A stretch of 64,000 nucleotides of DNA from a virus. The notes under the pieces were generated by a model. It was not told the origin of the DNA, did no database searches, and saw only the letters and a program-made list of their open reading frames with translations. Shown one piece after another: positions 1-64,000 of the stretch (positions within the stretch are counted from its first letter, which is position 1; each line of letters starts with the position of its first letter). Where the stretch lies: positions 1-64,000 of the IMG/VR virus record IMGVR_UViG_3300047172_000080; one strand, 5' to 3'. The translations under genes and the position numbers were made by a program.

Positions 1-154
1 CTAATTCACTAATATTGATACATTGTTCAAATTTATCAGATACTAAAAATATAGGTTGTTCTTTTACTGATGAATCATATCGAATAACAGGAGTTCCTTT
101 ATCTACTAAACACACTTGAATTCTAGGGCCTTGTGATTTTTTAATTTTCGCCAT
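1..154 (-). CDS. Partial hypothetical protein, C-terminus outside window
   Basis: The reading frame opens with ATG at 154 and stays open to the window edge, giving 51 codons of the N-terminus (begins MAKIKKSQGPRIQVCLVDKG). Its start overlaps the end of the upstream helicase gene by 14 bases, which is typical translational coupling here. I see no recognisable motif; it is probably a small soluble protein. The rest lies outside the window. Confidence 0.6.
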   Translation of the reverse strand, partial: MAKIKKSQGPRIQVCLVDKGTPVIRYDSSVKEQPIFLVSDKFEQCINISEL

Positions 155-1598
155 ATTTCTCCCATTCTATTTCATCAATTCGATCAATTATCTTTACTGG
201 CCAACCTTGACTCTCGTATATCTCTTTTCTTTTCTTACTCATATTCTCAAGTGTCTCGTCCTGTTGGTCCCATATGTCCACAAGTACGAAATGCGTTTTA
301 GGCTCTACACCTAATTGCTCTCTTACATCATCTTTAAGAATACGATTACCACGAAATGCTTCCTGTAACATTTCAATTTTACTACTTCCACCCGCAGCTT
401 GGACAACTACTCTGCAGTTCTGTGAATTAAACCCTGCTTTTAATGCATTAGTCGCACAAAGATATTGAAATTCATTATTTACAAAACCATCAATAATCTT
501 ATCTTGTTCTTTCGGCTTTAATGCAAATTCTTTAATACCTGCTTTGTTTGATTCACGGTGTACCCACTTTGTACCTTCTGGTAAATAAGGCATAAGAGGT
601 ATCAAATGATTCTTGATCTCATTAACAAATATCAACGTTTGCCATTTGTTAGGTACGGCTTTACAAATCTTACCTATTAACTCATTTCGAGTAGCGTTCT
701 TTCTGATGCCATATTTAAGCTTTCTATCGATATCCCCCGACATAGGTAGACTAGTTGGCATTCTGAGCATGTAAACTATTCCAGGCACTACAGCACCCAT
801 ATCTAAACCTTCCTCGTAATCAATATCTACCAAAGGTTCACCAAAGATACCTTTGAGTACTTTCTCAGATTTAGAAAATAATCCTTCATCTGTAGCTGTA
901 TAACCAAATATTCTATATGGTTTAATCTGCCCAAAGATTTGTTGAATCTTATCCCCTGTAGAACCTTGCAATTCATCAACTAGTAATAACTGGCATTTTT
1001 CTAAGGCACAATTTTGTAATGACGCAAAAGTAGTAATAGTGATATCAGGACTTAAATCATGCATTCCACCACCCATCATACCTATATGTTTATCGGGAAA
1101 TAATTCCTTAAAATCTTTAAAGGTCTTTCGGGTAACTTCCTTATAAGGAATTGCTAGAATAGTATTTAAACTATTCCAAGCAGCATAAGTCATAGCTTGT
1201 ACAAAGGTTTTTCCAAATGCCCCAATGGCTTTGAAAGTACCACTTTCTTTTTCACCTGCTGTTAAGAACTTAATAATAGGGTCTACTTGATAATCTCTTA
1301 ATCCTACTCGTTGTACCGCTTCCCAATCAATAGGAGGCATTACAGTTCTTCTGTCGTCTATTGTACAAACATCTAAATTCTTTTCAATTAATGTTATAAT
1401 CTTCTTAAAAAACCCTTGAAGAGTATATATTCCTCCCGAACCATCTAAACTATACAATAATAGTTTCTGAAAATCATCTACTTTTTTAAAATTCTTAAGA
1501 ACAAATCCTCTTTTAGTATATTGGAGGTAGTTTGTAATATAAGGAGGAGCAGGGCTAATCCATAACCCCGCATCCCCTCTAATAACGTTAATTTTCAT
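141..1598 (-). CDS. SF2 DNA/RNA helicase (DEAD/DEAH-like, UvsW-type role possible)
   Basis: The 485-residue protein has the superfamily 2 helicase motif series in order. A P-loop GAFGKT lies near residue 127, a Walker B of the form LLLVDELQG follows (DELQ instead of DEAH), then a motif III-like GYTAT and a motif VI-like QEAFRGNR in the second RecA domain. About 100 N-terminal residues precede the ATPase core and end in RDYQ, which resembles a Q-motif-type lead-in. T4 UvsW is a family precedent for phage SF2 enzymes in recombination and replication restart; assigning that role is inference, supported by the nearby Rad50/Mre11-like genes. It overlaps its neighbours by a few bases on both sides. 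Confidence 0.85.
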   Translation of the reverse strand: MKINVIRGDAGLWISPAPPYITNYLQYTKRGFVLKNFKKVDDFQKLLLYSLDGSGGIYTLQGFFKKIITLIEKNLDVCTIDDRRTVMPPIDWEAVQRVGLRDYQVDPIIKFLTAGEKESGTFKAIGAFGKTFVQAMTYAAWNSLNTILAIPYKEVTRKTFKDFKELFPDKHIGMMGGGMHDLSPDITITTFASLQNCALEKCQLLLVDELQGSTGDKIQQIFGQIKPYRIFGYTATDEGLFSKSEKVLKGIFGEPLVDIDYEEGLDMGAVVPGIVYMLRMPTSLPMSGDIDRKLKYGIRKNATRNELIGKICKAVPNKWQTLIFVNEIKNHLIPLMPYLPEGTKWVHRESNKAGIKEFALKPKEQDKIIDGFVNNEFQYLCATNALKAGFNSQNCRVVVQAAGGSSKIEMLQEAFRGNRILKDDVREQLGVEPKTHFVLVDIWDQQDETLENMSKKRKEIYESQGWPVKIIDRIDEIEWEKYGEN

Positions 1599-1798
1599 TA
1601 TAGCTTATCAGCTGTAATCTGTTTTTCTATACTGGAAATTAAATCACTAGCTCTATTGGCATAATGAGACCAATCTGTAGATTCATATTGTGATTTAATA
1701 TTTTGAGTCATACTATTTATCTTCCTATATTCAGATTCAGCTAATTTCAAGGCATCTAATAATGTCGCTAAGTCTTCATAAGTCAAATCAAGATTCAT
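1598..1798 (-). CDS. Small hypothetical helical protein
   Basis: This 66-residue, mostly helical protein (MNLDLTYEDLATLLDALKLA...) has no family I recognise. Its stop overlaps the helicase ATG as TAATG, so the two are probably translationally coupled. Charged heptad-like spacing suggests a helical hairpin; function is unknown. Confidence 0.6.
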   Translation of the reverse strand: MNLDLTYEDLATLLDALKLAESEYRKINSMTQNIKSQYESTDWSHYANRASDLISSIEKQITADKL

Positions 1799-1955
1799 TA
1801 GTTTCTATTTTTGTTTTATTAAGAATTTCTTTTAGCTTATTACTATAATTACCAAAAAATTCTAAAGACTCCATACCGCCTGGATCTTTAATATACCAAT
1901 ATAAGGCTTTATTATATAAAGCTTTTTCTTGTTCAGTTAAATCGTTAAAAGCCAT
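1788..1955 (-). CDS. Small hypothetical protein (55 aa)
   Basis: A 55-residue frame runs from ATG at 1955 to TGA at 1788 (MAFNDLTEQEKALYNKAL...). It fills the gap between the flanking genes exactly, overlapping the upstream gene by 11 bases and the downstream one by 11. That packing is the main evidence it is real. No motif is recognised. Confidence 0.55.
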   Translation of the reverse strand: MAFNDLTEQEKALYNKALYWYIKDPGGMESLEFFGNYSNKLKEILNKTKIETNES

Positions 1956-2166
1956 AATCTAAATTTGTATTACTTTCCAAGATTTGTTGACATCTCATGT
2001 CTTCAATTATCTCTTCAGCTAGCTGTTCTATACCTAGACTTTTGAGTTTATTAAAATGATAAGATTTACCATTCAAATCAATATCTACTAAATGAGAAAT
2101 AGAATAGTAAGGAGATCGTTTAATCCACATTACCAAATCTTCCTTACATTCAGATAGCGACTTCAT
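1945..2166 (-). CDS. Hypothetical protein
   Basis: This 73-residue protein (MKSLSECKEDLVMWIKRSPYY...) has no recognised domain. It overlaps the upstream gene by 17 bases and the 55-residue gene downstream by 11 bases, so it belongs to the same minus-strand operon. Confidence 0.6.
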   Translation of the reverse strand: MKSLSECKEDLVMWIKRSPYYSISHLVDIDLNGKSYHFNKLKSLGIEQLAEEIIEDMRCQQILESNTNLDYGF

Positions 2167-2401
2167 AATCGGATTCTGTAATAGTATTTATAATTTTTTC
2201 AGCGACACCTTTTGGAGTTACATCTTTAAAAATTGCTCCAATACTGTTCATAATCTTTCCTGCTAACTCATTAGGAGATAATCGAGTCATATCTCCCTTT
2301 CTAAGATTTATCACTGCTCCTCTAAACCCACTCTTCGCTTTATTTGCCTTATACCAAATTTCTAGTTGTTCTATATTATTCATATTTATCTTTCTTTTCA
2401 T
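2150..2401 (-). CDS. Hypothetical protein
   Basis: An 83-residue protein of unknown family. A second in-frame ATG at codon 7 (MNNIEQLEIW) could be the true start. The first start overlaps the preceding 59-residue gene by 26 bases; the second would overlap by only 8. Confidence 0.55.
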   Translation of the reverse strand: MKRKINMNNIEQLEIWYKANKAKSGFRGAVINLRKGDMTRLSPNELAGKIMNSIGAIFKDVTPKGVAEKIINTITESDYEVAI

Positions 2402-2555
2402 TAAACACGATCAGTAAATCGATAACAGATTCAAAAATAGAAGACCATTTAATAATGTGTTTCTTAGGTACTTCTGTGGAATCCGTCGCTTCCTTGGCTA
2501 TATGATCTACTTTGGTTTTTGCCTTTTTTAATTTTAACGCTTGGTTTTTGTTCAC
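2376..2555 (-). CDS. Small hypothetical protein with GTG start
   Basis: A 59-residue frame fills the gap after the Rad50-like gene. It starts with GTG at 2555, overlapping the Rad50 stop as TAGTG, and ends at TAA 2376. The product begins with a lysine-rich stretch (VNKNQALKLKKAKTKV) and has a hydrophobic C-terminal helix. The coupling and the lack of any other gene in the gap support it; no function can be named. Confidence 0.45.
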   Translation of the reverse strand: MNKNQALKLKKAKTKVDHIAKEATDSTEVPKKHIIKWSSIFESVIDLLIVFNEKKDKYE

Positions 2556-4627
2556 TACGATACACCTAAATCAATTACATTATCTACATATTCCGCTAAC
2601 CTCTCATCATGATCAACTATAAGAATTTGTTTTATTTGCTCTTTAGGAAAATTCCTAATCATTTCAAAATACACTTCCTTACTATTCTTATGAAAACCTG
2701 TTGATCCTTCATCTATTATAATCATTCCAAAATTCTGTGCAAAAAGTTGAAGAAGAGCCAACCTTAAACACAGACCTATCATTTGTTCCTGCCCACCACT
2801 GACTTTAGGTAATAGATAACCCTTTGAATCAGTGACATCTATACCAAAAGAATCATTAATCGTAACCATATAAGGTAGATTAAATTTATTCAAATTATCC
2901 AACAAGTAATCAGTGACTACTGCTGTATATCTTTGAATAACTTTTCTACTAAATTGGTTAATATGAAAAGCATCATAAAGAGCTAACAAGATTTTTTCAA
3001 AACTATCTCTTTTATCATTCTTTGCTTTATTAACACTAGTGTTTTCAAAACGTTGAGTAAGATTATTAATCTCTCCTTTCACCGCATAGACTTTATTATT
3101 AATCAGCTGCTTTTCTTCTAGCTTTAATTTAAAGCTGACTTGTGCATTTTCCAATGCTTGCAACCAAGCAGGTAAATTAACCGTATCTCCAAATTGATGC
3201 TTTAAGTTATCAATCATTTGATCAATTGAAGTTAACTTTTGTTTTTTATTAACTTCCTTAGATTTATGATCTGTTAAATTACTGGTTAAAGAATTAAGTT
3301 TAGCTTCAACTTCTCGAAGCATACTTTGCTCTTCTTCACTATATACTAAATCTTCTAATCCTATTAATTGATTTTCAATTAAAGATCTATCATTATGTAA
3401 CTTAGTAAACTTATCTTTAGTTACTTTTAATGGTTCTATCTTATTAGCAAAAACTATTTGTTCAGCTAAAACTTTATTATATCTGTCCGTCTTGGTTTCT
3501 AATTCTGTTTTGATACCATTCATTAAAAATACAATATCTTCTATTGTATGATTACAAGTAGGGCAATTACACTTACCTTCAAATTTTGAATACTTAGAAT
3601 ATCTTGTTTTTAATTCAGTAATTTCGTTACTTAACTGATAAGCTTCGCCCTGTAACCCTTTATAAACTTCCTCTACTGCGGCTAATCTGGTAAGGGTAAT
3701 TTCAATATCTATAGTAGCTAATTCAGCAACTATATTAGCTAATTTGTCTTGTAAACTGGTACGTTGTTCAATTTTAGTTTTAATTCTATCATTTTCTAAA
3801 ATTTGATTACAGATATCCGAGATTGAAAAAGGTTGATTTTTAATCTCTTCTTCAATTTTTTCTATTTCTGTTTTAAGTACTTGATACTCATTTTCTACAG
3901 TCTTACGTTCAATTTGATATTCAGCTATTTTTTGATTATTAATGATAGCTTGCTTTATCTCGTTAATTTGAATCGTAGCTGCTTCATATTTATCAATCGT
4001 AACATCGTTATAAACTTCTAATTCTGTACTTAGGTTAAGAAAATCAATTGTCTTAAGACGATGCTCTTCTTGTAAATGGACTAAATCCTCTACAGGATAA
4101 GGAGGAGGCAATTTTTTGATATAATCCACCCATATAATATTTCTAAGTTTCTCTGTGTCAGGTACTAAAAATATTTTTTGGAACGCACTTGTTCTAGTAG
4201 CTACATCACCAGTAAATAATAAAGGAATCTGCCCTTGCTTAGCTATAATAACATTTTCGAATATTTCAGGATTAATTTGAAGTAAGTCCTTCCACATTTC
4301 AAGAACATCAGCTGCTTTCTTTTTTTTACCTTGCTCTCCATAGTTCAAAATAACCTTACTACTGTCTAAATGACGTTCTATGGTGCCTTGGACACCATTA
4401 AGCTCAAACGTAGCCTCTACATATCCTGTAGCCTCACCAAGGGTTATTACTTGTTCTTTATTCTTGGCGTCTACCTTACCAGTAAAGGCAAATTGGATAG
4501 CTTCCACAATAGAACTCTTGCCTACCCCATTAGCAGGACCAATAATAGCTGTTACGCCACTATTAAAATCAAAATCCCTGTGCTTGTGTATTCTGAAGTT
4601 TCTAAGCTTAAGCTTAAGTAATTGCAT
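2555..4627 (-). CDS. SbcC/Rad50-like recombination ATPase (T4 gp46-like)
   Basis: The 690-residue protein has the SMC/Rad50 layout. Walker A (GPANGVGKSS, residues 30-39) is at the N-terminus. Two long coiled-coil arms flank a zinc-hook motif CPTC near the middle, and the C-terminus carries an ABC signature (VSGGQEQM), Walker B (MIIIDEG) and a D-loop region. It is shorter than bacterial SbcC (about 1,000 residues) and close to phage gp46-type proteins. With the Mre11-like gene two positions upstream it should form the MR complex that processes DNA ends in recombination and host-DNA degradation. Motifs are seen directly; the role is by family. Confidence 0.93.
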   Translation of the reverse strand: MQLLKLKLRNFRIHKHRDFDFNSGVTAIIGPANGVGKSSIVEAIQFAFTGKVDAKNKEQVITLGEATGYVEATFELNGVQGTIERHLDSSKVILNYGEQGKKKKAADVLEMWKDLLQINPEIFENVIIAKQGQIPLLFTGDVATRTSAFQKIFLVPDTEKLRNIIWVDYIKKLPPPYPVEDLVHLQEEHRLKTIDFLNLSTELEVYNDVTIDKYEAATIQINEIKQAIINNQKIAEYQIERKTVENEYQVLKTEIEKIEEEIKNQPFSISDICNQILENDRIKTKIEQRTSLQDKLANIVAELATIDIEITLTRLAAVEEVYKGLQGEAYQLSNEITELKTRYSKYSKFEGKCNCPTCNHTIEDIVFLMNGIKTELETKTDRYNKVLAEQIVFANKIEPLKVTKDKFTKLHNDRSLIENQLIGLEDLVYSEEEQSMLREVEAKLNSLTSNLTDHKSKEVNKKQKLTSIDQMIDNLKHQFGDTVNLPAWLQALENAQVSFKLKLEEKQLINNKVYAVKGEINNLTQRFENTSVNKAKNDKRDSFEKILLALYDAFHINQFSRKVIQRYTAVVTDYLLDNLNKFNLPYMVTINDSFGIDVTDSKGYLLPKVSGGQEQMIGLCLRLALLQLFAQNFGMIIIDEGSTGFHKNSKEVYFEMIRNFPKEQIKQILIVDHDERLAEYVDNVIDLGVS

Positions 4628-4632
4628 TAAAT

Positions 4633-4812
4633 TTATTTAATCGTTTTTCCTACTGAGGGTAATTTATGGATTTCATCTGTTACTAGATTACGTAACGTAG
4701 CTTCAATACGATCAAGAAACTCAGGACTTACCCTACTAAAGGTATGTGCTTTATTTTCTTCTGCAACTGATAATGCTAATCCCTTAACTGCTTTGCGATT
4801 TAAAAGGCTCAT
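4633..4812 (-). CDS. Small basic protein, possible nucleic-acid binder (59 aa)
   Basis: ATG at 4812 to TAA at 4633 encodes 59 residues, ending just before the Rad50-like start. The C-terminal half (FSRVSPEFLDRIEATLRN, then HKLPSVGKTIK) is one amphipathic helix followed by a basic PSVGKT tail. This pattern is common in small phage proteins and is loosely reminiscent of histone-fold helices. The position between rad50 and mre11 suggests a DNA-metabolism role, but that is inference. Confidence 0.65.
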   Translation of the reverse strand: MSLLNRKAVKGLALSVAEENKAHTFSRVSPEFLDRIEATLRNLVTDEIHKLPSVGKTIK

Positions 4813-4863
4813 AATTGTCTTCTTTCTTTGTTTTTTATAAAATAATTAAATACGTGGTACTTC

Positions 4864-5265
4864 TTACTCAACGACATAGAAATCTTTCCACGTCTTTCCA
4901 CCATCATGTGATCTTAGAACTTCAGCATTATTACCAAGTAAGCCTTCTACTGTTGTGTAGTTAACACTTCCTATTCCAAAGTTAATTCCATTTTTTTTAG
5001 AAATAGAAATTACAATAGAAATATCAGCATCCCTCCATCTTAGGAGTAAAGGTAAACCCTCTTTGATAAGTTCTTCCCAAGTAATCAATCTCTTAACAGG
5101 TTCTGGTTTAATTCTGTATTCTTGATGGTTAGATAGTGTATTAAAATTCAATATAGTAAGGTTAAAACTACTATCGCGCCACTGACTACCATGTAATACT
5201 TGTAATGTTTTACCTTCAGATACTTGTTTAAAAAGTTCTGCCCATTCTGCTAAACTATGTTTCAT
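4864..5265 (-). CDS. Hypothetical protein
   Basis: This 133-residue protein has an N-terminal segment resembling phage proteins that begin with a short helix and a strand pair ending in EYRIKPEP. The C-terminus (GGKTWKDFYVVE) is Trp-rich. It overlaps the Mre11-like gene by 4 bases (ATGA-type). It lies between the two MR-complex genes, but no function can be assigned. Confidence 0.6.
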   Translation of the reverse strand: MKHSLAEWAELFKQVSEGKTLQVLHGSQWRDSSFNLTILNFNTLSNHQEYRIKPEPVKRLITWEELIKEGLPLLLRWRDADISIVISISKKNGINFGIGSVNYTTVEGLLGNNAEVLRSHDGGKTWKDFYVVE

Positions 5266-6371
5266 GTTATATATGCTTTCTTTAAGTTATTTAAGATGTC
5301 TTTCGTATTGTTGTTAATTAAACTTTCTAATAATTCAATTCCTGTATCTCTAATTTCTTCTGTAAATGCCCCATTTTCTTTCAATACTAATTCCAATACT
5401 TCTGTTTGATTAGCTTCATTGGATATTTCTGACCTAATACTTATATTAGAATTTAATGTTTTATCTGTTGGGAGAATTGTCGTTCTTACAATAGCAAGGT
5501 CATATAAGAAACTAAAATCCAACAAGTTCTTATATAAGTGCTTATGATATCGTATTATATAAACAGGTTTTCTACCTTTCTTTTTAAAGCTATTCTTTAA
5601 AGCTTCTATCTCATTTTCTTTATTAAATAAAGGTAACGATTCTTCTGTAAGGCTAAATTCAAAGAAATCTCTTATTAATTCATAAGGCAATAATTCAACA
5701 TTTTCTCCATTATAATAAACATAATGTTTTTCTCGTATCTCATCTAAGGCTGTAACTCCTGTAGAGCCACAATAACCAAAGAATATATCACGAGGTTTAA
5801 TAATCTTATGAATACCAGAATGAATATCCCCAAAAACACAAGCCTTTAAATTAGGACATAACTTTATAACTTCATCCCAATCTACCGTAACTGTTTTCTT
5901 TTCTTCGCAAAAACCAAATAAACTTGGAATTTGAGTATGTAGAAAGATTGCTTCTACTGTATCTTTTTTATTAAAAATTTCAGCTAGAAACTGCTCTTTT
6001 ACAAAATCAGGATTATCATTATAAGCTATTCCTATAAACGTAGGTTCAATATTAATTTCTTTAAAATTAGCTATCTGCTCCCATGTAATATTATTAATTG
6101 CTTTACTGTGATCTCCACAGATAGCTAATGGAGTAATACCATTCTCGGATAATTTATCGTTTTGATTCTTAACAAAATCAATAGTTTCCTGATTTGGTTT
6201 ATTAGTCTCGAATAAATCACCTACGGAAATAAAATATTTAACCTTCAATTCAATAGCTTTATCAACAGCATTTGAATAATAATCAAATAAATCCTGTCTT
6301 AGTTCTGGTAAATTAAATAAAGCATCTTCTAAATGAGAATCACTGATTGCTAGAAATGTGTTATTTGACAT
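5262..6371 (-). CDS. SbcD/Mre11-like nuclease (T4 gp47-like)
   Basis: This 369-residue metallophosphoesterase carries the conserved Mre11 motif series: SDSH (D11, H13), VGDLFE (D52), CGDHS (H88, in place of GNHD), FLHTQ near residue 145, and GDIHSG near residue 182. These residues bind the two catalytic metals in the family. A C-terminal extension after residue 250 is the likely capping/Rad50-binding region. Together with the SbcC/Rad50-like protein it should act on double-strand DNA ends. The start overlaps the next upstream gene by 22 bases. Confidence 0.9.
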   Translation of the reverse strand: MSNNTFLAISDSHLEDALFNLPELRQDLFDYYSNAVDKAIELKVKYFISVGDLFETNKPNQETIDFVKNQNDKLSENGITPLAICGDHSKAINNITWEQIANFKEINIEPTFIGIAYNDNPDFVKEQFLAEIFNKKDTVEAIFLHTQIPSLFGFCEEKKTVTVDWDEVIKLCPNLKACVFGDIHSGIHKIIKPRDIFFGYCGSTGVTALDEIREKHYVYYNGENVELLPYELIRDFFEFSLTEESLPLFNKENEIEALKNSFKKKGRKPVYIIRYHKHLYKNLLDFSFLYDLAIVRTTILPTDKTLNSNISIRSEISNEANQTEVLELVLKENGAFTEEIRDTGIELLESLINNNTKDILNNLKKAYIT

Positions 6372-6649
6372 TTAGTTCTATCTGTAATAAGTCTATTAAT
6401 CTCTTCCTTTTCAAGGTTTAGGACTTCTTCTCTACTATCCGCATAAAACGTCTTACCGTTTTCAAAAATAGTAGCTACCCATTGTTGCTTTTCATTATCG
6501 AACTCCACTGAAGAAGCTCTTTCAACAGTGGATGTTCCAAGCTTAAGTCTTAGTTTATCCAAGACATCACAATGAAGACCTTTTACTTTACCTTGAGGAC
6601 TGATATAGAACTTATTAGATTTCCTGATGAAGGTCTTGTTCTCTGTCAT
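6350..6649 (-). CDS. Hypothetical protein
   Basis: A 99-residue protein, taking the ATG at 6649 (MTENKTFIRKSNK) as start because GAGG lies nine bases upstream; another ATG five codons earlier has no Shine-Dalgarno. It contains a basic N-terminal half and an internal DNEKQQWVATIFENGKTF strand pair. It overlaps the DUF2997-like gene. Function unknown. Confidence 0.55.
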   Translation of the reverse strand: MTENKTFIRKSNKFYISPQGKVKGLHCDVLDKLRLKLGTSTVERASSVEFDNEKQQWVATIFENGKTFYADSREEVLNLEKEEINRLITDRTKCQITHF

Positions 6650-6812
6650 CTTCGTAAGCCTCATTATAACGGCGTGAACTTTCGTTAGCTTGTCCTAATT
6701 TCTTTTCTATTTTGCGAGTAACTTCATCGCAAATAGAACCATATGATGTACCACCATCAATAGTGATTCCACCGCGAGTATTAATTAAAATTTTGTAACT
6801 TGCTCTCGCCAT
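6615..6812 (-). CDS. DUF2997-like small protein
   Basis: The 65-residue protein (start ATG 6812, AAGGA six bases upstream) has the DUF2997 pattern: a short beta-strand with a glycine turn (TIDGG), a GSICDEV segment, and a helix containing EKKLGQ. DUF2997 proteins commonly sit beside DUF1257 (Ycf35-like) proteins and a Ycf46-like AAA ATPase. Both of those families are encoded nearby, which strengthens the call. The biochemical role of the set is not established. The longer start at 6866 is probably not used. Confidence 0.6.
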   Translation of the reverse strand: MARASYKILINTRGGITIDGGTSYGSICDEVTRKIEKKLGQANESSRRYNEAYEDDREQDLHQEI

Positions 6813-6813
6813 A

Positions 6814-7008
6814 TTATTCCTTGTTTTTAGGGAGAATTGCGTATGCTGTTTGTGCTCCAAATACATCTATCCAAGGTGTTTCTGTACCTTGATGAGTTGC
6901 ATTTCTAATATTTTCCTTAACAGGTACACGCATTACTGTTGCACCGTATTCATCGTTTACATAAATAACATTATTTATGATATCGATATGGTCTACTTTT
7001 ATAATCAT
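6814..7008 (-). CDS. Hypothetical protein
   Basis: A 64-residue, beta-rich protein (MIIKVDHIDIINNVIYVNDE...) with no recognised motif. It overlaps the upstream gene by 4 bases, stops 2 bases before the DUF2997-like start, and is part of the same operon. Confidence 0.55.
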   Translation of the reverse strand: MIIKVDHIDIINNVIYVNDEYGATVMRVPVKENIRNATHQGTETPWIDVFGAQTAYAILPKNKE

Positions 7009-7229
7009 ATATAAGTATAACTAAAATCTTTATTGCTTAATGAAGATGAATCAAATTCTATTTTTGCCTCATGACCTTTAAGTGCCTGAGTATCATAAAT
7101 ATAAACTAATGTAGCTGTACCTACTAAACCTTTTATTTTTATATCCTTAACTCTTAACTCAGTCACTGGTGGGTCGTCTAAGTTATAAAAATAGTTATAT
7201 AGCCATTCCGAGATAGCTTTCTCATCCAT
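7005..7229 (-). CDS. Hypothetical protein
   Basis: A 74-residue acidic protein with alternating strand-like segments (ELRVKDIKIKGLVGTATLVY). No family recognised. It lies between the DUF1257-like and DUF2997-like genes and may be part of that cassette. Confidence 0.55.
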   Translation of the reverse strand: MDEKAISEWLYNYFYNLDDPPVTELRVKDIKIKGLVGTATLVYIYDTQALKGHEAKIEFDSSSLSNKDFSYTYI

Positions 7230-7250
7230 AAAATTAAACGATTTTAGAAT

Positions 7251-7640
7251 TTAACCTTGAGCGTATACTTCAAGTTCTATTGAACCATCTTCTAGAACAT
7301 TAGTATCATACTCTTCATCTTCTTCTTCTAGATGCTCATCAACAATATTTTTACTATATTGTTGTTTGAGCAGACCTAATTCAGCACCTAATTGTTGGGC
7401 AATAGAGGGATCATAAAAATCACCAAAGATTTTATATTGATCACCAATATGTTTGATACCTAGATCAAATTTTCCATTAGGATTAAACGCTACGTGGTCA
7501 TATTCTACATCACGTAATTCGTCATAGGTATAAGTACGAATCTTACCTGAAGATTTAAAAATCCATCCGAAAGATTCAAATGCTTTCTTTAATAGATCTA
7601 CATTATAAAACTGACTAACAATTTCAACTGTGTGGCTCAT
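7251..7640 (-). CDS. DUF1257 (Ycf35-like) protein
   Basis: The 129-residue protein starts MSHTVEIVSQFYNVDLLKKA followed by FESFGW, the characteristic DUF1257/Ycf35 opening. A middle strand region (FDLGIKHIGDQYKIFGDFY) and an acidic C-terminal tail follow. Members are known from plastids, cyanobacteria and large phages, often beside DUF2997 and a Ycf46-like AAA+ ATPase, as here. Family membership is recognised by pattern only; the molecular role of the family is uncertain. Confidence 0.7.
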   Translation of the reverse strand: MSHTVEIVSQFYNVDLLKKAFESFGWIFKSSGKIRTYTYDELRDVEYDHVAFNPNGKFDLGIKHIGDQYKIFGDFYDPSIAQQLGAELGLLKQQYSKNIVDEHLEEEDEEYDTNVLEDGSIELEVYAQG

Positions 7641-7644
7641 TTTT

Positions 7645-7935
7645 TTAATTGGTTATTTTAATTTTTGTCTGATCTTTTGCGGTTATGATTTCAATATAAT
7701 CAATATCTGGATAATAGCTAGTGAAATAATTTTGAACAATGTCCAATATATCACTCTTAGGATATTCTTTAAACTCTTCTTTTCCAAATATTTTCATCTT
7801 AACTGTATTATTTACAATACTGACAAAATCTCCTGGAATAACCTCGCATAGAGGCACTTCCATAAGAAGATTGCTCATATTATCATAAATCATCAACATG
7901 TCAAACGTGCTAGGGTATTCGATATCAACACTCAT
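7645..7935 (-). CDS. Hypothetical protein
   Basis: A 96-residue protein (MSVDIEYPSTFDMLMIYDNM...) with several predicted strands and a conserved-looking GDFVSIVNNTVKMKIFGKEE turn region, perhaps a small beta-barrel. It starts one base inside the previous gene's stop. No function assigned. Confidence 0.55.
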   Translation of the reverse strand: MSVDIEYPSTFDMLMIYDNMSNLLMEVPLCEVIPGDFVSIVNNTVKMKIFGKEEFKEYPKSDILDIVQNYFTSYYPDIDYIEIITAKDQTKIKITN

Positions 7936-8201
7936 TATGATTTAAATGTTATTGTCCAACTCTCATCAACAATTCCAATAAATTTACATTTTTTTAAATA
8001 AGTAGTATTTACATCGTCTAAAATAGCCATAGTATTGTCCTCGATATAAATAGCTTTATTTATGTCTAAAACTATTAACCTATCTGAGATAATTTCTTTT
8101 TCTATAGGTCTATAAATTCCTACTTTTTTGAGAGCTTCTTTATAAGTTATACTTGGTACGTCTGTTTTACAGTTTTCATTAATTACTTCAATAGTTAACA
8201 T
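7935..8201 (-). CDS. Hypothetical protein, distant relative of its upstream neighbour
   Basis: This 88-residue protein shares layout with the 97-residue protein just upstream: an N-terminal strand, a GIYRP segment, a DRLIVLD strand, and a C-terminal DESWTITF strand that matches DERLTITL. This suggests an old tandem duplication. The function is unknown. Confidence 0.55.
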   Translation of the reverse strand: MLTIEVINENCKTDVPSITYKEALKKVGIYRPIEKEIISDRLIVLDINKAIYIEDNTMAILDDVNTTYLKKCKFIGIVDESWTITFKS

Positions 8202-8488
8202 GGTTTCTCCATAAGTGTTATAGTTAACCTTTCATCAGCCTCTCTAAATTTCCAACTTTCCCAAATATTTTTATTTGATTTAATTAATTCACTATCAGCA
8301 CCTTCTATTATAAGATGTAATAAAGTACCAATTTTGTCCAAAATAATTAATCTTTGATTTTTATAACTTAGAAAATCTCCATTATAACTAATTAAATAAA
8401 CACCTGCTCCACGTTTAGGTTTAGTAATGTCGTCAATAGTAAGATTAGCCTCATTTTTACATGCTAATATCTTTGCAGTTACAATCAT
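8195..8488 (-). CDS. Hypothetical protein, possible paralogue of the next gene downstream
   Basis: A 97-residue protein with an N-terminal strand (MIVTAKILACK), a GVYLISY segment, QRLIILD, and a C-terminal DERLTITLMEK strand. The order of elements matches the neighbouring 88-residue gene. It overlaps the DUF3150-like gene by 4 bases. Function unknown. Confidence 0.55.
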   Translation of the reverse strand: MIVTAKILACKNEANLTIDDITKPKRGAGVYLISYNGDFLSYKNQRLIILDKIGTLLHLIIEGADSELIKSNKNIWESWKFREADERLTITLMEKPC

Positions 8489-9474
8489 ATTTCAAGGTTC
8501 CTTAAATACTCCCCAGTTAATACAGATACATCAGATGTATTCTTTGCTACTTCCATCGCATTAGTAAGATAAGTTTTAAGTATATTTCTATCTTCTTCAC
8601 TTTCCTTAAAATCACGATTTTCTTTAAGCATTTCACTAACTAAAGTTAATTGATTAGCCATTGCTTGATCATCAAATACATTTAATTTTTCAAAATTCTT
8701 GATTTCTCTAAGTAAGGTATTCTTATTTGTTTCTGAAACAACTTCACCTTTATTAATTTTATTGATGATTACTTTACAAACATCGTTAATTCCATTTCTA
8801 AGATCACCAATTGAATCTTGAACGAATGAAGTTACTTCACTAATTTGCTTATTAACCTGGTCTTGATAACGTTGTTGTTGTACTTTAACAATTTCGTTAA
8901 CTTGTTCTTCTTCAGAAATCAATGCTTGGATGCTTATTTTTTCGAACTGATCGGGCATTGATATTCTGAATTGGGTGTAATCAAAACTAAACTTTTGTCT
9001 AACAGAAGATAAAGAAGGATAGAATGGTTCTAATACTTTTCTATAATCTTCATGATCAGTAAGAAACTCTTCTTTATAATCTTCATACTTTTCACAGAAA
9101 TCTTCAAAAAGAGTATAAAACTCATTTTTATAAGTTTCCATTTGATCCACTACCTCATCGAGGATATTCAATCCTACAAAGTAACATTGCGAAACAGGAA
9201 AATGACGACTCATTCTCTTTAGATAGTTTCTAGCCCTTTGCTCAATTTGAGAAAATTTATTAAAAATTTCTGGTTTAATAAGATTCTTTTTACCTAGTCT
9301 AACAAAGTCTGGAACAGTCTCTATTTCCAAATCCTCCTTATCCAACTGGGCTGTCATGCCCCATTTAGAGACATGGCAATGCATGAGAACTCCTTTTGAA
9401 AAGAGTTTATCATAATATTTTTGAAGAACTGAAGGAGACTGTTCTTCAGGTACTGTTTCTATTATTTCTGTCAT
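8485..9474 (-). CDS. DUF3150-like phage protein
   Basis: The 329-residue protein has the features I associate with phage DUF3150: an N-terminal GVLMHCHVSKWGMTAQL strand region, then VPDFVRLGKKNLIKPEIFNK, then IEQRARNYLKRMSRHFPV. The rest is a long, charged helical and coiled-coil body. DUF3150 genes are often found close to AAA+ ATPases in large phages, as here, but their function is not established. Family call is moderate. Confidence 0.55.
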   Translation of the reverse strand: MTEIIETVPEEQSPSVLQKYYDKLFSKGVLMHCHVSKWGMTAQLDKEDLEIETVPDFVRLGKKNLIKPEIFNKFSQIEQRARNYLKRMSRHFPVSQCYFVGLNILDEVVDQMETYKNEFYTLFEDFCEKYEDYKEEFLTDHEDYRKVLEPFYPSLSSVRQKFSFDYTQFRISMPDQFEKISIQALISEEEQVNEIVKVQQQRYQDQVNKQISEVTSFVQDSIGDLRNGINDVCKVIINKINKGEVVSETNKNTLLREIKNFEKLNVFDDQAMANQLTLVSEMLKENRDFKESEEDRNILKTYLTNAMEVAKNTSDVSVLTGEYLRNLEI

Positions 9475-9480
9475 AATTTT

Positions 9481-9696
9481 TTAATCATCAAAATGCTTAC
9501 TAGCCCATACACAAATCACAGATATAGTTATTACGCTTAAAAAAATAAAACCAAATATAATTAATATCCAAGGTCCAACATTAGTACTTATCCAAGCTTG
9601 TTCTACTGCAGGGTTATAAATTATTTGTGATAAACACCAACTCCAACTAAGAAGTAAAAATGTCCAACAAAATACTCTACTTGAATTCCATATCAT
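9481..9696 (-). CDS. Small membrane protein with two transmembrane helices
   Basis: The 71-residue product has two hydrophobic segments (about residues 8-25 and 42-65) separated by a short polar loop, and a charged C-terminus. A holin-like or membrane-remodelling role is possible but cannot be shown. It sits six bases downstream of the next gene in the same operon direction. Confidence 0.6.
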   Translation of the reverse strand: MIWNSSRVFCWTFLLLSWSWCLSQIIYNPAVEQAWISTNVGPWILIIFGFIFLSVITISVICVWASKHFDD

Positions 9697-9697
9697 A

Positions 9698-9913
9698 TTA
9701 TTCTAATTGTTCTCCTACTTTACATAAGATTTCAATAGCTTCGTAAATTTGTTCTAATTCTTTTTCTGAACAATCGAAACCCGTTCTTTCTTTTAGAATT
9801 TCACCATGCATAAAAATATTGTTAAGCATAATAGAAAATTTTTCTAATCCTACTTCTAATATAATTGTTCTAACTATACTTTCTCCTAATTCTTGACTTG
9901 TATGTATTTGCAT
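9698..9913 (-). CDS. Hypothetical protein
   Basis: I choose ATG at 9913 (MQIHTSQELGESIVRTIILE), because this start lies just past the stop of the upstream gene; a start 22 codons earlier would overlap it heavily. The 71-residue product is helical and acidic. No family recognised. Confidence 0.55.
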   Translation of the reverse strand: MQIHTSQELGESIVRTIILEVGLEKFSIMLNNIFMHGEILKERTGFDCSEKELEQIYEAIEILCKVGEQLE

Positions 9914-9918
9914 ATTAA

Positions 9919-10104
9919 TTATCCAATCAGTAATACTAACGCTCCATCTGTATCTATTGCTACGTCTTCTACATGCCATCGAGCATGTTTCTTATTTAAA
10001 GGCTCCCCTTTTTTATAATTTCTATTTTCTTGTACAGCGATTTCATAAGAACGTTCTTTAGAAGGAAGATCCAATACGTGATTAACTAATTCTTTATAGT
10101 TCAT
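9919..10104 (-). CDS. Hypothetical protein
   Basis: A 61-residue protein starting MNYKELVNHVLDLPSKERSY. ATG at 10104 is preferred over an upstream start at 10125 because it overlaps the stop of the 31-residue gene in a standard coupled arrangement. The C-terminus holds a HARWHVEDVAIDTDGALVLL strand pair. Function unknown. Confidence 0.55.
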   Translation of the reverse strand: MNYKELVNHVLDLPSKERSYEIAVQENRNYKKGEPLNKKHARWHVEDVAIDTDGALVLLIG

Positions 10105-10189
10105 CTTTAACAAATAAGTTACCAACTATAACAATAACAAGTGAAATTAAACCTATTCCAATAAATAACCAAAAGTCATTCCAATTCAT
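10094..10189 (-). CDS. Tiny single-pass membrane protein (31 aa)
   Basis: ATG at 10189 to TAA at 10094 encodes 31 residues with one strongly hydrophobic helix (WLFIGIGLISLVIVIVGNLF) and a charged tail. It fits exactly between the AAA+ gene and the next gene, overlapping the latter's start. Its composition and fit argue that it is expressed. Function unknown. Confidence 0.5.
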   Translation of the reverse strand: MNWNDFWLFIGIGLISLVIVIVGNLFVKDEL

Positions 10190-10193
10190 AATT

Positions 10194-12115
10194 TTATTCA
10201 ATACTTAGTTCTCTCATTAGATTATCTGTGTCATTTTCATCACCGCCATATACTTTACTGGCGGGTTGTAACTTACCTTTAATATTATTTCTCAAATCTC
10301 TAAGTTGATCCTCATGGATCTTAGCATACGGAGTTGTTTTTCTTAATATTCTAACAATGTCTTTATCTGTAAATTCACGCATCTTATCATCAAACGCATA
10401 TAACATGGCTTCCTGAACAGCTACGTCAATTTCCGCTCCAGTAAGTAACTCACTTTTAATAGCTAGTTCTTCTAACTTAAACTTTTCAGGATCTCTATTA
10501 TACTTGGCAATAATAACCTTAAAGATATCCATTCGCTCACGTTTAGTAGGAAGGTCTACAAAGAATTTTTCATCGAATCTTCCAGAACGAATTAACTCAG
10601 GAGGCAACAACATAAAGTTATTGCAAGTTGCGACCATGAAGCTAGTAGAAGTTTTTTCAGATAACCAATTTAACAATGTACCAAACAACCTAGATGAAGT
10701 ACCACTATCTCCTGATCCAGATACTGCGCCAGCATTAAAACTCTTTTCAAATTCGTCCAGAAGAATGACGGATTTTCCAATAGCATCTACCGTAGCCAAA
10801 ACTGCACGCATGTTGCTTTCAGACTCTCCAACACGACTTCCAAACAATTTACCTACATCCAATTTCCATAGTGGACTATTAAAAGCATTGGCAATAGCTT
10901 TACTAACTAACGTTTTCAGTTTGTTATCGTATAGGCTTTTTATCCTATACTTCTATACCTTGTTTTTTGGTATAGCTCAGCATATCTTTTCACCTTAAAT
11001 AAATGAAGGTGTCGTGGCCTCTTGGAGGAATTATATTTTTTCATCCTCTATGCGTTGCCCCTGTCTATATAGAATAATCTATAATAACTTCAGGTCTGAT
11101 TCTCATTTCAGAGTTCCAGTTTTTTTTTCCACGATTTTACTCTTATTTGTTTCCAAATAAGGTGGCAAAATATTTAGTTTATAACAATCTAAATACCTGC
11201 TTACTTTTCTATCTAAAATAAAGTAAACAGTATATTACCAGTTCCTGGGATTCCTGCCAACAATACAGCTTTTGGTGCTTTTAATCCATACTTCTTGGCT
11301 TCAGGAGAAAATACTTTTCTACGATTAAGAATCCATTCTTTAACATTTTCCAAAGCACCTACATTATCAAATGAGATATCTGCTTCAATATATTCCAACA
11401 AACTGTTCTTTTTAATTTGCTGAATCTTTTCTTCAAAGACGATATCTAGATAAGCCTTATCAAACGAACCTTTAGTCGTAATACTTGCTAATGAAAAAGC
11501 TGCATCAATTTCAGAAGCAGTCATGCCTTTAGCTGCTTCAGTTACATTAGTAATAAATTCTTCAGTAACTACTACATTTTCCCTACCTTTACTTTTTACA
11601 GCTTGATTGGTAGCTCTTATATTGTCTTGTAAGGTATTTTTAATCGCTTGTTCATCTGGAAGAAAATATTCTACAACTTGAACTTCTTTTTCTAATTCTA
11701 TAGGAATTGTAAAATTAGGCGAAATGAATACTATCATATTGGCATTCAGCCTAAGTACGTTAGCTAAATTTCTAATCTGCCTAATATAATCCTTAGCTTT
11801 TACACGAGATTCCAGTTCCATATGGAAATCTCTAAGTACATAGACACATTTCTTTTCTTTTCTCTCCGTTACTCCTTTTTCAATCCATTTAAGAAGTATG
11901 GTAGCATCATCTGAATCTTTAGGAGCATTAAACTTATCGTCATCTCTAGCCAAGATACCTGCAACTGAGTCCCAAAAGTAAAACTTACCAAAATTTTCTC
12001 TAGTTTTTAATGCTTCATATAGGTCATTTGTAACACGTTTCTCTTCGTGTGTATTAATTACAATTAGGGGATACGCCGCTTTAGCGTAATTCAACATCTT
12101 TTCTGCAAAATTCAT
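10194..12115 (-). CDS. Ycf46-like AAA+ ATPase interrupted by an intron (exons 11237..12115 and 10916..10194)
   Basis: Joining 12115-11237 to 10916-10194 gives a continuous 533-residue AAA+ ATPase. The first exon holds a Ycf46-type N-terminal domain (residues 1-250; AKAAYPLIVINTHEEKRV) and ends inside the P-loop at GIPGTG. The second exon begins KTLVSKAIANAF and carries Walker B (SVILLDEFEKSF, about residue 350) and an arginine-finger segment (LIRSGRFDEKF). Unspliced, the first part would stop shortly after the P-loop glycines and lose ATPase activity. Ycf46-like ATPases commonly associate with DUF1257 and DUF2997 proteins, which are nearby. Splice boundaries are inferred from frame restoration and the group I U|...G| rule. 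Confidence 0.85.
10917..11236 (-). ncRNA. Group I-like self-splicing intron (320 nt, no ORF)
   Basis: The intervening sequence lies between GGT and AAA ACG of the P-loop codons. It leaves U as the last exon base and has G as its last base, as group I introns require. It is rich in hairpins. One is a 7-bp stem capped by GAAA near 11143-11160; two more 7-bp hairpins are at the 3' end, and a 6-bp hairpin lies just before an AAGATAT box (10982-10988) like the group I S element. Possible P3 is CAGGT (11199-11195) with ACCTG (11095-11091); possible P7 is TCAG (11099-11096) with CTGA (10980-10977). I could not find a convincing P1 guide pairing, so the class is provisional. Confidence 0.7.
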
Positions 12116-12450
12116 TTTAATTTTTCCCCATCAAAGGTTTTATCTTGTAGATTAAAACAACCCATTAATGCTTTATAAATAATATAACGTCTATTCCAAC
12201 CTTTGTTTTGCATTTGTTTAGCAATAAAGTTATTTTCCAAAGTACCTACATGCTCATCCAAGTAATCAATAATCTCATCAATCATATGCCTAGAAGATTT
12301 AGTTTTTTTATAATTAGGTTCTTGAATAGTAGAAACTGGTTCTACTGTTACAACTTTTACTTCTTTAACCTTTTTCGGCTTAACGGCTTCCTCAACAATG
12401 GGGTTCAACCGAGGGCGACCGCGTTTCTTTTTTTCAATTTCTTTAGTCAT
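12112..12450 (-). CDS. Hypothetical protein with N-terminal AT-hook
   Basis: The 112-residue protein begins with a lysine-rich segment containing KKRGRPRLNP, a good AT-hook core (RGRPR) that binds the minor groove of AT-rich DNA. The C-terminal 60 residues form a helical domain (IDEIIDYLDEHVGTLENNF). It overlaps the AAA+ gene start by 4 bases. DNA binding is inferred from the motif; the wider role is unknown. Confidence 0.65.
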   Translation of the reverse strand: MTKEIEKKKRGRPRLNPIVEEAVKPKKVKEVKVVTVEPVSTIQEPNYKKTKSSRHMIDEIIDYLDEHVGTLENNFIAKQMQNKGWNRRYIIYKALMGCFNLQDKTFDGEKLK

Positions 12451-12806
12451 ATTAAATCTAATGCTTTCTTTTCTTCATTTGTTAATTTATTCAAAGCTTG
12501 TTTTTTTATTTCATCTATTTGACGCCTTTCTTCAGCTAACCCTATTTGATAATTAACTTCATCTTGTATATTTATCCACTGTGTTTCTTCAGGATCGTTT
12601 ACATCAAGTAAATAAGTATTTACTTCTGTGTAGAGGGATAACATAATGTGATTAGATAGATTATGCGTGAAATCAAAATATATATCTGCATAACCTTTAT
12701 AAGGGGATACTCTTGCTAATAAATCAAGAATATCTAAGGGTAAATTCGTTTTAAAATCTTTATATGGGTTTAATTTTTGTTCTGTTTGGAGTTTTTTTGT
12801 TATCAT
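12447..12806 (-). CDS. Hypothetical protein
   Basis: A 119-residue protein with a hydrophobic middle (YADIYFDFTHNLSNHIMLSL) and a charged helical C-terminus. It overlaps both neighbours by 4 bases, indicating a coupled operon. No family recognised. Confidence 0.55.
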   Translation of the reverse strand: MITKKLQTEQKLNPYKDFKTNLPLDILDLLARVSPYKGYADIYFDFTHNLSNHIMLSLYTEVNTYLLDVNDPEETQWINIQDEVNYQIGLAEERRQIDEIKKQALNKLTNEEKKALDLI

Positions 12807-12991
12807 ACTAGTTCTAACTCCTTTACATATTCTCCAACTTCTTCTTTTAAATCAGGATAATACACTGTACAGATATCATCTGATACCTTAGTAACTGTAC
12901 CTTTTAAGCCTAATCTTTTATTTTCGAAGAGAAGATGTTGACTGTTAATTACCTTGTCTTGTGGGTGGAGCTTGAGTTGGTGTTTCTTCAT
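12803..12991 (-). CDS. Small KOW/SH3-like hypothetical protein
   Basis: The 62-residue protein has a beta pattern of the form LGLKGTVTKVSDDICTVYYP, resembling the small SH3/KOW-type barrels that phages often encode. It overlaps the upstream gene by 47 bases, which is long for this genome; one of the two ends may be misplaced. Function unknown. Confidence 0.5.
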   Translation of the reverse strand: MKKHQLKLHPQDKVINSQHLLFENKRLGLKGTVTKVSDDICTVYYPDLKEEVGEYVKELELV

Positions 12992-13118
12992 CTAACGTTA
13001 ATTTTGGTGCGGTTAATACTTTAAGTGCTATCGCTGTTCCCTTTTGATACCTTGTGTAAGGTACAGTTTTTTTAATTTTGCCATCTTTACTTTGATAAAA
13101 TTCTGTAGTTTTACTCAT
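12945..13118 (-). CDS. Small hypothetical protein
   Basis: I take ATG at 13118 (MSKTTEFYQSKDGKIKKTVP) rather than a start 16 codons upstream, which would run into the terminase start. The 57-residue product ends in a Pro/Thr-rich tail. It is divergently arranged with the terminase gene, so 13119-13165 must hold signals for both directions; I see no clear promoter there. Confidence 0.5.
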   Translation of the reverse strand: MSKTTEFYQSKDGKIKKTVPYTRYQKGTAIALKVLTAPKLTLDEETPTQAPPTRQGN

Positions 13119-13165
13119 ATTTATAGTCTTTCTTATTAAGAGGTTATAGGTTAGTATATCGAACA

Positions 13166-14881
13166 ATGCACGTAGTAGAAACGATTAAATCGTTATTTGC
13201 CAAGAAGACACCTAGAACTAATTTCTTAGCTAGGCAATTAATGTTTAATAATATGCCTATGTCCTATATCGTGGAAAACTATCTCCACGACAATGAAAGA
13301 AAACCTCAGAAGTTAGATAACTTTCCAATGATTAGGTATATCTACGATAATTTTCCAGATAAATTACTTCTCAAATGTAGCCGTAAAACTTTAAAATCTA
13401 CCATCTTAAGTAATACCCAAACAGTCAATATGATCAAATGGAATGATTACCATCAGATGTATGTAGCCAATTTGGAACGTTCAGCTAAAAACTTTTCATC
13501 AGATTACTTTGTTCCTAGATTTAATAGCCCTAAAATTAAAGAAATTCTGAGTTCAAAAATATGGGAAAAAGATGATGTGTTTAAAAAGGTACTGGCAGAT
13601 ACTTTAAGTTCTACATTATTTACTTATTGTTCAGAAGATGCAAGTCGTACTCGTGGACCAAGTACCCACGAAAACTTCATCGATGAAATTCAAGAAATTG
13701 AATATAGCCAGTTACCAATTATTAACGAAACGATGTCAATTTTGGGGTTATACCGCCAGCGTTATGCAGGCACTCCATTAGGCACAAGTAATTCCATTGA
13801 AAAATTATGGACTACTACAAATCAATGTGAATGGATGACTAAATGTACAGCTTGTAATCATTGGAATTATTTAGATGTAGCAAATGATCCATTAAAGATG
13901 ATTTTAGAACATGGTTATAGTTGTTCTAAATGTAGTAAAGTTATTGATACTAGTATTGGTGAGTGGGTAGCAGCTAATCCTAATGAAAAATATTTCTTTG
14001 GTTTTCATTTAGCTCAACCAATGTTACCTCACTACAATAGAGATCCTGAAAGTAAAGCATGGCAAGAAATTCTTACAAAATTAAAAACATATGATGAGGT
14101 TAGAATTTTTAATGAGGTATTAGGTTTAAGTTTTGATTCTGAAGCTGTTACTCCTATTACTGAACCGGAATTACGTGCAGCTTGTGTATTAGGCCCTATG
14201 TATGATTCTAGTAATGGTTTAAAGATTTATAATGATCATAGACTCCAATACAGAATGAACTCCTTAGGGGCAGACTGGGGAGTAAATGGGCAGACATCCA
14301 GAACAGTGGGTGTATTAGGTGGGATAAGAGGTGATGGGGTATTGGAAATTTATTGGATGAAGAATTTTCGTGATTTTAAATATAGCAGTCATATTGAAGA
14401 AATGGCTGTTAAAGCCAATGCTGTAAATGCCAAATGTGGTTGTGATTCTGGTCCTGACCCTGATAGAGGAATTAGATTAGCTGAGTTAACCATGCGTAAT
14501 GGTAATTTAAATTGTAACTTAATTCGTTATGAACATGGTAAGGTTATTCAACGATACGACTGGACTCCAGGATCGGACTGGAGATCTGCGCGTTGGGTAT
14601 TACATAGATCAGATACTATTGGTTTAATGTTTAAATTAATTAAACAAAAAAGAATACTTTTTCCTAGATGGGAAGACTGTTCTGTATTCTTACAAGATCT
14701 ATTAAATGAGCATATCGAAATAAGAGAAGGACTAATTCGACAAGAACAATTTTATAGAAGAAAAGATCTGGAACTACCTGATGACTTCGTACATGCAATC
14801 AACTATTGTGCCATGACAGCATTAGCGGATATCGGAGATGGTAATTTAACAGGTGTAAGACCTTCTTCTTCAGCAGAATAA
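13166..14881 (+). CDS. Terminase large subunit (DNA packaging ATPase-nuclease)
   Basis: The 571-residue protein has the two-domain terminase layout. The N-terminal ATPase has a variant Walker A at about residues 70-80 (KCSRKTLKST, lacking the usual GK glycine) and a Walker B-like NFIDEIQEI. A treble-clef-like insertion with two CxxC pairs (CTAC, CSKC) follows near residues 225-260. The C-terminal RNase H-like nuclease shows LGADWG, CGCDSGPD and a late DDFVHAINY acid. It is one of only two plus-strand genes here, set among minus-strand genes. It would cut and translocate phage DNA into the prohead at the portal. Confidence 0.88.
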   Translation: MHVVETIKSLFAKKTPRTNFLARQLMFNNMPMSYIVENYLHDNERKPQKLDNFPMIRYIYDNFPDKLLLKCSRKTLKSTILSNTQTVNMIKWNDYHQMYVANLERSAKNFSSDYFVPRFNSPKIKEILSSKIWEKDDVFKKVLADTLSSTLFTYCSEDASRTRGPSTHENFIDEIQEIEYSQLPIINETMSILGLYRQRYAGTPLGTSNSIEKLWTTTNQCEWMTKCTACNHWNYLDVANDPLKMILEHGYSCSKCSKVIDTSIGEWVAANPNEKYFFGFHLAQPMLPHYNRDPESKAWQEILTKLKTYDEVRIFNEVLGLSFDSEAVTPITEPELRAACVLGPMYDSSNGLKIYNDHRLQYRMNSLGADWGVNGQTSRTVGVLGGIRGDGVLEIYWMKNFRDFKYSSHIEEMAVKANAVNAKCGCDSGPDPDRGIRLAELTMRNGNLNCNLIRYEHGKVIQRYDWTPGSDWRSARWVLHRSDTIGLMFKLIKQKRILFPRWEDCSVFLQDLLNEHIEIREGLIRQEQFYRRKDLELPDDFVHAINYCAMTALADIGDGNLTGVRPSSSAE

Positions 14882-15147
14882 CAAATATCCGTAGGATCTT
14901 TCTTAGCTTGTATTTGATCAATAAGTCTCTGTCTACGAATAGGTGCTTCAATTTTTTCTTTAGCACGAGCCTCTGCTAATTTTCTTTTAGCTTCATCGAT
15001 ATATGAAGTATCTCCATTTGCATAAGTTATAAAAGCTCTACTAGCGTTTTCAGACATTCCTTCCATTACAAGAGTATCATCTGTAATAGGATGCTGCACA
15101 TTAAGACCAGCCTCATCCCAAAGTTGACTAAATTTTTCAAATGTCAT
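14803..15147 (-). CDS. Hypothetical protein, 3' end antisense to terminase
   Basis: A 114-residue helical protein (MTFEKFSQLWDEAGLNVQHP...). Its last 26 codons overlap the 3' end of the terminase gene on the other strand by 79 bases. No domain recognised; the central part is highly charged and alpha-helical (DEAKRKLAEARAKEKIEAP). It overlaps the MazG-like gene start by 4 bases. Confidence 0.6.
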   Translation of the reverse strand: MTFEKFSQLWDEAGLNVQHPITDDTLVMEGMSENASRAFITYANGDTSYIDEAKRKLAEARAKEKIEAPIRRQRLIDQIQAKKDPTDICYSAEEEGLTPVKLPSPISANAVMAQ

Positions 15148-15470
15148 AATTTTATAGGGCTATTTACTCTATCACTAACTTCATTAAACTTAGCTCTGAC
15201 ACACTCACCTAAATCCAAGTTTAAAGCATTAGCAATATGATCCACGTAAGTAACGATATCTGCTAGTTCTTTGCCTATTTCGTTAATATCTATCTTATCC
15301 CCTCGTCTGAGTTTTTTAATGAGGTTACAGGCTTCTCCTACTTCACCAGCAGTGGCACAACCCCAATCTGTAAGTGTCCAATCGCTACATTTATGAAAGT
15401 GTTTTTCACAACGTTCTACATTGGCTATTCTTAATTCTGCAAAATTCAACGGTTTAACAACGTTAAGCAT
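15144..15470 (-). CDS. MazG-like nucleotide pyrophosphohydrolase
   Basis: The 108-residue protein matches the all-alpha NTP-PPase (MazG) pattern: a first-helix GEVGEACNLIKKL with the ExxE-type acidic pair, then IGKELADIVTYVDHIAN carrying the second metal-binding acid pair (E..D), and a final ECVRAKFNEVSDRV helix. These enzymes hydrolyse NTP/dNTP to the monophosphate and pyrophosphate and are common in large phages, where they may alter nucleotide pools or (p)ppGpp signalling. The active-site residues are visible; the substrate is not. Confidence 0.8.
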   Translation of the reverse strand: MLNVVKPLNFAELRIANVERCEKHFHKCSDWTLTDWGCATAGEVGEACNLIKKLRRGDKIDINEIGKELADIVTYVDHIANALNLDLGECVRAKFNEVSDRVNSPIKL

Positions 15471-15678
15471 ATTTTATATTAACTCCTGTTATAATTACAT
15501 GTGTACCAAAAGTTATCATTGGATCAAATGTAGCTTCTTCATTTCTATTTAAACTAACTCCACTAGTGTTGCTTATCTTAAGATAAAGTTCTCCGGTTTT
15601 ATCTTCTTTAAAAAAAGCAAACATAGGAACGTCTTCAAATGCTATTATTTTTGAACCATCTTCTATAATTACTTTCAT
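15463..15678 (-). CDS. Small hypothetical beta-rich protein
   Basis: A 71-residue protein dominated by short strands (MKVIIEDGSKIIAFEDVPMF...). It resembles small phage beta-barrel proteins that carry FxxxxxGELYLKIS-like strands. It overlaps the MazG-like gene by 8 bases. No function can be named. Confidence 0.55.
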   Translation of the reverse strand: MKVIIEDGSKIIAFEDVPMFAFFKEDKTGELYLKISNTSGVSLNRNEEATFDPMITFGTHVIITGVNIKYA

Positions 15679-15679
15679 A

Positions 15680-16207
15680 TTATTCTATAATGACATCTAC
15701 GATTGCGGGGTTATTATTAATATAATACATAGCTTCTCGTTCTGTTCTAAAAAACAAATCAATAACAGGTAATCGGCCATGACTAGCTTTTCGTGATATT
15801 ACATCTGATCCTGTATCCACAGCTACGACGCTATGCCCATCAGGAAGGCTTATATGGCTTCCATATGGTATTAGATTAGGATCTACAGCAGCACTAATTC
15901 CACTTTGTAAAGCAACCCCAGTTGAACTTTCCAAATGCCTAGAGTAGTAATCACTACCACCAGCACCACTTGCCCAGTAAGTTGTAAGTCTTACTTTAAT
16001 GGCTTTAGGTTCTTTTTCTTTTGTTATTTCACTAGAAACATCTTTTTTACTTTTAAGTAAAAAATGGGTATTTGGTGAAAATGTGTGATTACTAGTTATT
16101 ACGTGGCATTTTGTATTATATACAGAAAAGCCAATGCTTTTAGCTTCTGTATTGAATATACATAATACAAATAATATAACTATCGTTATGAATGACTTCA
16201 TTCCCAT
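15680..16207 (-). CDS. Secreted 3D-domain (double-psi beta-barrel) protein
   Basis: The 175-residue protein starts with a signal peptide (MGMKSFITIVILFVLCIFN, cleavage probably after TEA). The C-terminal 110 residues form a 3D/RlpA-like barrel: LTTYWASGAGG, AAVDPNLIPYGSHI, the VVAVDTGSDV element and the final VIDLFF strand. 3D domains are named for three aspartates, and the Asp-Thr-Gly and VIDLFF aspartates are present. Family members act on or bind cell wall glycan, often as lytic transglycosylases, so a role in lysis or envelope remodelling is plausible. This is one of the few exported proteins in the window. Confidence 0.75.
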   Translation of the reverse strand: MGMKSFITIVILFVLCIFNTEAKSIGFSVYNTKCHVITSNHTFSPNTHFLLKSKKDVSSEITKEKEPKAIKVRLTTYWASGAGGSDYYSRHLESSTGVALQSGISAAVDPNLIPYGSHISLPDGHSVVAVDTGSDVISRKASHGRLPVIDLFFRTEREAMYYINNNPAIVDVIIE

Positions 16208-16222
16208 ACTGCCCCTTTCTGT

Positions 16223-16771
16223 TTAGGTTTCTATTTTTTCGACATAACTTATCGCTTTATTAATGTGATAGTCGAAAAGCTCTTTAAGCGCGGTATTCTT
16301 ATCCTTATCATCTGATTTATTACCATTTGGCATAATGACATCAGGAAATAATTCAGGAGGACTAGACATACCAAAGTCATGGAAAATTTTACCTAAGTAA
16401 ACGTTAATATCTCCATTAAATTTTATTGTATCATGTCTTATCAGATAAGATTCCGCTAAAGATTTAACAGCTTCTTCAGGAGTTAATATAGATACAATAA
16501 AAGGATCGACTGCAACATTAGATAGTAAATGAGAACAAGTCTCAAAAACATTCCAATTAGTTTCAAATAAATCAGATGTTAGAATTTCAATAGCTGCATT
16601 TAACTTATCTAATTGCATATCATTCAAGGACATACTGTAAGTTTTATCAATCTCACTTCTAATAACTTCAGGGTCCCATTCCAATGCTTCTGCACCAAAT
16701 ACAGATATAAAAACTATAAGCAAAGCTATAGCTGGTGCTTCTAAATCTTTATATACTTCGTTAATAAACAT
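16223..16771 (-). CDS. Hypothetical protein
   Basis: A 182-residue protein with a hydrophobic N-terminal helix (APAIALLIVFISVFGAEALEW) that may be a membrane anchor or signal, followed by an acidic helical body. No family recognised. It follows the 33-residue membrane protein in the same direction. Confidence 0.55.
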   Translation of the reverse strand: MFINEVYKDLEAPAIALLIVFISVFGAEALEWDPEVIRSEIDKTYSMSLNDMQLDKLNAAIEILTSDLFETNWNVFETCSHLLSNVAVDPFIVSILTPEEAVKSLAESYLIRHDTIKFNGDINVYLGKIFHDFGMSSPPELFPDVIMPNGNKSDDKDKNTALKELFDYHINKAISYVEKIET

Positions 16772-16808
16772 AATACAATTTTAGCCTATAACTTGAATGA
16801 AAGTCTAG

Positions 16809-16910
16809 TTAAACAGCCTCTAAGTCTTTTTCAAAAAATACAGAAATAACTGTCTGTATAAATCTTAGAACAGCAATCGACACTTTTACCCAATATAAAA
16901 AAACGCTCAT
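16809..16910 (-). CDS. Tiny membrane protein (33 aa)
   Basis: ATG at 16910 is preceded by a strong AAGGAG at a seven-base spacing, immediately after the upstream gene's stop. The 33-residue product (MSVFLYWVKVSIAVLRFIQT...) has one amphipathic or membrane helix and ends EKDLEAV. The excellent ribosome-binding site is the main evidence that it is a gene. Confidence 0.6.
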   Translation of the reverse strand: MSVFLYWVKVSIAVLRFIQTVISVFFEKDLEAV

Positions 16911-16918
16911 CTTACTCC

Positions 16919-17338
16919 TTATTTCTTGTTGTACTCTTCAAACTCTCCACTGCTAGTAGTATAGAACATTTTTTTAAAACCAACCTGTTCTAACAACGAC
17001 TGACACCCTTTACAGGGATAACTATTATTTATTTTCTGATTTCTATCTATTCTAATATTTACAAATGTGATATCTGTACAATCATCTTTACCATACTTAA
17101 TACAACCTTGTAGTTCAGAATGGGACCCTACAGTATGACCTATATGTTCATTTTGTCTATTAGAATAATTGTATTTTAAATTTTTAGCATTAGTCTTTGA
17201 ATCATTGATTCCTATACTCAATATTTTACTTTTTTTAATTAAAAAAGTTACATGATGATTTCTAATATCATCTCTATTTCTTGGTGCTAATGCTCTGGCT
17301 ATTTCTATTAATCTGTTAAATTTCGAGGAGCCTATCAT
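16919..17338 (-). CDS. Cytidine deaminase-fold zinc protein
   Basis: The 139-residue protein contains the two zinc-binding signatures of the cytidine deaminase-like fold: HSELQGC near residue 72 (the H-x-E motif) and PCKGC near residue 108 (P-C-x-x-C). The spacing of about 36 residues fits the family. The substrate (dCMP, cytidine, tRNA or a modified base) cannot be told from sequence. The N-terminal half (FLIKKSKILSIGINDSKTN) supplies the first strands. Phage deaminases usually alter nucleotide pools. A start six codons later is also possible. Confidence 0.7.
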   Translation of the reverse strand: MIGSSKFNRLIEIARALAPRNRDDIRNHHVTFLIKKSKILSIGINDSKTNAKNLKYNYSNRQNEHIGHTVGSHSELQGCIKYGKDDCTDITFVNIRIDRNQKINNSYPCKGCQSLLEQVGFKKMFYTTSSGEFEEYNKK

Positions 17339-17375
17339 TGTTTAAAAATATTTCTGAAGAAAATTTTCTATTTCT

Positions 17376-17439
17376 AATGTTACAATTAAGGTTGATCGAG
17401 TGTATATTAACCCTGTTGATCAACCTTAATTGTAACATT
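17376..17439. repeat. 22-bp perfect inverted repeat with 20-nt loop
   Basis: Bases 17376-17397 are the exact reverse complement of 17418-17439, separated by 20 bases. On the minus strand the first arm encountered lies in the last codons of the 48-residue gene (DNVTIKVDQ) and the second lies just past its stop codon. The transcript would end in a long stem-loop. No T-run follows, so a classical rho-independent terminator is not indicated; it may be a stability or processing element, or a local inverted duplication. Confidence 0.85.
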
Positions 17440-17553
17440 ATCTATCATAGAATCTGAATTAATGTGTATATTTTCTATAAAAGGAGCAGACTCATCAACA
17501 CCTGCATCTTTAATTAATGAACACCATAATTCCATTGTTTCTGAAACAGTCAT
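17407..17553 (-). CDS. Small hypothetical acidic protein (48 aa)
   Basis: ATG at 17553 overlaps the upstream gene's TGA as ATGA, and the frame ends at TAA 17407. The product (MTVSETMELWCSLIKDAGVD...) is acidic. Its last codons form one arm of the 22-bp inverted repeat. Coupling supports its reality; function unknown. Confidence 0.55.
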   Translation of the reverse strand: MTVSETMELWCSLIKDAGVDESAPFIENIHINSDSMIDNVTIKVDQQG

Positions 17554-18110
17554 ATTTCTAAACTCCTGTCATTTTTAATAAAGGCGTCTCTTTGAGTAGT
17601 ATCTACCTTAACTTTTTCTTTAACTCTACGTTCTACTGTAGAAACAACTGTTCTTTCGGAGCCTGGAATTGCTAAATCTACACCAACCCTATATCCTACC
17701 GTACCATCTGGATTAACAGACATAAGATTACCATTCGAATCAATAAGGGCATTTCCTCTTTGGCTTACTAAAACAGTATTATTAGGAGGTGAATTTGTTG
17801 TTACTCTAAATACCGTTGTCATATTACTTATACTATTATCCAAATCTCTAGCCATCTCATTAACAAACATATCTCTAATTGTAGATCTAACATCAATATT
17901 TTGAGTCAGTGTAGCTGCTGTTAATCGTTCATCATTAATAGCTATTTTTTCTTGATTTGAAAATTGAGTATCTGCATAAGCTATTAAATCAGGAAACAAC
18001 GAGCCTATTGTAGGGTTAATTAAGAATTCCCTTAAGACAGCCTTAGGGACATGCATTAACTTAATACCTTTAAACTTACCTAAAGGACATTTATCATTAC
18101 CTCTTAACAT
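17550..18110 (-). CDS. Hypothetical protein with DUF3820-like N-terminus
   Basis: The first 50 residues (CPLGKFKGIKLMHVPKAVLREFL) resemble the short DUF3820-type motif G-K-[FY]-K-G followed by a VP..YL helix, found in several phage and bacterial proteins. The rest of the 186 residues is beta-rich with an SVNPDGTVGYRVGVDL segment and a basic C-terminal region. The N-terminal resemblance is weak, so the function remains unassigned. Confidence 0.5.
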   Translation of the reverse strand: MLRGNDKCPLGKFKGIKLMHVPKAVLREFLINPTIGSLFPDLIAYADTQFSNQEKIAINDERLTAATLTQNIDVRSTIRDMFVNEMARDLDNSISNMTTVFRVTTNSPPNNTVLVSQRGNALIDSNGNLMSVNPDGTVGYRVGVDLAIPGSERTVVSTVERRVKEKVKVDTTQRDAFIKNDRSLEI

Positions 18111-18145
18111 AGGAGAACCATACCTCCTTCTAGAGGATTTTCAAA

Positions 18146-19174
18146 CTAAATATGATTTATACCTGATAGTTCAAAAAATAAAGGTAAGTCAGAATTAGGC
18201 ATAGTAGGAAGCACATCCCTTAATTCATTCGAATCTTGAGGATCTATATCTGCACCAAATGCCTGCTTATAAATATCGGTAGAAACTTTTTGAAGATCTT
18301 GCATCTTATAATAGTTTTCGCCTAGCTTAACTACATCTAAAACTTCTGCTACTTTCTCTACACTCATACTAAAAATCTGGTCTACAGGATCACCTAGAAC
18401 AGAATATTTATTATAATTATCATAGCAACCAGCCATTTTTTCCATATCATGACAAGCTGAAGCTATCTTCATAAAGTCATTGATATCATCAAGGCCATCT
18501 ACTTGCTCAGAAAGGGCCACGTAAGCGGTTTTAAACTCGGGATTAGGGTTATGCTTACTTCTACGAATAAGCTCTGTCTTAACGTGTTCTGGATGAGCAT
18601 AAAACATACCTGCATACTTACAGACTAGATCAGGTAGTTCATCCACACCTAAATCAGTAGCATGTTTAACAAAGTTTTCGCAAATTTCTTGACGCCACTG
18701 AAAAGGAATCTTACGGTAATTTTGAATATATTGTTCAGAAGCGAGTTTTAAATCCGAGGCAGTTTTAAACGGAAAAAGTTGCATCCCATCTCTTTCAAAT
18801 ACAACTTTTTCTGTATAATCCGCTGCTTCTTTTTTAAGTAATGATTCTTTATAGTTTTTTAAATCTTCAGTAATTTCAAATAACTCAGCAGCTTTTTGTA
18901 AACGATTTTCGACTTCTGCAGTATAAGTTTTATTGTATCTTTCTTCTAATGCTGCTTTTTTGTTAATAAAGTGTACATAACTTAGATAAGTACTTTCCTT
19001 TGTATTCTTTGGAAAAGCCTTATTATAGACATCGGCAAAAGCTTCCTTAGGTAAACCACTTAAATCTTTAAGTTCTGCTTCTTGAATATAATCGGGAACA
19101 TGTTCAGCCTTTTTTAAAAATCTATGGAGTTCTCTAAAGGAATAATCTGAAGTCTGATCAAAAGAAATTTTCAT
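18146..19174 (-). CDS. Hypothetical helical protein
   Basis: A 342-residue, almost wholly alpha-helical acidic protein (MKISFDQTSDYSFRELHRFL...). No family is recognised. It is divergently transcribed from the plus-strand gene at 19212 with only 37 bases between the starts. A structural or chaperone role would fit but is only a guess. Confidence 0.6.
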   Translation of the reverse strand: MKISFDQTSDYSFRELHRFLKKAEHVPDYIQEAELKDLSGLPKEAFADVYNKAFPKNTKESTYLSYVHFINKKAALEERYNKTYTAEVENRLQKAAELFEITEDLKNYKESLLKKEAADYTEKVVFERDGMQLFPFKTASDLKLASEQYIQNYRKIPFQWRQEICENFVKHATDLGVDELPDLVCKYAGMFYAHPEHVKTELIRRSKHNPNPEFKTAYVALSEQVDGLDDINDFMKIASACHDMEKMAGCYDNYNKYSVLGDPVDQIFSMSVEKVAEVLDVVKLGENYYKMQDLQKVSTDIYKQAFGADIDPQDSNELRDVLPTMPNSDLPLFFELSGINHI

Positions 19175-19211
19175 TTGTATTTATTAATGCCTGAAGTACA
19201 TTTACTACTCC

Positions 19212-20510
19212 ATGTCTACCAATTTATCGAATTTTAACAGTAAAGTCAATCTAGCAAAAGTGGTTAAACAGTTTCCTGAATACAATGACTGGTTACTTCA
19301 AGAAGTTAAACCTTATGGTGAATTTGTAAGTAACGCTGATTTTAGTTCGGTTTGTAATATCTTTGATATTTGGATAGATAAAGATAAAAATCAATTATTA
19401 TCATCAGAAATCGTGTTTGAGGATATTACAACTAAATATCCACATTTATTAAAAGATCCTGTTATTTTTAACAATTATAAGCAAAAAACTATTGGTGAAG
19501 CTGAGCGAATGGAAAAGCTTTGGAGAAGTGTAGTTGAACATAGCCAAACTGAATTAAACTCAAAACTGTACCCTATTAATGAAAGTGGAGGTAAAATCAG
19601 TTTAGGTAAGTACTTTACTTACAGTGGTTATCCTGGAGTAGTAGAAAATAAATTCGGGCATATATCTGAAAATACTAGAAACCTATTTAATACCATGCAG
19701 AAATCATGGTTAAAGCTTCATGGTTTTAGTAAACCTATTATTGTACCTTACTATTATACTCCTAAACATATTTCTTATATTGAAGTATTTGATGCCTTGG
19801 ATGAATCAACGTGGGAAAATAGACGAATACTATATAGAAATGAGTATGCAGGATTTGCTGGTACAAGAGGGCATATTTTACCGGACTTTAAAGCCTTAAT
19901 GAATAGGCAAGGATGTTTATGGAATTACACTTTAGACTACTGGAATAAGACAGTTGTAACCATAGATGAAGATTGTCCTATTTGGGTACTTTTACATATT
20001 TATAAAACAGCAAAGCTTACAAAGTTTGCAATTGATCCGCTGGATATAATTAAAGATAAAAATCTAGGTAGTTTAGTAGAACCTTATTTAAAAGATCTAT
20101 CGAAAGAACAAGTTAGAGTTTTACAAGAGAAACTTGAATATACCGATTTATTAGATAAATGGAAAAACATTAAAAGTACCAGTTACGCAGTAGGTGACAT
20201 TACGTACTTTAAACGCCCAGAAGGTTACTTCTATATTTATAAAGGCAAAGAATTTCAACTGACTAATTTTAGTATTACTTTAGTTGATCGAATAAAAAAA
20301 GATGATAAGCCTTTTTATATATTAGATATAATTCAAGGCGATAAAACAATTACATTTGAAATTCCTCAAACTAAATTTAATTCCAGGTTAGGACTTATTA
20401 ATCATTTAAGAGAATTATTTTATGATTGTGATTTAGAGCCTCCAAAAATTTATCAACCTAGTGGAGAGCATAAATTAATGAACTTCATCTTTGATTATTT
20501 TGATAGCTAA
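19212..20510 (+). CDS. Hypothetical protein of unknown function (432 aa)
   Basis: This 432-residue protein is one of two plus-strand genes. The second half (GDITYFKRPEGYFYIYKG, then FYILDIIQGDKTITFEIP and GLINHLRELFYDCD) has a faint likeness to the domain preceding the ATPase in DUF927-type primase-helicases, but no P-loop is present. If that likeness is real, the ATPase half is absent. It is not a recognisable portal protein. It runs into the region holding the minus-strand noncoding RNA, so the two transcripts converge. Confidence 0.6.
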   Translation: MSTNLSNFNSKVNLAKVVKQFPEYNDWLLQEVKPYGEFVSNADFSSVCNIFDIWIDKDKNQLLSSEIVFEDITTKYPHLLKDPVIFNNYKQKTIGEAERMEKLWRSVVEHSQTELNSKLYPINESGGKISLGKYFTYSGYPGVVENKFGHISENTRNLFNTMQKSWLKLHGFSKPIIVPYYYTPKHISYIEVFDALDESTWENRRILYRNEYAGFAGTRGHILPDFKALMNRQGCLWNYTLDYWNKTVVTIDEDCPIWVLLHIYKTAKLTKFAIDPLDIIKDKNLGSLVEPYLKDLSKEQVRVLQEKLEYTDLLDKWKNIKSTSYAVGDITYFKRPEGYFYIYKGKEFQLTNFSITLVDRIKKDDKPFYILDIIQGDKTITFEIPQTKFNSRLGLINHLRELFYDCDLEPPKIYQPSGEHKLMNFIFDYFDS

Positions 20511-20566
20511 ACGAAAGAGGAGTTGGGGCTACTGCTCCTTGCAATAAAATTAATACCTAAGGAAGT

Positions 20567-20589
20567 GGATAGGAGTGACCCTCCTATCC
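20567..20589. terminator. 9-bp hairpin between convergent transcripts
   Basis: GGATAGGAG and CTCCTATCC form a perfect 9-bp stem with a five-base loop about 55 bases after the plus-strand gene's stop. Neither side has a T-run, so termination is only plausible, perhaps bidirectional or as a 3'-end stabiliser. Confidence 0.4.
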
Positions 20590-20598
20590 AAGAAACCC

Positions 20599-20784
20599 TT
20601 ACTTCCCCTTCCGTGCTTCCAACTCTAAAGATCTTCTTCTTGCCGAATTATGCCAAAATCTTCTTGTTTCTGGTGAAGCATGTTCTTAACCTTCACCTTC
20701 TTTAAGTAATGCTATAATTTGTTCATTACTTTCCGCTGCTAAGATCCTCTGACGTAGGCCAATCTTCGTTGGTGTTGTCTTCAT
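20599..20784 (-). pseudogene. Small gene with an in-frame TAA stop (codon 33)
   Basis: Starting at ATG 20784 the frame reads MKTTPTKIGLRQRILAAESN..., ending in EGEG, then TAA at 20688-20686, and continues in the same frame EHASPETRRFWHNSARRRSL... to a second TAA at 20599. The two halves look like one small basic protein of about 60 residues; the downstream part has the common ASPxTRRxW pattern. Either the gene is inactivated by a nonsense mutation, or the stop is read through, or two short peptides are made. Other genes here use TAA as an ordinary stop, so reassignment is unlikely. Confidence 0.45.
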
Positions 20785-20885
20785 ATGGATTTAGGGGTTT
20801 ACACTTTCTTGTTATATGGGGTTACTATCACTTTTAACTGTCTGTCTTCTTTATGTGTGTGAGAGGGCAGATTAGTTAAATTGTC

Positions 20886-20942
20886 AAAAAAAAAGCGTTT
20901 TTTATCCAGTATATAGGTTTGATATCCCCCCTACATACTGGA
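20886..20942 (-). terminator. Strong terminator of the giant noncoding RNA
   Basis: On the minus strand TCCAGTAT...TAGG pairs with CCTA...ATACTGGA (20942-20930 with 20917-20905, one bulged base). It is followed after ten bases by nine consecutive T (20894-20886). This is the best intrinsic terminator in the 20.5-22.4 kb region and fixes the strand of the transcript. Confidence 0.7.
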
Positions 20943-21437
20943 CTTTCTCTTGTGAGAGACATGTAGAAAGAGTACACTTCACAAAGTCGTGTAACTTATA
21001 CTTCCTACCATGACTAATCGATGTGCATTAGCCATTTTCAGAGGGAACGTGCGTCATCACCGCATAACCTCTTATTGTTTGAATCTCCGTAGATTCCGCT
21101 CTATGCCTATTACGCTATTTATACTCGCATAGACGAGTTGGAAGAGTAGGTGCTTGCTACTATTGTTGTGATTTTCACAAACACCTACTCACTCCCGCAA
21201 TCAACTAACTGGCAAATAAAACCGAGAAAAAAATAAATGTTATTGGTTACATTGGTTTCAAACTACCTCCTGGAGTCAGGATGTTATGTTAAGCATCCTT
21301 AAATGGGGAAAAATGCAACGTGCTGTATCTTGGGGATACAACACGCTTAGTAGTATAGACCTGCATTGTCAGTCGTTTAGACGGCCAACCGCACGATCTT
21401 GGAACTTCTTCCATTTCTAGAAATTATTATTTATTCG

Positions 21438-21482
21438 CCCTTGCATGTGAGGAGAGTTTACTTAACTTCTCACATGCAAGGG
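21438..21482. repeat. 14-bp hairpin inside the noncoding RNA
   Basis: CCCTTGCATGTGAG at 21438-21451 pairs perfectly with CTCACATGCAAGGG at 21469-21482 around a 17-base loop. It is the most stable simple hairpin in the noncoding region. On the minus strand it is followed by an A/T-rich stretch without a T-run, so I read it as RNA architecture rather than a terminator. Confidence 0.75.
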
Positions 21483-21981
21483 TTTTCAGGGTTTCCAATT
21501 TCCCTAGCTTATTTTCTACTGCCCATAGAGATAACAAGCAAATTCATATGGGCGCTTCACGACTACTTGGTACTTTAATATTCAACCGTGAATATTGAAT
21601 ATAAAGGTTTTTGATGTGGAGATCTCTAACTCCAGGAAAAATCAACGCATTAGGAGAGCATCGAGTTTCTGTAAACTCTGTACTCAAAACTGAATTACTT
21701 TTTCAAGGTAGTCCTTCCTATTAGGACAATATATATATATATATAATTACTTACTGCTTGAAAAGCTAGACAATTCCCCCGCTAATTCAGTATTTATGTG
21801 GCTCTATAAGATTTACTTTAATTCAGTAAAGCAGCCGCTTATAGCATAAACATGTTTTTAGGTTCATGTCGTAAGTGAAGAGAATTTACCCCTCCTATCA
21901 GGCAATGATAAAGTTCTAAATGCTGCTGGTCCAGGTAACCCTTGGATTACTGCCGTAATTGCCAAACTCGTGTCCTACCAC

Positions 21982-22209
21982 GGCGATGCGTCTAGATCAG
22001 CTATAATACACCATCAAGAAAACAGAAGTTCTCCATCTATTGATATACTATATTTGCCATGCCGATCAAAATTATAGATTGAAGTCCACTTGTTCACACA
22101 ACGCATCGCCTAAGCTCAAGCTATAGAAAAGCTCTTTTCGTAACTATTACTAGAATACGATTCGCCCAACAGCATTCATGGCATCGGTTCAACAAGTGGA
22201 CTTCAATCT
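21982..22209. repeat. Two crossing inverted repeats (potential pseudoknot)
   Basis: AGATTGAAGTCCACTTGTT at 22076-22094 is the exact reverse complement of 22191-22209 (19 bp). GGCGATGCGT at 21982-21991 is the exact reverse complement of 22101-22110 (10 bp), which lies within the loop of the first pair. The arms interleave, so both helices together would make a large pseudoknot; otherwise they are alternatives. Confidence 0.75.
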
Positions 22210-22404
22210 ACATAATTTATATAAGGGAAATCTTTTCTGACATCTACTTGATGTATGTTTGAATGTGGTTGTGTGAAAATCTCTCAATTTGTGGAGCACA
22301 TTCAGCTTTAAAAGAACGAGTATTTGACCCTACATCTAGGTACATTTTAGCACAAGTAGATGCCAGAAAAGTGAAACAGAAACTAACAGCTTCCATTACT
22401 TATT

Positions 22405-22413
22405 ATTATACCA
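22405..22413 (-). promoter_or_regulatory. Extended -10 promoter driving the noncoding RNA
   Basis: The minus strand reads TTGGTATAATAATAAG, with TATAAT at 22410-22405 and the extended TGG just upstream. A double CCCCTCCCC-like tract lies about 27 bases further upstream (around 22431-22445). The same arrangement recurs at four other intergenic sites. Confidence 0.65.
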
Positions 22414-22445
22414 AATATATACTGTTTATTCGGGGAGGGGAGGGG

Positions 22446-23153
22446 TTAATACCCATTATACCCCCCATAAGCACAATTATCTTGTCCATTATTGCCTTGG
22501 ACAGTATTAAAGGGGCGGGGGTATGAATTAGGAACATTACTGCGCTTATTAGCTGCCCCTGTTTCAATAGAATCGGGATTAGGACTAAAAGCAGCGTATT
22601 CAATATTAAAATATGACTTACCGAGAATTGAAGTTCTAGGTTTAATGCTAATAGCTTGATTTACCAAGCCTACAGCCCACACATCTAACTCATAAGTACC
22701 TTCTAACAAGGTTCCTGTTACTGAATTAGGAATAAAAATGACATAATGGTTACAATCTTTAGAATCTGTGTAGATACCGTTGTTTAATATACCTGCCCAA
22801 GTATAGGTGATAAGATATTGAGAAGCTTTAACAATTACATTCAATGTGTACTTGGTTAAATCTATAGGCTTTCCATCTAAATATAGAAATGCGTCATAAA
22901 TAACATCTTCTCCCTGATACCATACAGCAGAAGCATGATCTGAGCCAATAAAGTTAGAGCCTGGAATTCCTAAAGTATTTAAATCAGATTGTGGAATATT
23001 AGGATTATTAACTCTAGGAATAAGTTTAGAAGTTATTGGTATACAATTATCAAGTGGAATAGAACCTGAAGTAGGAGGGCAAGGATTACTACCTAGTTCA
23101 AAAGTAGTAGGTTGTGCAATGTCTACTTCATAGTAAGGGGGAGTTACAGGCAT
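22446..23153 (-). CDS. Probable virion-associated protein
   Basis: The 235-residue protein is rich in Asn, Pro, Thr and Tyr with beta-strand periodicity. Its central segment (DVIYDAFLYLDGKPIDLTKY, then LLEGTYELDVWAVG) resembles immunoglobulin-like tail or fibre domains. The C-terminus is Gly/Tyr/Asn-rich and ends CAYGGYNGY. It lies at the downstream end of the tail-tip gene cluster. The function is inferred from composition and position only. Confidence 0.5.
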   Translation of the reverse strand: MPVTPPYYEVDIAQPTTFELGSNPCPPTSGSIPLDNCIPITSKLIPRVNNPNIPQSDLNTLGIPGSNFIGSDHASAVWYQGEDVIYDAFLYLDGKPIDLTKYTLNVIVKASQYLITYTWAGILNNGIYTDSKDCNHYVIFIPNSVTGTLLEGTYELDVWAVGLVNQAISIKPRTSILGKSYFNIEYAAFSPNPDSIETGAANKRSNVPNSYPRPFNTVQGNNGQDNCAYGGYNGY

Positions 23154-23461
23154 GTTTGTTCTAATTTTTTTGTATTTATATTTTTTCTATAATAACACAA
23201 TTTATCAATTCCAAGTATACTTTTCATTTTAAGAAAATCTTCAGGGGTTAAGCTGTTTAAAGCATTTTCCATTTGAGGGCGTAATTGAGCATAAGGGTTA
23301 ACCTTATTTCCACCACATGTTTTGCACCCACCTTTAGAAGGAGTTGTTACTTGTTTAGATAGAACGTTTAATGAATTAAAGGCAGGTATGGTTAATAAGG
23401 CAGGCTTACTATTAAGTAGATGTGAAATTTGACTTGCAGATGTTATAACCAGAGTTTGCAT
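23144..23461 (-). CDS. Hypothetical protein with a CxxC knuckle
   Basis: I use ATG at 23461 (MQTLVITSASQISHLLNSKP), not the TTG two codons earlier. The 105-residue protein contains GGCKTCGG and two more cysteines near the C-terminus (LCYYRK, TCL), which could bind zinc. It overlaps the next gene by 10 bases. Function unknown; probably virion-related by position. Confidence 0.5.
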   Translation of the reverse strand: MQTLVITSASQISHLLNSKPALLTIPAFNSLNVLSKQVTTPSKGGCKTCGGNKVNPYAQLRPQMENALNSLTPEDFLKMKSILGIDKLCYYRKNINTKKLEQTCL

Positions 23462-23484
23462 ACTCAAAATATAACACCTAAATA

Positions 23485-23510
23485 GTAAAAAACAAAATCC
23501 TTATTTTGTT
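23485..23510 (-). terminator. Intrinsic terminator downstream of the G+C-rich gene
   Basis: On the minus strand AACAAAAT, loop AAGG, ATTTTGTT forms an 8-bp hairpin directly followed by a run of six T. It insulates the 23562-24047 gene from the genes downstream. Confidence 0.6.
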
Positions 23511-23513
23511 TCC

Positions 23514-23545
23514 AATAGGGCTATGGATAGAACCATAGCCCTATT
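23514..23545. terminator. 13-bp hairpin after the G+C-rich gene
   Basis: AATAGGGCTATGG pairs perfectly with CCATAGCCCTATT around six bases. It lies 17 bases after the stop codon of the 161-residue gene and just upstream (in transcription order) of the T-run terminator, so it may be a primary terminator or 3'-end protector. Confidence 0.6.
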
Positions 23546-23561
23546 TATTTAATGCCTACCT

Positions 23562-24047
23562 TTAGGCACCAGCCGTAGCTTCAACCGGAGGCTGTTCCTG
23601 GCGGTTGGGGCGATTCATCGGAACACGGAGTTCCTTGCCCAACGGAGCGTGCGGGGTTTCGTTGGTTTTACTGGGAATCACCGAATCCTCGTGGACCTGC
23701 TGAATTTGTCCACGGAGTTCCTGATTCTTTTCAGCCAACTCTTCCGCCGCAGAGGCGATCTTCCCGGCTTCCCGTTTGATCACTTCTTCCGAACGCTGAA
23801 TTTGAACCTCAGGTTGGACCGTCATGGACGGCTTCCTGAAGTTGCTCAGCACGGCGGCGAACTTCTGTTTCATGGTGAACATGGCCTGTTTCGCGGTATG
23901 AACCACGACAGCCCCATAGTATTGGAACCCAAGGGTTCCCGCGACACCGATTCCAACACATCCTGCCGCCGCAAGACAAGCAACCGGCTTGCTCATGACG
24001 ACATTGCGATTGGTTCCGATCTCAACGTTGATTGTAGGAGTGTCCAT
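23562..24047 (-). CDS. G+C-rich membrane/coiled-coil protein of foreign composition
   Basis: The 161-residue protein has a hydrophobic segment at about residues 22-46 (VACLAAAGCVGIGVAGTLGF), then a charged coiled coil (REAGKIASAAEELAEKNQEL) and a Pro-rich tail. Its base composition and codon choice (GCC, CGG, CTG-type) are strikingly G+C-rich against the AT-rich surroundings. It has its own promoter and hairpin terminators. I recognise no family. It looks like a recently acquired or host-derived gene placed in a private transcription unit. Confidence 0.7.
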   Translation of the reverse strand: MDTPTINVEIGTNRNVVMSKPVACLAAAGCVGIGVAGTLGFQYYGAVVVHTAKQAMFTMKQKFAAVLSNFRKPSMTVQPEVQIQRSEEVIKREAGKIASAAEELAEKNQELRGQIQQVHEDSVIPSKTNETPHAPLGKELRVPMNRPNRQEQPPVEATAGA

Positions 24048-24122
24048 AGTTTTCTTTCTTTTCTTTCTGGTTTATTTGTTAGTTATAACAAGCCCACATT
24101 TTAAGTGAACTTTCGTTAAATT

Positions 24123-24131
24123 ATTATACCA
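24123..24131 (-). promoter_or_regulatory. Extended -10 promoter for the G+C-rich gene
   Basis: The minus strand reads AACTGGTATAATAATT with TATAAT at 24128-24123, giving a leader of about 70 bases before ATG 24047. A C-rich tract (CCCCCTCCCC) lies about 30 bases upstream. It belongs to the recurrent promoter set. Confidence 0.65.
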
Positions 24132-24172
24132 GTTATAACCCTTAATTTTGTACGGGGGTAGGGGAGGGGGCT

Positions 24173-24197
24173 AAAAAAGAGGAATGGAACCTCTTTT
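24173..24197 (-). terminator. Intrinsic terminator after the zinc-ribbon gene
   Basis: On the minus strand AAAAGAGG, a short loop, then CCTCTTTTTT forms a stem whose 3' arm merges into a T-run. It starts four bases after the stop at 24201. Confidence 0.7.
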
Positions 24198-24200
24198 AAA

Positions 24201-24497
24201 CTATCCTCCTTCGTTTTGCAGCCCTTTATTATACTGTGCCAATTTCTGAGCATAGTAATTATAAGCTATACCTTCACATTGAATACGAATCTCCGAACAA
24301 GGAGTTTCAACATGGTGTTGTGTGTAACATAAAGGGCATTTTGGAGGCTTAGGACAATACCTCTCGATAGCCTCCTGTAGCATATTAATAGCTCCTGCTA
24401 CTTCATCAGGAAGAGGGCCGTCTTTCCAACTATCTGACCCTGTTACTAATGTAGCATCATAAAGCTTATCAATATACTCACCTTTAGTATTATTCAT
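24201..24497 (-). CDS. Small zinc-ribbon protein
   Basis: The 98-residue protein has a CPLCYTQHHVETPC segment, giving a C-x2-C pair and further Cys/His residues (TPCSE, IQCEG) that could complete a zinc site. The flanks are helical. It has a private transcription unit: a promoter at 24543-24551 and a terminator right after its stop, suggesting high or independent expression. Function unknown. Confidence 0.6.
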   Translation of the reverse strand: MNNTKGEYIDKLYDATLVTGSDSWKDGPLPDEVAGAINMLQEAIERYCPKPPKCPLCYTQHHVETPCSEIRIQCEGIAYNYYAQKLAQYNKGLQNEGG

Positions 24498-24542
24498 TAA
24501 TAACCTTTTTTAAAGCAATACGTAATTGTATTACCTTTAATT

Positions 24543-24551
24543 ATTATACCA
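24543..24551 (-). promoter_or_regulatory. Extended -10 promoter for the zinc-ribbon gene
   Basis: The minus strand reads AATTGGTATAATAATTAAAGG with TATAAT at 24548-24543 and a CCCCTCCCC tract about 30 bases upstream. The expected leader is about 40 bases before ATG 24497. Confidence 0.65.
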
Positions 24552-24585
24552 ATTTATAGGTATATTTAACCCAAGGGGAGGGGTG

Positions 24586-25458
24586 TTAGTTGGGAGCTAG
24601 TTGAAGGGTATGGCAGAGATCACTACTCTGCAGAGTCAAACCTATAAACAACGAATGGGTGTTAGCTGGTTCTGTTCCATTAATACCATCATAGAAGTTT
24701 TCAGGAAGTCCTGTCGTAACATTACTAATAGCTGTTCCAAAAATTAAGTTAATATTCAATCCAGGAGCAATATTAAAATTACCATTGCTATCAGGAGGCA
24801 CTCCATTAATAAACGAGATAATATCAGGACAATCGCATAAAGCAGGATTTATAAAATTATCCTCACAAGTTAATGGAATACCAAAACTATCTCCTGCTTG
24901 AAAATTAATAAGATTGTTAATTGTATCAAAACTAATATCAAAGTTATAACCTTCAAAAAAAGTAATAGCTCCTGTAAGGTTAATAGTAGATTGAGAAACT
25001 AGGGGTAATAATGCTGAATAACTATAAAGACCACCACTTTCGTAACTTGGAGTAATAGCTAATTCATTAACTCCAATCCAATCATTATAAAATTCAAATA
25101 CTAAAGAAGGTTCAACTATAAGGTTAGCAAAAGTATTAATCGCCGCAGGAATTGCGGAGATTAGGTCGGTATTCACCGCAAGAGCACTATGGTTAGCTCC
25201 TTTAATATACTGAATACCTGTTAAAGAGGTACTGAAGGTAAAACTGACACTATTGGTAAAATTAAAAATTATTGTACCACTAACTGAATTATCAATTGAT
25301 AACAGTTTATAACTTCCTGAATAAGCTGAATTATTAACAATTAATAAATCCAAAATAAGTCCATTATCCAAAACATAAGATGTGTTAGCTGTTTTAGGAC
25401 AATTTAAAATAAAAGGGTAAGCCCTTAAAGCATTTTCATTAAGCCATTCAAGAGTCAT
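24586..25458 (-). CDS. Tail-tip/fibre protein, YPF family member 1
   Basis: The 290-residue protein begins MTLEWLNENALRAYPFILNC, the shared N-terminal motif (W-x-N-x-N-x4-YPF) of five adjacent genes. The body is beta-rich, and it contains the segment SFINGVPPDSNGNFNI, also present in two paralogues. Family sharing of an N-terminal stretch with variable bodies is typical of proteins docking to a common virion site. I infer a baseplate- or fibre-attached protein; receptor binding is possible. Confidence 0.6.
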   Translation of the reverse strand: MTLEWLNENALRAYPFILNCPKTANTSYVLDNGLILDLLIVNNSAYSGSYKLLSIDNSVSGTIIFNFTNSVSFTFSTSLTGIQYIKGANHSALAVNTDLISAIPAAINTFANLIVEPSLVFEFYNDWIGVNELAITPSYESGGLYSYSALLPLVSQSTINLTGAITFFEGYNFDISFDTINNLINFQAGDSFGIPLTCEDNFINPALCDCPDIISFINGVPPDSNGNFNIAPGLNINLIFGTAISNVTTGLPENFYDGINGTEPANTHSLFIGLTLQSSDLCHTLQLAPN

Positions 25459-25459
25459 A

Positions 25460-26164
25460 TTAGAAATTATTAGTGTTCACGATTTTTGTAAGATTAGACC
25501 CAGGTTGAGAACCTACGAGTGAAACATTTAATGATCCTATTCCATCCCCATTGATTTGAATAACTTGATCACTTGATATAAAGATATTGTTATTAGTAGG
25601 AGAAATGAGATTCAATAATTTCAAGGCTGGAGAAAGTAAAGGGTAAGGCAACTTAAAATTACCTACAGCATTAAAAGTTAAACCGTTTGAACCTATTGTA
25701 TTATAAAATATAGTATTATCCGAAGAAGGTGTAGTTAAAACAACATTTCCAAATAAACCAGCTAAAGAAAATACTCCTGAATTTAAGCTTATTGATTTTA
25801 CTGTTGTGGCTACGAATGAAAGATTAAATTGTAACACTTGACCAACAAAGGTATTCCACAAGGTATTTACACCGTCTTGAAAAGTTAATTTTCCAATATA
25901 TCTTGTACCTACCATTAATCGTAAAAAGTTAGTACCTGCCACATAATCACTTTGTAAGAATATGAAATTAGTAGTACCTGTATCATAGGTAATATTTAAA
26001 GTTAAGAAATCAGTAGATACTTCTATATAATTTAGAACAGGTATGAAATTATCAAACTGTTGAAAATTAGCATCTACAATAATATTGTTGTAAGGTGCAT
26101 CCTCTGTAAAAGGATAAGCACTTACAGCGTTCTGATTTTCCCAATCTAAATCAAAGATACTCAT
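25460..26164 (-). CDS. Tail-tip/fibre protein, YPF family member 2
   Basis: A 234-residue beta-rich protein starting MSIFDLDWENQNAVSAYPF, the shared docking-like motif. The rest is a Ser/Thr/Asn-rich body ending QPGSNLTKIVNTNNF. It overlaps the next upstream gene by one base, showing tandem arrangement. It lacks the INGV segment found in three relatives. Confidence 0.6.
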   Translation of the reverse strand: MSIFDLDWENQNAVSAYPFTEDAPYNNIIVDANFQQFDNFIPVLNYIEVSTDFLTLNITYDTGTTNFIFLQSDYVAGTNFLRLMVGTRYIGKLTFQDGVNTLWNTFVGQVLQFNLSFVATTVKSISLNSGVFSLAGLFGNVVLTTPSSDNTIFYNTIGSNGLTFNAVGNFKLPYPLLSPALKLLNLISPTNNNIFISSDQVIQINGDGIGSLNVSLVGSQPGSNLTKIVNTNNF

Positions 26165-27462
26165 TAAAATGTTTGTGTATAAAATACAACCAATTGTAAA
26201 CTAGCTGGAGTTCCTGTAACACCTGAAATTGCTAATTGAATATTACTTGTATTTGTAAATGCATTAGCTCCTGTCGCTAATGCAACTAAACTATTAGCAG
26301 TATAGATATTACCTCCTGACGTAAATGATCCTGTGTTGGCTACAACTAAACTTGTTAAGCCTGTAACATTTACAGAATCTATTTTTACAGTGAATGTAGC
26401 TGATCCTGTATCGATCAAAGCATAAATTTTACTAATTACCCCATTTATACCTGCTGGATTAATAATTGTATAAGAACCTGTAGTTGGGGAGGCTTGTGTA
26501 AGTGTAAAAATAGTTACATAAGGCCATGATAAATATTCAGGATTTGTCTCAAATAAGAAATTAACTACTGGAGTTTGAGATTTTGAATAATATTCCTCTT
26601 CCCCAATAAAATCCGAATTTCTATTTACTAAGTAATTTGGATCAACAGGAGCTAACGAAGTTTGATTGAGGGTACAAAACGAACTTAAATCCAAATCTAT
26701 GGTAGTAGCATTAATGGAGCTATTTACTGAATCGCCATAAAAAATAACAGGATCTATACCAAACAAATAAATATTTGCATCATCGGCGTAATCATCAATT
26801 GGGTAAGGTACTACTTCTTTATTAATGGTTAAAATTTCAGGAGTCGGACAATTTCTAAACTGTGAATTTAAGTCGGCTATACTCAGAATGTCAGAATTAT
26901 CTATAACAGCTAACTCACAACTGTTACCTACATTTGTTTCAATTAAATTTGTAAGTGCCCCAAAATTGATATTACCTGTTAAAGTTTGTTCTCTGTAATT
27001 TAAATTTTTAACTCCTGGAGGATTAAATACTACATAAGTTGAAATTTCTAAACCTGATTGATTAGGCAGACTAAAATCTAATATTCCATTTGTAGATAAA
27101 ATTACATCTGCTTGCCCCGATATTAAAAAACCTGAAGAGTAACCATCTACGTTTGTTAAATTAAGAACTTGAAAATCAGAGGTAATAACAGCACTAAAAA
27201 ATCCAATCGGTATAGTTAAATTAAACGAGGAATGTTTATGTAAAACAGCTACACTAACTGTTAAGATATTATTACTAAGAGAAACCTGAGAAATGAAAGG
27301 TTGGTAATCTAACACGTTGCTAAAAGCTGGAATAGATAAAGAAATAGCCGCTATTACGTAATTATTAAGTAGTAATCCATTATTACTTAACTTTGTAGCT
27401 CCTTGTTGAATAGGATAACTTCTTTCAATATTCTTATTAAGAAAATCTAAATCATTAATCAT
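26164..27462 (-). CDS. Tail-tip/fibre protein, YPI family member 3
   Basis: A 432-residue protein starting MINDLDFLNKNIERSYPIQQ, a variant of the family motif. A middle segment (QTLTGNINFGALTNLIETNV, then NSCELAVIDNSD) resembles the core of its relatives. The C-terminal 120 residues form a compact beta-domain (TVKIDSVNVTGLTSLVVA). Likely a virion tip protein by family. Confidence 0.6.
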   Translation of the reverse strand: MINDLDFLNKNIERSYPIQQGATKLSNNGLLLNNYVIAAISLSIPAFSNVLDYQPFISQVSLSNNILTVSVAVLHKHSSFNLTIPIGFFSAVITSDFQVLNLTNVDGYSSGFLISGQADVILSTNGILDFSLPNQSGLEISTYVVFNPPGVKNLNYREQTLTGNINFGALTNLIETNVGNSCELAVIDNSDILSIADLNSQFRNCPTPEILTINKEVVPYPIDDYADDANIYLFGIDPVIFYGDSVNSSINATTIDLDLSSFCTLNQTSLAPVDPNYLVNRNSDFIGEEEYYSKSQTPVVNFLFETNPEYLSWPYVTIFTLTQASPTTGSYTIINPAGINGVISKIYALIDTGSATFTVKIDSVNVTGLTSLVVANTGSFTSGGNIYTANSLVALATGANAFTNTSNIQLAISGVTGTPASLQLVVFYTQTF

Positions 27463-27464
27463 GG

Positions 27465-30164
27465 CTAATAAAGAGTTATAGTAAGTGGATAAGAAGGACT
27501 TGTTCCTGTTCCATTAGTAGCAGTAAGATTAACACTTGTCGATCCTGGCGAACCACTTGGAGTACCAGATATAACGGCACCCGAAAGAGATAATCCTGTA
27601 GGTAATGATCCACTGACGGCATAACTGGTGGGGGAATTTGAAGCTGTGATAGTGTAAGAGAAAGAAACACCAATATTTCCTACAGCTGTTGAAGCACTGG
27701 TAACAACAGGTGGAGAGTTACTTATATAGATAGTAAGAGTTAGCGTACCTGTGCCTGTTCCATTCGTAGCTCCAACTACAACAGTATATGGAGAACCTGA
27801 ATATGCTGTAGGAATACCTCTAATTAAGCCAGTACTAGTATTTAAAGATACACCAGGAGGAAAACTACCAGATACTAAAGAAAAAGAAGTTGGTGTAAGA
27901 GTAGCGGTAATTTGATATGCAAAAGCGTTTCCTAATGAACCTGAAGCAGTAGAAGCACTGGTAACAACAGGAGCATTTAAAGATACTGTTATATTGAATA
28001 AACCATGACCACTAGAGGCTGTGCTTGTACCAGCTATATTACTAGCTGTAGAACTCACTGTAAATGTACCTGTTTCGTTAGTCGTTCCATAAATAATACC
28101 ACGAGCAGAATCAAAATCCAAAGCAGTAGGATAGCCACTAGCTGTATAAGATGTAGGAAAACCTGTTGATACTAATTGATAAAAGAAAGGAAGTCCATAA
28201 TCAGCAGTTTGATTAGTTGTAGTTAATACAGGTATGGCTACAACTTGTAAATAAAGTGTAAATGGAGTGGAGATTCCTTCAGAATTAGAAACTAGCATTT
28301 CAATGCTATAAGTTCTATCCATTGTATCAGTTGACGTACCTAAGATATTATTTATCATGGAACCAATTGTAGAATTAGTAGTAGCCCACAATGGTAAAGT
28401 GGAAGATACAAAAGTGACAGTGGTAGGAGAACCTGTTCCTGTAACTTTATAAGTAAAAGCACTTCCAGCTGCAATTGTAAGAGAATCAGAAGAAGTAATA
28501 GTAGGAGGGCAATTAGCACTTGTTAGGCTAATAGTTTCGTCAATTAAGCTAATTGAGGGATTGTCTGTATCATCTCCTATTGCTACCACTTCTAATGTAT
28601 AACCGGCCCCACATGGAGCGAAATACGTATTTTCATAAGTAGCATACGTTTTACAAGTTAATGTACCTGAGTTAACCCCAAAAGTAATATTGTTATCATA
28701 TCTTATTTTTTCTGTGCCTGGAATTACAGTCAACCCACTAGAAGGAGTTAATGTTATTGCATAAGTAACTGTAAGTGTACTAGGATTTTCTATAACACAA
28801 ACAATAGATAAAAACGTACCATAATTTCCGAACTCATCCTGTCCTTCTGAAGTAGAGTAGATTAATTCTCCATTTGGTATATTAATTGTAGGAGCGATAT
28901 TTGTGTTATAATCAATGATAGCTTCATTCAATTCTTCAAATACACCCCAATCGCTAACTGTAAAATTTGAACCTGTTAAAGATATTGAAGGAAGGGAAGA
29001 AAGAGTTATCGTAGTAGAATTTGTAACTGCAATAATTTGAAAAGAATAGGTTAACAAAGTAGAAGCATCTGTAAAAGTAATAGTCTTACCTTCATGAAAA
29101 TACTTAATAAATCCTGCCGCAGAAGGATAAACCTCAGAGCCTGAATAAGTGGAAGTAAAACTAGTAGCGGTAAATGTAGTAGTACTTGTAGATAAATTAC
29201 CTACACCTGTAGTCTGGTAATTAGAATCCGCATATAAAAATAATTCCTGTAATCCATTAAATACACGATTTAAATATTTTGCAAAAGCATTCAAATTTTC
29301 AACAGGACATTTAGGAGTACAATTATTAGTAATTAAAAAACTATGACCAATTTGTAAAGCATCAAAAGTATCAGGAGTTTGATAAGGGATAGAAAATGGA
29401 TCATAATTACTTAATTCGGAACCATATATTATTAAATCACTTGCATTCAATAAAGACATTGAATAACAAGGACTTGGCACTAAATATAGATTTCCATACT
29501 GATTAGGAGATATACCGTTGATAGTATATACAAATTCCGTTGGAAATAAGTCCGTACAAGGATCAAATAACCCTGTTCCTAATCTCGCTCCTACGTCTAT
29601 AACCAGATTGTTATCATCATTATTTCCTATAGTATTAGCATCAAAACGCATAGCTACATTAGGATTACCATCATTATAAACTTCTACATATTCATCAGGA
29701 TAATTATTAGAGAAAATTAAATTTACAACTCTAGGCATTGGTTGAATAACCGCAGAATTTACCAATGCTGATTCATTATAAGCATAATCTTGATTAAACG
29801 AACTTGTTAATAAAGGTAAAAAACCAGGACCGAACACCATCTTTACACTGGAAACATCGGTAGATGTTGATAAGTATGGAGGATTTCCTGGAACTGTGTT
29901 GTCTACTATATCTGAAATAAAGAAAGCTACACTAAGAGCTGTACCCAAAGAAGGTGTAGAAAATAAAAACTGAGCTGTTCCAGCTATAGTATCGACGGTA
30001 ATATTAGATATAAAAACATCCTGAATCAAAGGATGGTAGGAATAAAAAATAATATCTCCAAACCAATTAGGTTGAATAGGTAAAGTAACGTTATCAACAT
30101 TACTTTCTTTAAATGGATAACGGTTAAGTAGATTATTATTGTAGTAATCTAGAAAATTAGGCAT
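27465..30164 (-). CDS. Large tail protein with putative Ig-like repeats, YPF family member 4
   Basis: The 899-residue protein starts MPNFLDYYNNNLLNRYPFKE, the family motif, and has the INGISPNQYGNLYLV segment near residue 215. The C-terminal 350 residues contain about four He_PIG-like immunoglobulin repeats, each with a strand pair of the form VVTSAST..G and a SGxxPxGL(S/D) turn followed by GxIxGTP. Such repeats are common in phage adhesion proteins. This is the longest of the set and a good candidate for a host-binding fibre. The repeats may recombine. Confidence 0.65.
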   Translation of the reverse strand: MPNFLDYYNNNLLNRYPFKESNVDNVTLPIQPNWFGDIIFYSYHPLIQDVFISNITVDTIAGTAQFLFSTPSLGTALSVAFFISDIVDNTVPGNPPYLSTSTDVSSVKMVFGPGFLPLLTSSFNQDYAYNESALVNSAVIQPMPRVVNLIFSNNYPDEYVEVYNDGNPNVAMRFDANTIGNNDDNNLVIDVGARLGTGLFDPCTDLFPTEFVYTINGISPNQYGNLYLVPSPCYSMSLLNASDLIIYGSELSNYDPFSIPYQTPDTFDALQIGHSFLITNNCTPKCPVENLNAFAKYLNRVFNGLQELFLYADSNYQTTGVGNLSTSTTTFTATSFTSTYSGSEVYPSAAGFIKYFHEGKTITFTDASTLLTYSFQIIAVTNSTTITLSSLPSISLTGSNFTVSDWGVFEELNEAIIDYNTNIAPTINIPNGELIYSTSEGQDEFGNYGTFLSIVCVIENPSTLTVTYAITLTPSSGLTVIPGTEKIRYDNNITFGVNSGTLTCKTYATYENTYFAPCGAGYTLEVVAIGDDTDNPSISLIDETISLTSANCPPTITSSDSLTIAAGSAFTYKVTGTGSPTTVTFVSSTLPLWATTNSTIGSMINNILGTSTDTMDRTYSIEMLVSNSEGISTPFTLYLQVVAIPVLTTTNQTADYGLPFFYQLVSTGFPTSYTASGYPTALDFDSARGIIYGTTNETGTFTVSSTASNIAGTSTASSGHGLFNITVSLNAPVVTSASTASGSLGNAFAYQITATLTPTSFSLVSGSFPPGVSLNTSTGLIRGIPTAYSGSPYTVVVGATNGTGTGTLTLTIYISNSPPVVTSASTAVGNIGVSFSYTITASNSPTSYAVSGSLPTGLSLSGAVISGTPSGSPGSTSVNLTATNGTGTSPSYPLTITLY

Positions 30165-30183
30165 CTGACACCTACTTTACCTG

Positions 30184-31080
30184 TTAAGTTGGACAGGCAC
30201 AACTACTATTAGCAATATTAGTAAATGCTGTAAGTTCTGTATTTAATTGATTTAAAAATGTCTTCAAATCATTACAACTTAGTTCTAACTGATTTACCCT
30301 TTGAGTTAACGAAGATAAGTCATCACAACCTGAACAAGGAGTACAGCAGCTATCTTCTAACTGTAATGTATATTGTGTATCTGTATTAATATTACTACAA
30401 CCTAAACCAATAAATGAAATATTACCCGTTAATGGATCGGGTTGCACACCGTTAATAGATTGAACAGGTACTAATGTAGTACATGAACTATTTAATCCTA
30501 ACCCATCTCCTGCATCCAGGATTAATAAATTATTAACTGAATCATAACTATATCGAAGATTATTTCTAGCTACAACATTTACACTTCCTGTAAGTGTCTG
30601 TGTATTACCCTTTGAATCAAGAAATGTAATTTGGTCTACACCTGTTGTTGATACATTTATAACTCTAGGTAGAAATTCAGTAGCATTAATTGAAAATAAA
30701 AATATACCTGATGTTAACGTTTGAATTGTATTTAATGAACCTATAGTGATTCTACCTGTCGAGCTTTGGTAATCTCCAGGAACAGTTTGAAGTAAGTAAT
30801 CACTATAATTGGAAAAATTTGTAACAGGGATAGTAAATGATCCTACTATTAGGTTATTACTATCAGAAATAGTAATTTCAAAATAAGAAATAGTACTCTC
30901 TATTTGAGAAATATAACAACTGATAGAAGGATCGGATGAAATACTTAATTGAATATCTACAATGAAATCATTGGGAATAGTAAATACCCCACTATTATCA
31001 ATTAGAGTTAAATCATCTCTAATTGGGTAATTTCTAAGAGAGTTTAAATTCTCCCATTGTAATGAATCAATGAATGGCAT
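30184..31080 (-). CDS. Tail-tip/fibre protein, YPI family member 5
   Basis: The 298-residue protein starts MPFIDSLQWENLNSLRNYPI, again the family motif. It carries SINGVQPDPLTGNISFIG, and a C-terminal Cys-rich segment (DSCCTPCSGCDDLSS) followed by a heptad helix (QRVNQLELSCNDLKTFLNQL) that looks like a trimerising coiled coil. A trimeric fibre with a cysteine-knotted tip is a reasonable inference. Confidence 0.6.
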   Translation of the reverse strand: MPFIDSLQWENLNSLRNYPIRDDLTLIDNSGVFTIPNDFIVDIQLSISSDPSISCYISQIESTISYFEITISDSNNLIVGSFTIPVTNFSNYSDYLLQTVPGDYQSSTGRITIGSLNTIQTLTSGIFLFSINATEFLPRVINVSTTGVDQITFLDSKGNTQTLTGSVNVVARNNLRYSYDSVNNLLILDAGDGLGLNSSCTTLVPVQSINGVQPDPLTGNISFIGLGCSNINTDTQYTLQLEDSCCTPCSGCDDLSSLTQRVNQLELSCNDLKTFLNQLNTELTAFTNIANSSCACPT

Positions 31081-31090
31081 AACAAAAAGC

Positions 31091-33055
31091 CTAAATTAAC
31101 GACCAATAAATATCTAATATGCCAATATCATAATTATAAGGATTTGTAGGAGCAGTACTTTGTAATAGTTTAAAATTAATAATTGTATCTGGTCCTATAC
31201 TTGCCCCAGGAATTACTAGTAATGTTGGCTGAACTGCTAAAGGACTCAAAGCTGTATAATTTGCAGGAAAGGTAATAATTGCAGGTGCTAAAGTTGTAGT
31301 AGTAAATGTGGTTGAATTACTTATAGGTGGTCCTCCAGCAGTGCTAATAGCATATTGAAAAGAGAAACCGACATTCAAAGGTGTGCTCGTTGTATTAGTA
31401 AATCCAAAAACGTGAAGAACTAACTTTAATGACATATTTACGGGAAAAAGTTTAGGTAGTAAGATTTTACCAATTATTCCTGCTGGAGAAGGACTAGAAT
31501 ATTTTAAACGTATATAAGAATTTAGACCTAAAAATTCCAACGTAGAATTTACAGGGTCCAAGGAATCTAACGCTCCTACACTTCCTTGACCATTTTGTGT
31601 AATAACATAATTTCCATTAGTATCGTTTGTTAACGACAAACCTGAATTAGTTGGAGTTGTTAATGTAGAAACTATAGGGGCAGTTGTTAAAGTTAATTTA
31701 CCAGTCGCTTGACTAAAAGTAAGATTGACTATAGCGGTAGGATTAGCTGTACTGTCAACAGGAGTATCAAAATTAGTTGTAGTCTGTACAACAATATTTC
31801 CAGTACTGGCTGGTAATGAGAGATTATCCGCGTTAAGAAACTTAATCATATTAACTGTCCCATCATCATAGGCAGTTAAGCTAGAAACAATAACATCCTT
31901 TAAATTAGGATTAAACTTTGTAATCAATAATTGTATAATAGGGCGCTCTATATCAGAACTAACCACTGTAGGCCACATTGCAGGTGTCCATGAGCCACTT
32001 GCCAAATCTTCAGCCCAAGGCTGCGTAGGAGCGGTATTGGAATACCACCATAATCCATACTGATCAATTGAATAAATACCATTCTTTCCATTAACATCAG
32101 TTGAATTAACTTGAATCTGACTTACACCATTTGTAGTTAAAATAGATTGAGCTGCTGGATCAGGAGGTAATAAATTTAGTAATAAAGTAGCTTGCTGCTT
32201 TTCAAAAGTTGATAAACTACCCGCTCCAGAGTTATCTGCGTTATCGGTAGTAAATACGTTAGGAATGTTATAAAAAAATGTAGCTCCTGAGGGAATAGTA
32301 TATGATGTTGGTAAAACAGAAACAGGGACCCACCCTAATCTAGTTAAATCTGGAGATGTAATAGTCCATACACCACCTGTATTAACAGGTGTACCAGCTG
32401 GACGGTCTAAAACCTGAAGTTGAACTGAATAAAACAAAGCTGAAAACTGATCAACTTGAGGATTAAGAATAATTGTACTATCATCTATAGCGTAACCTAT
32501 ATAAACACTTAAACCAGAAGGAGTACCAGTCAATAAACCAGGAGTCTTAGAACTTAAAAATAAAGGACCAGGACTGAAAGTTTCTCTAACTCCTGTGCTG
32601 GAAATATCTAGTAAACCGTTAACTGGATCATCTAATGGAGAAGTTAAACTTAATAAACCTTCCATATACACATCAGCTGAAGTATTTGAAATATTTTGAG
32701 TAATCCCAAAACCGTAAGAAGATATATTAGGGCTATAAAAAGCAGTAGATAAAGAATTACCAAATTCGGAAAGTGCTCTCTTTATTCCTTTTTCACCTGT
32801 AATTAAATTGTTGTAATAATATACACACCATTGAGTTCCAGGAGTCATTACACCAGCTGTAATTTCAGAGGAACTTAAAGGAAGACCAGGAGCTACTAAA
32901 ACAGACTTATTTTGCAACTCTTGCAAAGTATTGTACAAATACTGATCATTCTGAGAAAGTTGGTCAAATACTGGATTAACAGACTGTGCTGAGACATCTT
33001 CTCCATTATTAAGAACAGTAACCTGAGATATCCAAGGAACGTTAGCATTGCTCAT
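31091..33055 (-). CDS. Virion structural protein (654 aa), probably tail fibre or baseplate
   Basis: A 654-residue Ser/Thr/Asn/Gly-rich protein with long beta-strand tracts. The N-terminus (ISQVTVLNNGEDVSAQSVNP) is a helix/strand junction as seen in proteins assembled on baseplates. No specific family is recognised. Position between the fibre cluster and the baseplate genes supports a structural role. Confidence 0.5.
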   Translation of the reverse strand: MSNANVPWISQVTVLNNGEDVSAQSVNPVFDQLSQNDQYLYNTLQELQNKSVLVAPGLPLSSSEITAGVMTPGTQWCVYYYNNLITGEKGIKRALSEFGNSLSTAFYSPNISSYGFGITQNISNTSADVYMEGLLSLTSPLDDPVNGLLDISSTGVRETFSPGPLFLSSKTPGLLTGTPSGLSVYIGYAIDDSTIILNPQVDQFSALFYSVQLQVLDRPAGTPVNTGGVWTITSPDLTRLGWVPVSVLPTSYTIPSGATFFYNIPNVFTTDNADNSGAGSLSTFEKQQATLLLNLLPPDPAAQSILTTNGVSQIQVNSTDVNGKNGIYSIDQYGLWWYSNTAPTQPWAEDLASGSWTPAMWPTVVSSDIERPIIQLLITKFNPNLKDVIVSSLTAYDDGTVNMIKFLNADNLSLPASTGNIVVQTTTNFDTPVDSTANPTAIVNLTFSQATGKLTLTTAPIVSTLTTPTNSGLSLTNDTNGNYVITQNGQGSVGALDSLDPVNSTLEFLGLNSYIRLKYSSPSPAGIIGKILLPKLFPVNMSLKLVLHVFGFTNTTSTPLNVGFSFQYAISTAGGPPISNSTTFTTTTLAPAIITFPANYTALSPLAVQPTLLVIPGASIGPDTIINFKLLQSTAPTNPYNYDIGILDIYWSLI

Positions 33056-33058
33056 ATA

Positions 33059-33658
33059 TTAAGATAAAAATTGGATGCCCCATGTGAAGGTCAGGGCGTA
33101 ATTATTATTCCAAGTAACAGGATTAAAGTTTACGCGACTAAACACTAAGTCTGTTGAGGCATTGGTAGGATTAGGTTGTGCTACTAATGCAATTTCGTAA
33201 ATATTAGAAACTCCATTAGTAAAAGCTGCTCCTCCGAACGCAGTAGCTGATGAAATCTGTGTAGTATAGAAAGATGTATTATCTATATAACCAGCTCCAC
33301 TAGGAGAATAAGAAGGAGCAAAGCTTAAAGCTTGCCTCAAATAACCAAAAGGCGGAGTAAAAGAACTAAATGGTACAGAGTAATTAACATCTATGACAGG
33401 AGGGGTAAAGCTAGAAGTATTATTATAACCTATATAGAAACCAGAAATATTATACCCAGGTTTTCCTGATAAGGCATAACTCAACGCCTGTGCTCCCATA
33501 TTCAGCACTAAATTTCTTTTATCGACCAAGAGTTCAGTAACACCAGTTTCTTTATGAGTTCTAAAGATCTTAACAAACCCTTGAATCATGTCGTTTAAAT
33601 TACCTTTAATAAGACCATCAATAGCAAAATTATGATTATGGAGATAAGGTTCGTTCAT
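33059..33658 (-). CDS. Tail fibre/baseplate-associated protein
   Basis: The 199-residue protein carries an N-terminal segment typical of proteins attached to phage baseplates: FVKIFRTHKETGVTELLVDK followed by RNLVLNMGAQALSYALSG. I have seen this KRNLVLNxG-type pattern in phage tail proteins, but the role of the domain is not established. The remainder is beta-rich. Confidence 0.5.
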   Translation of the reverse strand: MNEPYLHNHNFAIDGLIKGNLNDMIQGFVKIFRTHKETGVTELLVDKRNLVLNMGAQALSYALSGKPGYNISGFYIGYNNTSSFTPPVIDVNYSVPFSSFTPPFGYLRQALSFAPSYSPSGAGYIDNTSFYTTQISSATAFGGAAFTNGVSNIYEIALVAQPNPTNASTDLVFSRVNFNPVTWNNNYALTFTWGIQFLS

Positions 33659-33659
33659 G

Positions 33660-35468
33660 TTAAGGGCTAAAGTCTATTAATTTAATATGTGGGACTGTTT
33701 GAGACGTTGCTCCAGAGTTGGGTATAGTTGTAAACAACTTACCTGCAACGCATTTAGCACCGCCTGTATATACTGTACCATTCAGCCCTATTTTTACAAG
33801 ATTATAAGAATTTGTTAAGGGTCCAAAACTATTTAGTGGACTATGACCAATGGAAAACAATCTCTTTAAAGCGTTTGTATAAGAATAAGGAGAATCAGGA
33901 GAAATATAACCATTAGAATCAGAACCATCACAATTCAAACCTGTACCTACTCCAGCTATAGATAAACAGTTATTTAAATTATCATATATTTCGGTATTAA
34001 CACTTACGTTAATAACCATCATAAAATAAACATGTTTTGGAAGATAACCTTTTATATCATCAAACAAATTAAAAAATGTAGAAGTCTGATCAGGAGACGC
34101 AAAGTTTAAAACAAAACAAGCAGAGTTATTTTTTAAAAAATTATGAAATATAAAATCTAAAGGATTAAGAGGATAGGCTACTAAATTAGAAGCAGGATTA
34201 GAACTACTAGTCAAACCTAGAGCTTTAATAATAGCTGCTTTGTTAACTGGTTCATTAATATAATTTTCAAAAGTTAAAACATCAGCAGGAGAACCTTCTA
34301 CAGGAAAATTTAAAACACCAGCAGGGTTAAGTGTAATTAACTGTAAAGAGTTAGGAAAAAACAACTGGCTCTGATAATTACCCAAAAACAAATAAGAACT
34401 AAAAGGTACTAAGGCATTATTAGAAAAAGCAGTTTTCCACCAATCTTTCTGAGAAACAGTATCATAATAAGTAAGTAAACTTACAAATGTATCCCCTGCA
34501 TAAAAAATCGCTCCAGGAATAACTGATGGGTTGATAACAGAATCTAAATCAAACAAATAACTATTTTTATCTGTCACGACAACGTTGTTATATTCATTAA
34601 CAGCTACATATTGTACAACTTCTTGAGGTTCAATAACAGGAACTACACCTCCTATATATGCCATGAGACTTTTTAAAGCTAGTATGTTACAACCTCCTAC
34701 AGCAATGTTAAAAAACCTTTTAAGGATATCTTTATAATTTTCAGACGAGGGTAAGTTGATATTAAATATTTGTCCGAAATTTTTATACAAATTTTGAATA
34801 TCAATCTTAACATTATACACCCATAAAAATAATAGTTGATCTTGTTGGGTTACCCCATTTTCATCAACATATGTAACAGGAACTCCTGTATCACCAATAA
34901 TATCGATAATTGTATTTTTAGGATTATCAAATGGATTCTTGTTAAAATACAAAACATTGTCATTCAAAGTAACATCTACACCAGCTATATAAAATACTGA
35001 AGGGTTGAATACTTGGTTTGTAACTAATGAAAATGAACCTATTGTAAAATTAGGAGTAATGGAATAAACAAACTGAGATGTCGATTTAGGAAATCCAAAC
35101 TGAAACACTTGATTAGCGTATAAAGGATCAGTAGTTGGTTGAGGACCAAAGACTGCTCCATTTTGTTCAAAAATAAAAGGGCTTTTGTTTAATAAAGATT
35201 TTTGAATAGTAAGAGGTTGCCAAATCTGTTTATGATAAACAGGGATATCTTTTACACCATAGCAATAAACAGCTTCAGTTAAGTCCTGATAAGCTTGAAG
35301 TAATTCTTCTGCTCTACCGATAGTAAGTCCTTTAATAGTGCCTTGTTCAGAAAATATCTGATTCCAAAAACTACCTAAACTCTGCTGTAAGAAATTAGGG
35401 TTAGTAGGCTCTCCTGTAAAAGGATAAGACGTACTAGGACTAGTAGGAAAATCTAAATTGAGAGCCAT
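33660..35468 (-). CDS. Baseplate/tail protein (602 aa)
   Basis: The 602-residue protein begins MALNLDFPTSPSTSYPFTGE, which contains the SYPF element of the fibre family, and then LGSFWNQIFSEQGTIKGLTI. It lies directly after baseplate J in transcription order, as do wedge/tail-I-type proteins in many myoviruses. Its function is inferred only from position. Confidence 0.5.
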   Translation of the reverse strand: MALNLDFPTSPSTSYPFTGEPTNPNFLQQSLGSFWNQIFSEQGTIKGLTIGRAEELLQAYQDLTEAVYCYGVKDIPVYHKQIWQPLTIQKSLLNKSPFIFEQNGAVFGPQPTTDPLYANQVFQFGFPKSTSQFVYSITPNFTIGSFSLVTNQVFNPSVFYIAGVDVTLNDNVLYFNKNPFDNPKNTIIDIIGDTGVPVTYVDENGVTQQDQLLFLWVYNVKIDIQNLYKNFGQIFNINLPSSENYKDILKRFFNIAVGGCNILALKSLMAYIGGVVPVIEPQEVVQYVAVNEYNNVVVTDKNSYLFDLDSVINPSVIPGAIFYAGDTFVSLLTYYDTVSQKDWWKTAFSNNALVPFSSYLFLGNYQSQLFFPNSLQLITLNPAGVLNFPVEGSPADVLTFENYINEPVNKAAIIKALGLTSSSNPASNLVAYPLNPLDFIFHNFLKNNSACFVLNFASPDQTSTFFNLFDDIKGYLPKHVYFMMVINVSVNTEIYDNLNNCLSIAGVGTGLNCDGSDSNGYISPDSPYSYTNALKRLFSIGHSPLNSFGPLTNSYNLVKIGLNGTVYTGGAKCVAGKLFTTIPNSGATSQTVPHIKLIDFSP

Positions 35469-37090
35469 TAGAGTAGATTAATAACAATGTTATTTGAAGG
35501 TGTAACATTTCCAGTACTAGAATTAAAGTAGTCTATAAAGAAATTAGTAGTGTTAGGTGTAATACCTGCACTTAATATAGAAGGTATAATTAATTCATTT
35601 TCACTTGTAATTATATTAGTACTACCATCTAATCCATAAATATTACCAGTCATATTAATTGGAAATTGTACATAACCAATAGGATACTTATAGCAAAGAT
35701 TAGTAATAGCCGAAGCAGTTAGAGCTTGTCCAAAATCTAATGTATTAATGTAGTTAAAAATATCTTGTTGTAAATTAGGTATACCAACTGATGCAACTGT
35801 ATCGGTTATATTTTTTCGAACAATATTTATATTCAGATTAACAAAACAAGGAACAACTGCCTTGATTAAATAATCCGCAGCAGGAAATCTAGTACCATCA
35901 TTTAAAAATACTTGCTGAATGGGTAAGATATTAGGTTGATAAAAGAAGGTAAAATCAAAATCTAAATTTGCACCAATGGCTAAAGACGGATTTTCAGTAT
36001 ATTGAAAAGTTACTGTAGCAACTTGATAAGCTGAGAAACGTGCATCACTAACTGTTCCGATTTGACTGTTACGTGTAGTGTTAATTTGACTATACCCAAA
36101 TTCGACACTATTAATAATTAATGTTCCTACGGTATTAATTACATTATTTACAGGTGTAGGAAGAATTCCTTTAATATAATAAAATCCTGGACAATCAGAA
36201 GTAAGAAGATTAACCTGCCATACTCCTGCAGCTATCTTAGTTCCTGCTTTAGTAACTGTAAGAGTAGAAGGACCTACGCTCGTTCTTACATATACATCGG
36301 CCATTCCAGCTGTAGAAAAACCAAATACATTTTCCTTACAACGAACCATTTCTGCGTCATTTGCCCCAATAACATGAACAGCTTGAAAACCTGGAAAATT
36401 ATTAGATAAATAATTATCAATTGAATTCTGTGATGTTAGATTATTATTAGTTAGAGCGACTTGAAATCTAGGAATTAACGCTTGATCTGTTTCTTCAGGT
36501 AAACCAGAAGAAAAATTTCCATATGCGGCTAATGAGACAACGTTAGGATTTGTAAAATTACTCCCTAACGTAAATTGAGTCTGATCAGAAACTTGATATT
36601 GGGAACCTACAGTAGAAGCTTGAATAGGTAAAATTATATAGTAGTTATTACCTTGTGTGTAAATAGGAAGATAATTATTAGTCGTACTTGAGTTTACAGA
36701 AAATGTGTAGTCTTGAGTTGTATTATAAATTAAACCTAAGGTGGATTGTACAAATTGAGCACTCTTAGGAACTTTAATATTTTGATTATTAGATAAAATA
36801 ATTTTTAAATTACCGGCAGCAATTGTACCCGCTATACGAGTGGTATTATAATTTGAAGCTACCTCATCAATAGCTGGTGTAATTGTAGGAGTAGGAGAAG
36901 CTAAAGCTGTTTGGACTGAATTAGTCTGTTCATAAGTTTGAATATCATTATAAATAGAATTATCTAAGGTAGCAGATAATTTAATTACAAGTTCAGATAA
37001 TGCAGAACCTGGACTAAGATCCGCTGTAGGATTAACCCCTTGTATAAAAGTAGTTAATCTAGATATAGTATCAGTAATTGTTTCAGCCAT
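35468..37090 (-). CDS. Baseplate J-like protein
   Basis: The 540-residue protein shows the baseplate J pattern. The N-terminus has DLSPGSALSELVIKLSATLD, a middle segment has GLPEETDQALIPRFQVALTN (the G..EtDe.yR.R-type motif), and a C-terminal domain includes FNYINTLDFGQALTASAITN. Wedge proteins of this family (P2 gpJ, T4 gp6) form the ring that connects hub and fibres. It sits beside a gp25-like gene, as expected. Confidence 0.7.
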   Translation of the reverse strand: MAETITDTISRLTTFIQGVNPTADLSPGSALSELVIKLSATLDNSIYNDIQTYEQTNSVQTALASPTPTITPAIDEVASNYNTTRIAGTIAAGNLKIILSNNQNIKVPKSAQFVQSTLGLIYNTTQDYTFSVNSSTTNNYLPIYTQGNNYYIILPIQASTVGSQYQVSDQTQFTLGSNFTNPNVVSLAAYGNFSSGLPEETDQALIPRFQVALTNNNLTSQNSIDNYLSNNFPGFQAVHVIGANDAEMVRCKENVFGFSTAGMADVYVRTSVGPSTLTVTKAGTKIAAGVWQVNLLTSDCPGFYYIKGILPTPVNNVINTVGTLIINSVEFGYSQINTTRNSQIGTVSDARFSAYQVATVTFQYTENPSLAIGANLDFDFTFFYQPNILPIQQVFLNDGTRFPAADYLIKAVVPCFVNLNINIVRKNITDTVASVGIPNLQQDIFNYINTLDFGQALTASAITNLCYKYPIGYVQFPINMTGNIYGLDGSTNIITSENELIIPSILSAGITPNTTNFFIDYFNSSTGNVTPSNNIVINLL

Positions 37091-37092
37091 AA

Positions 37093-37572
37093 TTAGTTAA
37101 GAGGTACAGGTAAAATAAAAACAACACTATCTCCTGCTATAGACGTAATAGCAATTGATAAGTTTAGAGTAGAGCCAGTTACAGAAAAAGAACTCATAGT
37201 AGCTGATTTTAACTGTTCATCAGCAGGAATAGAAGGATTATTACTTTGATAGCCTCGAAAAACCGCTAAAACATCTAAATTAGCAAAATTAAATAAATGG
37301 AGAACATTTAATCTGGTTAAATTAGATCTATTTTGCAAATCTAATAAAAACTCAGTACCAAAATCAGAAGTATTAATTTGCGACCCTACTTTTGTCAGAA
37401 ACATAATAGCATACTTCTGAACTAACTTATTAATACCTGCAATATATTGAGAAGGATTACCAAATTCAACAGTTACAGGTATTTGAGTATTAGGAATATA
37501 AGCTGCTACCTTTAAGATATTTATATCTATAAGACGTTCACTATAATCTGTACTAAAACTTGTAATAGCCAT
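37093..37572 (-). CDS. Baseplate wedge gp25-like protein
   Basis: The 159-residue protein has a central segment (YAIMFLTKVGSQINTSDFGT) followed by EFLLDLQNRS, resembling the gp25/gpW layout in which a beta-strand precedes a conserved FGS/FGT loop. It lies directly upstream of baseplate J, the usual myovirus order. The identity is tentative because the classic EPR motif is not visible. Confidence 0.45.
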   Translation of the reverse strand: MAITSFSTDYSERLIDINILKVAAYIPNTQIPVTVEFGNPSQYIAGINKLVQKYAIMFLTKVGSQINTSDFGTEFLLDLQNRSNLTRLNVLHLFNFANLDVLAVFRGYQSNNPSIPADEQLKSATMSSFSVTGSTLNLSIAITSIAGDSVVFILPVPLN

Positions 37573-37994
37573 TATGTATTCTGTGTAGATACCACTTGAT
37601 CAAGATAAGTAAAAGCACTGTAACTTTGCTGAACAGCTAACATATTTCGATAAGCTTTTTGACTTAAATCATCCCTATAATATTGTAATCTAGTTTTATG
37701 TCTAGCTACGAAGCATTTTTGAAAAGAATAAAGCGTAGAAAGTTGAATTTTTAAAGTATGTATACCTTGCTTCTGATCTGCATTTTGAACCTGAAGTCTT
37801 TGACTAATTTGATCATTAATACTTGAGCGATCTGTAACTGTTCTTAGATTAGCTAAAGTTAAATCTTTAGTATAACCTATTTGGTTAGCAACCCATTTCC
37901 TACCTGTACTATCTCCATTTAAACGGTCTACAGGAATGCCTAAAATAAACCATTTAATTAAGCTATTCAAATAATCTGTTATATTTTTAAACAT
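37572..37994 (-). CDS. Hypothetical tail-module protein
   Basis: A 140-residue helical protein (MFKNITDYLNSLIKWFILGI...). A basic second half with HKTRLQYYRDDLSQKAYRNM suggests a helix bundle. It overlaps the gp25-like gene by one base and follows the sigma-like gene by one base, so it is co-expressed with the baseplate operon. No family recognised. Confidence 0.5.
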   Translation of the reverse strand: MFKNITDYLNSLIKWFILGIPVDRLNGDSTGRKWVANQIGYTKDLTLANLRTVTDRSSINDQISQRLQVQNADQKQGIHTLKIQLSTLYSFQKCFVARHKTRLQYYRDDLSQKAYRNMLAVQQSYSAFTYLDQVVSTQNT

Positions 37995-37995
37995 A

Positions 37996-38631
37996 TTAGT
38001 TTTTCCACCCTTCTTGTATCTTATCAGTAATAAATTTAATTCTCGAACTTAAAGTAGATTGAGAAATCCCTAATTGTTTTGCTAATTTATCATTATCTAA
38101 GACAGTCTTACCTCCAAAACCTGTTCGATGCTCTAGAATTAGTTTATCTCTAGGGGATAAATCGTGATGTACAAAATGCACCCATTCATCATTCTCTCCT
38201 TCTATAAACACAGGAGTATCCATCATATTTGCAACATTCACTGTTTGTTTACGATTTTCCAATACTGTATTAACCTGATGCACACCTAATTTTGTATAAT
38301 CAGCTATTTCATCTAAAGTAGCTTCCCTACCTAATTCAGCTTCTAATATTTTTTCAGCTTTATTAATCTTATTAAGCATAAACTGCTGATTTTCAGGAAG
38401 TCGTACAGATTGCCCATATTGGGTAGGTAATCTTGATAATTTCTTTAAAGAATTAGTTAAATGCGTAGAAAACTTACCAATAGAGGGGTCGTAAGATTTA
38501 GCAGCTTCATTAGCTATCTTAAAAGCTTCTATTTTTACAGCAGATAATGGAAGATTAGTAGCATGTTTTCTAGCTTCATGAAGAATCAGCTTCTTATGTT
38601 CATCTAATAATTTTTGTTGGTCCTTAGTCAT
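37996..38631 (-). CDS. Sigma-70-like transcription factor inside the baseplate operon
   Basis: The 211-residue protein shows sigma-factor architecture. A region 2-like helix (IANEAAKSYDPSIGKFSTHL) is followed by a region 3-like segment (SVRLPENQQFMLNKINKAEK), then LGREATLDEIADYTKLG, and a C-terminal helix-turn-helix (KLAKQLGISQSTLSSRIKFI) like region 4. Length fits small alternative sigma factors. It could direct host RNA polymerase to phage late promoters such as the TGGTATAAT sites, but might have been recruited as a structural protein, because it sits between hub and wedge genes. Motifs are seen; promoter specificity is inference. Confidence 0.8.
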   Translation of the reverse strand: MTKDQQKLLDEHKKLILHEARKHATNLPLSAVKIEAFKIANEAAKSYDPSIGKFSTHLTNSLKKLSRLPTQYGQSVRLPENQQFMLNKINKAEKILEAELGREATLDEIADYTKLGVHQVNTVLENRKQTVNVANMMDTPVFIEGENDEWVHFVHHDLSPRDKLILEHRTGFGGKTVLDNDKLAKQLGISQSTLSSRIKFITDKIQEGWKN

Positions 38632-38632
38632 A

Positions 38633-40267
38633 TTACGTTATATCTTGTATAAATTGATTTTGCACACCTAAAGCATCTCCATAAGAATACTGATAAATAG
38701 GATCTTGATCCACACTATCAATCTTTAAGCCTGATCTACCACAATTAAAAGATATTGTAGTAGTAGCTGTTCCACTATTAGGGGGGCTAAGTGATATTCT
38801 ATGTGTAACTCGTTGAACCATGAAAGCTATCCAATTACTTGGATATTTAGTATACATCTTTCCTACTGTACCAGGACACCAGCTATTACTAAAAGAAGAT
38901 AATATAGTACCACCACGATCTCCATATCTTGCTTGGTAATACTTTATTTGAGCATAGGTATCTCCCATTTGCTTTACTTTTCCATTGTAAGCATCATTAG
39001 CAGCTTCAGCTATTTGTTCTTCAGTAAGTGTAGCTCTTCCAACAGGCGTTGACATAGATTCTACTTTTTTACCAGGAGCTACGTTGGTTGGTTTTTTTAC
39101 TTGGTTATCTATACTATTAGGAGCAGCTCCAGGCAAATAAATTGATGCACAAGCCGTTTCAAATAACAAAGGACTAACTTCTACGACAAGAAGCGCAACG
39201 CCAGGACTTTTAGAGTGCGCATTTTTTTTAGGATAAGCACCTTGATAACAAGAGTTAGTTGCAAAAGAGCCAAGCATAGGAACTTTTTGAGTTACTAAAG
39301 CAACATATCCTACATCTTTGTAACCACTTTCATTATAAGAGTAGTCATTATAATCAGCAGGATAAACTAAATTAGGAGTTGAGCTATGTTGTCCAGTTCC
39401 AGGTTTAGGAACATCCATAGTTAAAAAACCATTATCTGGAACTACGAATATTTGAGAATTTCCTACAATTAATAAACAACCTAAATCACCATAAAAATCT
39501 ACCATGTTCTCCCATAATACTCGTGGACCGTGAGTAAAACTTTCAACTACTCCACCACCTGTTCCATAACTACCACAATCAGTTAATGCTTTTAATTGTG
39601 AAAGTGCATCTATGTTTAAATTTTCAATTAATGACTGACATGCGGTTAACTTAGCTTGTCTTCCTTCATTTTCTAAAACATCTATTAAGGTAGAAAAATC
39701 CGAATTTTCATCTGGAGATGGTACTAAGTTACTTAAGGCATCACCACTTATTTGATAATTTAAAGTTGCAATTACTAAAGCTTTATATAATTCAGCAATA
39801 GATTGTCCTTTAAAAGGAATACCATTTAAATAATTTTGTAATGAAGAAGTATCATCTGCAGCTATACCATTAAATCCAATAGTATTAACCATGTGAAAAG
39901 GGTCCATACCATAAGGACTTAAACCAGGAAGTGTAGTATCTGCTTCTAATAATAATTGAGCATTTCCTTTAAAAACAGCTGCGTAACTAATGTGACCCAT
40001 AGATTGACTAATTGAAATACCGTCAAATAACCCTTCAAATTTTATTTCATTTGTAAAACCTGTTATTTTATCATTTACTGAAAAAGAAATAGTACAAACA
40101 TTTTGTCTTTTATACTTATCTGGATTTTGAAGTAGAGCTAATGAAGTTGAATCGGCTGCATCAATTTCAACCAAACATTCAGGTATGGCATTTACGCCAT
40201 AAGATATTGTTATACCTATAGGTTTTAAATCTATACCAGATACTGAAGCTGTAACGTCAGAAGCCAT
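38633..40267 (-). CDS. Baseplate hub-like protein
   Basis: The 544-residue protein begins with a beta-rich domain (IGITISYGVNAIPECLVEID, then KFEGLFDGISISQSMGHISY) that fits the gpD/gp27-like hub fold, and has Cys-rich inserts. It lies between the tape-measure-side genes and baseplate J, where the hub is expected. The identification is by position and general pattern. Confidence 0.45.
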   Translation of the reverse strand: MASDVTASVSGIDLKPIGITISYGVNAIPECLVEIDAADSTSLALLQNPDKYKRQNVCTISFSVNDKITGFTNEIKFEGLFDGISISQSMGHISYAAVFKGNAQLLLEADTTLPGLSPYGMDPFHMVNTIGFNGIAADDTSSLQNYLNGIPFKGQSIAELYKALVIATLNYQISGDALSNLVPSPDENSDFSTLIDVLENEGRQAKLTACQSLIENLNIDALSQLKALTDCGSYGTGGGVVESFTHGPRVLWENMVDFYGDLGCLLIVGNSQIFVVPDNGFLTMDVPKPGTGQHSSTPNLVYPADYNDYSYNESGYKDVGYVALVTQKVPMLGSFATNSCYQGAYPKKNAHSKSPGVALLVVEVSPLLFETACASIYLPGAAPNSIDNQVKKPTNVAPGKKVESMSTPVGRATLTEEQIAEAANDAYNGKVKQMGDTYAQIKYYQARYGDRGGTILSSFSNSWCPGTVGKMYTKYPSNWIAFMVQRVTHRISLSPPNSGTATTTISFNCGRSGLKIDSVDQDPIYQYSYGDALGVQNQFIQDIT

Positions 40268-40268
40268 A

Positions 40269-41090
40269 TTAGTTTAATAAATTATTAAGCTGTAAAATAT
40301 AACAATTCAAAAGTCCTGCAAAACGATACACAGGATTATAATGCATTGTCCACAAGTTATACGAAGAAGGATCATTAATAGTAGTGTTATAATTCAACAT
40401 ACCATTAACAATAGGTAGATTAGTTAATAGATTGTTAAACAATAAACTGAAATCAAAATTAAATGGAGCTTGGGCTATAAACTCCCAATTTAAACCAGAG
40501 GCATCACTTAGATCAATTAAGTTTCCACCAATACTAAAAGATAAGCCTGTATTAGCTATAGGTATTACATCTGTAGTAATATTGGCTAAATTTGAGGATG
40601 CTTTAATTATAAAATTGGAAGTTAAATTAGGGGAACTTCCTGTTTCATTATAATAAACATTATTAGATTTAGAATAAATAGATAGATAAATACCTGTCAC
40701 TTGAGATACAACTATATCATCATAATTTTTAGAAATATTAGATGAGGCATTATATTGCCCAAACAAAAAAATAGGGTAATTTGCATTAGAAGTAAGGGGA
40801 TTAGATAATTGTTGTACTATAAAATAATCAGAAATAGTATCTAAATCATAAGTAAGACGATTATCTAAACTATATACAAAATGTTGCTGGTCAGCAGCAC
40901 GTAATATTTGAAGGTAAGTAAAAGCTAAAAATTCAGCATAGAACCTAGATATTCCTGCTGGAAAAAGTAAGTTATAAAATGCCACAAGTGGGGGAGGTAA
41001 TACTAAAGAAGTAAATTTTGGGGCTATATACTCATTAGTATTTCCAACATCTGTTAAATTTAAAAGTAATGTACGGTAATGATTAATCAT
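40269..41090 (-). CDS. Hypothetical virion protein
   Basis: A 273-residue protein, largely hydrophobic and Asn/Leu-rich (FNFDFSLLFNNLLTNLPIVN), without recognised domain. It lies in the tail gene row between the hub-like gene and a tube-like gene, so a tail role is likely. Confidence 0.5.
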   Translation of the reverse strand: MINHYRTLLLNLTDVGNTNEYIAPKFTSLVLPPPLVAFYNLLFPAGISRFYAEFLAFTYLQILRAADQQHFVYSLDNRLTYDLDTISDYFIVQQLSNPLTSNANYPIFLFGQYNASSNISKNYDDIVVSQVTGIYLSIYSKSNNVYYNETGSSPNLTSNFIIKASSNLANITTDVIPIANTGLSFSIGGNLIDLSDASGLNWEFIAQAPFNFDFSLLFNNLLTNLPIVNGMLNYNTTINDPSSYNLWTMHYNPVYRFAGLLNCYILQLNNLLN

Positions 41091-41093
41091 AAC

Positions 41094-41537
41094 TTATTGA
41101 GAATCTGAAATGATATTAAGTGTAATCGAGAACGATGCCATTGTATCAGGTTCTCCTACTACCTCTACAGAACTATTAACAACTACCGCCGTAGCTGCAT
41201 AAGATCCAAATGATACTTTTACACTTTGCCCTCTAACCGAACCAAATGCTGAATATAAAGCGTCAACTCCAGGAAGATTACAATTACAATCAGAAAAAAT
41301 CATACCATTTACAACGACATTTCCTAATCCTTTTCCAAAATGGAAATAATCAATAATATCATCAAAGGTAAGAAAATACTGAATAATTTCTGAAGTCTGT
41401 ACAGCTAAGCTTGTGTACATTATATAGTTATCATCAGTTACTACATTATCCAAAAAGTCTATTTGTAAAATAGAGCCATCACTTCGGGTAGTGTTAAAAA
41501 CATCTTGTCCATTAAATGTGTAAAAATAAGCAGCCAT
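41094..41537 (-). CDS. Tube-like or hub-proximal tail protein
   Basis: The 147-residue beta-rich protein contains GSVRGQSVKVSFGSYAATAV and ends in MASFSITLNIISDSQ. The overall pattern (FGS strands, final SITLNI) resembles the 143-residue tail-tube candidate upstream (FGSCDGG..., VTIEFLQLS). It may be a tube-initiation or distal tail protein. It directly follows the tape-measure gene. Confidence 0.5.
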   Translation of the reverse strand: MAAYFYTFNGQDVFNTTRSDGSILQIDFLDNVVTDDNYIMYTSLAVQTSEIIQYFLTFDDIIDYFHFGKGLGNVVVNGMIFSDCNCNLPGVDALYSAFGSVRGQSVKVSFGSYAATAVVVNSSVEVVGEPDTMASFSITLNIISDSQ

Positions 41538-41538
41538 A

Positions 41539-44442
41539 TTATTTTACCTGTCCAATAGTAGTAGCTAATGCACCAAGGCTATCAGCGATAGCATTTTTAC
41601 CTTTACCTGTAATAGTATCTAAAATACTTTGCAGTATATCCGTAGGAGATTTTTCTTCATCCTGTTTAGTGGTTCCATCTGCTTGTAATCTATTATTAGC
41701 CGCATCATTAATTTTCTGAGTAACATCATTTAAAGATGACAACTTGGTAACTTCATCATCACTATATAATTGATTACCTTTACTATCTTTAGCACTAGCT
41801 ACTAAGGTACTTAGACTACCAGCTCCAGCTGCTGCTTTAGACAATTGATCTACTCCTCCATATTGTTTTATTAACCCCTTAATAGTTTGGTCATTAGTTA
41901 AGTCTGGAGAAGTCTTTAACATATTATCAAACTCACCCTCAAATGTTTTCTTCCATTGAGTATTAACAGCTTTTACTCTAGGAGCATCAACAGCAGAAGT
42001 AATGGATTTAGCTCCAAAATCCCCAAGCTCCCCTGAATTACCCGCGTCAATAACATCTTGATTAATAAGATCAGGATTATTCTGGAAAAATGCCTTAGCA
42101 TCTTTAGACATTGTAGATTTAGGATTAGTTAATTCCTTATTTAAGGCATCTACAGAATTAATACTACTTCCATTTAAAGCATTATAAGCTTCTTCAATTT
42201 GACTCTTAGAGGCTTTTAATTTAAGACCTGAATCTACAAATGCAGTTGATATATCTTGACCTGTAACACCTCTAGCTCCTTTACTTTTATAGTTTCTAGT
42301 CAATGTGTCAAAAGCATCTAAAGCTTTACCAGTTAAATCCTGTTGTGATTTAGTAGAGTTAGGTTGGTAATACGAAGCCTTTAAACCTCCGAAAGCCGAT
42401 TCAATTGAATTATAATCCCCATCTTGAAGTGAATTATAATAATTTTGAAATAATCCTGAACGGTCGTGTGCTAAATCTTTAGACATAGCTGTATCATCTC
42501 TAATAGATCGATCACGAATAGAATTTAAAATATTATTACGAGCAGAAGCTCCAGGAATATCATTTAAAATTGAAGATTGAATGACGGGATTATTTGCAAA
42601 TTCATTAGTTAAACCATAAGCTCCTGCTTTATCTAAATATCCCTCAACATTAGCTATTGGATCAGCTCCTCCATGTAATAAAGCATTTTGTAATCCTGTA
42701 TATGAAAGCTTAGATCCTTTTAATTGAGATTTAAAAACTGCGGTAGGAATAAAATCTGAATACGCTTGAGCCTTAGCTGCTATCTCTGGATCATTTTTAT
42801 ATCTTCCACCTAATTCAGGACGATCCAAAACTGCTGTAATATTATCACGAGGAATTCCTAAAACATTACCTATACTATTTTGTAATCCAATAACTGAACC
42901 GTAAGAACCACCTACTCCCGTTCCTGCGCTTTTATAATAATCAGCAAATATTTTATCAAGTTGAGCAGTAGCTCCTCCACCTTGTTGTTTAGCTAACCCA
43001 TAAGCTACTGCGGCCATTGTATTAGGTACACTTTGAGCACTAGTTAGTGTAGCTGCGTTTAGCTGGTTATTTATACCTTGAGAACCTCCCATTGCTCTAG
43101 AAGCATCTGGACTTAACATCGAATTCAATGCTTGAGCTTTGATGCTATTATCTAGTACAAACTGCATTGTACTACTACCCATGTACGCTAATTCAGGATG
43201 TTGAGCAGCAATATCTTGCATACTCTTATTCATATCCACAAGTGTCTTTATATTTTGACCTGTTATTCTGGCTACAGCTGCAACATCCCTACCTAATTTT
43301 TCAATCTTATCAGCACTTACTTTACTAGTAAGATCTCCACCATTAGGACCTAATACACTATTAATGGCTCCTACAAGATCACTACCCATACCCATCGCAC
43401 CGGCAATAGGTCTAAAAGCATCCAAAGCACCTTCAGAATTTTTACCAAATCCTCGATAGGCACTAGATATATTTTGTCTTCCTAACAATTGTAAATTAGC
43501 GGCACTTAAAAAGTTACCAGACATTTCTTCTTCAGAAAATCCTCTGGATTGTTGATAATTCATTCCAGCTAAAATTTGAGTACCTACCTTGGGTAAATTA
43601 CCTGCTGCGGTTGAAAAGTACGCGCCGGGATCAGCTTTAATAAGTTTTTGAAATCCTTCTGCATTAAAAACACCACTACTATCAACAAAGTTATTTTTTG
43701 CTAATGCTTGTAAATTGGAAGGTAAATTATTTAAATAATCATTTGAAACCTTAACTTTGGCTGCTGTATCTGAAGCATCTCTAATTTTTTTAATTTCACT
43801 TTGTAGATTATTTTTTAAATCATTGTTAATCCAACTATTATTAATATTGTTCATATTAAAATGACTTGGATCAACACCATATACTTTTGCTAAATCTTGA
43901 TTTCTAGAAAAGAAACTTTGAGCAGAATCTTGAATGTGCTTTTGCTGTTCAAGTATATAATTCGAATCTACTGTTCTCTTATTATACAAGATGCCTTCCA
44001 TTTGTTTAGACATCTGTTGTATCTGTAAAGGTCCTATTTGGCCCCCAGTCATACCAAAAGCACCTAAAGTAGCGCCATTTAAACCTCCGTAAAGCTGAGA
44101 TTGGGCTAACATAGGGTTAGACCCAGTTAAAAGCTTTAAAGCTTGTGCTACAGGCCCTGTGGGGTCACCCAACATCAAACCCGCACCCTGCATAAAAGGA
44201 CTTCTAGGATTAAGTCCTAAATAAGATGAAAAAGCGTTATCAGAAAAAGCATTCTTTTGAACTTGCATGTATTGACGATCTCGTTCTCGTCTTAGATAAG
44301 CGTCATAAACAGATTGATCTGCATTAACTTTTAGACGCTGATTAAAGTTACCTAATACCTGCAACAGTCTACCAAACAAGTCATCATTGCTTGTATAACC
44401 CCTCAAACCTTGATTTTTGGTATAACTATCGACGCTACTCAT
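41539..44442 (-). CDS. Tape-measure protein
   Basis: The 967-residue protein is alpha-helical and Gln/Asn/Ser/Ala-rich, with many Gly-bearing helices, and follows the frameshifted chaperone pair as tape-measure genes do. There is no transmembrane cluster and no obvious muramidase domain. At 0.15 nm per residue the length would correspond to a tail of about 145 nm, if it is fully extended. Assignment is by order, length and composition. Confidence 0.7.
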   Translation of the reverse strand: MSSVDSYTKNQGLRGYTSNDDLFGRLLQVLGNFNQRLKVNADQSVYDAYLRRERDRQYMQVQKNAFSDNAFSSYLGLNPRSPFMQGAGLMLGDPTGPVAQALKLLTGSNPMLAQSQLYGGLNGATLGAFGMTGGQIGPLQIQQMSKQMEGILYNKRTVDSNYILEQQKHIQDSAQSFFSRNQDLAKVYGVDPSHFNMNNINNSWINNDLKNNLQSEIKKIRDASDTAAKVKVSNDYLNNLPSNLQALAKNNFVDSSGVFNAEGFQKLIKADPGAYFSTAAGNLPKVGTQILAGMNYQQSRGFSEEEMSGNFLSAANLQLLGRQNISSAYRGFGKNSEGALDAFRPIAGAMGMGSDLVGAINSVLGPNGGDLTSKVSADKIEKLGRDVAAVARITGQNIKTLVDMNKSMQDIAAQHPELAYMGSSTMQFVLDNSIKAQALNSMLSPDASRAMGGSQGINNQLNAATLTSAQSVPNTMAAVAYGLAKQQGGGATAQLDKIFADYYKSAGTGVGGSYGSVIGLQNSIGNVLGIPRDNITAVLDRPELGGRYKNDPEIAAKAQAYSDFIPTAVFKSQLKGSKLSYTGLQNALLHGGADPIANVEGYLDKAGAYGLTNEFANNPVIQSSILNDIPGASARNNILNSIRDRSIRDDTAMSKDLAHDRSGLFQNYYNSLQDGDYNSIESAFGGLKASYYQPNSTKSQQDLTGKALDAFDTLTRNYKSKGARGVTGQDISTAFVDSGLKLKASKSQIEEAYNALNGSSINSVDALNKELTNPKSTMSKDAKAFFQNNPDLINQDVIDAGNSGELGDFGAKSITSAVDAPRVKAVNTQWKKTFEGEFDNMLKTSPDLTNDQTIKGLIKQYGGVDQLSKAAAGAGSLSTLVASAKDSKGNQLYSDDEVTKLSSLNDVTQKINDAANNRLQADGTTKQDEEKSPTDILQSILDTITGKGKNAIADSLGALATTIGQVK

Positions 44443-44869
44443 TTTTTACTTTTTCTTCAATGGCTACAAAACTACTTTTCTTTTTATCTTTATTAAAAAC
44501 AGAAACTAAGGACTTAAGACCGGCAGAAACTTCTTTTAACTCTTTATCTGTTAACCCTTTCTTGGTATTTTTAACAGCTTTTACCTTATCTATATTATCA
44601 TCCTTAACTAAGGAAGGAAATTTAAACCTTTGATAATCCTTGTAAGAATTTTGAGCTAAGTTAAAACCATTTATCTTAAGCTGCATTAACCCTTCAGCCA
44701 TAGCAGCGTCTCGACCAGTCTTAACGGCACATATATCACTAAGCAGCTGTTGCTCTGCAAGATACATTATTACTTCTTCACGAGAAGTATTCCAAGACGA
44801 GCGTTTTTTAAAATCAAGCCAGCCGTTAGAGAACGCTGTCCAAAGTAACCTTATTCGGCGGCTTTCCAA
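44435..44869 (-). CDS. Tail assembly chaperone, -1 frameshift extension (T part)
   Basis: The frame 44869-44435 begins TTG GAA AGC with no ATG and no ribosome-binding site, and continues the preceding 192-residue protein after a -1 slip at AAATTTT. The extension is about 144 residues, helical and basic (KDDNIDKVKAVKNTKKGL), and ends 7 bases inside the tape-measure start. This matches gpG-T-type chaperone fusions that bind the tape measure. Confidence 0.75.
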   Translation of the reverse strand: MESRRIRLLWTAFSNGWLDFKKRSSWNTSREEVIMYLAEQQLLSDICAVKTGRDAAMAEGLMQLKINGFNLAQNSYKDYQRFKFPSLVKDDNIDKVKAVKNTKKGLTDKELKEVSAGLKSLVSVFNKDKKKSSFVAIEEKVKNE

Positions 44870-45429
44870 AAATTTGGATCTATTACTGCTCGTTCAAGTT
44901 GAAACAACTTGTTTTCAAAAAGCATGAAGGATTTAATAAAAGCAGCTAATTTATAAGTACGCCAATTTTTAAATTTATCAGCCTTAGCTTTTACATAAGT
45001 ACAATAAGGTTTATCTTTATCAATTTGAAAAGTTGCTTTATCAATATCTTTAGTATCAAAAGGAAAGCCATCAATTGAATCTAACGATAAAGCTAATCTA
45101 TAAATCATGATAGTTAAAAGATAACTTTCTGTATTATTAGCGACTCCAGATATTTCATCTAGATTAATTTGTTTTAAAACATCATTATTTTGATCTACTG
45201 TGATAGAATTAAAAACAACTTTTATTTTTCCATCAAACAATAAAGATTCATCAGAAAAAACAGAGTCAGATATAAATGATTTAAAAAACTGCTCTTTATC
45301 TTTTTCTGTAATTTCTGCTTTTACATTATTACTGTCTAAAGAAATTCCTGTAGGATTCGCAAACTGTTCAGGTAATTGAATCTCAGGTTTTTCTTCTTCT
45401 TTAACTACTTCTTTTTTAGGTCTGCCCAT
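44851..45429 (-). CDS. Tail assembly chaperone, main product (G part)
   Basis: The 192-residue protein starts with MGRPKKEVVKEEEKPEIQLP and ends in RAVIDPNFWKAAE. Near its end the codons CCA AAT TTT TGG contain A AAT TTT, a canonical X XXY YYZ slippery heptamer in the zero frame. Slipping there gives the longer fusion with the following frame. Position just before the tape-measure gene is the expected one. The relation to the G/GT chaperones is by arrangement, not by sequence similarity. Confidence 0.75.
   Translation of the reverse strand: MGRPKKEVVKEEEKPEIQLPEQFANPTGISLDSNNVKAEITEKDKEQFFKSFISDSVFSDESLLFDGKIKVVFNSITVDQNNDVLKQINLDEISGVANNTESYLLTIMIYRLALSLDSIDGFPFDTKDIDKATFQIDKDKPYCTYVKAKADKFKNWRTYKLAAFIKSFMLFENKLFQLERAVIDPNFWKAAE
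44869..44875 (-). promoter_or_regulatory. Programmed -1 ribosomal frameshift site
   Basis: The minus strand has A AAT TTT at 44875-44869 in zero-frame register. A -1 shift makes the next codon TTG at 44869, exactly the frame of the downstream reading frame. The zero-frame stop is 18 bases on, at 44851. Confidence 0.75.
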
Positions 45430-45433
45430 ATGT

Positions 45434-47809
45434 TTATGTTATTTTGTATATTGGATAATTAGCTAAAGTATCTGTTGATAATAGTTTAGCTGTTGGTAAT
45501 CCGTCTGTTTTCTCTGCTAAATCTAAACCATCAGGAGTTTTTTGTAAATTAGTAAATCCAGAAGTATTGATATAAATTGAATCAAATAAATCCGATCCTG
45601 GATAAGGATATGAATCATTTACACTTTTCTCCGTCCAAGGAGTATATAACCCAGTACTTGCAAAAGCATCTTGTTGCTGAGCAATAGTTTGAGGAATAGG
45701 GTCCGTTGTACCTTTAATTTTACCGTAAGCAGCTGTAGATAAGAACTTAAACTTTAGTTTGGTAAAATCATCCTTAGTATTAAATGAATCTACGTCTTGT
45801 AAAACATTAGTAGAAATAAGAGTACTAGCTGGTGCAACTAATGATGGAATATCTAAAGCTCCTTTAATAGGATCTACATAAGGGTCATTAGGAATATAAG
45901 AAAATCCCATCCATTCTCCTTTCTGACCGAATGCTGTAGAACCTGCTCCACCTACAGCACAAAAACCAGAAGACGCTAGAATTGCTGAACCAACTGAATA
46001 TAATCCTAATAAAGTCTCAGCAGCTATTTCAATAGTGTTATTAGAACTTATTTGTATTAACGATCCTTGTTCTTGAAGAAGGTTATCAGATTTTAAAACC
46101 AAATTATTAGCTGCATATTGTAAAATATCTGTAGTGGCATAGTTATAAATACCTAAAGTTGATTTAAAGACAATACCTCCAACATTTTCAATGGCTCCAC
46201 TATTTCCTTTAGGAGTTCCTATAGAAGGAGTATTACCATTAGCTTGAAAAATAAGACCTGAATTATCAGAATAAAAATATTGAGCTAAGTCAGACTTAAA
46301 TCTGATTCCCCCGGTAGTAGAAGATAAATCTATATCATTATTCGAAGCAATCGATACAAATTGCCCAATTTTACCAATAAGATTTCTTAAAGGTTGTAGG
46401 ATTAAATCTTTAGCAGGTTGTATATAGATATTTCCGCCTTCAGAAACAATAGCTGAACCCCATGCATCTTTTAACAAAAATCCACCATTAGGCATTAAAT
46501 AAAAACCTGATAATCTAAGAGTATAAGCTGCTTGATTTTTAGCTGGTGTTTGAGGATCTACGTTACCGATATTATTAATAGGAGATTCTTTAGTGATATC
46601 TTCGTTAATAGCAAAATCTTTTTCATGTTGATTAATATTACTATAATTCAAAGTCTGCATTGTATACGCGACATAATCACGTAACTGCAAGAAATACATG
46701 AAAGGATTACCCTGCACAGTAAATGAATTATCAAATTCAAATTCTTTTTTTACAGGATAAGTAATATTTGAAGCATCGTCTCCCGTAGGATCTTCAGGAG
46801 TTCGAATACGTTGAGGAACTCTAATCCAATTTACTTTTTCAATAAACACATCTTTAATCGTTCTAAAATGTGTTCCACCATCTGTACCTAAATGAAAATT
46901 AAAAGCCCCTAAATCAGGAGTTTTTGGAAGTGTTCCATCTAAATCAGGTATATTAGTTTTATCAGGAATAGTTAAAAAAACGTTAATGAAATCACCTAAT
47001 CTACCAAGATAGCTTTTAAATCTTTCTATGGCTTTAACTCGTTCATTAGTTGTCTGGGTATAAAAATCTATAGAATCATCAGCTGTATTAATTCCTGGTT
47101 CTGTAAATGGTTTTACTGCTACATCCTGTGTACGAATAGGAAAACCGTAAGTTTCTTGAGGAATGTGCGTAGCTGCAAATTCAGCTAATAACGCTTTACC
47201 ATCATGGTATATATTATAATCCCCTAAAGCTGTCATATGTTGGAAATTATGGCTTATAATACGCACCAGATCGTCTAGGAGGTGACATTGCACCTGCGCC
47301 AGCTCTGACCCCTTAAGATGCGCCATATGCTGAAATAACGCCATCATAACGCCAAATTCATTAGCTACAACGTGATCTGCGTCGTTAACGTCAGTAGGAC
47401 GACGCATGTTTTGAAAAAGAGCTTTTCCTACATCTGTACCATATCCTTGTAGATTTCCAGAATCTACGATAGAATCACCTTGCCCTATATGACTTCGACC
47501 AGGGTAGTCTATATAACCTAAATCCGTATTAGGAGTAGCTCCAATTATGAAACATTGTGTAAACGTATTTTTATAGCACAAGACAGTCATTCCCGGTTGG
47601 GGAAGATAACAGGATTTAAAACCGAATAAATTAGCAAAACAAGAAGATAGTGGAATAGCTTGAAATCTTGTAGAAGATGTAGCTTCATTATTAATTGGGC
47701 ATACAACTACATTATAAGTTATAGGGTCTGAAGATTCTACAACAGCAGTAAATAATCCACTAAACTCTTTAGCTTTGTCGGATATCTTGGCGTTATCAAG
47801 CTTTGACAT
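45434..47809 (-). CDS. Large baseplate/spike-like virion protein
   Basis: The 791-residue protein has an N-terminal OB-like beta region (ESSDPITYNVVVCPINNEAT, then LPQPGMTVLCYKNTFTQCFI), as in baseplate spike and gp5-like proteins. A central His-rich segment (DLVRIISHNFQHMTALGDYN) and a beta-helix-like C-terminal half with regular Asn/Ile/Gly turns follow. No lysozyme motif is visible. The position between tube and chaperones supports a virion role; the exact part is uncertain. Confidence 0.5.
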   Translation of the reverse strand: MSKLDNAKISDKAKEFSGLFTAVVESSDPITYNVVVCPINNEATSSTRFQAIPLSSCFANLFGFKSCYLPQPGMTVLCYKNTFTQCFIIGATPNTDLGYIDYPGRSHIGQGDSIVDSGNLQGYGTDVGKALFQNMRRPTDVNDADHVVANEFGVMMALFQHMAHLKGSELAQVQCHLLDDLVRIISHNFQHMTALGDYNIYHDGKALLAEFAATHIPQETYGFPIRTQDVAVKPFTEPGINTADDSIDFYTQTTNERVKAIERFKSYLGRLGDFINVFLTIPDKTNIPDLDGTLPKTPDLGAFNFHLGTDGGTHFRTIKDVFIEKVNWIRVPQRIRTPEDPTGDDASNITYPVKKEFEFDNSFTVQGNPFMYFLQLRDYVAYTMQTLNYSNINQHEKDFAINEDITKESPINNIGNVDPQTPAKNQAAYTLRLSGFYLMPNGGFLLKDAWGSAIVSEGGNIYIQPAKDLILQPLRNLIGKIGQFVSIASNNDIDLSSTTGGIRFKSDLAQYFYSDNSGLIFQANGNTPSIGTPKGNSGAIENVGGIVFKSTLGIYNYATTDILQYAANNLVLKSDNLLQEQGSLIQISSNNTIEIAAETLLGLYSVGSAILASSGFCAVGGAGSTAFGQKGEWMGFSYIPNDPYVDPIKGALDIPSLVAPASTLISTNVLQDVDSFNTKDDFTKLKFKFLSTAAYGKIKGTTDPIPQTIAQQQDAFASTGLYTPWTEKSVNDSYPYPGSDLFDSIYINTSGFTNLQKTPDGLDLAEKTDGLPTAKLLSTDTLANYPIYKIT

Positions 47810-47851
47810 TTAACCAATGTAATCCCTTTTCAGGAATTTACAATATTAGAT

Positions 47852-48283
47852 TTAAGCTAAGCTTAACTGTAAGAACTCGATAGTAACAGAATCGATAACT
47901 GTCTTACCTTCAGCTTCACCAGCTAGTGAATATTGCGAAACAACACAACCGGAAGCAAGAACAGAAATACCAGCTCCACCATCGCAAGAGCCAAAGGATA
48001 CTGTAATAGAACCTGGATTACAAACATTCCAACCTGGACGAGAGAAAAGAGTTGTTGCATCATCAGTAAGTAAACGAGCAATGTTAATAGAACCTGCAGG
48101 CTGACCAGCATAAATAACAGCTTTCTGATTACCTATTGTACGTCTACGAGTAATTGGCTGAGCTACACCTATAGAAATATTAGTAGCATCAGTAACAATT
48201 CCACCCCAATTTAATATACCATTGTCTGCGGTAATAGGGGCTTCGATTGATTGTTGATTTTGGCCGAAAACGTCTGTACTCAT
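47852..48283 (-). CDS. Tail tube protein candidate
   Basis: The 143-residue protein is entirely beta-rich with a TRRRTIGNQKAVIYAG strand pair, FGSCDGG and a closing VTIEFLQLSLA strand, typical of tube subunits. It lies downstream of the sheath gene, as in myoviruses, with two small genes between. Confidence 0.6.
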   Translation of the reverse strand: MSTDVFGQNQQSIEAPITADNGILNWGGIVTDATNISIGVAQPITRRRTIGNQKAVIYAGQPAGSINIARLLTDDATTLFSRPGWNVCNPGSITVSFGSCDGGAGISVLASGCVVSQYSLAGEAEGKTVIDSVTIEFLQLSLA

Positions 48284-48349
48284 GAAAGTGTTCCTTTATT
48301 GTTATTTAATACTACTAAAATCTTTATAGTTATAGAAGCTAATTCTAAT

Positions 48350-48550
48350 TTATTTTAATCCTAGTTGCCTAACTACCTCATCAAAATTCTTATCTTCTCC
48401 TCTAGTAAGACGTATATAGCCATTCCTACTAGGTAAAAATTTAAAAAGTACCGCAGGTTCTCCGTCTTCAGTATCAATCAACATAGACTGTGCATCTTTT
48501 GTTGAAAAAAGAACAGGATTTTTAAAATCTCCTCCTATTACAACGTGCAT
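48350..48550 (-). CDS. Small hypothetical protein
   Basis: A 66-residue protein (MHVVIGGDFKNPVLFSTKDA...) with a beta/alpha layout. It overlaps the upstream gene by 13 bases. It lies in the sheath-tube interval; function unknown. Confidence 0.5.
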   Translation of the reverse strand: MHVVIGGDFKNPVLFSTKDAQSMLIDTEDGEPAVLFKFLPSRNGYIRLTRGEDKNFDEVVRQLGLK

Positions 48551-48765
48551 AATTCGCTAGCTTGTTTATTAATGTTTATTAAATGACTAATAGTATCTAA
48601 ATCTTCAACATCATAATCCAATTCATCATCAGAATATTTTTCTAAAGTTTCTTGTATATAAGGCGTATGGCAAGCATATTTCCACAAGGATAATAGATCA
48701 AAATCACTTAATCCATTATCCGTTGCGGATTTAATAAAACCTGCAATAAAGGCATCCTTATTCAT
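48538..48765 (-). CDS. Small hypothetical protein
   Basis: A 75-residue acidic helical protein (MNKDAFIAGFIKSATDNGLS...). The opening FIAGFIKSATDNGL resembles small helical proteins common in phage structural operons. It starts six bases after the sheath gene. Function unknown. Confidence 0.5.
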   Translation of the reverse strand: MNKDAFIAGFIKSATDNGLSDFDLLSLWKYACHTPYIQETLEKYSDDELDYDVEDLDTISHLININKQASELCTL

Positions 48766-48770
48766 TAACT

Positions 48771-51700
48771 TTATGCTGTTGTCGCAGATACTGTAACTGT
48801 CTGACCTACAACAAGATTAAGATTAATAATATTAAGAGGATAACCAACAACAAGCTGAACTACGATATTAACTTTATCAAGGAACGTAGCATCTTGGGCT
48901 ATAGATACAACCTGAGAACCAGGAAGTAATTGAGGACCAGCGGGAGTATCTTGATTAAGTGTTTGTAGAGTAATTAATAGCGCGTTGAGGGAATCCTTCA
49001 TCAAACGTAAGGTAAATGAATTAATGTTATATTTACCAACATAAGGCTGTAAATTAGCCTTCATTTGATAACTAACACTATCAACATTACGAGTAATTGA
49101 ATCTTCTGCAGAATTTAGATTTCCAGAAGCTTCCGCAGTTGTTAATTGCTGGCGAATATATGGAGTAGCCCCAATTGCAGTCTGAGTTAAAATAAATGCA
49201 CCATTCTCAGCTAAAGTATTAAGATTAGCATAATTGAAGTTTGTCAATGTTTCAGAAAGATCATCACATCCTAAAACTGTAGCGTTTGTTAATCCTTGAT
49301 TAGCAGGAACACCTGATGCTAATCCTGCAACTTGAGCAGCTATTAAATATCCAGGTGTAACAACGCCAGCAGACTTTGCGGTATCAGGAACAATAACTCT
49401 GACACGCCTATCATTATAAGCTCCAATTAAAGCACCTAAATTAGCTGCTTGTTCAGAAGAAGTATAATTACGTTGTAATTGGAATTTAGTACCTACTGAG
49501 ATAGGACCAGCAAGACCTACTGTAGTAACAAGTGAACTATTAGTTCTAACTTCTGCAACAGGAATTGAAGTGTAAGAAACAGTACCATTAGGATTAGAGA
49601 TAAAGTTAATAAATACATTATCTCCTGGTCTAACTCCGTCAGTTACAAATGAAGCACCAACAACACTGAATAATGAATAAGTAGTCGTAGGATTTTCTGG
49701 ATCAGCAGCTACAGTAGCTAACCAATTACTGTTATTAGGCTGTTCATTATAAAGAAGTTTAGATGAAACATTAGGAATAGATATCCAAGCGATTCTCCAA
49801 TTACCAACAGTTGAAGAACTTTGGGCATCTGCAAAAGCTACAACAGCTTCCTGAACAGTAGGATCAAAAGTCATTGGAACTAAACTATAACCTTGGCTTG
49901 CTCCACTTGTACCTGCAAGAATACCAAGTGCAGTATTAAATCCAGTAAGATCATTGCTAGCAACACTAATATAGCTTACTGAAGCACCTGCACTATTTAA
50001 TAATGCATAGTAGCACCCTTGAGCTATTGGGTTAGCAGGATCAATAGTACCGACAACAGCAGTAATCTGGCTAGAATCAGTAAATGTTCCTACTGAAGTT
50101 GAATTAGTTGGAACTAATGCACGATAAGTAACGAAAAGATTACCGGCAGTTATTGGTAACGCAACTGGAACTCCCCCAGCGACTAATAGAGGATCACTTG
50201 TTGTAATACCTGAATTAATTGTAATACCTGTAGTAGTTGGAGCATAATTTAAAGTACCATCAACGACAGAAGCAATAGGATTAACTAAATAACCTTGTTG
50301 AACTTCAGAAAGAACTACTGTAAATGTAGAAGCACTAGCAATACTAGCCGCAGGTAAGTTATCTGCAAAAACCAAACTCTTAACTGCCCCTAGTAAAGGA
50401 GCGTTAGCTGGAATATAGTATTTATCACCTAAGATAAATCCACCATTGTTAGATCCAGCTGCAAAAGCACCAGTAACTCCTAGTGTGCCAACTTGGAAAA
50501 CTGTAGAAGCAATAGGTTGAACATTAGGTGAATTATCTACATTTGATGATGTAACGCTAAGAATTGCTGCAGTGGAGGCATTAGAACCATTAGAAGCTAA
50601 TAATGGCCCACCACGAACAACAGTAAGAGTATAAACTATATTACTAGCACCAGTATATGTTCCAGCACCAGTAGGCTTAACTTGAGCAACTGTGGCACTA
50701 ACTGCTAGTGTCCAAGCATTACCAACAATAAATGTACCTGAGCCAGTTACTGTAAAGTTAACTACGTTGTTACCATTATTATCAATTGGCAATGTACCTG
50801 ACGAAATTGTTACACCAGTAACAGGAGTAAATGCTCCTGCAGCTGAACTAACTGTAAATACAGCGGCTCCTAATAATCCACCAGTTGTACAAGTGACTGT
50901 GTAGGTATCACTTAGAATTCTTTGAGTATTATATCCAACATAAGCCGTACCTGATTTAGCTACTATTGTAAGACTTCCAGGAGCTGATCCAGGACCTGAA
51001 TAAGTTGGACTACCAATAACTGAGGTGTTAATAGCTGCGTTAGCAGGATCATTATAAGTTCCACCAACTGTATAAGTTAACCCTGTAGCACCTGAAGCAA
51101 TTGAGCTACTTAAAGTAATCGAAGAAGGACTGTTATAAGCAACAATCTTGAAAGCACCTATTGTATTAATGGTAATAAAATTATTAACCATAGCTGCAGT
51201 AAATGGAGCCGTAACTGATGTAAATATGGGAGAACTAGATGTAGTTACACCATCGGTAGCAGTTGCTAAAACTGGGGCGACAACTGAAGCTAATCCACTG
51301 TTCTGTGCAACTGTATCTGCGACTAAACCTGTAACCTTAGTAGTTAATGTATTACCTAAGTTATCAGTAATAACGGCAACGTCTCCAACTTGAACATCTC
51401 TATTTGAAAGATACGAAGAACGGTTGAAACCATTTAAAGTTTGGGCAACAGTTCCTGAACCATTGGTAAATCTTAAACGATTAGGATAAGGACTACCACT
51501 AGGAGCAGTTACCAAAGCTGCTGCGGCATTTCCACTATTGCTGCTTAAACCAGTATTAGGAAGATATTGAGCTAAAACATTATCAATATTTAAAGCTACA
51601 AATGAGGTATCTACTGTAGTACCTACAGGCTGATTAGGATAAGCATAAGTAACATCAGTTTCGTATTGATATTCATTTCCTAAAGAAGGAGTTGTAGGAT

Positions 51701-51863
51701 TAACAACTGCGGTGCTAGCTTTTTCAGCTGCTACTAAATATCTAAATAAATCATATTGCGCTCCAATAACAAGAGCATTAAGAATTGGGGTACTGTCAGT
51801 AGGAGTCTGTAAAAAAGTCTGACTGACGTAAACATTTGGTGGTGTGTAAGAGGATAAAGCCAT
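48771..51863 (-). CDS. Tail sheath protein, unusually large
   Basis: The 1,030-residue protein opens with SYTPPNVYVSQTFLQTPTDS, a sheath-like start. Its C-terminal 250 residues fit the conserved sheath core: DRRVRVIVPD, then a late KYNINSFTLRLMKDSLNALL strand-helix and a final VNIVVQLVVGYPLNIINLNL strand pair. The middle (about residues 190-480) is a long Ser/Thr/Gly-rich insertion with Ig-like strands (TYTVGGTYNDPANA), making it about twice the usual length. Contraction drives tail penetration. Function is by pattern and gene order. Confidence 0.8.
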   Translation of the reverse strand: MALSSYTPPNVYVSQTFLQTPTDSTPILNALVIGAQYDLFRYLVAAEKASTAVVNPTTPSLGNEYQYETDVTYAYPNQPVGTTVDTSFVALNIDNVLAQYLPNTGLSSNSGNAAAALVTAPSGSPYPNRLRFTNGSGTVAQTLNGFNRSSYLSNRDVQVGDVAVITDNLGNTLTTKVTGLVADTVAQNSGLASVVAPVLATATDGVTTSSSPIFTSVTAPFTAAMVNNFITINTIGAFKIVAYNSPSSITLSSSIASGATGLTYTVGGTYNDPANAAINTSVIGSPTYSGPGSAPGSLTIVAKSGTAYVGYNTQRILSDTYTVTCTTGGLLGAAVFTVSSAAGAFTPVTGVTISSGTLPIDNNGNNVVNFTVTGSGTFIVGNAWTLAVSATVAQVKPTGAGTYTGASNIVYTLTVVRGGPLLASNGSNASTAAILSVTSSNVDNSPNVQPIASTVFQVGTLGVTGAFAAGSNNGGFILGDKYYIPANAPLLGAVKSLVFADNLPAASIASASTFTVVLSEVQQGYLVNPIASVVDGTLNYAPTTTGITINSGITTSDPLLVAGGVPVALPITAGNLFVTYRALVPTNSTSVGTFTDSSQITAVVGTIDPANPIAQGCYYALLNSAGASVSYISVASNDLTGFNTALGILAGTSGASQGYSLVPMTFDPTVQEAVVAFADAQSSSTVGNWRIAWISIPNVSSKLLYNEQPNNSNWLATVAADPENPTTTYSLFSVVGASFVTDGVRPGDNVFINFISNPNGTVSYTSIPVAEVRTNSSLVTTVGLAGPISVGTKFQLQRNYTSSEQAANLGALIGAYNDRRVRVIVPDTAKSAGVVTPGYLIAAQVAGLASGVPANQGLTNATVLGCDDLSETLTNFNYANLNTLAENGAFILTQTAIGATPYIRQQLTTAEASGNLNSAEDSITRNVDSVSYQMKANLQPYVGKYNINSFTLRLMKDSLNALLITLQTLNQDTPAGPQLLPGSQVVSIAQDATFLDKVNIVVQLVVGYPLNIINLNLVVGQTVTVSATTA

Positions 51864-51932
51864 AATTTGTAATTTCCTAATCGATTCTCTTAATAATAAT
51901 GGGTTACTGTATAATTTGCAATGCCTTATTTA

Positions 51933-52625
51933 CTATTGATTTAATAAGGGAGAATAGTTTGTTAAATTGAGAAAAACTGTTTTACTAATCGTTTTAAGTT
52001 TTAAGTGATCGCCTATGATTAAAGTGTTCGAATCAAACGTGACATCTATGGGGATAATTACAATATAATAATCCTTACATTCTTTATATTCTTGAGGTTT
52101 AGTAATCGCAGCCATACGAAACCATCTAAACTTAAAATCGTTCTTTATTTGATGTTCGAATTGTAAAAGAGGTTTAGCTGTCCATTCAGCTATTTGTTCT
52201 GCAAGTCCTACAGGAGAAGCAATGCAGGCAATATTACATCTCATTGAAGAAATGTGTAATTTAGTTTCTTCACTGTTAATAGGATTAATCTTAGTACGTT
52301 GCCCTATTACGGGAGAAGTATAACTAGCATCGCCACGAGCTACAATTATGGATGGGCGCATGTTCAAAGGATTTGGAGCCCACTCTAATTCCATTCCTAT
52401 AAATACATTTGAATCATTTGCTGTTAGATTAATAGCATTAGCTTTATATCTTTGATTAAAACCATAACCAGAAAGAGCAGGATCATCGTTTAACCAGTGT
52501 GTAGTAACTATTTCTTTTATAATTCTTTGTACATTGTAAGGAGTTAAATAAAGAGTAGCCTTAGGAGTATCCAACGCCTCTCTTTCCATTGGAGACTGGT
52601 AAGGGAGAGGTAATTCAATAGGCAT
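51933..52625 (-). CDS. Tail-neck/terminator-like protein
   Basis: A 230-residue protein positioned just upstream of the sheath gene, where tail terminator or completion proteins usually lie. Its second half (QFEHQIKNDFKFRWFRMAAI, then KDYYIVIIPIDVTFDSNTLI) is beta-rich. No signature is recognised, so the call rests on position. Confidence 0.45.
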   Translation of the reverse strand: MPIELPLPYQSPMEREALDTPKATLYLTPYNVQRIIKEIVTTHWLNDDPALSGYGFNQRYKANAINLTANDSNVFIGMELEWAPNPLNMRPSIIVARGDASYTSPVIGQRTKINPINSEETKLHISSMRCNIACIASPVGLAEQIAEWTAKPLLQFEHQIKNDFKFRWFRMAAITKPQEYKECKDYYIVIIPIDVTFDSNTLIIGDHLKLKTISKTVFLNLTNYSPLLNQ

Positions 52626-52626
52626 A

Positions 52627-52947
52627 TTAAAAACACTCCACTAATAAATTTTTTTCCTGCATTTGTTCATCAACCCATTCCATAATAGTTTGTCCCATTT
52701 CTATTTCATTAGCTCTAATATTACACCAACTTTTAAATCGTGGATCATTAGCTAACTTTGTAAATGCTTGTTCCTTATTTCTATGTTGTTCACGATGATC
52801 TTGGCAATATTTTGATACACCTGAAGATTCGTGTGTAATTCTACAAGCACTGGATGTTTTTTGTTTGTGCTGCCCACCATTTCCAGAGCCTCTCAAATAT
52901 TCAATTTTAAAATCTTTTTTTGTTAATTTAAAAATAGGTTTATTCAT
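52627..52947 (-). CDS. GGQ-domain release-factor-like protein
   Basis: The 106-residue protein has the catalytic GGQ motif of class I release factors at residues 24-26, in the conserved context RGSGNGGQHKQKTSSACRIT, followed by HESSGVSKYCQDHREQHRNK. Only the catalytic domain is present, with no codon-recognition domain, as in ArfB/PrfH-type rescue factors that hydrolyse peptidyl-tRNA. The ArfB basic tail that enters the mRNA channel is not obvious. It sits between tail genes, so it should be made late. Motif is seen; ribosome rescue is inference. Confidence 0.82.
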   Translation of the reverse strand: MNKPIFKLTKKDFKIEYLRGSGNGGQHKQKTSSACRITHESSGVSKYCQDHREQHRNKEQAFTKLANDPRFKSWCNIRANEIEMGQTIMEWVDEQMQEKNLLVECF

Positions 52948-53792
52948 TAAACTCCAGGTTGCTGATCCAATGGAAGCTGTGAAATTTGATAACTTGGAAC
53001 AGGAATTTGATAAACTGTATCGGAAGTTGGAAGCAGTTGCAAACTAAGTTTTTGAACTAGTTGGATAGATGTTCCTGGAAAATAAACTCCTTGAGGAGAA
53101 GGGTCATCTGCCACATTATATCGTTCTCCTGTTTGAGCATTGACAATAACGTCTCGTGAATCCACAAAAGGAAAACCTAGAGTTCTAACCATAACACTTA
53201 AACTTTCCTTAACACCTTGTCCATCAGGTGATTGTGTCTTTCCTCTAATTGATTGCTCTTTCCTAAATACCATAGGTACTGGAGCAAAATAACCACCAGT
53301 TATACCTACTCCATAACCTCCTATATTATCTGTAAGTACTGCACCAGAAATAGGGTCAACACTACTTAAGTCTATTTGACCATAAACTTTTCTTTTTAAT
53401 AGATAACCTTGCCATCCTGCAAATTTACTAGAGAGCAATGCTTCTTTACGAATAATATCAGAAGCCATTCTATATTTTCTTTTAGTAGTAGGAGTCGAAT
53501 CAAAAGAAAGTATTTCAGAATAATAAATGTTATTACTTCCTGTAGTTAATTTAACTCTGTAAAGTAAATCTCTAGACCAATTTTGTTTAATTCCTGTGTC
53601 ATCTATAGCAAAAAAAGAATCACCTGCATTAATAGTATAAATTATTTCTGAAAAATCAAAAGTAGATGAAGCTTCTACTTGAAAATTATAAGGAGGTATA
53701 TCAACAAAGCCTTGAGCTATTCGCCACTGTAATTGATGCCCAGTGGAAAAATTAAGTCTAACAGTAAAGTTACTAAATACAGGTGAAGGCAT
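52947..53792 (-). CDS. Hypothetical virion protein
   Basis: The 281-residue protein (MPSPVFSNFTVRLNFSTGHQ...) has a fibronectin-like beta N-terminus followed by a domain with RKYRMASDIIRKEALLSSKF. It resembles neck or head-tail connector accessory proteins by layout. It overlaps the GGQ protein gene by one base. Confidence 0.5.
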   Translation of the reverse strand: MPSPVFSNFTVRLNFSTGHQLQWRIAQGFVDIPPYNFQVEASSTFDFSEIIYTINAGDSFFAIDDTGIKQNWSRDLLYRVKLTTGSNNIYYSEILSFDSTPTTKRKYRMASDIIRKEALLSSKFAGWQGYLLKRKVYGQIDLSSVDPISGAVLTDNIGGYGVGITGGYFAPVPMVFRKEQSIRGKTQSPDGQGVKESLSVMVRTLGFPFVDSRDVIVNAQTGERYNVADDPSPQGVYFPGTSIQLVQKLSLQLLPTSDTVYQIPVPSYQISQLPLDQQPGV

Positions 53793-53793
53793 G

Positions 53794-54069
53794 TTATAAG
53801 TATCGCGCTATTTGATTAGCAAAGGCAACTGAAAAACCTCTAGCTTGATAATAAGATGAATGTTTATAAATATTATAAAATGGTTTAAATCGTTGGTCAG
53901 CTATTACTTTAGGTAACGCATTTATTATTGAAGAAGGATCTTTTTTTCCTGGAGCTATATACCCTCTTAAGATCTGTGCAATCTTCTTAAATCCTTTAAG
54001 CCTAAATAAAAAATCAGCTGCCTTGGTAGGGTTAGATAAATTTTTTAATACTTCTACAATACTAGTCAT
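53794..54069 (-). CDS. Small hypothetical helical protein
   Basis: A 91-residue basic helical protein (MTSIVEVLKNLSNPTKAADF...). No motif is recognised. The location among neck genes suggests a head-tail joining role. Confidence 0.5.
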   Translation of the reverse strand: MTSIVEVLKNLSNPTKAADFLFRLKGFKKIAQILRGYIAPGKKDPSSIINALPKVIADQRFKPFYNIYKHSSYYQARGFSVAFANQIARYL

Positions 54070-54072
54070 AGG

Positions 54073-54519
54073 CTAAGGAAAAGCTATTCGACCCCAATCA
54101 GAACCTTTTCTACCATAACACTGAGATAAATTTTGATTAGTTTTAAGATTAGTAACCATATTTACATGTTCATCCCAAAGTTCTTTACCTAATGCTTTAA
54201 ATATTTCAGCTTTATCTTTATCATTAATTTGAACACCGTTTTCTGAATAAGTTAAATTATTTGAAGCTTCATTAATAGATGCTGAACTTAACAAGTAACC
54301 AGCTACTCCCCTAATTAATAAATATCTAGAAGGATAAGACTCAGCACTTACCCAAACATTACTAGGAGGATTTGTTATATTATAAAAATCGCAAACAGAT
54401 AAAATAGCTTCATTAATCATTTCATCTGACCAACGACAACCATCAACAAGTGAGTTAAATTGTGGTTTGTCCTGAAGGAATAGACGAATTTTATCATTGG
54501 TAACTATAGATTGAGCCAT
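54073..54519 (-). CDS. Neck/connector-like protein
   Basis: The 148-residue protein (MAQSIVTNDKIRLFLQDKPQ...) is helical with a Trp/Tyr-containing middle (NPPSNVWVSAESYPSRYLLI). Its layout resembles small head-tail connectors, in which helices alternate with a loop entering the tube. AGGA lies four bases before the ATG. Assignment is tentative. Confidence 0.5.
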   Translation of the reverse strand: MAQSIVTNDKIRLFLQDKPQFNSLVDGCRWSDEMINEAILSVCDFYNITNPPSNVWVSAESYPSRYLLIRGVAGYLLSSASINEASNNLTYSENGVQINDKDKAEIFKALGKELWDEHVNMVTNLKTNQNLSQCYGRKGSDWGRIAFP

Positions 54520-54554
54520 ATCCTAATAGTACCAGTTATAACTATGTTTTACAA

Positions 54555-54683
54555 CTAACCAATAATCTTTCTTAAATTCTGAATAATTATTCTAATAAAA
54601 CTTTTAACAGGTTTATTTTTAAACCTTTCTATAGGCCAACCAAATTTATCCTTTAAATACCAAGGGTAGTCTGTATTTTCCAT
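54555..54683 (-). CDS. Small hypothetical protein (42 aa)
   Basis: ATG at 54683 overlaps the upstream gene's stop as TAATG, and the frame ends at TAG 54555. The product (MENTDYPWYLKDKFGWPIER...) is basic and tryptophan-rich. The coupling supports the gene. Confidence 0.6.
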   Translation of the reverse strand: MENTDYPWYLKDKFGWPIERFKNKPVKSFIRIIIQNLRKIIG

Positions 54684-54919
54684 TAAAACCAACTTCCTCT
54701 TAATTGATAAATCAAATCCAGATAGTCATTATAATTTGGGGCATTTGCTAATTTTATTAAATAGTTTTCAGCCATATAATAAAATTCCTTATCTCGTCCA
54801 TTGGGTTTACCTGCTCCTTCCCATAAATAATAAGCTAGAATTTTAGTATCAGATTCTATTGGTCTTGATGACCCTGGCACAATATGGCAATAATTATTGT
54901 TTATCATTTGTTCCTCCAA
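54683..54919 (-). CDS. Hypothetical protein
   Basis: A 78-residue protein (MEEQMINNNYCHIVPGSSRP...). Its start overlaps the upstream gene by 26 bases; ATG at 54907 (MINNNYCHIV) would overlap less and is an alternative. The body is aromatic-rich and helical (EFYYMAENYLIKLANAPNYN). Function unknown. Confidence 0.5.
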   Translation of the reverse strand: MEEQMINNNYCHIVPGSSRPIESDTKILAYYLWEGAGKPNGRDKEFYYMAENYLIKLANAPNYNDYLDLIYQLRGSWF

Positions 54920-55337
54920 CTGGTCTATCTAATATGTCTTCAATTTTAATTTCTTCAAAGTCTACAAGCTCATCTAATATACTTAAATTTTTTAATTTAT
55001 CAACCCAATGTGCAGGTCCGGTAACAACAGGAGTAGCATAGTTACTTCTAACACTTATTCTAACAGCCTCCTGTTCTTTTCTAGATAAATCAAAATACTG
55101 ATTCCAAAAATTATCAAGCATTACAATACAATCTATATATTGCAATTTCAAATCCAATAACGTAGCTCCTAAATTATTTTCATTTTCTTTTAAAGAAAAA
55201 GTGACATCAGAAATTGCTCCCCATGTAGGTAACGCTAAAGCTGCTTGTTTAAGCTTAATTTTTTCCATATTAGCACCCATAACATCATTTACGATTCCCT
55301 TGTTCAACTGAGGAAATAAAATCTGCTGCTTTTTCAT
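54894..55337 (-). CDS. Hypothetical protein
   Basis: A 147-residue protein with a helical core (ALPTWGAISDVTFSLKENEN...) and an acidic C-terminus. No family recognised. Overlaps both neighbours. Confidence 0.5.
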   Translation of the reverse strand: MKKQQILFPQLNKGIVNDVMGANMEKIKLKQAALALPTWGAISDVTFSLKENENNLGATLLDLKLQYIDCIVMLDNFWNQYFDLSRKEQEAVRISVRSNYATPVVTGPAHWVDKLKNLSILDELVDFEEIKIEDILDRPVGGTNDKQ

Positions 55338-55575
55338 TTAATACCTCATCAGAAATTTTACTTTCTTCTCTAAGGTATTCAATCCATTCTGGTGTATAAA
55401 TAACTGCATATTCGCTATCTTGCTCTTTAACAATTTCTACAAATTCTTTAAACATCTTTTCCTGCTCATGAGCATAAGGAACAAATGTTTCAGTAGCATC
55501 TGCTCCAGAAAACATACTAGGAGTATGCCCACAAATGTCTGTGGTTTTATTAATCATTTCTTCATACTTTGTCAT
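55285..55575 (-). CDS. Hypothetical protein
   Basis: A 96-residue acidic protein (MTKYEEMINKTTDICGHTPS...). It overlaps the downstream gene by 53 bases, which is long for this genome. Function unknown. Confidence 0.5.
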   Translation of the reverse strand: MTKYEEMINKTTDICGHTPSMFSGADATETFVPYAHEQEKMFKEFVEIVKEQDSEYAVIYTPEWIEYLREESKISDEVLNEKAADFISSVEQGNRK

Positions 55576-55778
55576 ATTTTTTTACCTTTCATTATACCTG
55601 CTTTATAAGCTGCGTGTATTACATCGTCTATACCAAAAAATCCACCTAGTTCAGGATCATTTGGATAGATAGGACAAGCACAACCTCTAAAATAATAAGA
55701 AGTTTGTCCTCCCTCTTTTAAAGTTACTACACCAATTTGATTCAATTGTTCTGTAGTTAAAACTTTAAAGCCTAACAT
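55572..55778 (-). CDS. Small hypothetical protein
   Basis: A 68-residue protein (MLGFKVLTTEQLNQIGVVTL...) with a CACPIYPNDPE segment that contains two cysteines. Overlaps both neighbours by a few bases. Function unknown. Confidence 0.5.
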   Translation of the reverse strand: MLGFKVLTTEQLNQIGVVTLKEGGQTSYYFRGCACPIYPNDPELGGFFGIDDVIHAAYKAGIMKGKKI

Positions 55779-55999
55779 GCTGGTCTATCCATCCAATCTG
55801 GAAAACAATGCTTACCTACGATATCTACCATAATATATTCTTCATCACATCTAGCCTTATCTTTAGGATTAGTATTTTCATACTTAATAGCATTACAATC
55901 TGGAAGTACTTCAACTTCTAATTGATTTCGTAAATTACCCGATAAATCATGTTGAGAAATAAGATACTTATTCTCTCCAATTTTTCTAAATGTATTCAT
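55772..55999 (-). CDS. Small hypothetical protein
   Basis: A 75-residue beta-rich acidic protein (MNTFRKIGENKYLISQHDLS...), positioned directly after the BCS1-like ATPase. Function unknown. Confidence 0.5.
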   Translation of the reverse strand: MNTFRKIGENKYLISQHDLSGNLRNQLEVEVLPDCNAIKYENTNPKDKARCDEEYIMVDIVGKHCFPDWMDRPAC

Positions 56000-56001
56000 A
56001 T

Positions 56002-57351
56002 TTATTTACTTTCCCAATAGTATTTAAGTGCAACTTGGGTACATAGTTCCTGAAATTGTGCTGGTGTATAACCATCGCCTTTTTCTACTAAATTGTCAAC
56101 CTCATGACTACAATCTTCTAATATTCTTTTAGCCATATTTAATCTAGATTGCTTTGTCATCTTTTTTAATTCAATGATCTTATCTAATCTCCCCGGTCTA
56201 CTACTCATTCCATTCTCTGCAAAATTACCCATTGCAGGGTCTATTTTAGTAATATCGTTAGTTGTAACTATTGTAAGTACCCCATCACTATTTGAAACAC
56301 CACTGATACAATTAAGCAAACAATCGAAAGTAATACCATCTTTCCCTTGAACATTATTTCTACCGTGAAATACGCCGTCTAAGTCTTCGAATAAGGCGAT
56401 TACAGGGGCATTACCCATCATGCTCTCCCATTCTCTATTTAGATCCTCATTAGTCATCGTGGCGAGATCATAGATATAAATAGGCATGTCTAATACTTGG
56501 CCTAACGCTCTAGTCATCGCCGTTTTTCCTGTTCCTGGAATTCCAAATAATAATATACCTAAGCGATAAGGTATAGACTTTTTTCTAAACCAATCTGCAG
56601 AGTTTTTCCACCTTTTAATTTCTTCTATATACTTATCTACTTCTGGAGGAAACTCTAGCGTTTCAAAAGGCTTATCAGCTATATCTTCTCCTATATCATC
56701 TTTATTCCATTTTAATATACGTGAACCAGATTCTAATAAAACATCTCTACCTGACGAAGATGTACGCGCTTTGGGAATGTCTATTCCCGGTTGAGTAACA
56801 TTTCCATTTCTTAATGATTGTCTAGTACCTACTACCTTTCGTACAAAGAATCTTTTATACTCTTTAACTTCCAATTTAGCAATATTTCTATCATTGTATA
56901 AATCAATAGCTTCTATTAATAATTCATCAAACTTAAATGTTCCTCTAAAAAAACTATAATTACCACGAATAAAAATAGTTTCTAATCCTGGATCTGAACC
57001 TCCGGTAGTAGGGCTATTATTATTAGAAGATTGAGCCCCGTTGTTGTTTACAAAGATAGGTGTCCAACCTCTCCAAAAAATAGTTAGCCCCTTTCCTATA
57101 ATTTCAAATCCTACTATTATAAATTTACTAATAGGACGTACATGAAAAAGTCTTCCTAAGTAAGCTCTATCTCCCACATGTCTCCTATTAAATTTTTCCC
57201 ATAACAATAGTTGCATAGAATAATTTAAATACCCTTCCAATTCTACACTAACAATAATATAAGAACGTAACCTATTGATAGCCCCTTGTATATAAGACCA
57301 ACCTGTAGCCAATACTGTACCGATTGCTGCGAATCCAAAATAATTCATCAA
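56002..57351 (-). CDS. BCS1-like membrane-anchored AAA+ ATPase
   Basis: The 449-residue protein has an N-terminal hydrophobic helix (NYFGFAAIGTVLATGWSYIQ), a BCS1_N-like domain up to about residue 200, and a classical AAA+ domain: Walker A GIPGTGKT (near residue 272), Walker B VIALFEDLDGVF (near 315), and an SSRPGRLDKII arginine-finger segment. BCS1-type ATPases translocate folded proteins or remodel membranes in mitochondria; related bacterial and phage copies are less understood. Arginine-finger and Walker residues look intact, so ATPase activity is expected. Its role in infection is unknown. Confidence 0.78.
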   Translation of the reverse strand: MMNYFGFAAIGTVLATGWSYIQGAINRLRSYIIVSVELEGYLNYSMQLLLWEKFNRRHVGDRAYLGRLFHVRPISKFIIVGFEIIGKGLTIFWRGWTPIFVNNNGAQSSNNNSPTTGGSDPGLETIFIRGNYSFFRGTFKFDELLIEAIDLYNDRNIAKLEVKEYKRFFVRKVVGTRQSLRNGNVTQPGIDIPKARTSSSGRDVLLESGSRILKWNKDDIGEDIADKPFETLEFPPEVDKYIEEIKRWKNSADWFRKKSIPYRLGILLFGIPGTGKTAMTRALGQVLDMPIYIYDLATMTNEDLNREWESMMGNAPVIALFEDLDGVFHGRNNVQGKDGITFDCLLNCISGVSNSDGVLTIVTTNDITKIDPAMGNFAENGMSSRPGRLDKIIELKKMTKQSRLNMAKRILEDCSHEVDNLVEKGDGYTPAQFQELCTQVALKYYWESK

Positions 57352-57394
57352 AGAAGCTACTATGTTTAGTAACTATGTCAAATACCTAATAGCT

Positions 57395-57420
57395 AAAAAA
57401 AAAGGGATAGAACCTTTTAT
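57395..57420 (-). terminator. Intrinsic terminator after the 137-residue gene
   Basis: On the minus strand AAAAGG, a seven-base loop, then CCTTTT (57418-57400) continues into a run of nine T ending at 57395. It separates the 57423-57836 gene from the BCS1-like gene. Confidence 0.65.
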
Positions 57421-57422
57421 TT

Positions 57423-57836
57423 TTATACCAACGTGTTTCTGAAGATAAGCAGCTTATCGTGCAACAACTTATTCTCTGCTAATCGAACGTTATTAACACT
57501 AATTGATTCCTTTTTTAATTCTTCGGCTAATGAACTTGAAGAGCATAGTCTGATATTATCTCGTAAGTAATCATCGCTCGAATTTAAAGCAGATAACAAA
57601 ATCTCTACATCATTTAAACTCATTTCAAAAGGAAGAGATTTAGCATGATCGTGTTTCATATTCCACTCTTTAAGAACCTTATCATATACGTAAATCTTAC
57701 CTGACAAGGTAAGGATACATACATTATCTGCCTGATCCCAATAGGTAGCACCTATTTCTTCTCCTTTTACTTGATCAACAAAAGCATCGTGTTGTTCCAC
57801 ACCCAAAAGAATTGATTTTTTGTATTCGTGATTCAT
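57423..57836 (-). CDS. Hypothetical protein in a private transcription unit
   Basis: The 137-residue protein (MNHEYKKSILLGVEQHDAFV...) has a first beta domain (YWDQADNVCILTLSGKIYVY) and a helical C-terminus. It has its own TGGTATAAT promoter 21 bases upstream and a terminator after its stop. AAAGGA precedes the ATG. No family recognised. Confidence 0.6.
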   Translation of the reverse strand: MNHEYKKSILLGVEQHDAFVDQVKGEEIGATYWDQADNVCILTLSGKIYVYDKVLKEWNMKHDHAKSLPFEMSLNDVEILLSALNSSDDYLRDNIRLCSSSSLAEELKKESISVNNVRLAENKLLHDKLLIFRNTLV

Positions 57837-57856
57837 AAGTTAATGTCCTTTAACTT

Positions 57857-57865
57857 ATTATACCA
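57857..57865 (-). promoter_or_regulatory. Extended -10 promoter for the 137-residue gene
   Basis: The minus strand reads AATTGGTATAATAAGTTAAAGG with TATAAT at 57862-57857. A CCCCTCCCC tract lies about 28 bases upstream. The leader is about 14 bases and includes a Shine-Dalgarno. Confidence 0.65.
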
Positions 57866-57892
57866 ATTAATTACCCCATTTTAGGGGAGGGG

Positions 57893-57952
57893 TTAATTTA
57901 ACCAATAATCACTACAACTAACACAGTAGATATAAGAATATGGTCTATTAAA
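57893..57952 (-). pseudogene. 3' fragment of the zinc-ribbon gene split by the tnpB element
   Basis: These 20 codons read FNRPYSYIYCVSCSDYWLN then TAA in the frame that continues the 5' fragment at 59317-59460 when 57953-59316 is removed. The fragment supplies the second CxxC of a zinc ribbon. It has no start of its own. Confidence 0.65.
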
Positions 57953-57955
57953 GTT

Positions 57956-57976
57956 CCCCGGCCTAAAGGCACGGGG
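57956..57976. repeat. Right-end hairpin of the tnpB element
   Basis: On the minus strand CCCCG T GCC TTTA GGC CGGGG forms an 8-bp stem with one bulged T. It should be part of the omega RNA, with the guide reading outward into phage DNA below 57953. Confidence 0.75.
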
Positions 57977-59144
57977 ATTTAGCCGAGTCCTTCACCAACG
58001 CCAAATCGCCATGCAGAACGCACGATTCAGAGTTAATATCGACAGACCCGTTGCTTGTGCGGGCTTTAAGGCTCCGCGTCCCCGCAGCGTTGCACGCTAT
58101 GGAGACAGACCGCGCCCGAATGTTTTTCGAGGCTTGAAGGTCGGCATCGTCTTTGTGGCCGCACTTCTGACAGCAGAAGCGCAAGCCTTTCCGGTTCGAT
58201 GCCGAGACATGGCCGCAGGCGCTACACCCACGGCTTGTGTTGCGAGGGCTAACCGCCTCCAATTCTATGCCGACAGCCGCAGCCTTATAGGCGATCTTGA
58301 ATCGCATATCGGCATATGGCCAGCGATGGACTTTGGAACGGAGGTCTTTCCCCTTACTCAGCGAACTGTCTCGGATATTGCTGAGTTCTTCTACAACGAT
58401 GCGCCTTGCTCCAACCTCAACCGCGTAGCTGACCAGTGCCTTACTTGCCGTGTGGAGCAAGTGCGCGGTTACGGCAGCCTCATGCCCGGACATCCTTCGC
58501 AGGAGCCTCCGGGCACTTCTGGTGCCAACCGACTGGACAGCGGCGCGGGTGCGCCGGATGCAAGAACGACGGTGATTCAACACCCCGCCGTGGAAGAAAA
58601 ATGGTTTGGCGTTCACCGAGTTCGTGGCGACCAACATCCGTTTGATGCCGAAATCGCAGCCAACGATACAACCTTCGGTCTTCGGCTCGGCGATCTCAAC
58701 TTCGTGAGCCAAGCAGAGGAACCACTGTTTGCCAATTCGCTTGATTTTGGAATCTTTCCATGCGCCTTCTGGCAGTTGACGAGAATCGCTGACAGTCAGG
58801 AGTTCACCCCAAAGTGTGATGCCTTTATTGGTGCGGTTGAAGTCCCGCTTCCACACCGTCGGGATGACGGCACGGGAAAACTTCGCAAGCCTCCAACGCT
58901 TGTTCGCCTTGGCGGTCTTGTAGGTAGCGCAGACGGTTTTGCAGAGGGAGCAGGCAAGTTGGGAAGGCAGTCCCATTTCTCGGAGATTGGCATAGTGGGC
59001 TTTTGCCAGCCGATTCGAGTTCAATTCCTCAGTCTTGAAGGCAATCGCCGAAAGCCAGTTTGCGGCTTTCAGCCAAACAGTAAGCAGGCCGTCAGCTTTT
59101 GTGCTGCCGGAAATCTTGAGCTTGACTGTGTGGATTGCTTTCAC
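57963..59144 (-). CDS. tnpB: TnpB RNA-guided nuclease
   Basis: The roughly 393-residue protein (start GTG 59144, MKAIHTVKLKI-type) has the TnpB signatures: RuvC-I GCDFGIKRM, RuvC-II VVEELSNI, a zinc ribbon CSACG...CCQKCG, and RuvC-III KDDADLQASKNI. The N-terminal wedge/REC part precedes them. All three catalytic acids (D, E, D) are present, so it should be an active omega-RNA-guided nuclease. TnpB helps such elements persist by cutting excised donor sites. A TTG start seven codons earlier is possible but less likely. Confidence 0.9.
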   Translation of the reverse strand: MKAIHTVKLKISGSTKADGLLTVWLKAANWLSAIAFKTEELNSNRLAKAHYANLREMGLPSQLACSLCKTVCATYKTAKANKRWRLAKFSRAVIPTVWKRDFNRTNKGITLWGELLTVSDSRQLPEGAWKDSKIKRIGKQWFLCLAHEVEIAEPKTEGCIVGCDFGIKRMLVATNSVNAKPFFFHGGVLNHRRSCIRRTRAAVQSVGTRSARRLLRRMSGHEAAVTAHLLHTASKALVSYAVEVGARRIVVEELSNIRDSSLSKGKDLRSKVHRWPYADMRFKIAYKAAAVGIELEAVSPRNTSRGCSACGHVSASNRKGLRFCCQKCGHKDDADLQASKNIRARSVSIACNAAGTRSLKARTSNGSVDINSESCVLHGDLALVKDSAKSPCL

Positions 59145-59286
59145 TACATTGAAGACTACTACCAAGAAAAAACAATGTCAACCGAATTGCGAAGGAATAA
59201 TCACAGCGTTTCCAGATTGCTCGTGCATCTGGTTTTCGTCGTGAACGAGACGCTCAAACTCTACGTCCAGTCACAACAAACCAAAG

Positions 59287-59302
59287 CCGCCCTAAAGGGC
59301 GG
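59287..59302. repeat. Left-end hairpin of the tnpB element
   Basis: CCGCCC TAAA GGGCGG forms a perfect 6-bp palindromic hairpin about 14 bases inside the element's left boundary, typical of IS605-type left ends. Confidence 0.75.
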
Positions 59303-59316
59303 GGTTTCAACCCACA

Positions 59317-59460
59317 AATTTTGATGAACAAGTCGTTTTCTTCAATCATGTTTTTACAAATTAAACATGGATAAGGAGGGTAAGGTAACTCAGGCTGTAA
59401 GGGAAATCCTTGTAGTTTACGATTCGCTATTATTACCCCTAGTCTGTCGGAAGCCTTCAT
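59317..59460 (-). pseudogene. 5' fragment of the zinc-ribbon gene split by the tnpB element
   Basis: The 48 codons from ATG 59460 read MKASDRLGVIIANRKLQGFP... through PCLICKNMIEENDLFIKI and then run into the element. Joined to 57952-57893 they give a 67-residue protein whose CLIC and CVSC pairs would form a zinc ribbon. A GTG start 14 codons earlier lies inside the endonuclease gene. Confidence 0.7.
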
Positions 59461-59470
59461 AATTTTGATT

Positions 59471-60973
59471 TTAAGCTCTCCATACCCATCTCTTTTTACC
59501 ACAATCCCAAATCTTGTACAATCCTCTTTGATTAGCCCATTGCTCTTCTGTTAAATTAATTGGGCAATTTACTCTATTTTTTCTTTGAGATTGTTTAGAA
59601 ACTCTAATATGGTTTTTTAAATCAGCGTAATCATAATCTATATCCATTTCTTTCTCTAAAGTAAAACCTAATGACTTATATACGTGTCCTTGACTCCATC
59701 TATTATCACTCCAACTCCAAATTTCATTACATTTATACTGTTCTCGAAGAAATTTAAATAATCTAGAAGCTCCCCCTACTACTGTATAGTTAGATTTAAA
59801 ACATAATCTATCTAGCCAGATTTTAGTGTCTGTAATGTCAAAAGGATGCCTACCAAAGCTCATTACTCCTATTAACTCATTATTATAAAATAGACCGGCA
59901 AAATACTTACCAAGAGAATTTGCTCCTTGGATATGATATAACTCAATAAATTTATTAGCTTCCTGAACTTCAATTTCTCGTACTTCGCATTTACGAGCAT
60001 AAAGTCTATTTTCATTCTTATTTAAAACAGATCTTAAAAAACCTTTTACTTGGTCTTTTCTTTCTAACCATTCATCTTCAAAAATAGTAATTAATCTTAC
60101 TCCTTTAGCTTCACATCCTAGTCTTTTATTGTTGCGACTAGTCTTATTTTTATTGAATAAATTAGAATGCCATCTCAATCCATTATATTCTATACCTAAG
60201 TTTATGGATTCCTCATAAAAATCTATTTCATATCCTGATAATATTTTAAAATCAGAATTAAAATTAAAACCAAAAGAATTAAGCCAATCCTGAATAATCG
60301 CTTCTTCTTTCCCATATCCACTAACCCATGCCGAACCATATGTAGCGAATCTAGTTGTTATTTTCTGCTCACGGATTATAGCTGAATCTTTAATAATACT
60401 ATTTCTTTTTAAAATACCTTGTATATTTTCTCTAGAATAACCTATTTCATTTTTATGCTTACTAGCTATTTGGTCAGCTGTTAAATTAAGAACCAAATAT
60501 TCGTATCTAATAACCTCTATATTTGTTTTAGATTCTTTATAAAGAATAAGCTCATTGGGCCTTTTTATACCTAAACTAGAAGCATGTTGTTTAACATTCG
60601 TGTATTTTGTATTATAAATTTGCGTTAACTCTTCTTTAGACTTAGTTAGATAGTTGTTTTCAAATTCCTTATCATCTCCAAATTCTGTTAACTTTCGTCT
60701 ATCTACATCATATTTATCTAAAATTCTATACAACGATGTTTGAGATATATTATATTTTAAGAGTACATCTCTATAAGATAGATTTTTAAAATCTTCTACA
60801 ATTACTAACTCATTTACTTTCAACGCTTTTTTATTTAAACCTAATTTTGAAGCCTTTAATTTAATGCTATGCCAAAGTCTTCCAGGTAATAAATTACAAA
60901 TATCTTCTTTAGTTAATTTACAATAGCTATTAACTAATATTTCTACTTCTTCGTTTGACCAAGTTTTACACAT
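59471..60973 (-). CDS. Homing endonuclease, Vsr/EDxHD-like
   Basis: The 500-residue protein has a modular layout: N-terminal SANT/Myb-like repeats (MCKTWSNEEVEILVNSY), several short helix-turn-helix modules, then a Vsr-like nuclease core with YEIDFYEESINLGIEYNGLR, WHSN and GVRLITIFEDEWLERKDQVK. This resembles I-Bth0305I-type EDxHD endonucleases. The C-terminal 150 residues (ELIGVMSFGRHPF, VVGGASRLFKFL) are GNAT-like, as in several phage endonucleases of this family. It stands free between the capsid gene terminator and the small zinc-ribbon gene, so it probably inserted behind that gene's promoter. Confidence 0.8.
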   Translation of the reverse strand: MCKTWSNEEVEILVNSYCKLTKEDICNLLPGRLWHSIKLKASKLGLNKKALKVNELVIVEDFKNLSYRDVLLKYNISQTSLYRILDKYDVDRRKLTEFGDDKEFENNYLTKSKEELTQIYNTKYTNVKQHASSLGIKRPNELILYKESKTNIEVIRYEYLVLNLTADQIASKHKNEIGYSRENIQGILKRNSIIKDSAIIREQKITTRFATYGSAWVSGYGKEEAIIQDWLNSFGFNFNSDFKILSGYEIDFYEESINLGIEYNGLRWHSNLFNKNKTSRNNKRLGCEAKGVRLITIFEDEWLERKDQVKGFLRSVLNKNENRLYARKCEVREIEVQEANKFIELYHIQGANSLGKYFAGLFYNNELIGVMSFGRHPFDITDTKIWLDRLCFKSNYTVVGGASRLFKFLREQYKCNEIWSWSDNRWSQGHVYKSLGFTLEKEMDIDYDYADLKNHIRVSKQSQRKNRVNCPINLTEEQWANQRGLYKIWDCGKKRWVWRA

Positions 60974-61049
60974 AAATCAATTATACAAAACACATTTTAA
61001 ATTTTTTAGCGGGCACATATTCATAAGTTAAACCACCTATCTATACTCT

Positions 61050-61058
61050 ATTATACCA
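61050..61058 (-). promoter_or_regulatory. Extended -10 promoter after the capsid operon
   Basis: The minus strand reads AAACTGGTATAATAGAG with TATAAT at 61055-61050. A CCCCC tract lies about 27 bases upstream. It serves the homing endonuclease and probably originally the zinc-ribbon gene. Confidence 0.65.
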
Positions 61059-61095
61059 GTTTAACAACTAACTTTTTAATAGGGGGCTAAATAAA

Positions 61096-61125
61096 CAAAA
61101 AACCCTGAGAAATTAATCTCAGGGT
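61096..61125 (-). terminator. Intrinsic terminator of the capsid operon
   Basis: ACCCTGAGA, a six-base loop and TCTCAGGGT form a perfect 9-bp stem directly followed by a T-run on the minus strand (61102-61097). It lies about 30 bases after the capsid stop. Confidence 0.85.
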
Positions 61126-61154
61126 CTTAAGTACTTTAATTAGCTAATTATTTA

Positions 61155-62117
61155 TTAACCATTAAAATCCCACAAGCATGCACCTTTAACATTACCAATT
61201 GATATACCCAACTCAAGGTATTGAAAGAAAGACAACCACCATGCCTTATTTTCCATGTACGCCGTTAACGGCTGTAGTCTGAAGTACTTCCCAAGGAACT
61301 CTTCAGAACTGAAGGCGTATATTTGACCATCTGGAACAAGTTGGTTCTTGATAGTATAGATTGCTTTGACACCGTTAAGAGTCTTGCAAGGAACACCATT
61401 TTCGAACATTTGCTGAGATAGATCACCACCTGCTTCATCACGACCAAATTTGATGAAGTCCTGAGCAGTAGAGGTATTCATGAGCATAATACCCTTTGAA
61501 GAACCACCATCAGGCTGCATAGGACCGAAGGGAACTTTAAGTCTAGTGATAGACTTGAAGGCTTCAGCTAGGTTATCACGAGTAAGACCAGGGAACTGGA
61601 TATACTGAGGTAAACCTAAGCCATTAAGTGGGTTAGGGGTATTGAGCGCGCCAATAACCGCGTTAATCTTATTCATGAATCGTGAATCTACTTCAGTACC
61701 TAAGTCTTTAGTAGAAATTTCAAGAAGGATCTGGCGAATATCATAATCGTAAGTACGAAGTTTGCTGATATCTTTCTTGAAGTTAGGAGTCATGGTACGA
61801 GCGAAGAAGACAGGATAACGAGTACCTTTGAATACGAAACCATCAGGAGTGTTACCGTAAGGGACAGTTACTGCAGGAGCAACGTCTGGTTCACGATCAC
61901 ACCACTTAACGATAACTTCAGGGTCTTGAGCCTTGTCGAGTTCGTCATTGGCAATATCGATAGGAGTGATTACTTTTTCAGCAAAGCTGTCTTCACGTAA
62001 GATATTACGTGTATAAGCCATAGCCGAAGCTTCTGCTTCTTTAACATTACCATTTAATACCTGATCAATGAACTGATCATTGAAGGGTTTAATTTGTTCT
62101 TTAGAGAGTTTTTCCAT
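61155..62117 (-). CDS. Major capsid protein (HK97-fold)
   Basis: The 320-residue protein has the layout of HK97-fold capsids: an N-terminal helix region, the E-loop-like YGNTPDGFVFKGTRYPVFFA, a spine-type helix near residues 175-195, and a C-terminal P-domain (YLELGISIGNVKGACLWDF). Its downstream strong terminator and the decoration-like gene just upstream fit a capsid operon. No N-terminal cleavage site can be told. Identity is by order and pattern. Confidence 0.7.
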   Translation of the reverse strand: MEKLSKEQIKPFNDQFIDQVLNGNVKEAEASAMAYTRNILREDSFAEKVITPIDIANDELDKAQDPEVIVKWCDREPDVAPAVTVPYGNTPDGFVFKGTRYPVFFARTMTPNFKKDISKLRTYDYDIRQILLEISTKDLGTEVDSRFMNKINAVIGALNTPNPLNGLGLPQYIQFPGLTRDNLAEAFKSITRLKVPFGPMQPDGGSSKGIMLMNTSTAQDFIKFGRDEAGGDLSQQMFENGVPCKTLNGVKAIYTIKNQLVPDGQIYAFSSEEFLGKYFRLQPLTAYMENKAWWLSFFQYLELGISIGNVKGACLWDFNG

Positions 62118-62139
62118 ATATTTATATAATGTTAATAGT

Positions 62140-62670
62140 TTAAGCAGATCCTAGTTTAACTTGTAGAACTTGAATTGGTCCTTGGATAGCAACCGAAGTG
62201 CCTCCACCTACGATACTTCCAGATGAGCTAGTAGCAGTTGTGGCAACGCCTGGGAAAGCACGTACACCATAAACTCTACCAACAACAAGGTCAGTAGAAC
62301 CAGCGGCAACGAGTACACCAGATGAATTAACTGTTACTTTACTACCAACTGGGAAGTTAGCAGCTGTAATAGCAGATTGTCCACCAGATACCTGATCAGT
62401 TTCAATAACTGTATTGCCGTCTAAGCCGATAGCAGCTATTTTACCTGATTCGAGAACGTCGCCATCAGTATCGTTGTTAAGTGAGAAACCGAGTAAATCC
62501 TGATTGGAAGAAGCTACTGGGGTTGTGGTAGAAGATCCCAAGAGGATGTTGCTTGTAGTGGGGTCAAGACGAACAGCACTTCCTGCGAAGATAGTACCAG
62601 AGGTAGCTACCCCCCCACGGAAATCTGTCTGAGCAAGCGTATAAGCTTGGCCTTTCAAAAATGAAATCAT
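62140..62670 (-). CDS. Capsid decoration or head-fibre-like protein
   Basis: The 176-residue protein is beta-rich, with many Ser/Thr/Gly (TTATSSSGSIVGGGTSVAIQ) and a GEDxxL-free C-terminal strand QVLQVKLGSA. The N-terminal YTLAQTDFRGGVATSGTIFA fits a decoration-type barrel, and it is directly upstream of the capsid gene in the same operon. AGGAAAAA precedes the ATG. The upstream 140 bases contain a TATAAT-like ATTTATAATAATAA (around 62795-62808). Confidence 0.6.
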   Translation of the reverse strand: MISFLKGQAYTLAQTDFRGGVATSGTIFAGSAVRLDPTTSNILLGSSTTTPVASSNQDLLGFSLNNDTDGDVLESGKIAAIGLDGNTVIETDQVSGGQSAITAANFPVGSKVTVNSSGVLVAAGSTDLVVGRVYGVRAFPGVATTATSSSGSIVGGGTSVAIQGPIQVLQVKLGSA

Positions 62671-62812
62671 ATATTTTTCCTTAGTTTAGTTTGAGTATTT
62701 TAAATTGTTTCTTTTGCTACTCAGAGAAAACCCGATCAAGGTGTTTACCATCTGCTTCGCTGATTAAGATAAGTATTAATTTATCTATATGTTTATTATT
62801 ATAAATATTTAA

Positions 62813-64000
62813 CTAAACGTCAACATTATTTATTAAATTATTTTCTACCCAAGTATATACAGCTTCAGCTGCTTCTTCATTATTTTTATCATTAACTAAG
62901 TATTCATGATTAGGAAGTAGGTTAACATTAAAGTTTTTCATTGTAGAAATAGTATGTAATTTATGAAAACCAAAACTACCTTTGTATGATTCAGATTCTA
63001 CAGCAAATGTAGAAGCAAGTTCATAAGGAGCTATTTTAATTCCTTTATTAATTAATTCTTGTTTTCTGCTTCTATTAAAATCTGAATCATTTTCTCGTAA
63101 TAATATTTGGTCACTTGGATGACAAGCTTCCAATGTGGGGTCAAATTTTAAATCCTTCACAGCTTTAAAAAAATTCTTACTATAAAAACAAAAACCAAGA
63201 TTGCCTACTTGATTATTAGGCAACCAATTCCAAGGAGAACCAATTACATCATATTTAAAAAATTCATCAGTCCAAGCGTAAGGATTAACAATATACCCAT
63301 CAGGATGAATTTGAAGTATATGTTCAGTAAAATGCTCCAAATAATTTGAAAATTGAGTTAACCCCCAAATACACATATCTTGCCAATGCTCAAATTTAGG
63401 AATTTTTACAAATGTAAAATTATTCATACCTAAAGATGAAGGTGGTAATTCATTACTAAAATAAACAACTTTATCTACATCTACCCGATTATAAGAATGT
63501 TTAAGTGCCTGCAAGGTATCAGTATGATTAATAGTAGCTACAGCATATAATGTAGTATTAGGCAATTTAGGTTTAACAGGGCTATCCTCTAGTAAAGCCA
63601 ATTTTGTATAAAATCTAGGTATAGCGTCTTTTTCGAAACCGAGTTCATAAGAGTTATGAAGATTTATTGTTTCTTGATGATCGTGATAGTTATATCCTTC
63701 TTCTAACTTAATCATCTTGTTATAAATTTTAGATATAACCTGAACTTCATAATTCTCTTTTTGAAGATAATAGTTAAGCATTGTTTGTTCAGCTAAACAG
63801 ATATCTTCTTTCCTATGGCTCCATACTTTCTCAAACAATTGAAAATGCTCTGGTGAATACATATATAAGCCAGCATTCAAATATTTACTAGAATCGATGT
63901 CATGCATCCAAGACACATTTTGGACAAAATCTGTATCTGTTCTATCTAAACATGCAGTGAAGGTTTGTTTTCCGTTATTAAATATTTCTAAAGGATTCCA
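62813..64000 (-). CDS. Glycosyltransferase-like protein (DUF5672-type), partial
   Basis: The frame runs from stop 62813 open to the window edge, so the N-terminus is missing; an internal GTG at 63916 is not the true start. The first visible part (QTFTACLDRTD, then MHDIDSSKYLNAGLYMYSPE) looks like the end of a GT8-type glycosyltransferase domain. The second half (HILQIHPDGYIVNPYAWTDE, FFKYDVIGSPW) matches the DUF5672 pattern seen in phage glycosyltransferase-like proteins. It may be a bifunctional sugar-transfer enzyme; glycan or nucleotide target unknown. Confidence 0.65.
   Translation of the reverse strand, partial: WNPLEIFNNGKQTFTACLDRTDTDFVQNVSWMHDIDSSKYLNAGLYMYSPEHFQLFEKVWSHRKEDICLAEQTMLNYYLQKENYEVQVISKIYNKMIKLEEGYNYHDHQETINLHNSYELGFEKDAIPRFYTKLALLEDSPVKPKLPNTTLYAVATINHTDTLQALKHSYNRVDVDKVVYFSNELPPSSLGMNNFTFVKIPKFEHWQDMCIWGLTQFSNYLEHFTEHILQIHPDGYIVNPYAWTDEFFKYDVIGSPWNWLPNNQVGNLGFCFYSKNFFKAVKDLKFDPTLEACHPSDQILLRENDSDFNRSRKQELINKGIKIAPYELASTFAVESESYKGSFGFHKLHTISTMKNFNVNLLPNHEYLVNDKNNEEAAEAVYTWVENNLINNVDV

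Follow-up and report, generated by a model that had tools for sequence, protein, structure and literature searches.

The window analyzed here comprises the first 64 kb (64,000 nucleotides) of a 79,152-base IMG/VR virus record and contains a single gap of nearly 2 kb. The large terminase subunit (phrog_675) and the tail sheath protein (phrog_279) encoded in the window indicate that the source is a tailed, contractile phage. The gap is flanked upstream by a minus-strand gene coding for a 235-aa protein (22446–23153) and downstream by a convergent plus-strand gene coding for a 432-aa protein (19212–20510); both proteins are of unknown function, and both genes serve as syntenic anchors.

A large structured non-coding RNA gene is predicted in the gap

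Frame lengths, Pfam searches, folding statistics and synteny all point to a large structured RNA gene at 20886–22398 on the minus strand, with a predicted transcript of about 1.5 kb (the window RNA). As stated in the original prediction, this segment lacks gene-sized frames: the longest ones comprise 50 aa on the minus and 59 aa on the plus strand, compared with 38–95 aa in shuffled sequences. The three longest frames touching the segment showed no match in Pfam, and reassignment of one stop codon did not open a gene-sized frame. A 50-aa frame with an ATG start at 22396 could be taken as a sign of a concealed protein-coding sequence; however, neither frame lengths nor Pfam nor stop reassignment revealed one, and this explanation, which we consider highly improbable, is already largely refuted.

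The minus-strand RNA (22398–20886) has a predicted minimum free energy (MFE) of −458.7 kcal/mol, corresponding to z = −9.8 against 60 dinucleotide shuffles. A repeat measurement yielded z = −10.3, as compared to values from +1.6 to −4.1 for 18 other 1493-nt segments of the window. In line with the original claim of at least six long perfect helices, the RNA contains seven stems with uninterrupted Watson-Crick pairing over 9 bp or more, the longest reaching 20 bp. Sixty shuffled versions had a mean of 0.85 such stems and a maximum of five, and no other 1.5-kb segment of the window exceeds five (mean 1.45). From 5′ to 3′, the minus-strand elements include a perfect 10-bp helix which is extended in the MFE structure (22362–22353/22250–22241), a perfect 20-bp helix (22210–22191/22094–22075), a perfect 14-bp helix (21482–21469/21451–21438), a 13-pair hairpin (21317–21347), and a 9-bp hairpin (21190–21182/21152–21144). 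Judging from the letters, a long-range pseudoknot of 10 perfect base pairs, GGCGATGCGT/ACGCATCGCC, may form between 22110–22101 and 21991–21982; its first arm is situated within the 20-bp hairpin, a type of pairing that nested folding programs cannot display. Two copies of ACTGAATTA (21827–21819 and 21791–21783) are each able to pair with TAATTCAGT at 21697–21689. These two identical 9-nt arms, sharing one partner, might constitute an alternative-pairing switch.

Immediately upstream, the box TGGTATAAT at 22413–22405 reads by its letters as an extended −10 promoter element. The exact motif occurs five times on the minus strand of the window and not at all on the plus strand, with 0.47 occurrences expected per strand, in agreement with the conserved-type promoter that had been proposed at this position; a generic sigma-70 scan did not report it because the TTGACA box is missing. 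At the other end, a hairpin/T9 terminator had been proposed at 20942–20886. Both the hairpin (20942–20909) and the T9 tail are present, but they are separated by a 10-nt spacer, which explains why a generic terminator scan did not list the element. Since it resembles a terminator without having the canonical form, it is weaker than originally claimed and is referred to here as terminator-like. Just 3′ of the hairpin, at approximately 20784–20685, the minus strand may contain a short frame (MKTTPTKIGLRQRILAAESNEQIIALLKEGEG, about 33 aa).

A Pistol ribozyme motif is embedded near the 3′ end

The only Rfam family found in the whole window is the self-cleaving Pistol ribozyme (RF02679), which was overlooked in the original prediction. 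It is located at 21063–21138, on the same strand as the RNA gene and immediately 3′ of the 9-bp hairpin, and scored 39.6 bits, above the Rfam gathering cut-off of 34.5, with E-values of 9.5e-4 when the window was searched with all Rfam families and 2.7e-7 when the 79-kb record was searched with the Pistol model only. As in other Pistol ribozymes, P1, the 6-bp pseudoknot of its loop (UCUAUG/CAUAGA) and the conserved core GAGUAUAAAUA...UAGGC...GAGCG are all intact. Cleavage is predicted near 21068–21065.

In Pistol ribozymes, the right shoulders of P3 and P2 are joined by exactly 2 nt, which contain the scissile bond. This 2-nt junction is strictly conserved (PMC4604425). Besides its location within a structured 1.5-kb RNA, close to the end, the window copy differs from the family in its atypical 3′ half: the strongest P3 results in a junction of 12 nt, while a 2-nt junction requires a P3 of 5 bp and a P2 of 3 bp. 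The half around the cleavage site is the weakest part of the motif, and the ribozyme is therefore possibly slow or dead; self-cleavage activity, judged from the letters, is no more than plausible.

The locus corresponds to a conserved slot for RNA genes

Several dozen related phage contigs were gathered by means of a terminase profile (45–54% identity). Searches for close relatives retrieved none with the window's own terminase, and one with the 235-aa gene. The gene order terminase, 182-aa, 342-aa, 432-aa, slot, 235-aa, 107-aa, 290-aa is kept in many relatives, and a GGTATAAT box likewise occurs near the start of the slot in most of them. In many relatives, as far as fragmentary contigs allow slot contents to be counted, the slot bounded by the homologues of the 235-aa and 432-aa genes contains a tmRNA gene and/or tRNA genes, often tRNA-Met or further tRNAs, which supports the assumption of a dedicated RNA-gene slot. 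The window differs from those relatives in that tRNA and tmRNA genes were found neither in the window (Rfam tmRNA model, RF00023) nor in the remainder of the 79-kb record (ARAGORN). The slot tmRNAs of loci L005/L015, L006, L009–L011, L020, L029, L032, L034, L040, L116, and L118 are predicted to encode tag peptides which, at about 30 aa, are unusually long (ANDNSYAMTVAEADALLNSFEFEAAEALAA is one of them) and whose pattern is conserved across the phage family. Further ORF-poor slot stretches of about 0.9–1.2 kb, extending beyond known RNA genes, were observed at L006 (16632–17522) and L121 (6714–8214).

Searches with the family model detected Pistol above the cut-off in seven other genomes (G024, G025, G026, G033, G035, G038, and G053), in each case within the slot. 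In G035 and G053, the slot RNA preceding Pistol is GOLLD (RF02032), with scores of 150 and 141 bits, respectively, and only about 10 nt separate the Rfam core from the Pistol that follows it. The G035 and G053 RNAs can be aligned with each other along the entire GOLLD part. Genes for GOLLD occur in phages and prophages; the RNA increases during lysis and assembles into an empty homo-14-mer shell (PMC12286853). The same paper describes an 833-nt molecule, a 5′ region of about 420 nt, and variation among the 5′ regions of GOLLD RNAs. GOLLD together with a same-strand Pistol was also detected in G086, G087, G092, and G109 (loci L166, L224, L207, and L218), phages which were found only via Pistol. 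Here Pistol is located 5′ of the GOLLD core, by about 425, 425, 841, and 1514 nt, respectively; given the length reported for the 5′ region, its position in G086 and G087 is close to the expected 5′ boundary.

In the other five genomes with a slot Pistol (G024, G025, G026, G033, and G038; loci L092–L096), the ribozyme lies inside a different, unnamed RNA of 0.55–0.8 kb, termed clade-B RNA. It was delimited at L092 (8512–9130), L093 (6960–7786, minus strand), L094 (9552–10090), and L096 (7815–8520), and its core is also present, without Pistol, in a further relative, L098 (approximately 6050–5480, minus strand). The clade-B RNA has a conserved core, TGAACAAAYCAYYCGCCT...AGGAACGCGCC, and the 3′ motif GTGAGTAGAG; compensatory changes occur at 25 of its 125 predicted pairs. 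No Rfam family matches it, and matches in a pattern search were confined to clade B. At L157 (8937–9054), a 34-bit match to the clade-B 3′-end model was obtained in a genome which also possesses GOLLD and Pistol; the clade-B core was not found beside it.

Among 88 distinct Pistol sequences gathered, the pseudoknot letters of the window copy recur only in the Pistols that the clade-B phages carry in this slot, with which it shares 88–93% identity over 42–50 nt. These similarities point to a common descent of the slot. The association of Pistol with large structured RNAs is partial, as many of the Pistol-bearing loci compared lack such an RNA.

Similarity of the window RNA to known large RNAs

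The original prediction could not match the RNA to either GOLLD or ROOL, and an Rfam 15 run on the region agrees, excluding both at the scores tested; apart from Pistol, no Rfam 15 family fits the RNA at those scores. With filters set permissively and a threshold of E ≤ 5, the GOLLD model (gathering cut-off 150 bits) did not match the region, nor did it match the record, while the same model scores the G035 and G053 RNAs at 141–150 bits. A profile HMM built from these two GOLLDs matched the window RNA solely at Pistol. ROOL (RF03087, gathering cut-off 99.1 bits) likewise gave no match in the region. Both models were also applied to the relatives and to 40 further phages with Pistol; the ROOL model remained silent there, as it did on controls, so that its silence is weak evidence if taken alone. 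Weak similarities of the region to BTnc005 (21.9 bits, cut-off 174.8) and mir-188 (about 18 bits, cut-off 72) were rejected.

With the clade-B models, the best match in the window was 9.5 bits for the core model (R2), outside the RNA, and 10.2 bits (E = 0.15) for the 3′-end model (R1), at 21192–21140. The latter segment, which contains GTGAGTAG and a hairpin, is a near-miss without significance as a clade-B 3′ end. Homologues in related phages, a search for which had been suggested along with the original prediction, were not found for the non-Pistol part: nhmmer and blastn searches with the upstream 1.26 kb against the loci of relatives, Pistol-bearing viral and genome stretches, and phage and plasmid collections yielded none. 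In an all-against-all blastn comparison of Pistol neighborhoods, the window RNA shared Pistol alone.

The window RNA resembles GOLLD in being a giant non-coding phage RNA located in the same slot, where Pistol adjoins GOLLD in G035 and G053, and in its size class; many GOLLD members exceed 800 nt, and the window RNA measures about 1.5 kb from promoter to T9. In contrast, it lacks a core-model match and is longer than the 833-nt GOLLD molecule, and its record is devoid of a tRNA island, GOLLD being often, though not obligatorily, found near tRNA genes. With ROOL it shares the character of a large ornate phage RNA, but not the model match. The clade-B slot RNAs (L092, L093, L094, L095, L096, and L098) have the slot and the promoter type in common with it, and in five of the six a nearly identical Pistol; however, they are only 0.55–0.8 kb long, and covariance models found neither their core nor their 3′ end in the window RNA. 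Since the GOLLD, ROOL, tmRNA, and clade-B models all failed to match, we do not file the window RNA under any of these families.

Proposed processing and role, and alternative explanations

The lack of coding potential, the extreme folding, the Pistol core, the promoter, and the synteny with GOLLD-plus-Pistol and other RNA genes provide good support, at the level of sequence, for reading 22398–20886 as the gene of a large structured non-coding RNA that has a promoter of its own. By analogy, the RNA is the positional, and probably also the functional, counterpart of GOLLD; it may work like GOLLD, considering the same slot, the neighboring ribozyme, an equal or larger size class, and the stronger fold. 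That it is a giant structured phage RNA, cut by Pistol near its 3′ end and serving a GOLLD-like architectural role, is the interpretation we favor, with somewhat more confidence than doubt; its transcription, cleavage, product stability, and GOLLD-like assembly and role are what we infer. Transcription would proceed leftwards from TGGTATAAT at 22413, without translation, and the transcript of about 1.5 kb would fold into a compact multi-helix molecule. Cleavage by Pistol around 21068–21065 would generate a 5′ product of about 1.33 kb ending in a 2′,3′-cyclic phosphate, and a tail of about 180 nt carrying the terminator. The 1.33-kb product would be the working molecule, and its role would most likely match that of GOLLD in the relatives, as an abundant architectural RNA during infection, possibly in the form of a homo-oligomeric shell.

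An unlikely alternative is that the window RNA is a highly diverged GOLLD, whose 3′ core has drifted past recognition by the Rfam model. Slot, promoter box, and Pistol neighbor are all as for GOLLD in G035 and G053, and the variable 5′ regions of GOLLD (PMC12286853) would fit; the silence of the GOLLD model in region and record, set against its scores in the relatives, and the restriction of the two-GOLLD HMM match to Pistol argue against it. Similarly improbable, in our estimate, is a non-coding transcript from which a number of small RNAs are processed, or a locus acting as antisense RNA or as a sponge, with Pistol merely separating two transcripts. The separate strong hairpins, the position of Pistol near the end, and slots of relatives harboring several RNA genes in series would be in line with such an arrangement, but the region contains a single TGGTATAAT box, and its domains are tied together by long-range helices spanning 120–139 nt and by the possible pseudoknot. 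Even less probable is a decaying region, i.e., a former GOLLD, tmRNA, or clade-B RNA with Pistol that is now drifting and non-functional. While the atypical P3 and junction of Pistol, the singleton nature of the RNA, and the absence of tmRNA speak for decay, the z-score of about −10 and the many perfect helices, which would be lost first under drift, speak against it; the 650 nt upstream of Pistol show a z-score of −8.5, compared with −4.7 and −5.0 for the two GOLLD relatives by the same measure.

To our knowledge, the function of the GOLLD and ROOL cages is not known, and the natural role of Pistol is poorly defined; none of the papers searched names both GOLLD and pistol. The position of Pistol directly behind the GOLLD core in G035 and G053, where its cut would define the GOLLD 3′ end, and its occurrence with three different RNAs in one slot (GOLLD, the covarying unnamed RNA, and the 1.5-kb RNA) suggest a testable role for this ribozyme, namely that it makes the ends of giant architectural RNAs; we infer that Pistol trims giant RNAs. 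A more far-reaching proposal is that the window RNA represents a new class of ornate giant phage RNA which shows no sequence relationship to either GOLLD or ROOL and is equipped with its own ribozyme for 3′-end formation. Its slot would then be one in which related phages retain Pistol and exchange the large RNAs around it (GOLLD, clade-B RNA, tmRNA). This proposal is tentative, and we rate its chances as slightly less than even.

Another candidate large RNA was observed at L203/L219, where an ORF-poor stretch of 1.36 kb is located upstream of Pistol (at L219 7237). Its folding is strong, with a z-score of −5.7 for 650 nt, and Pistol is its only Rfam match.
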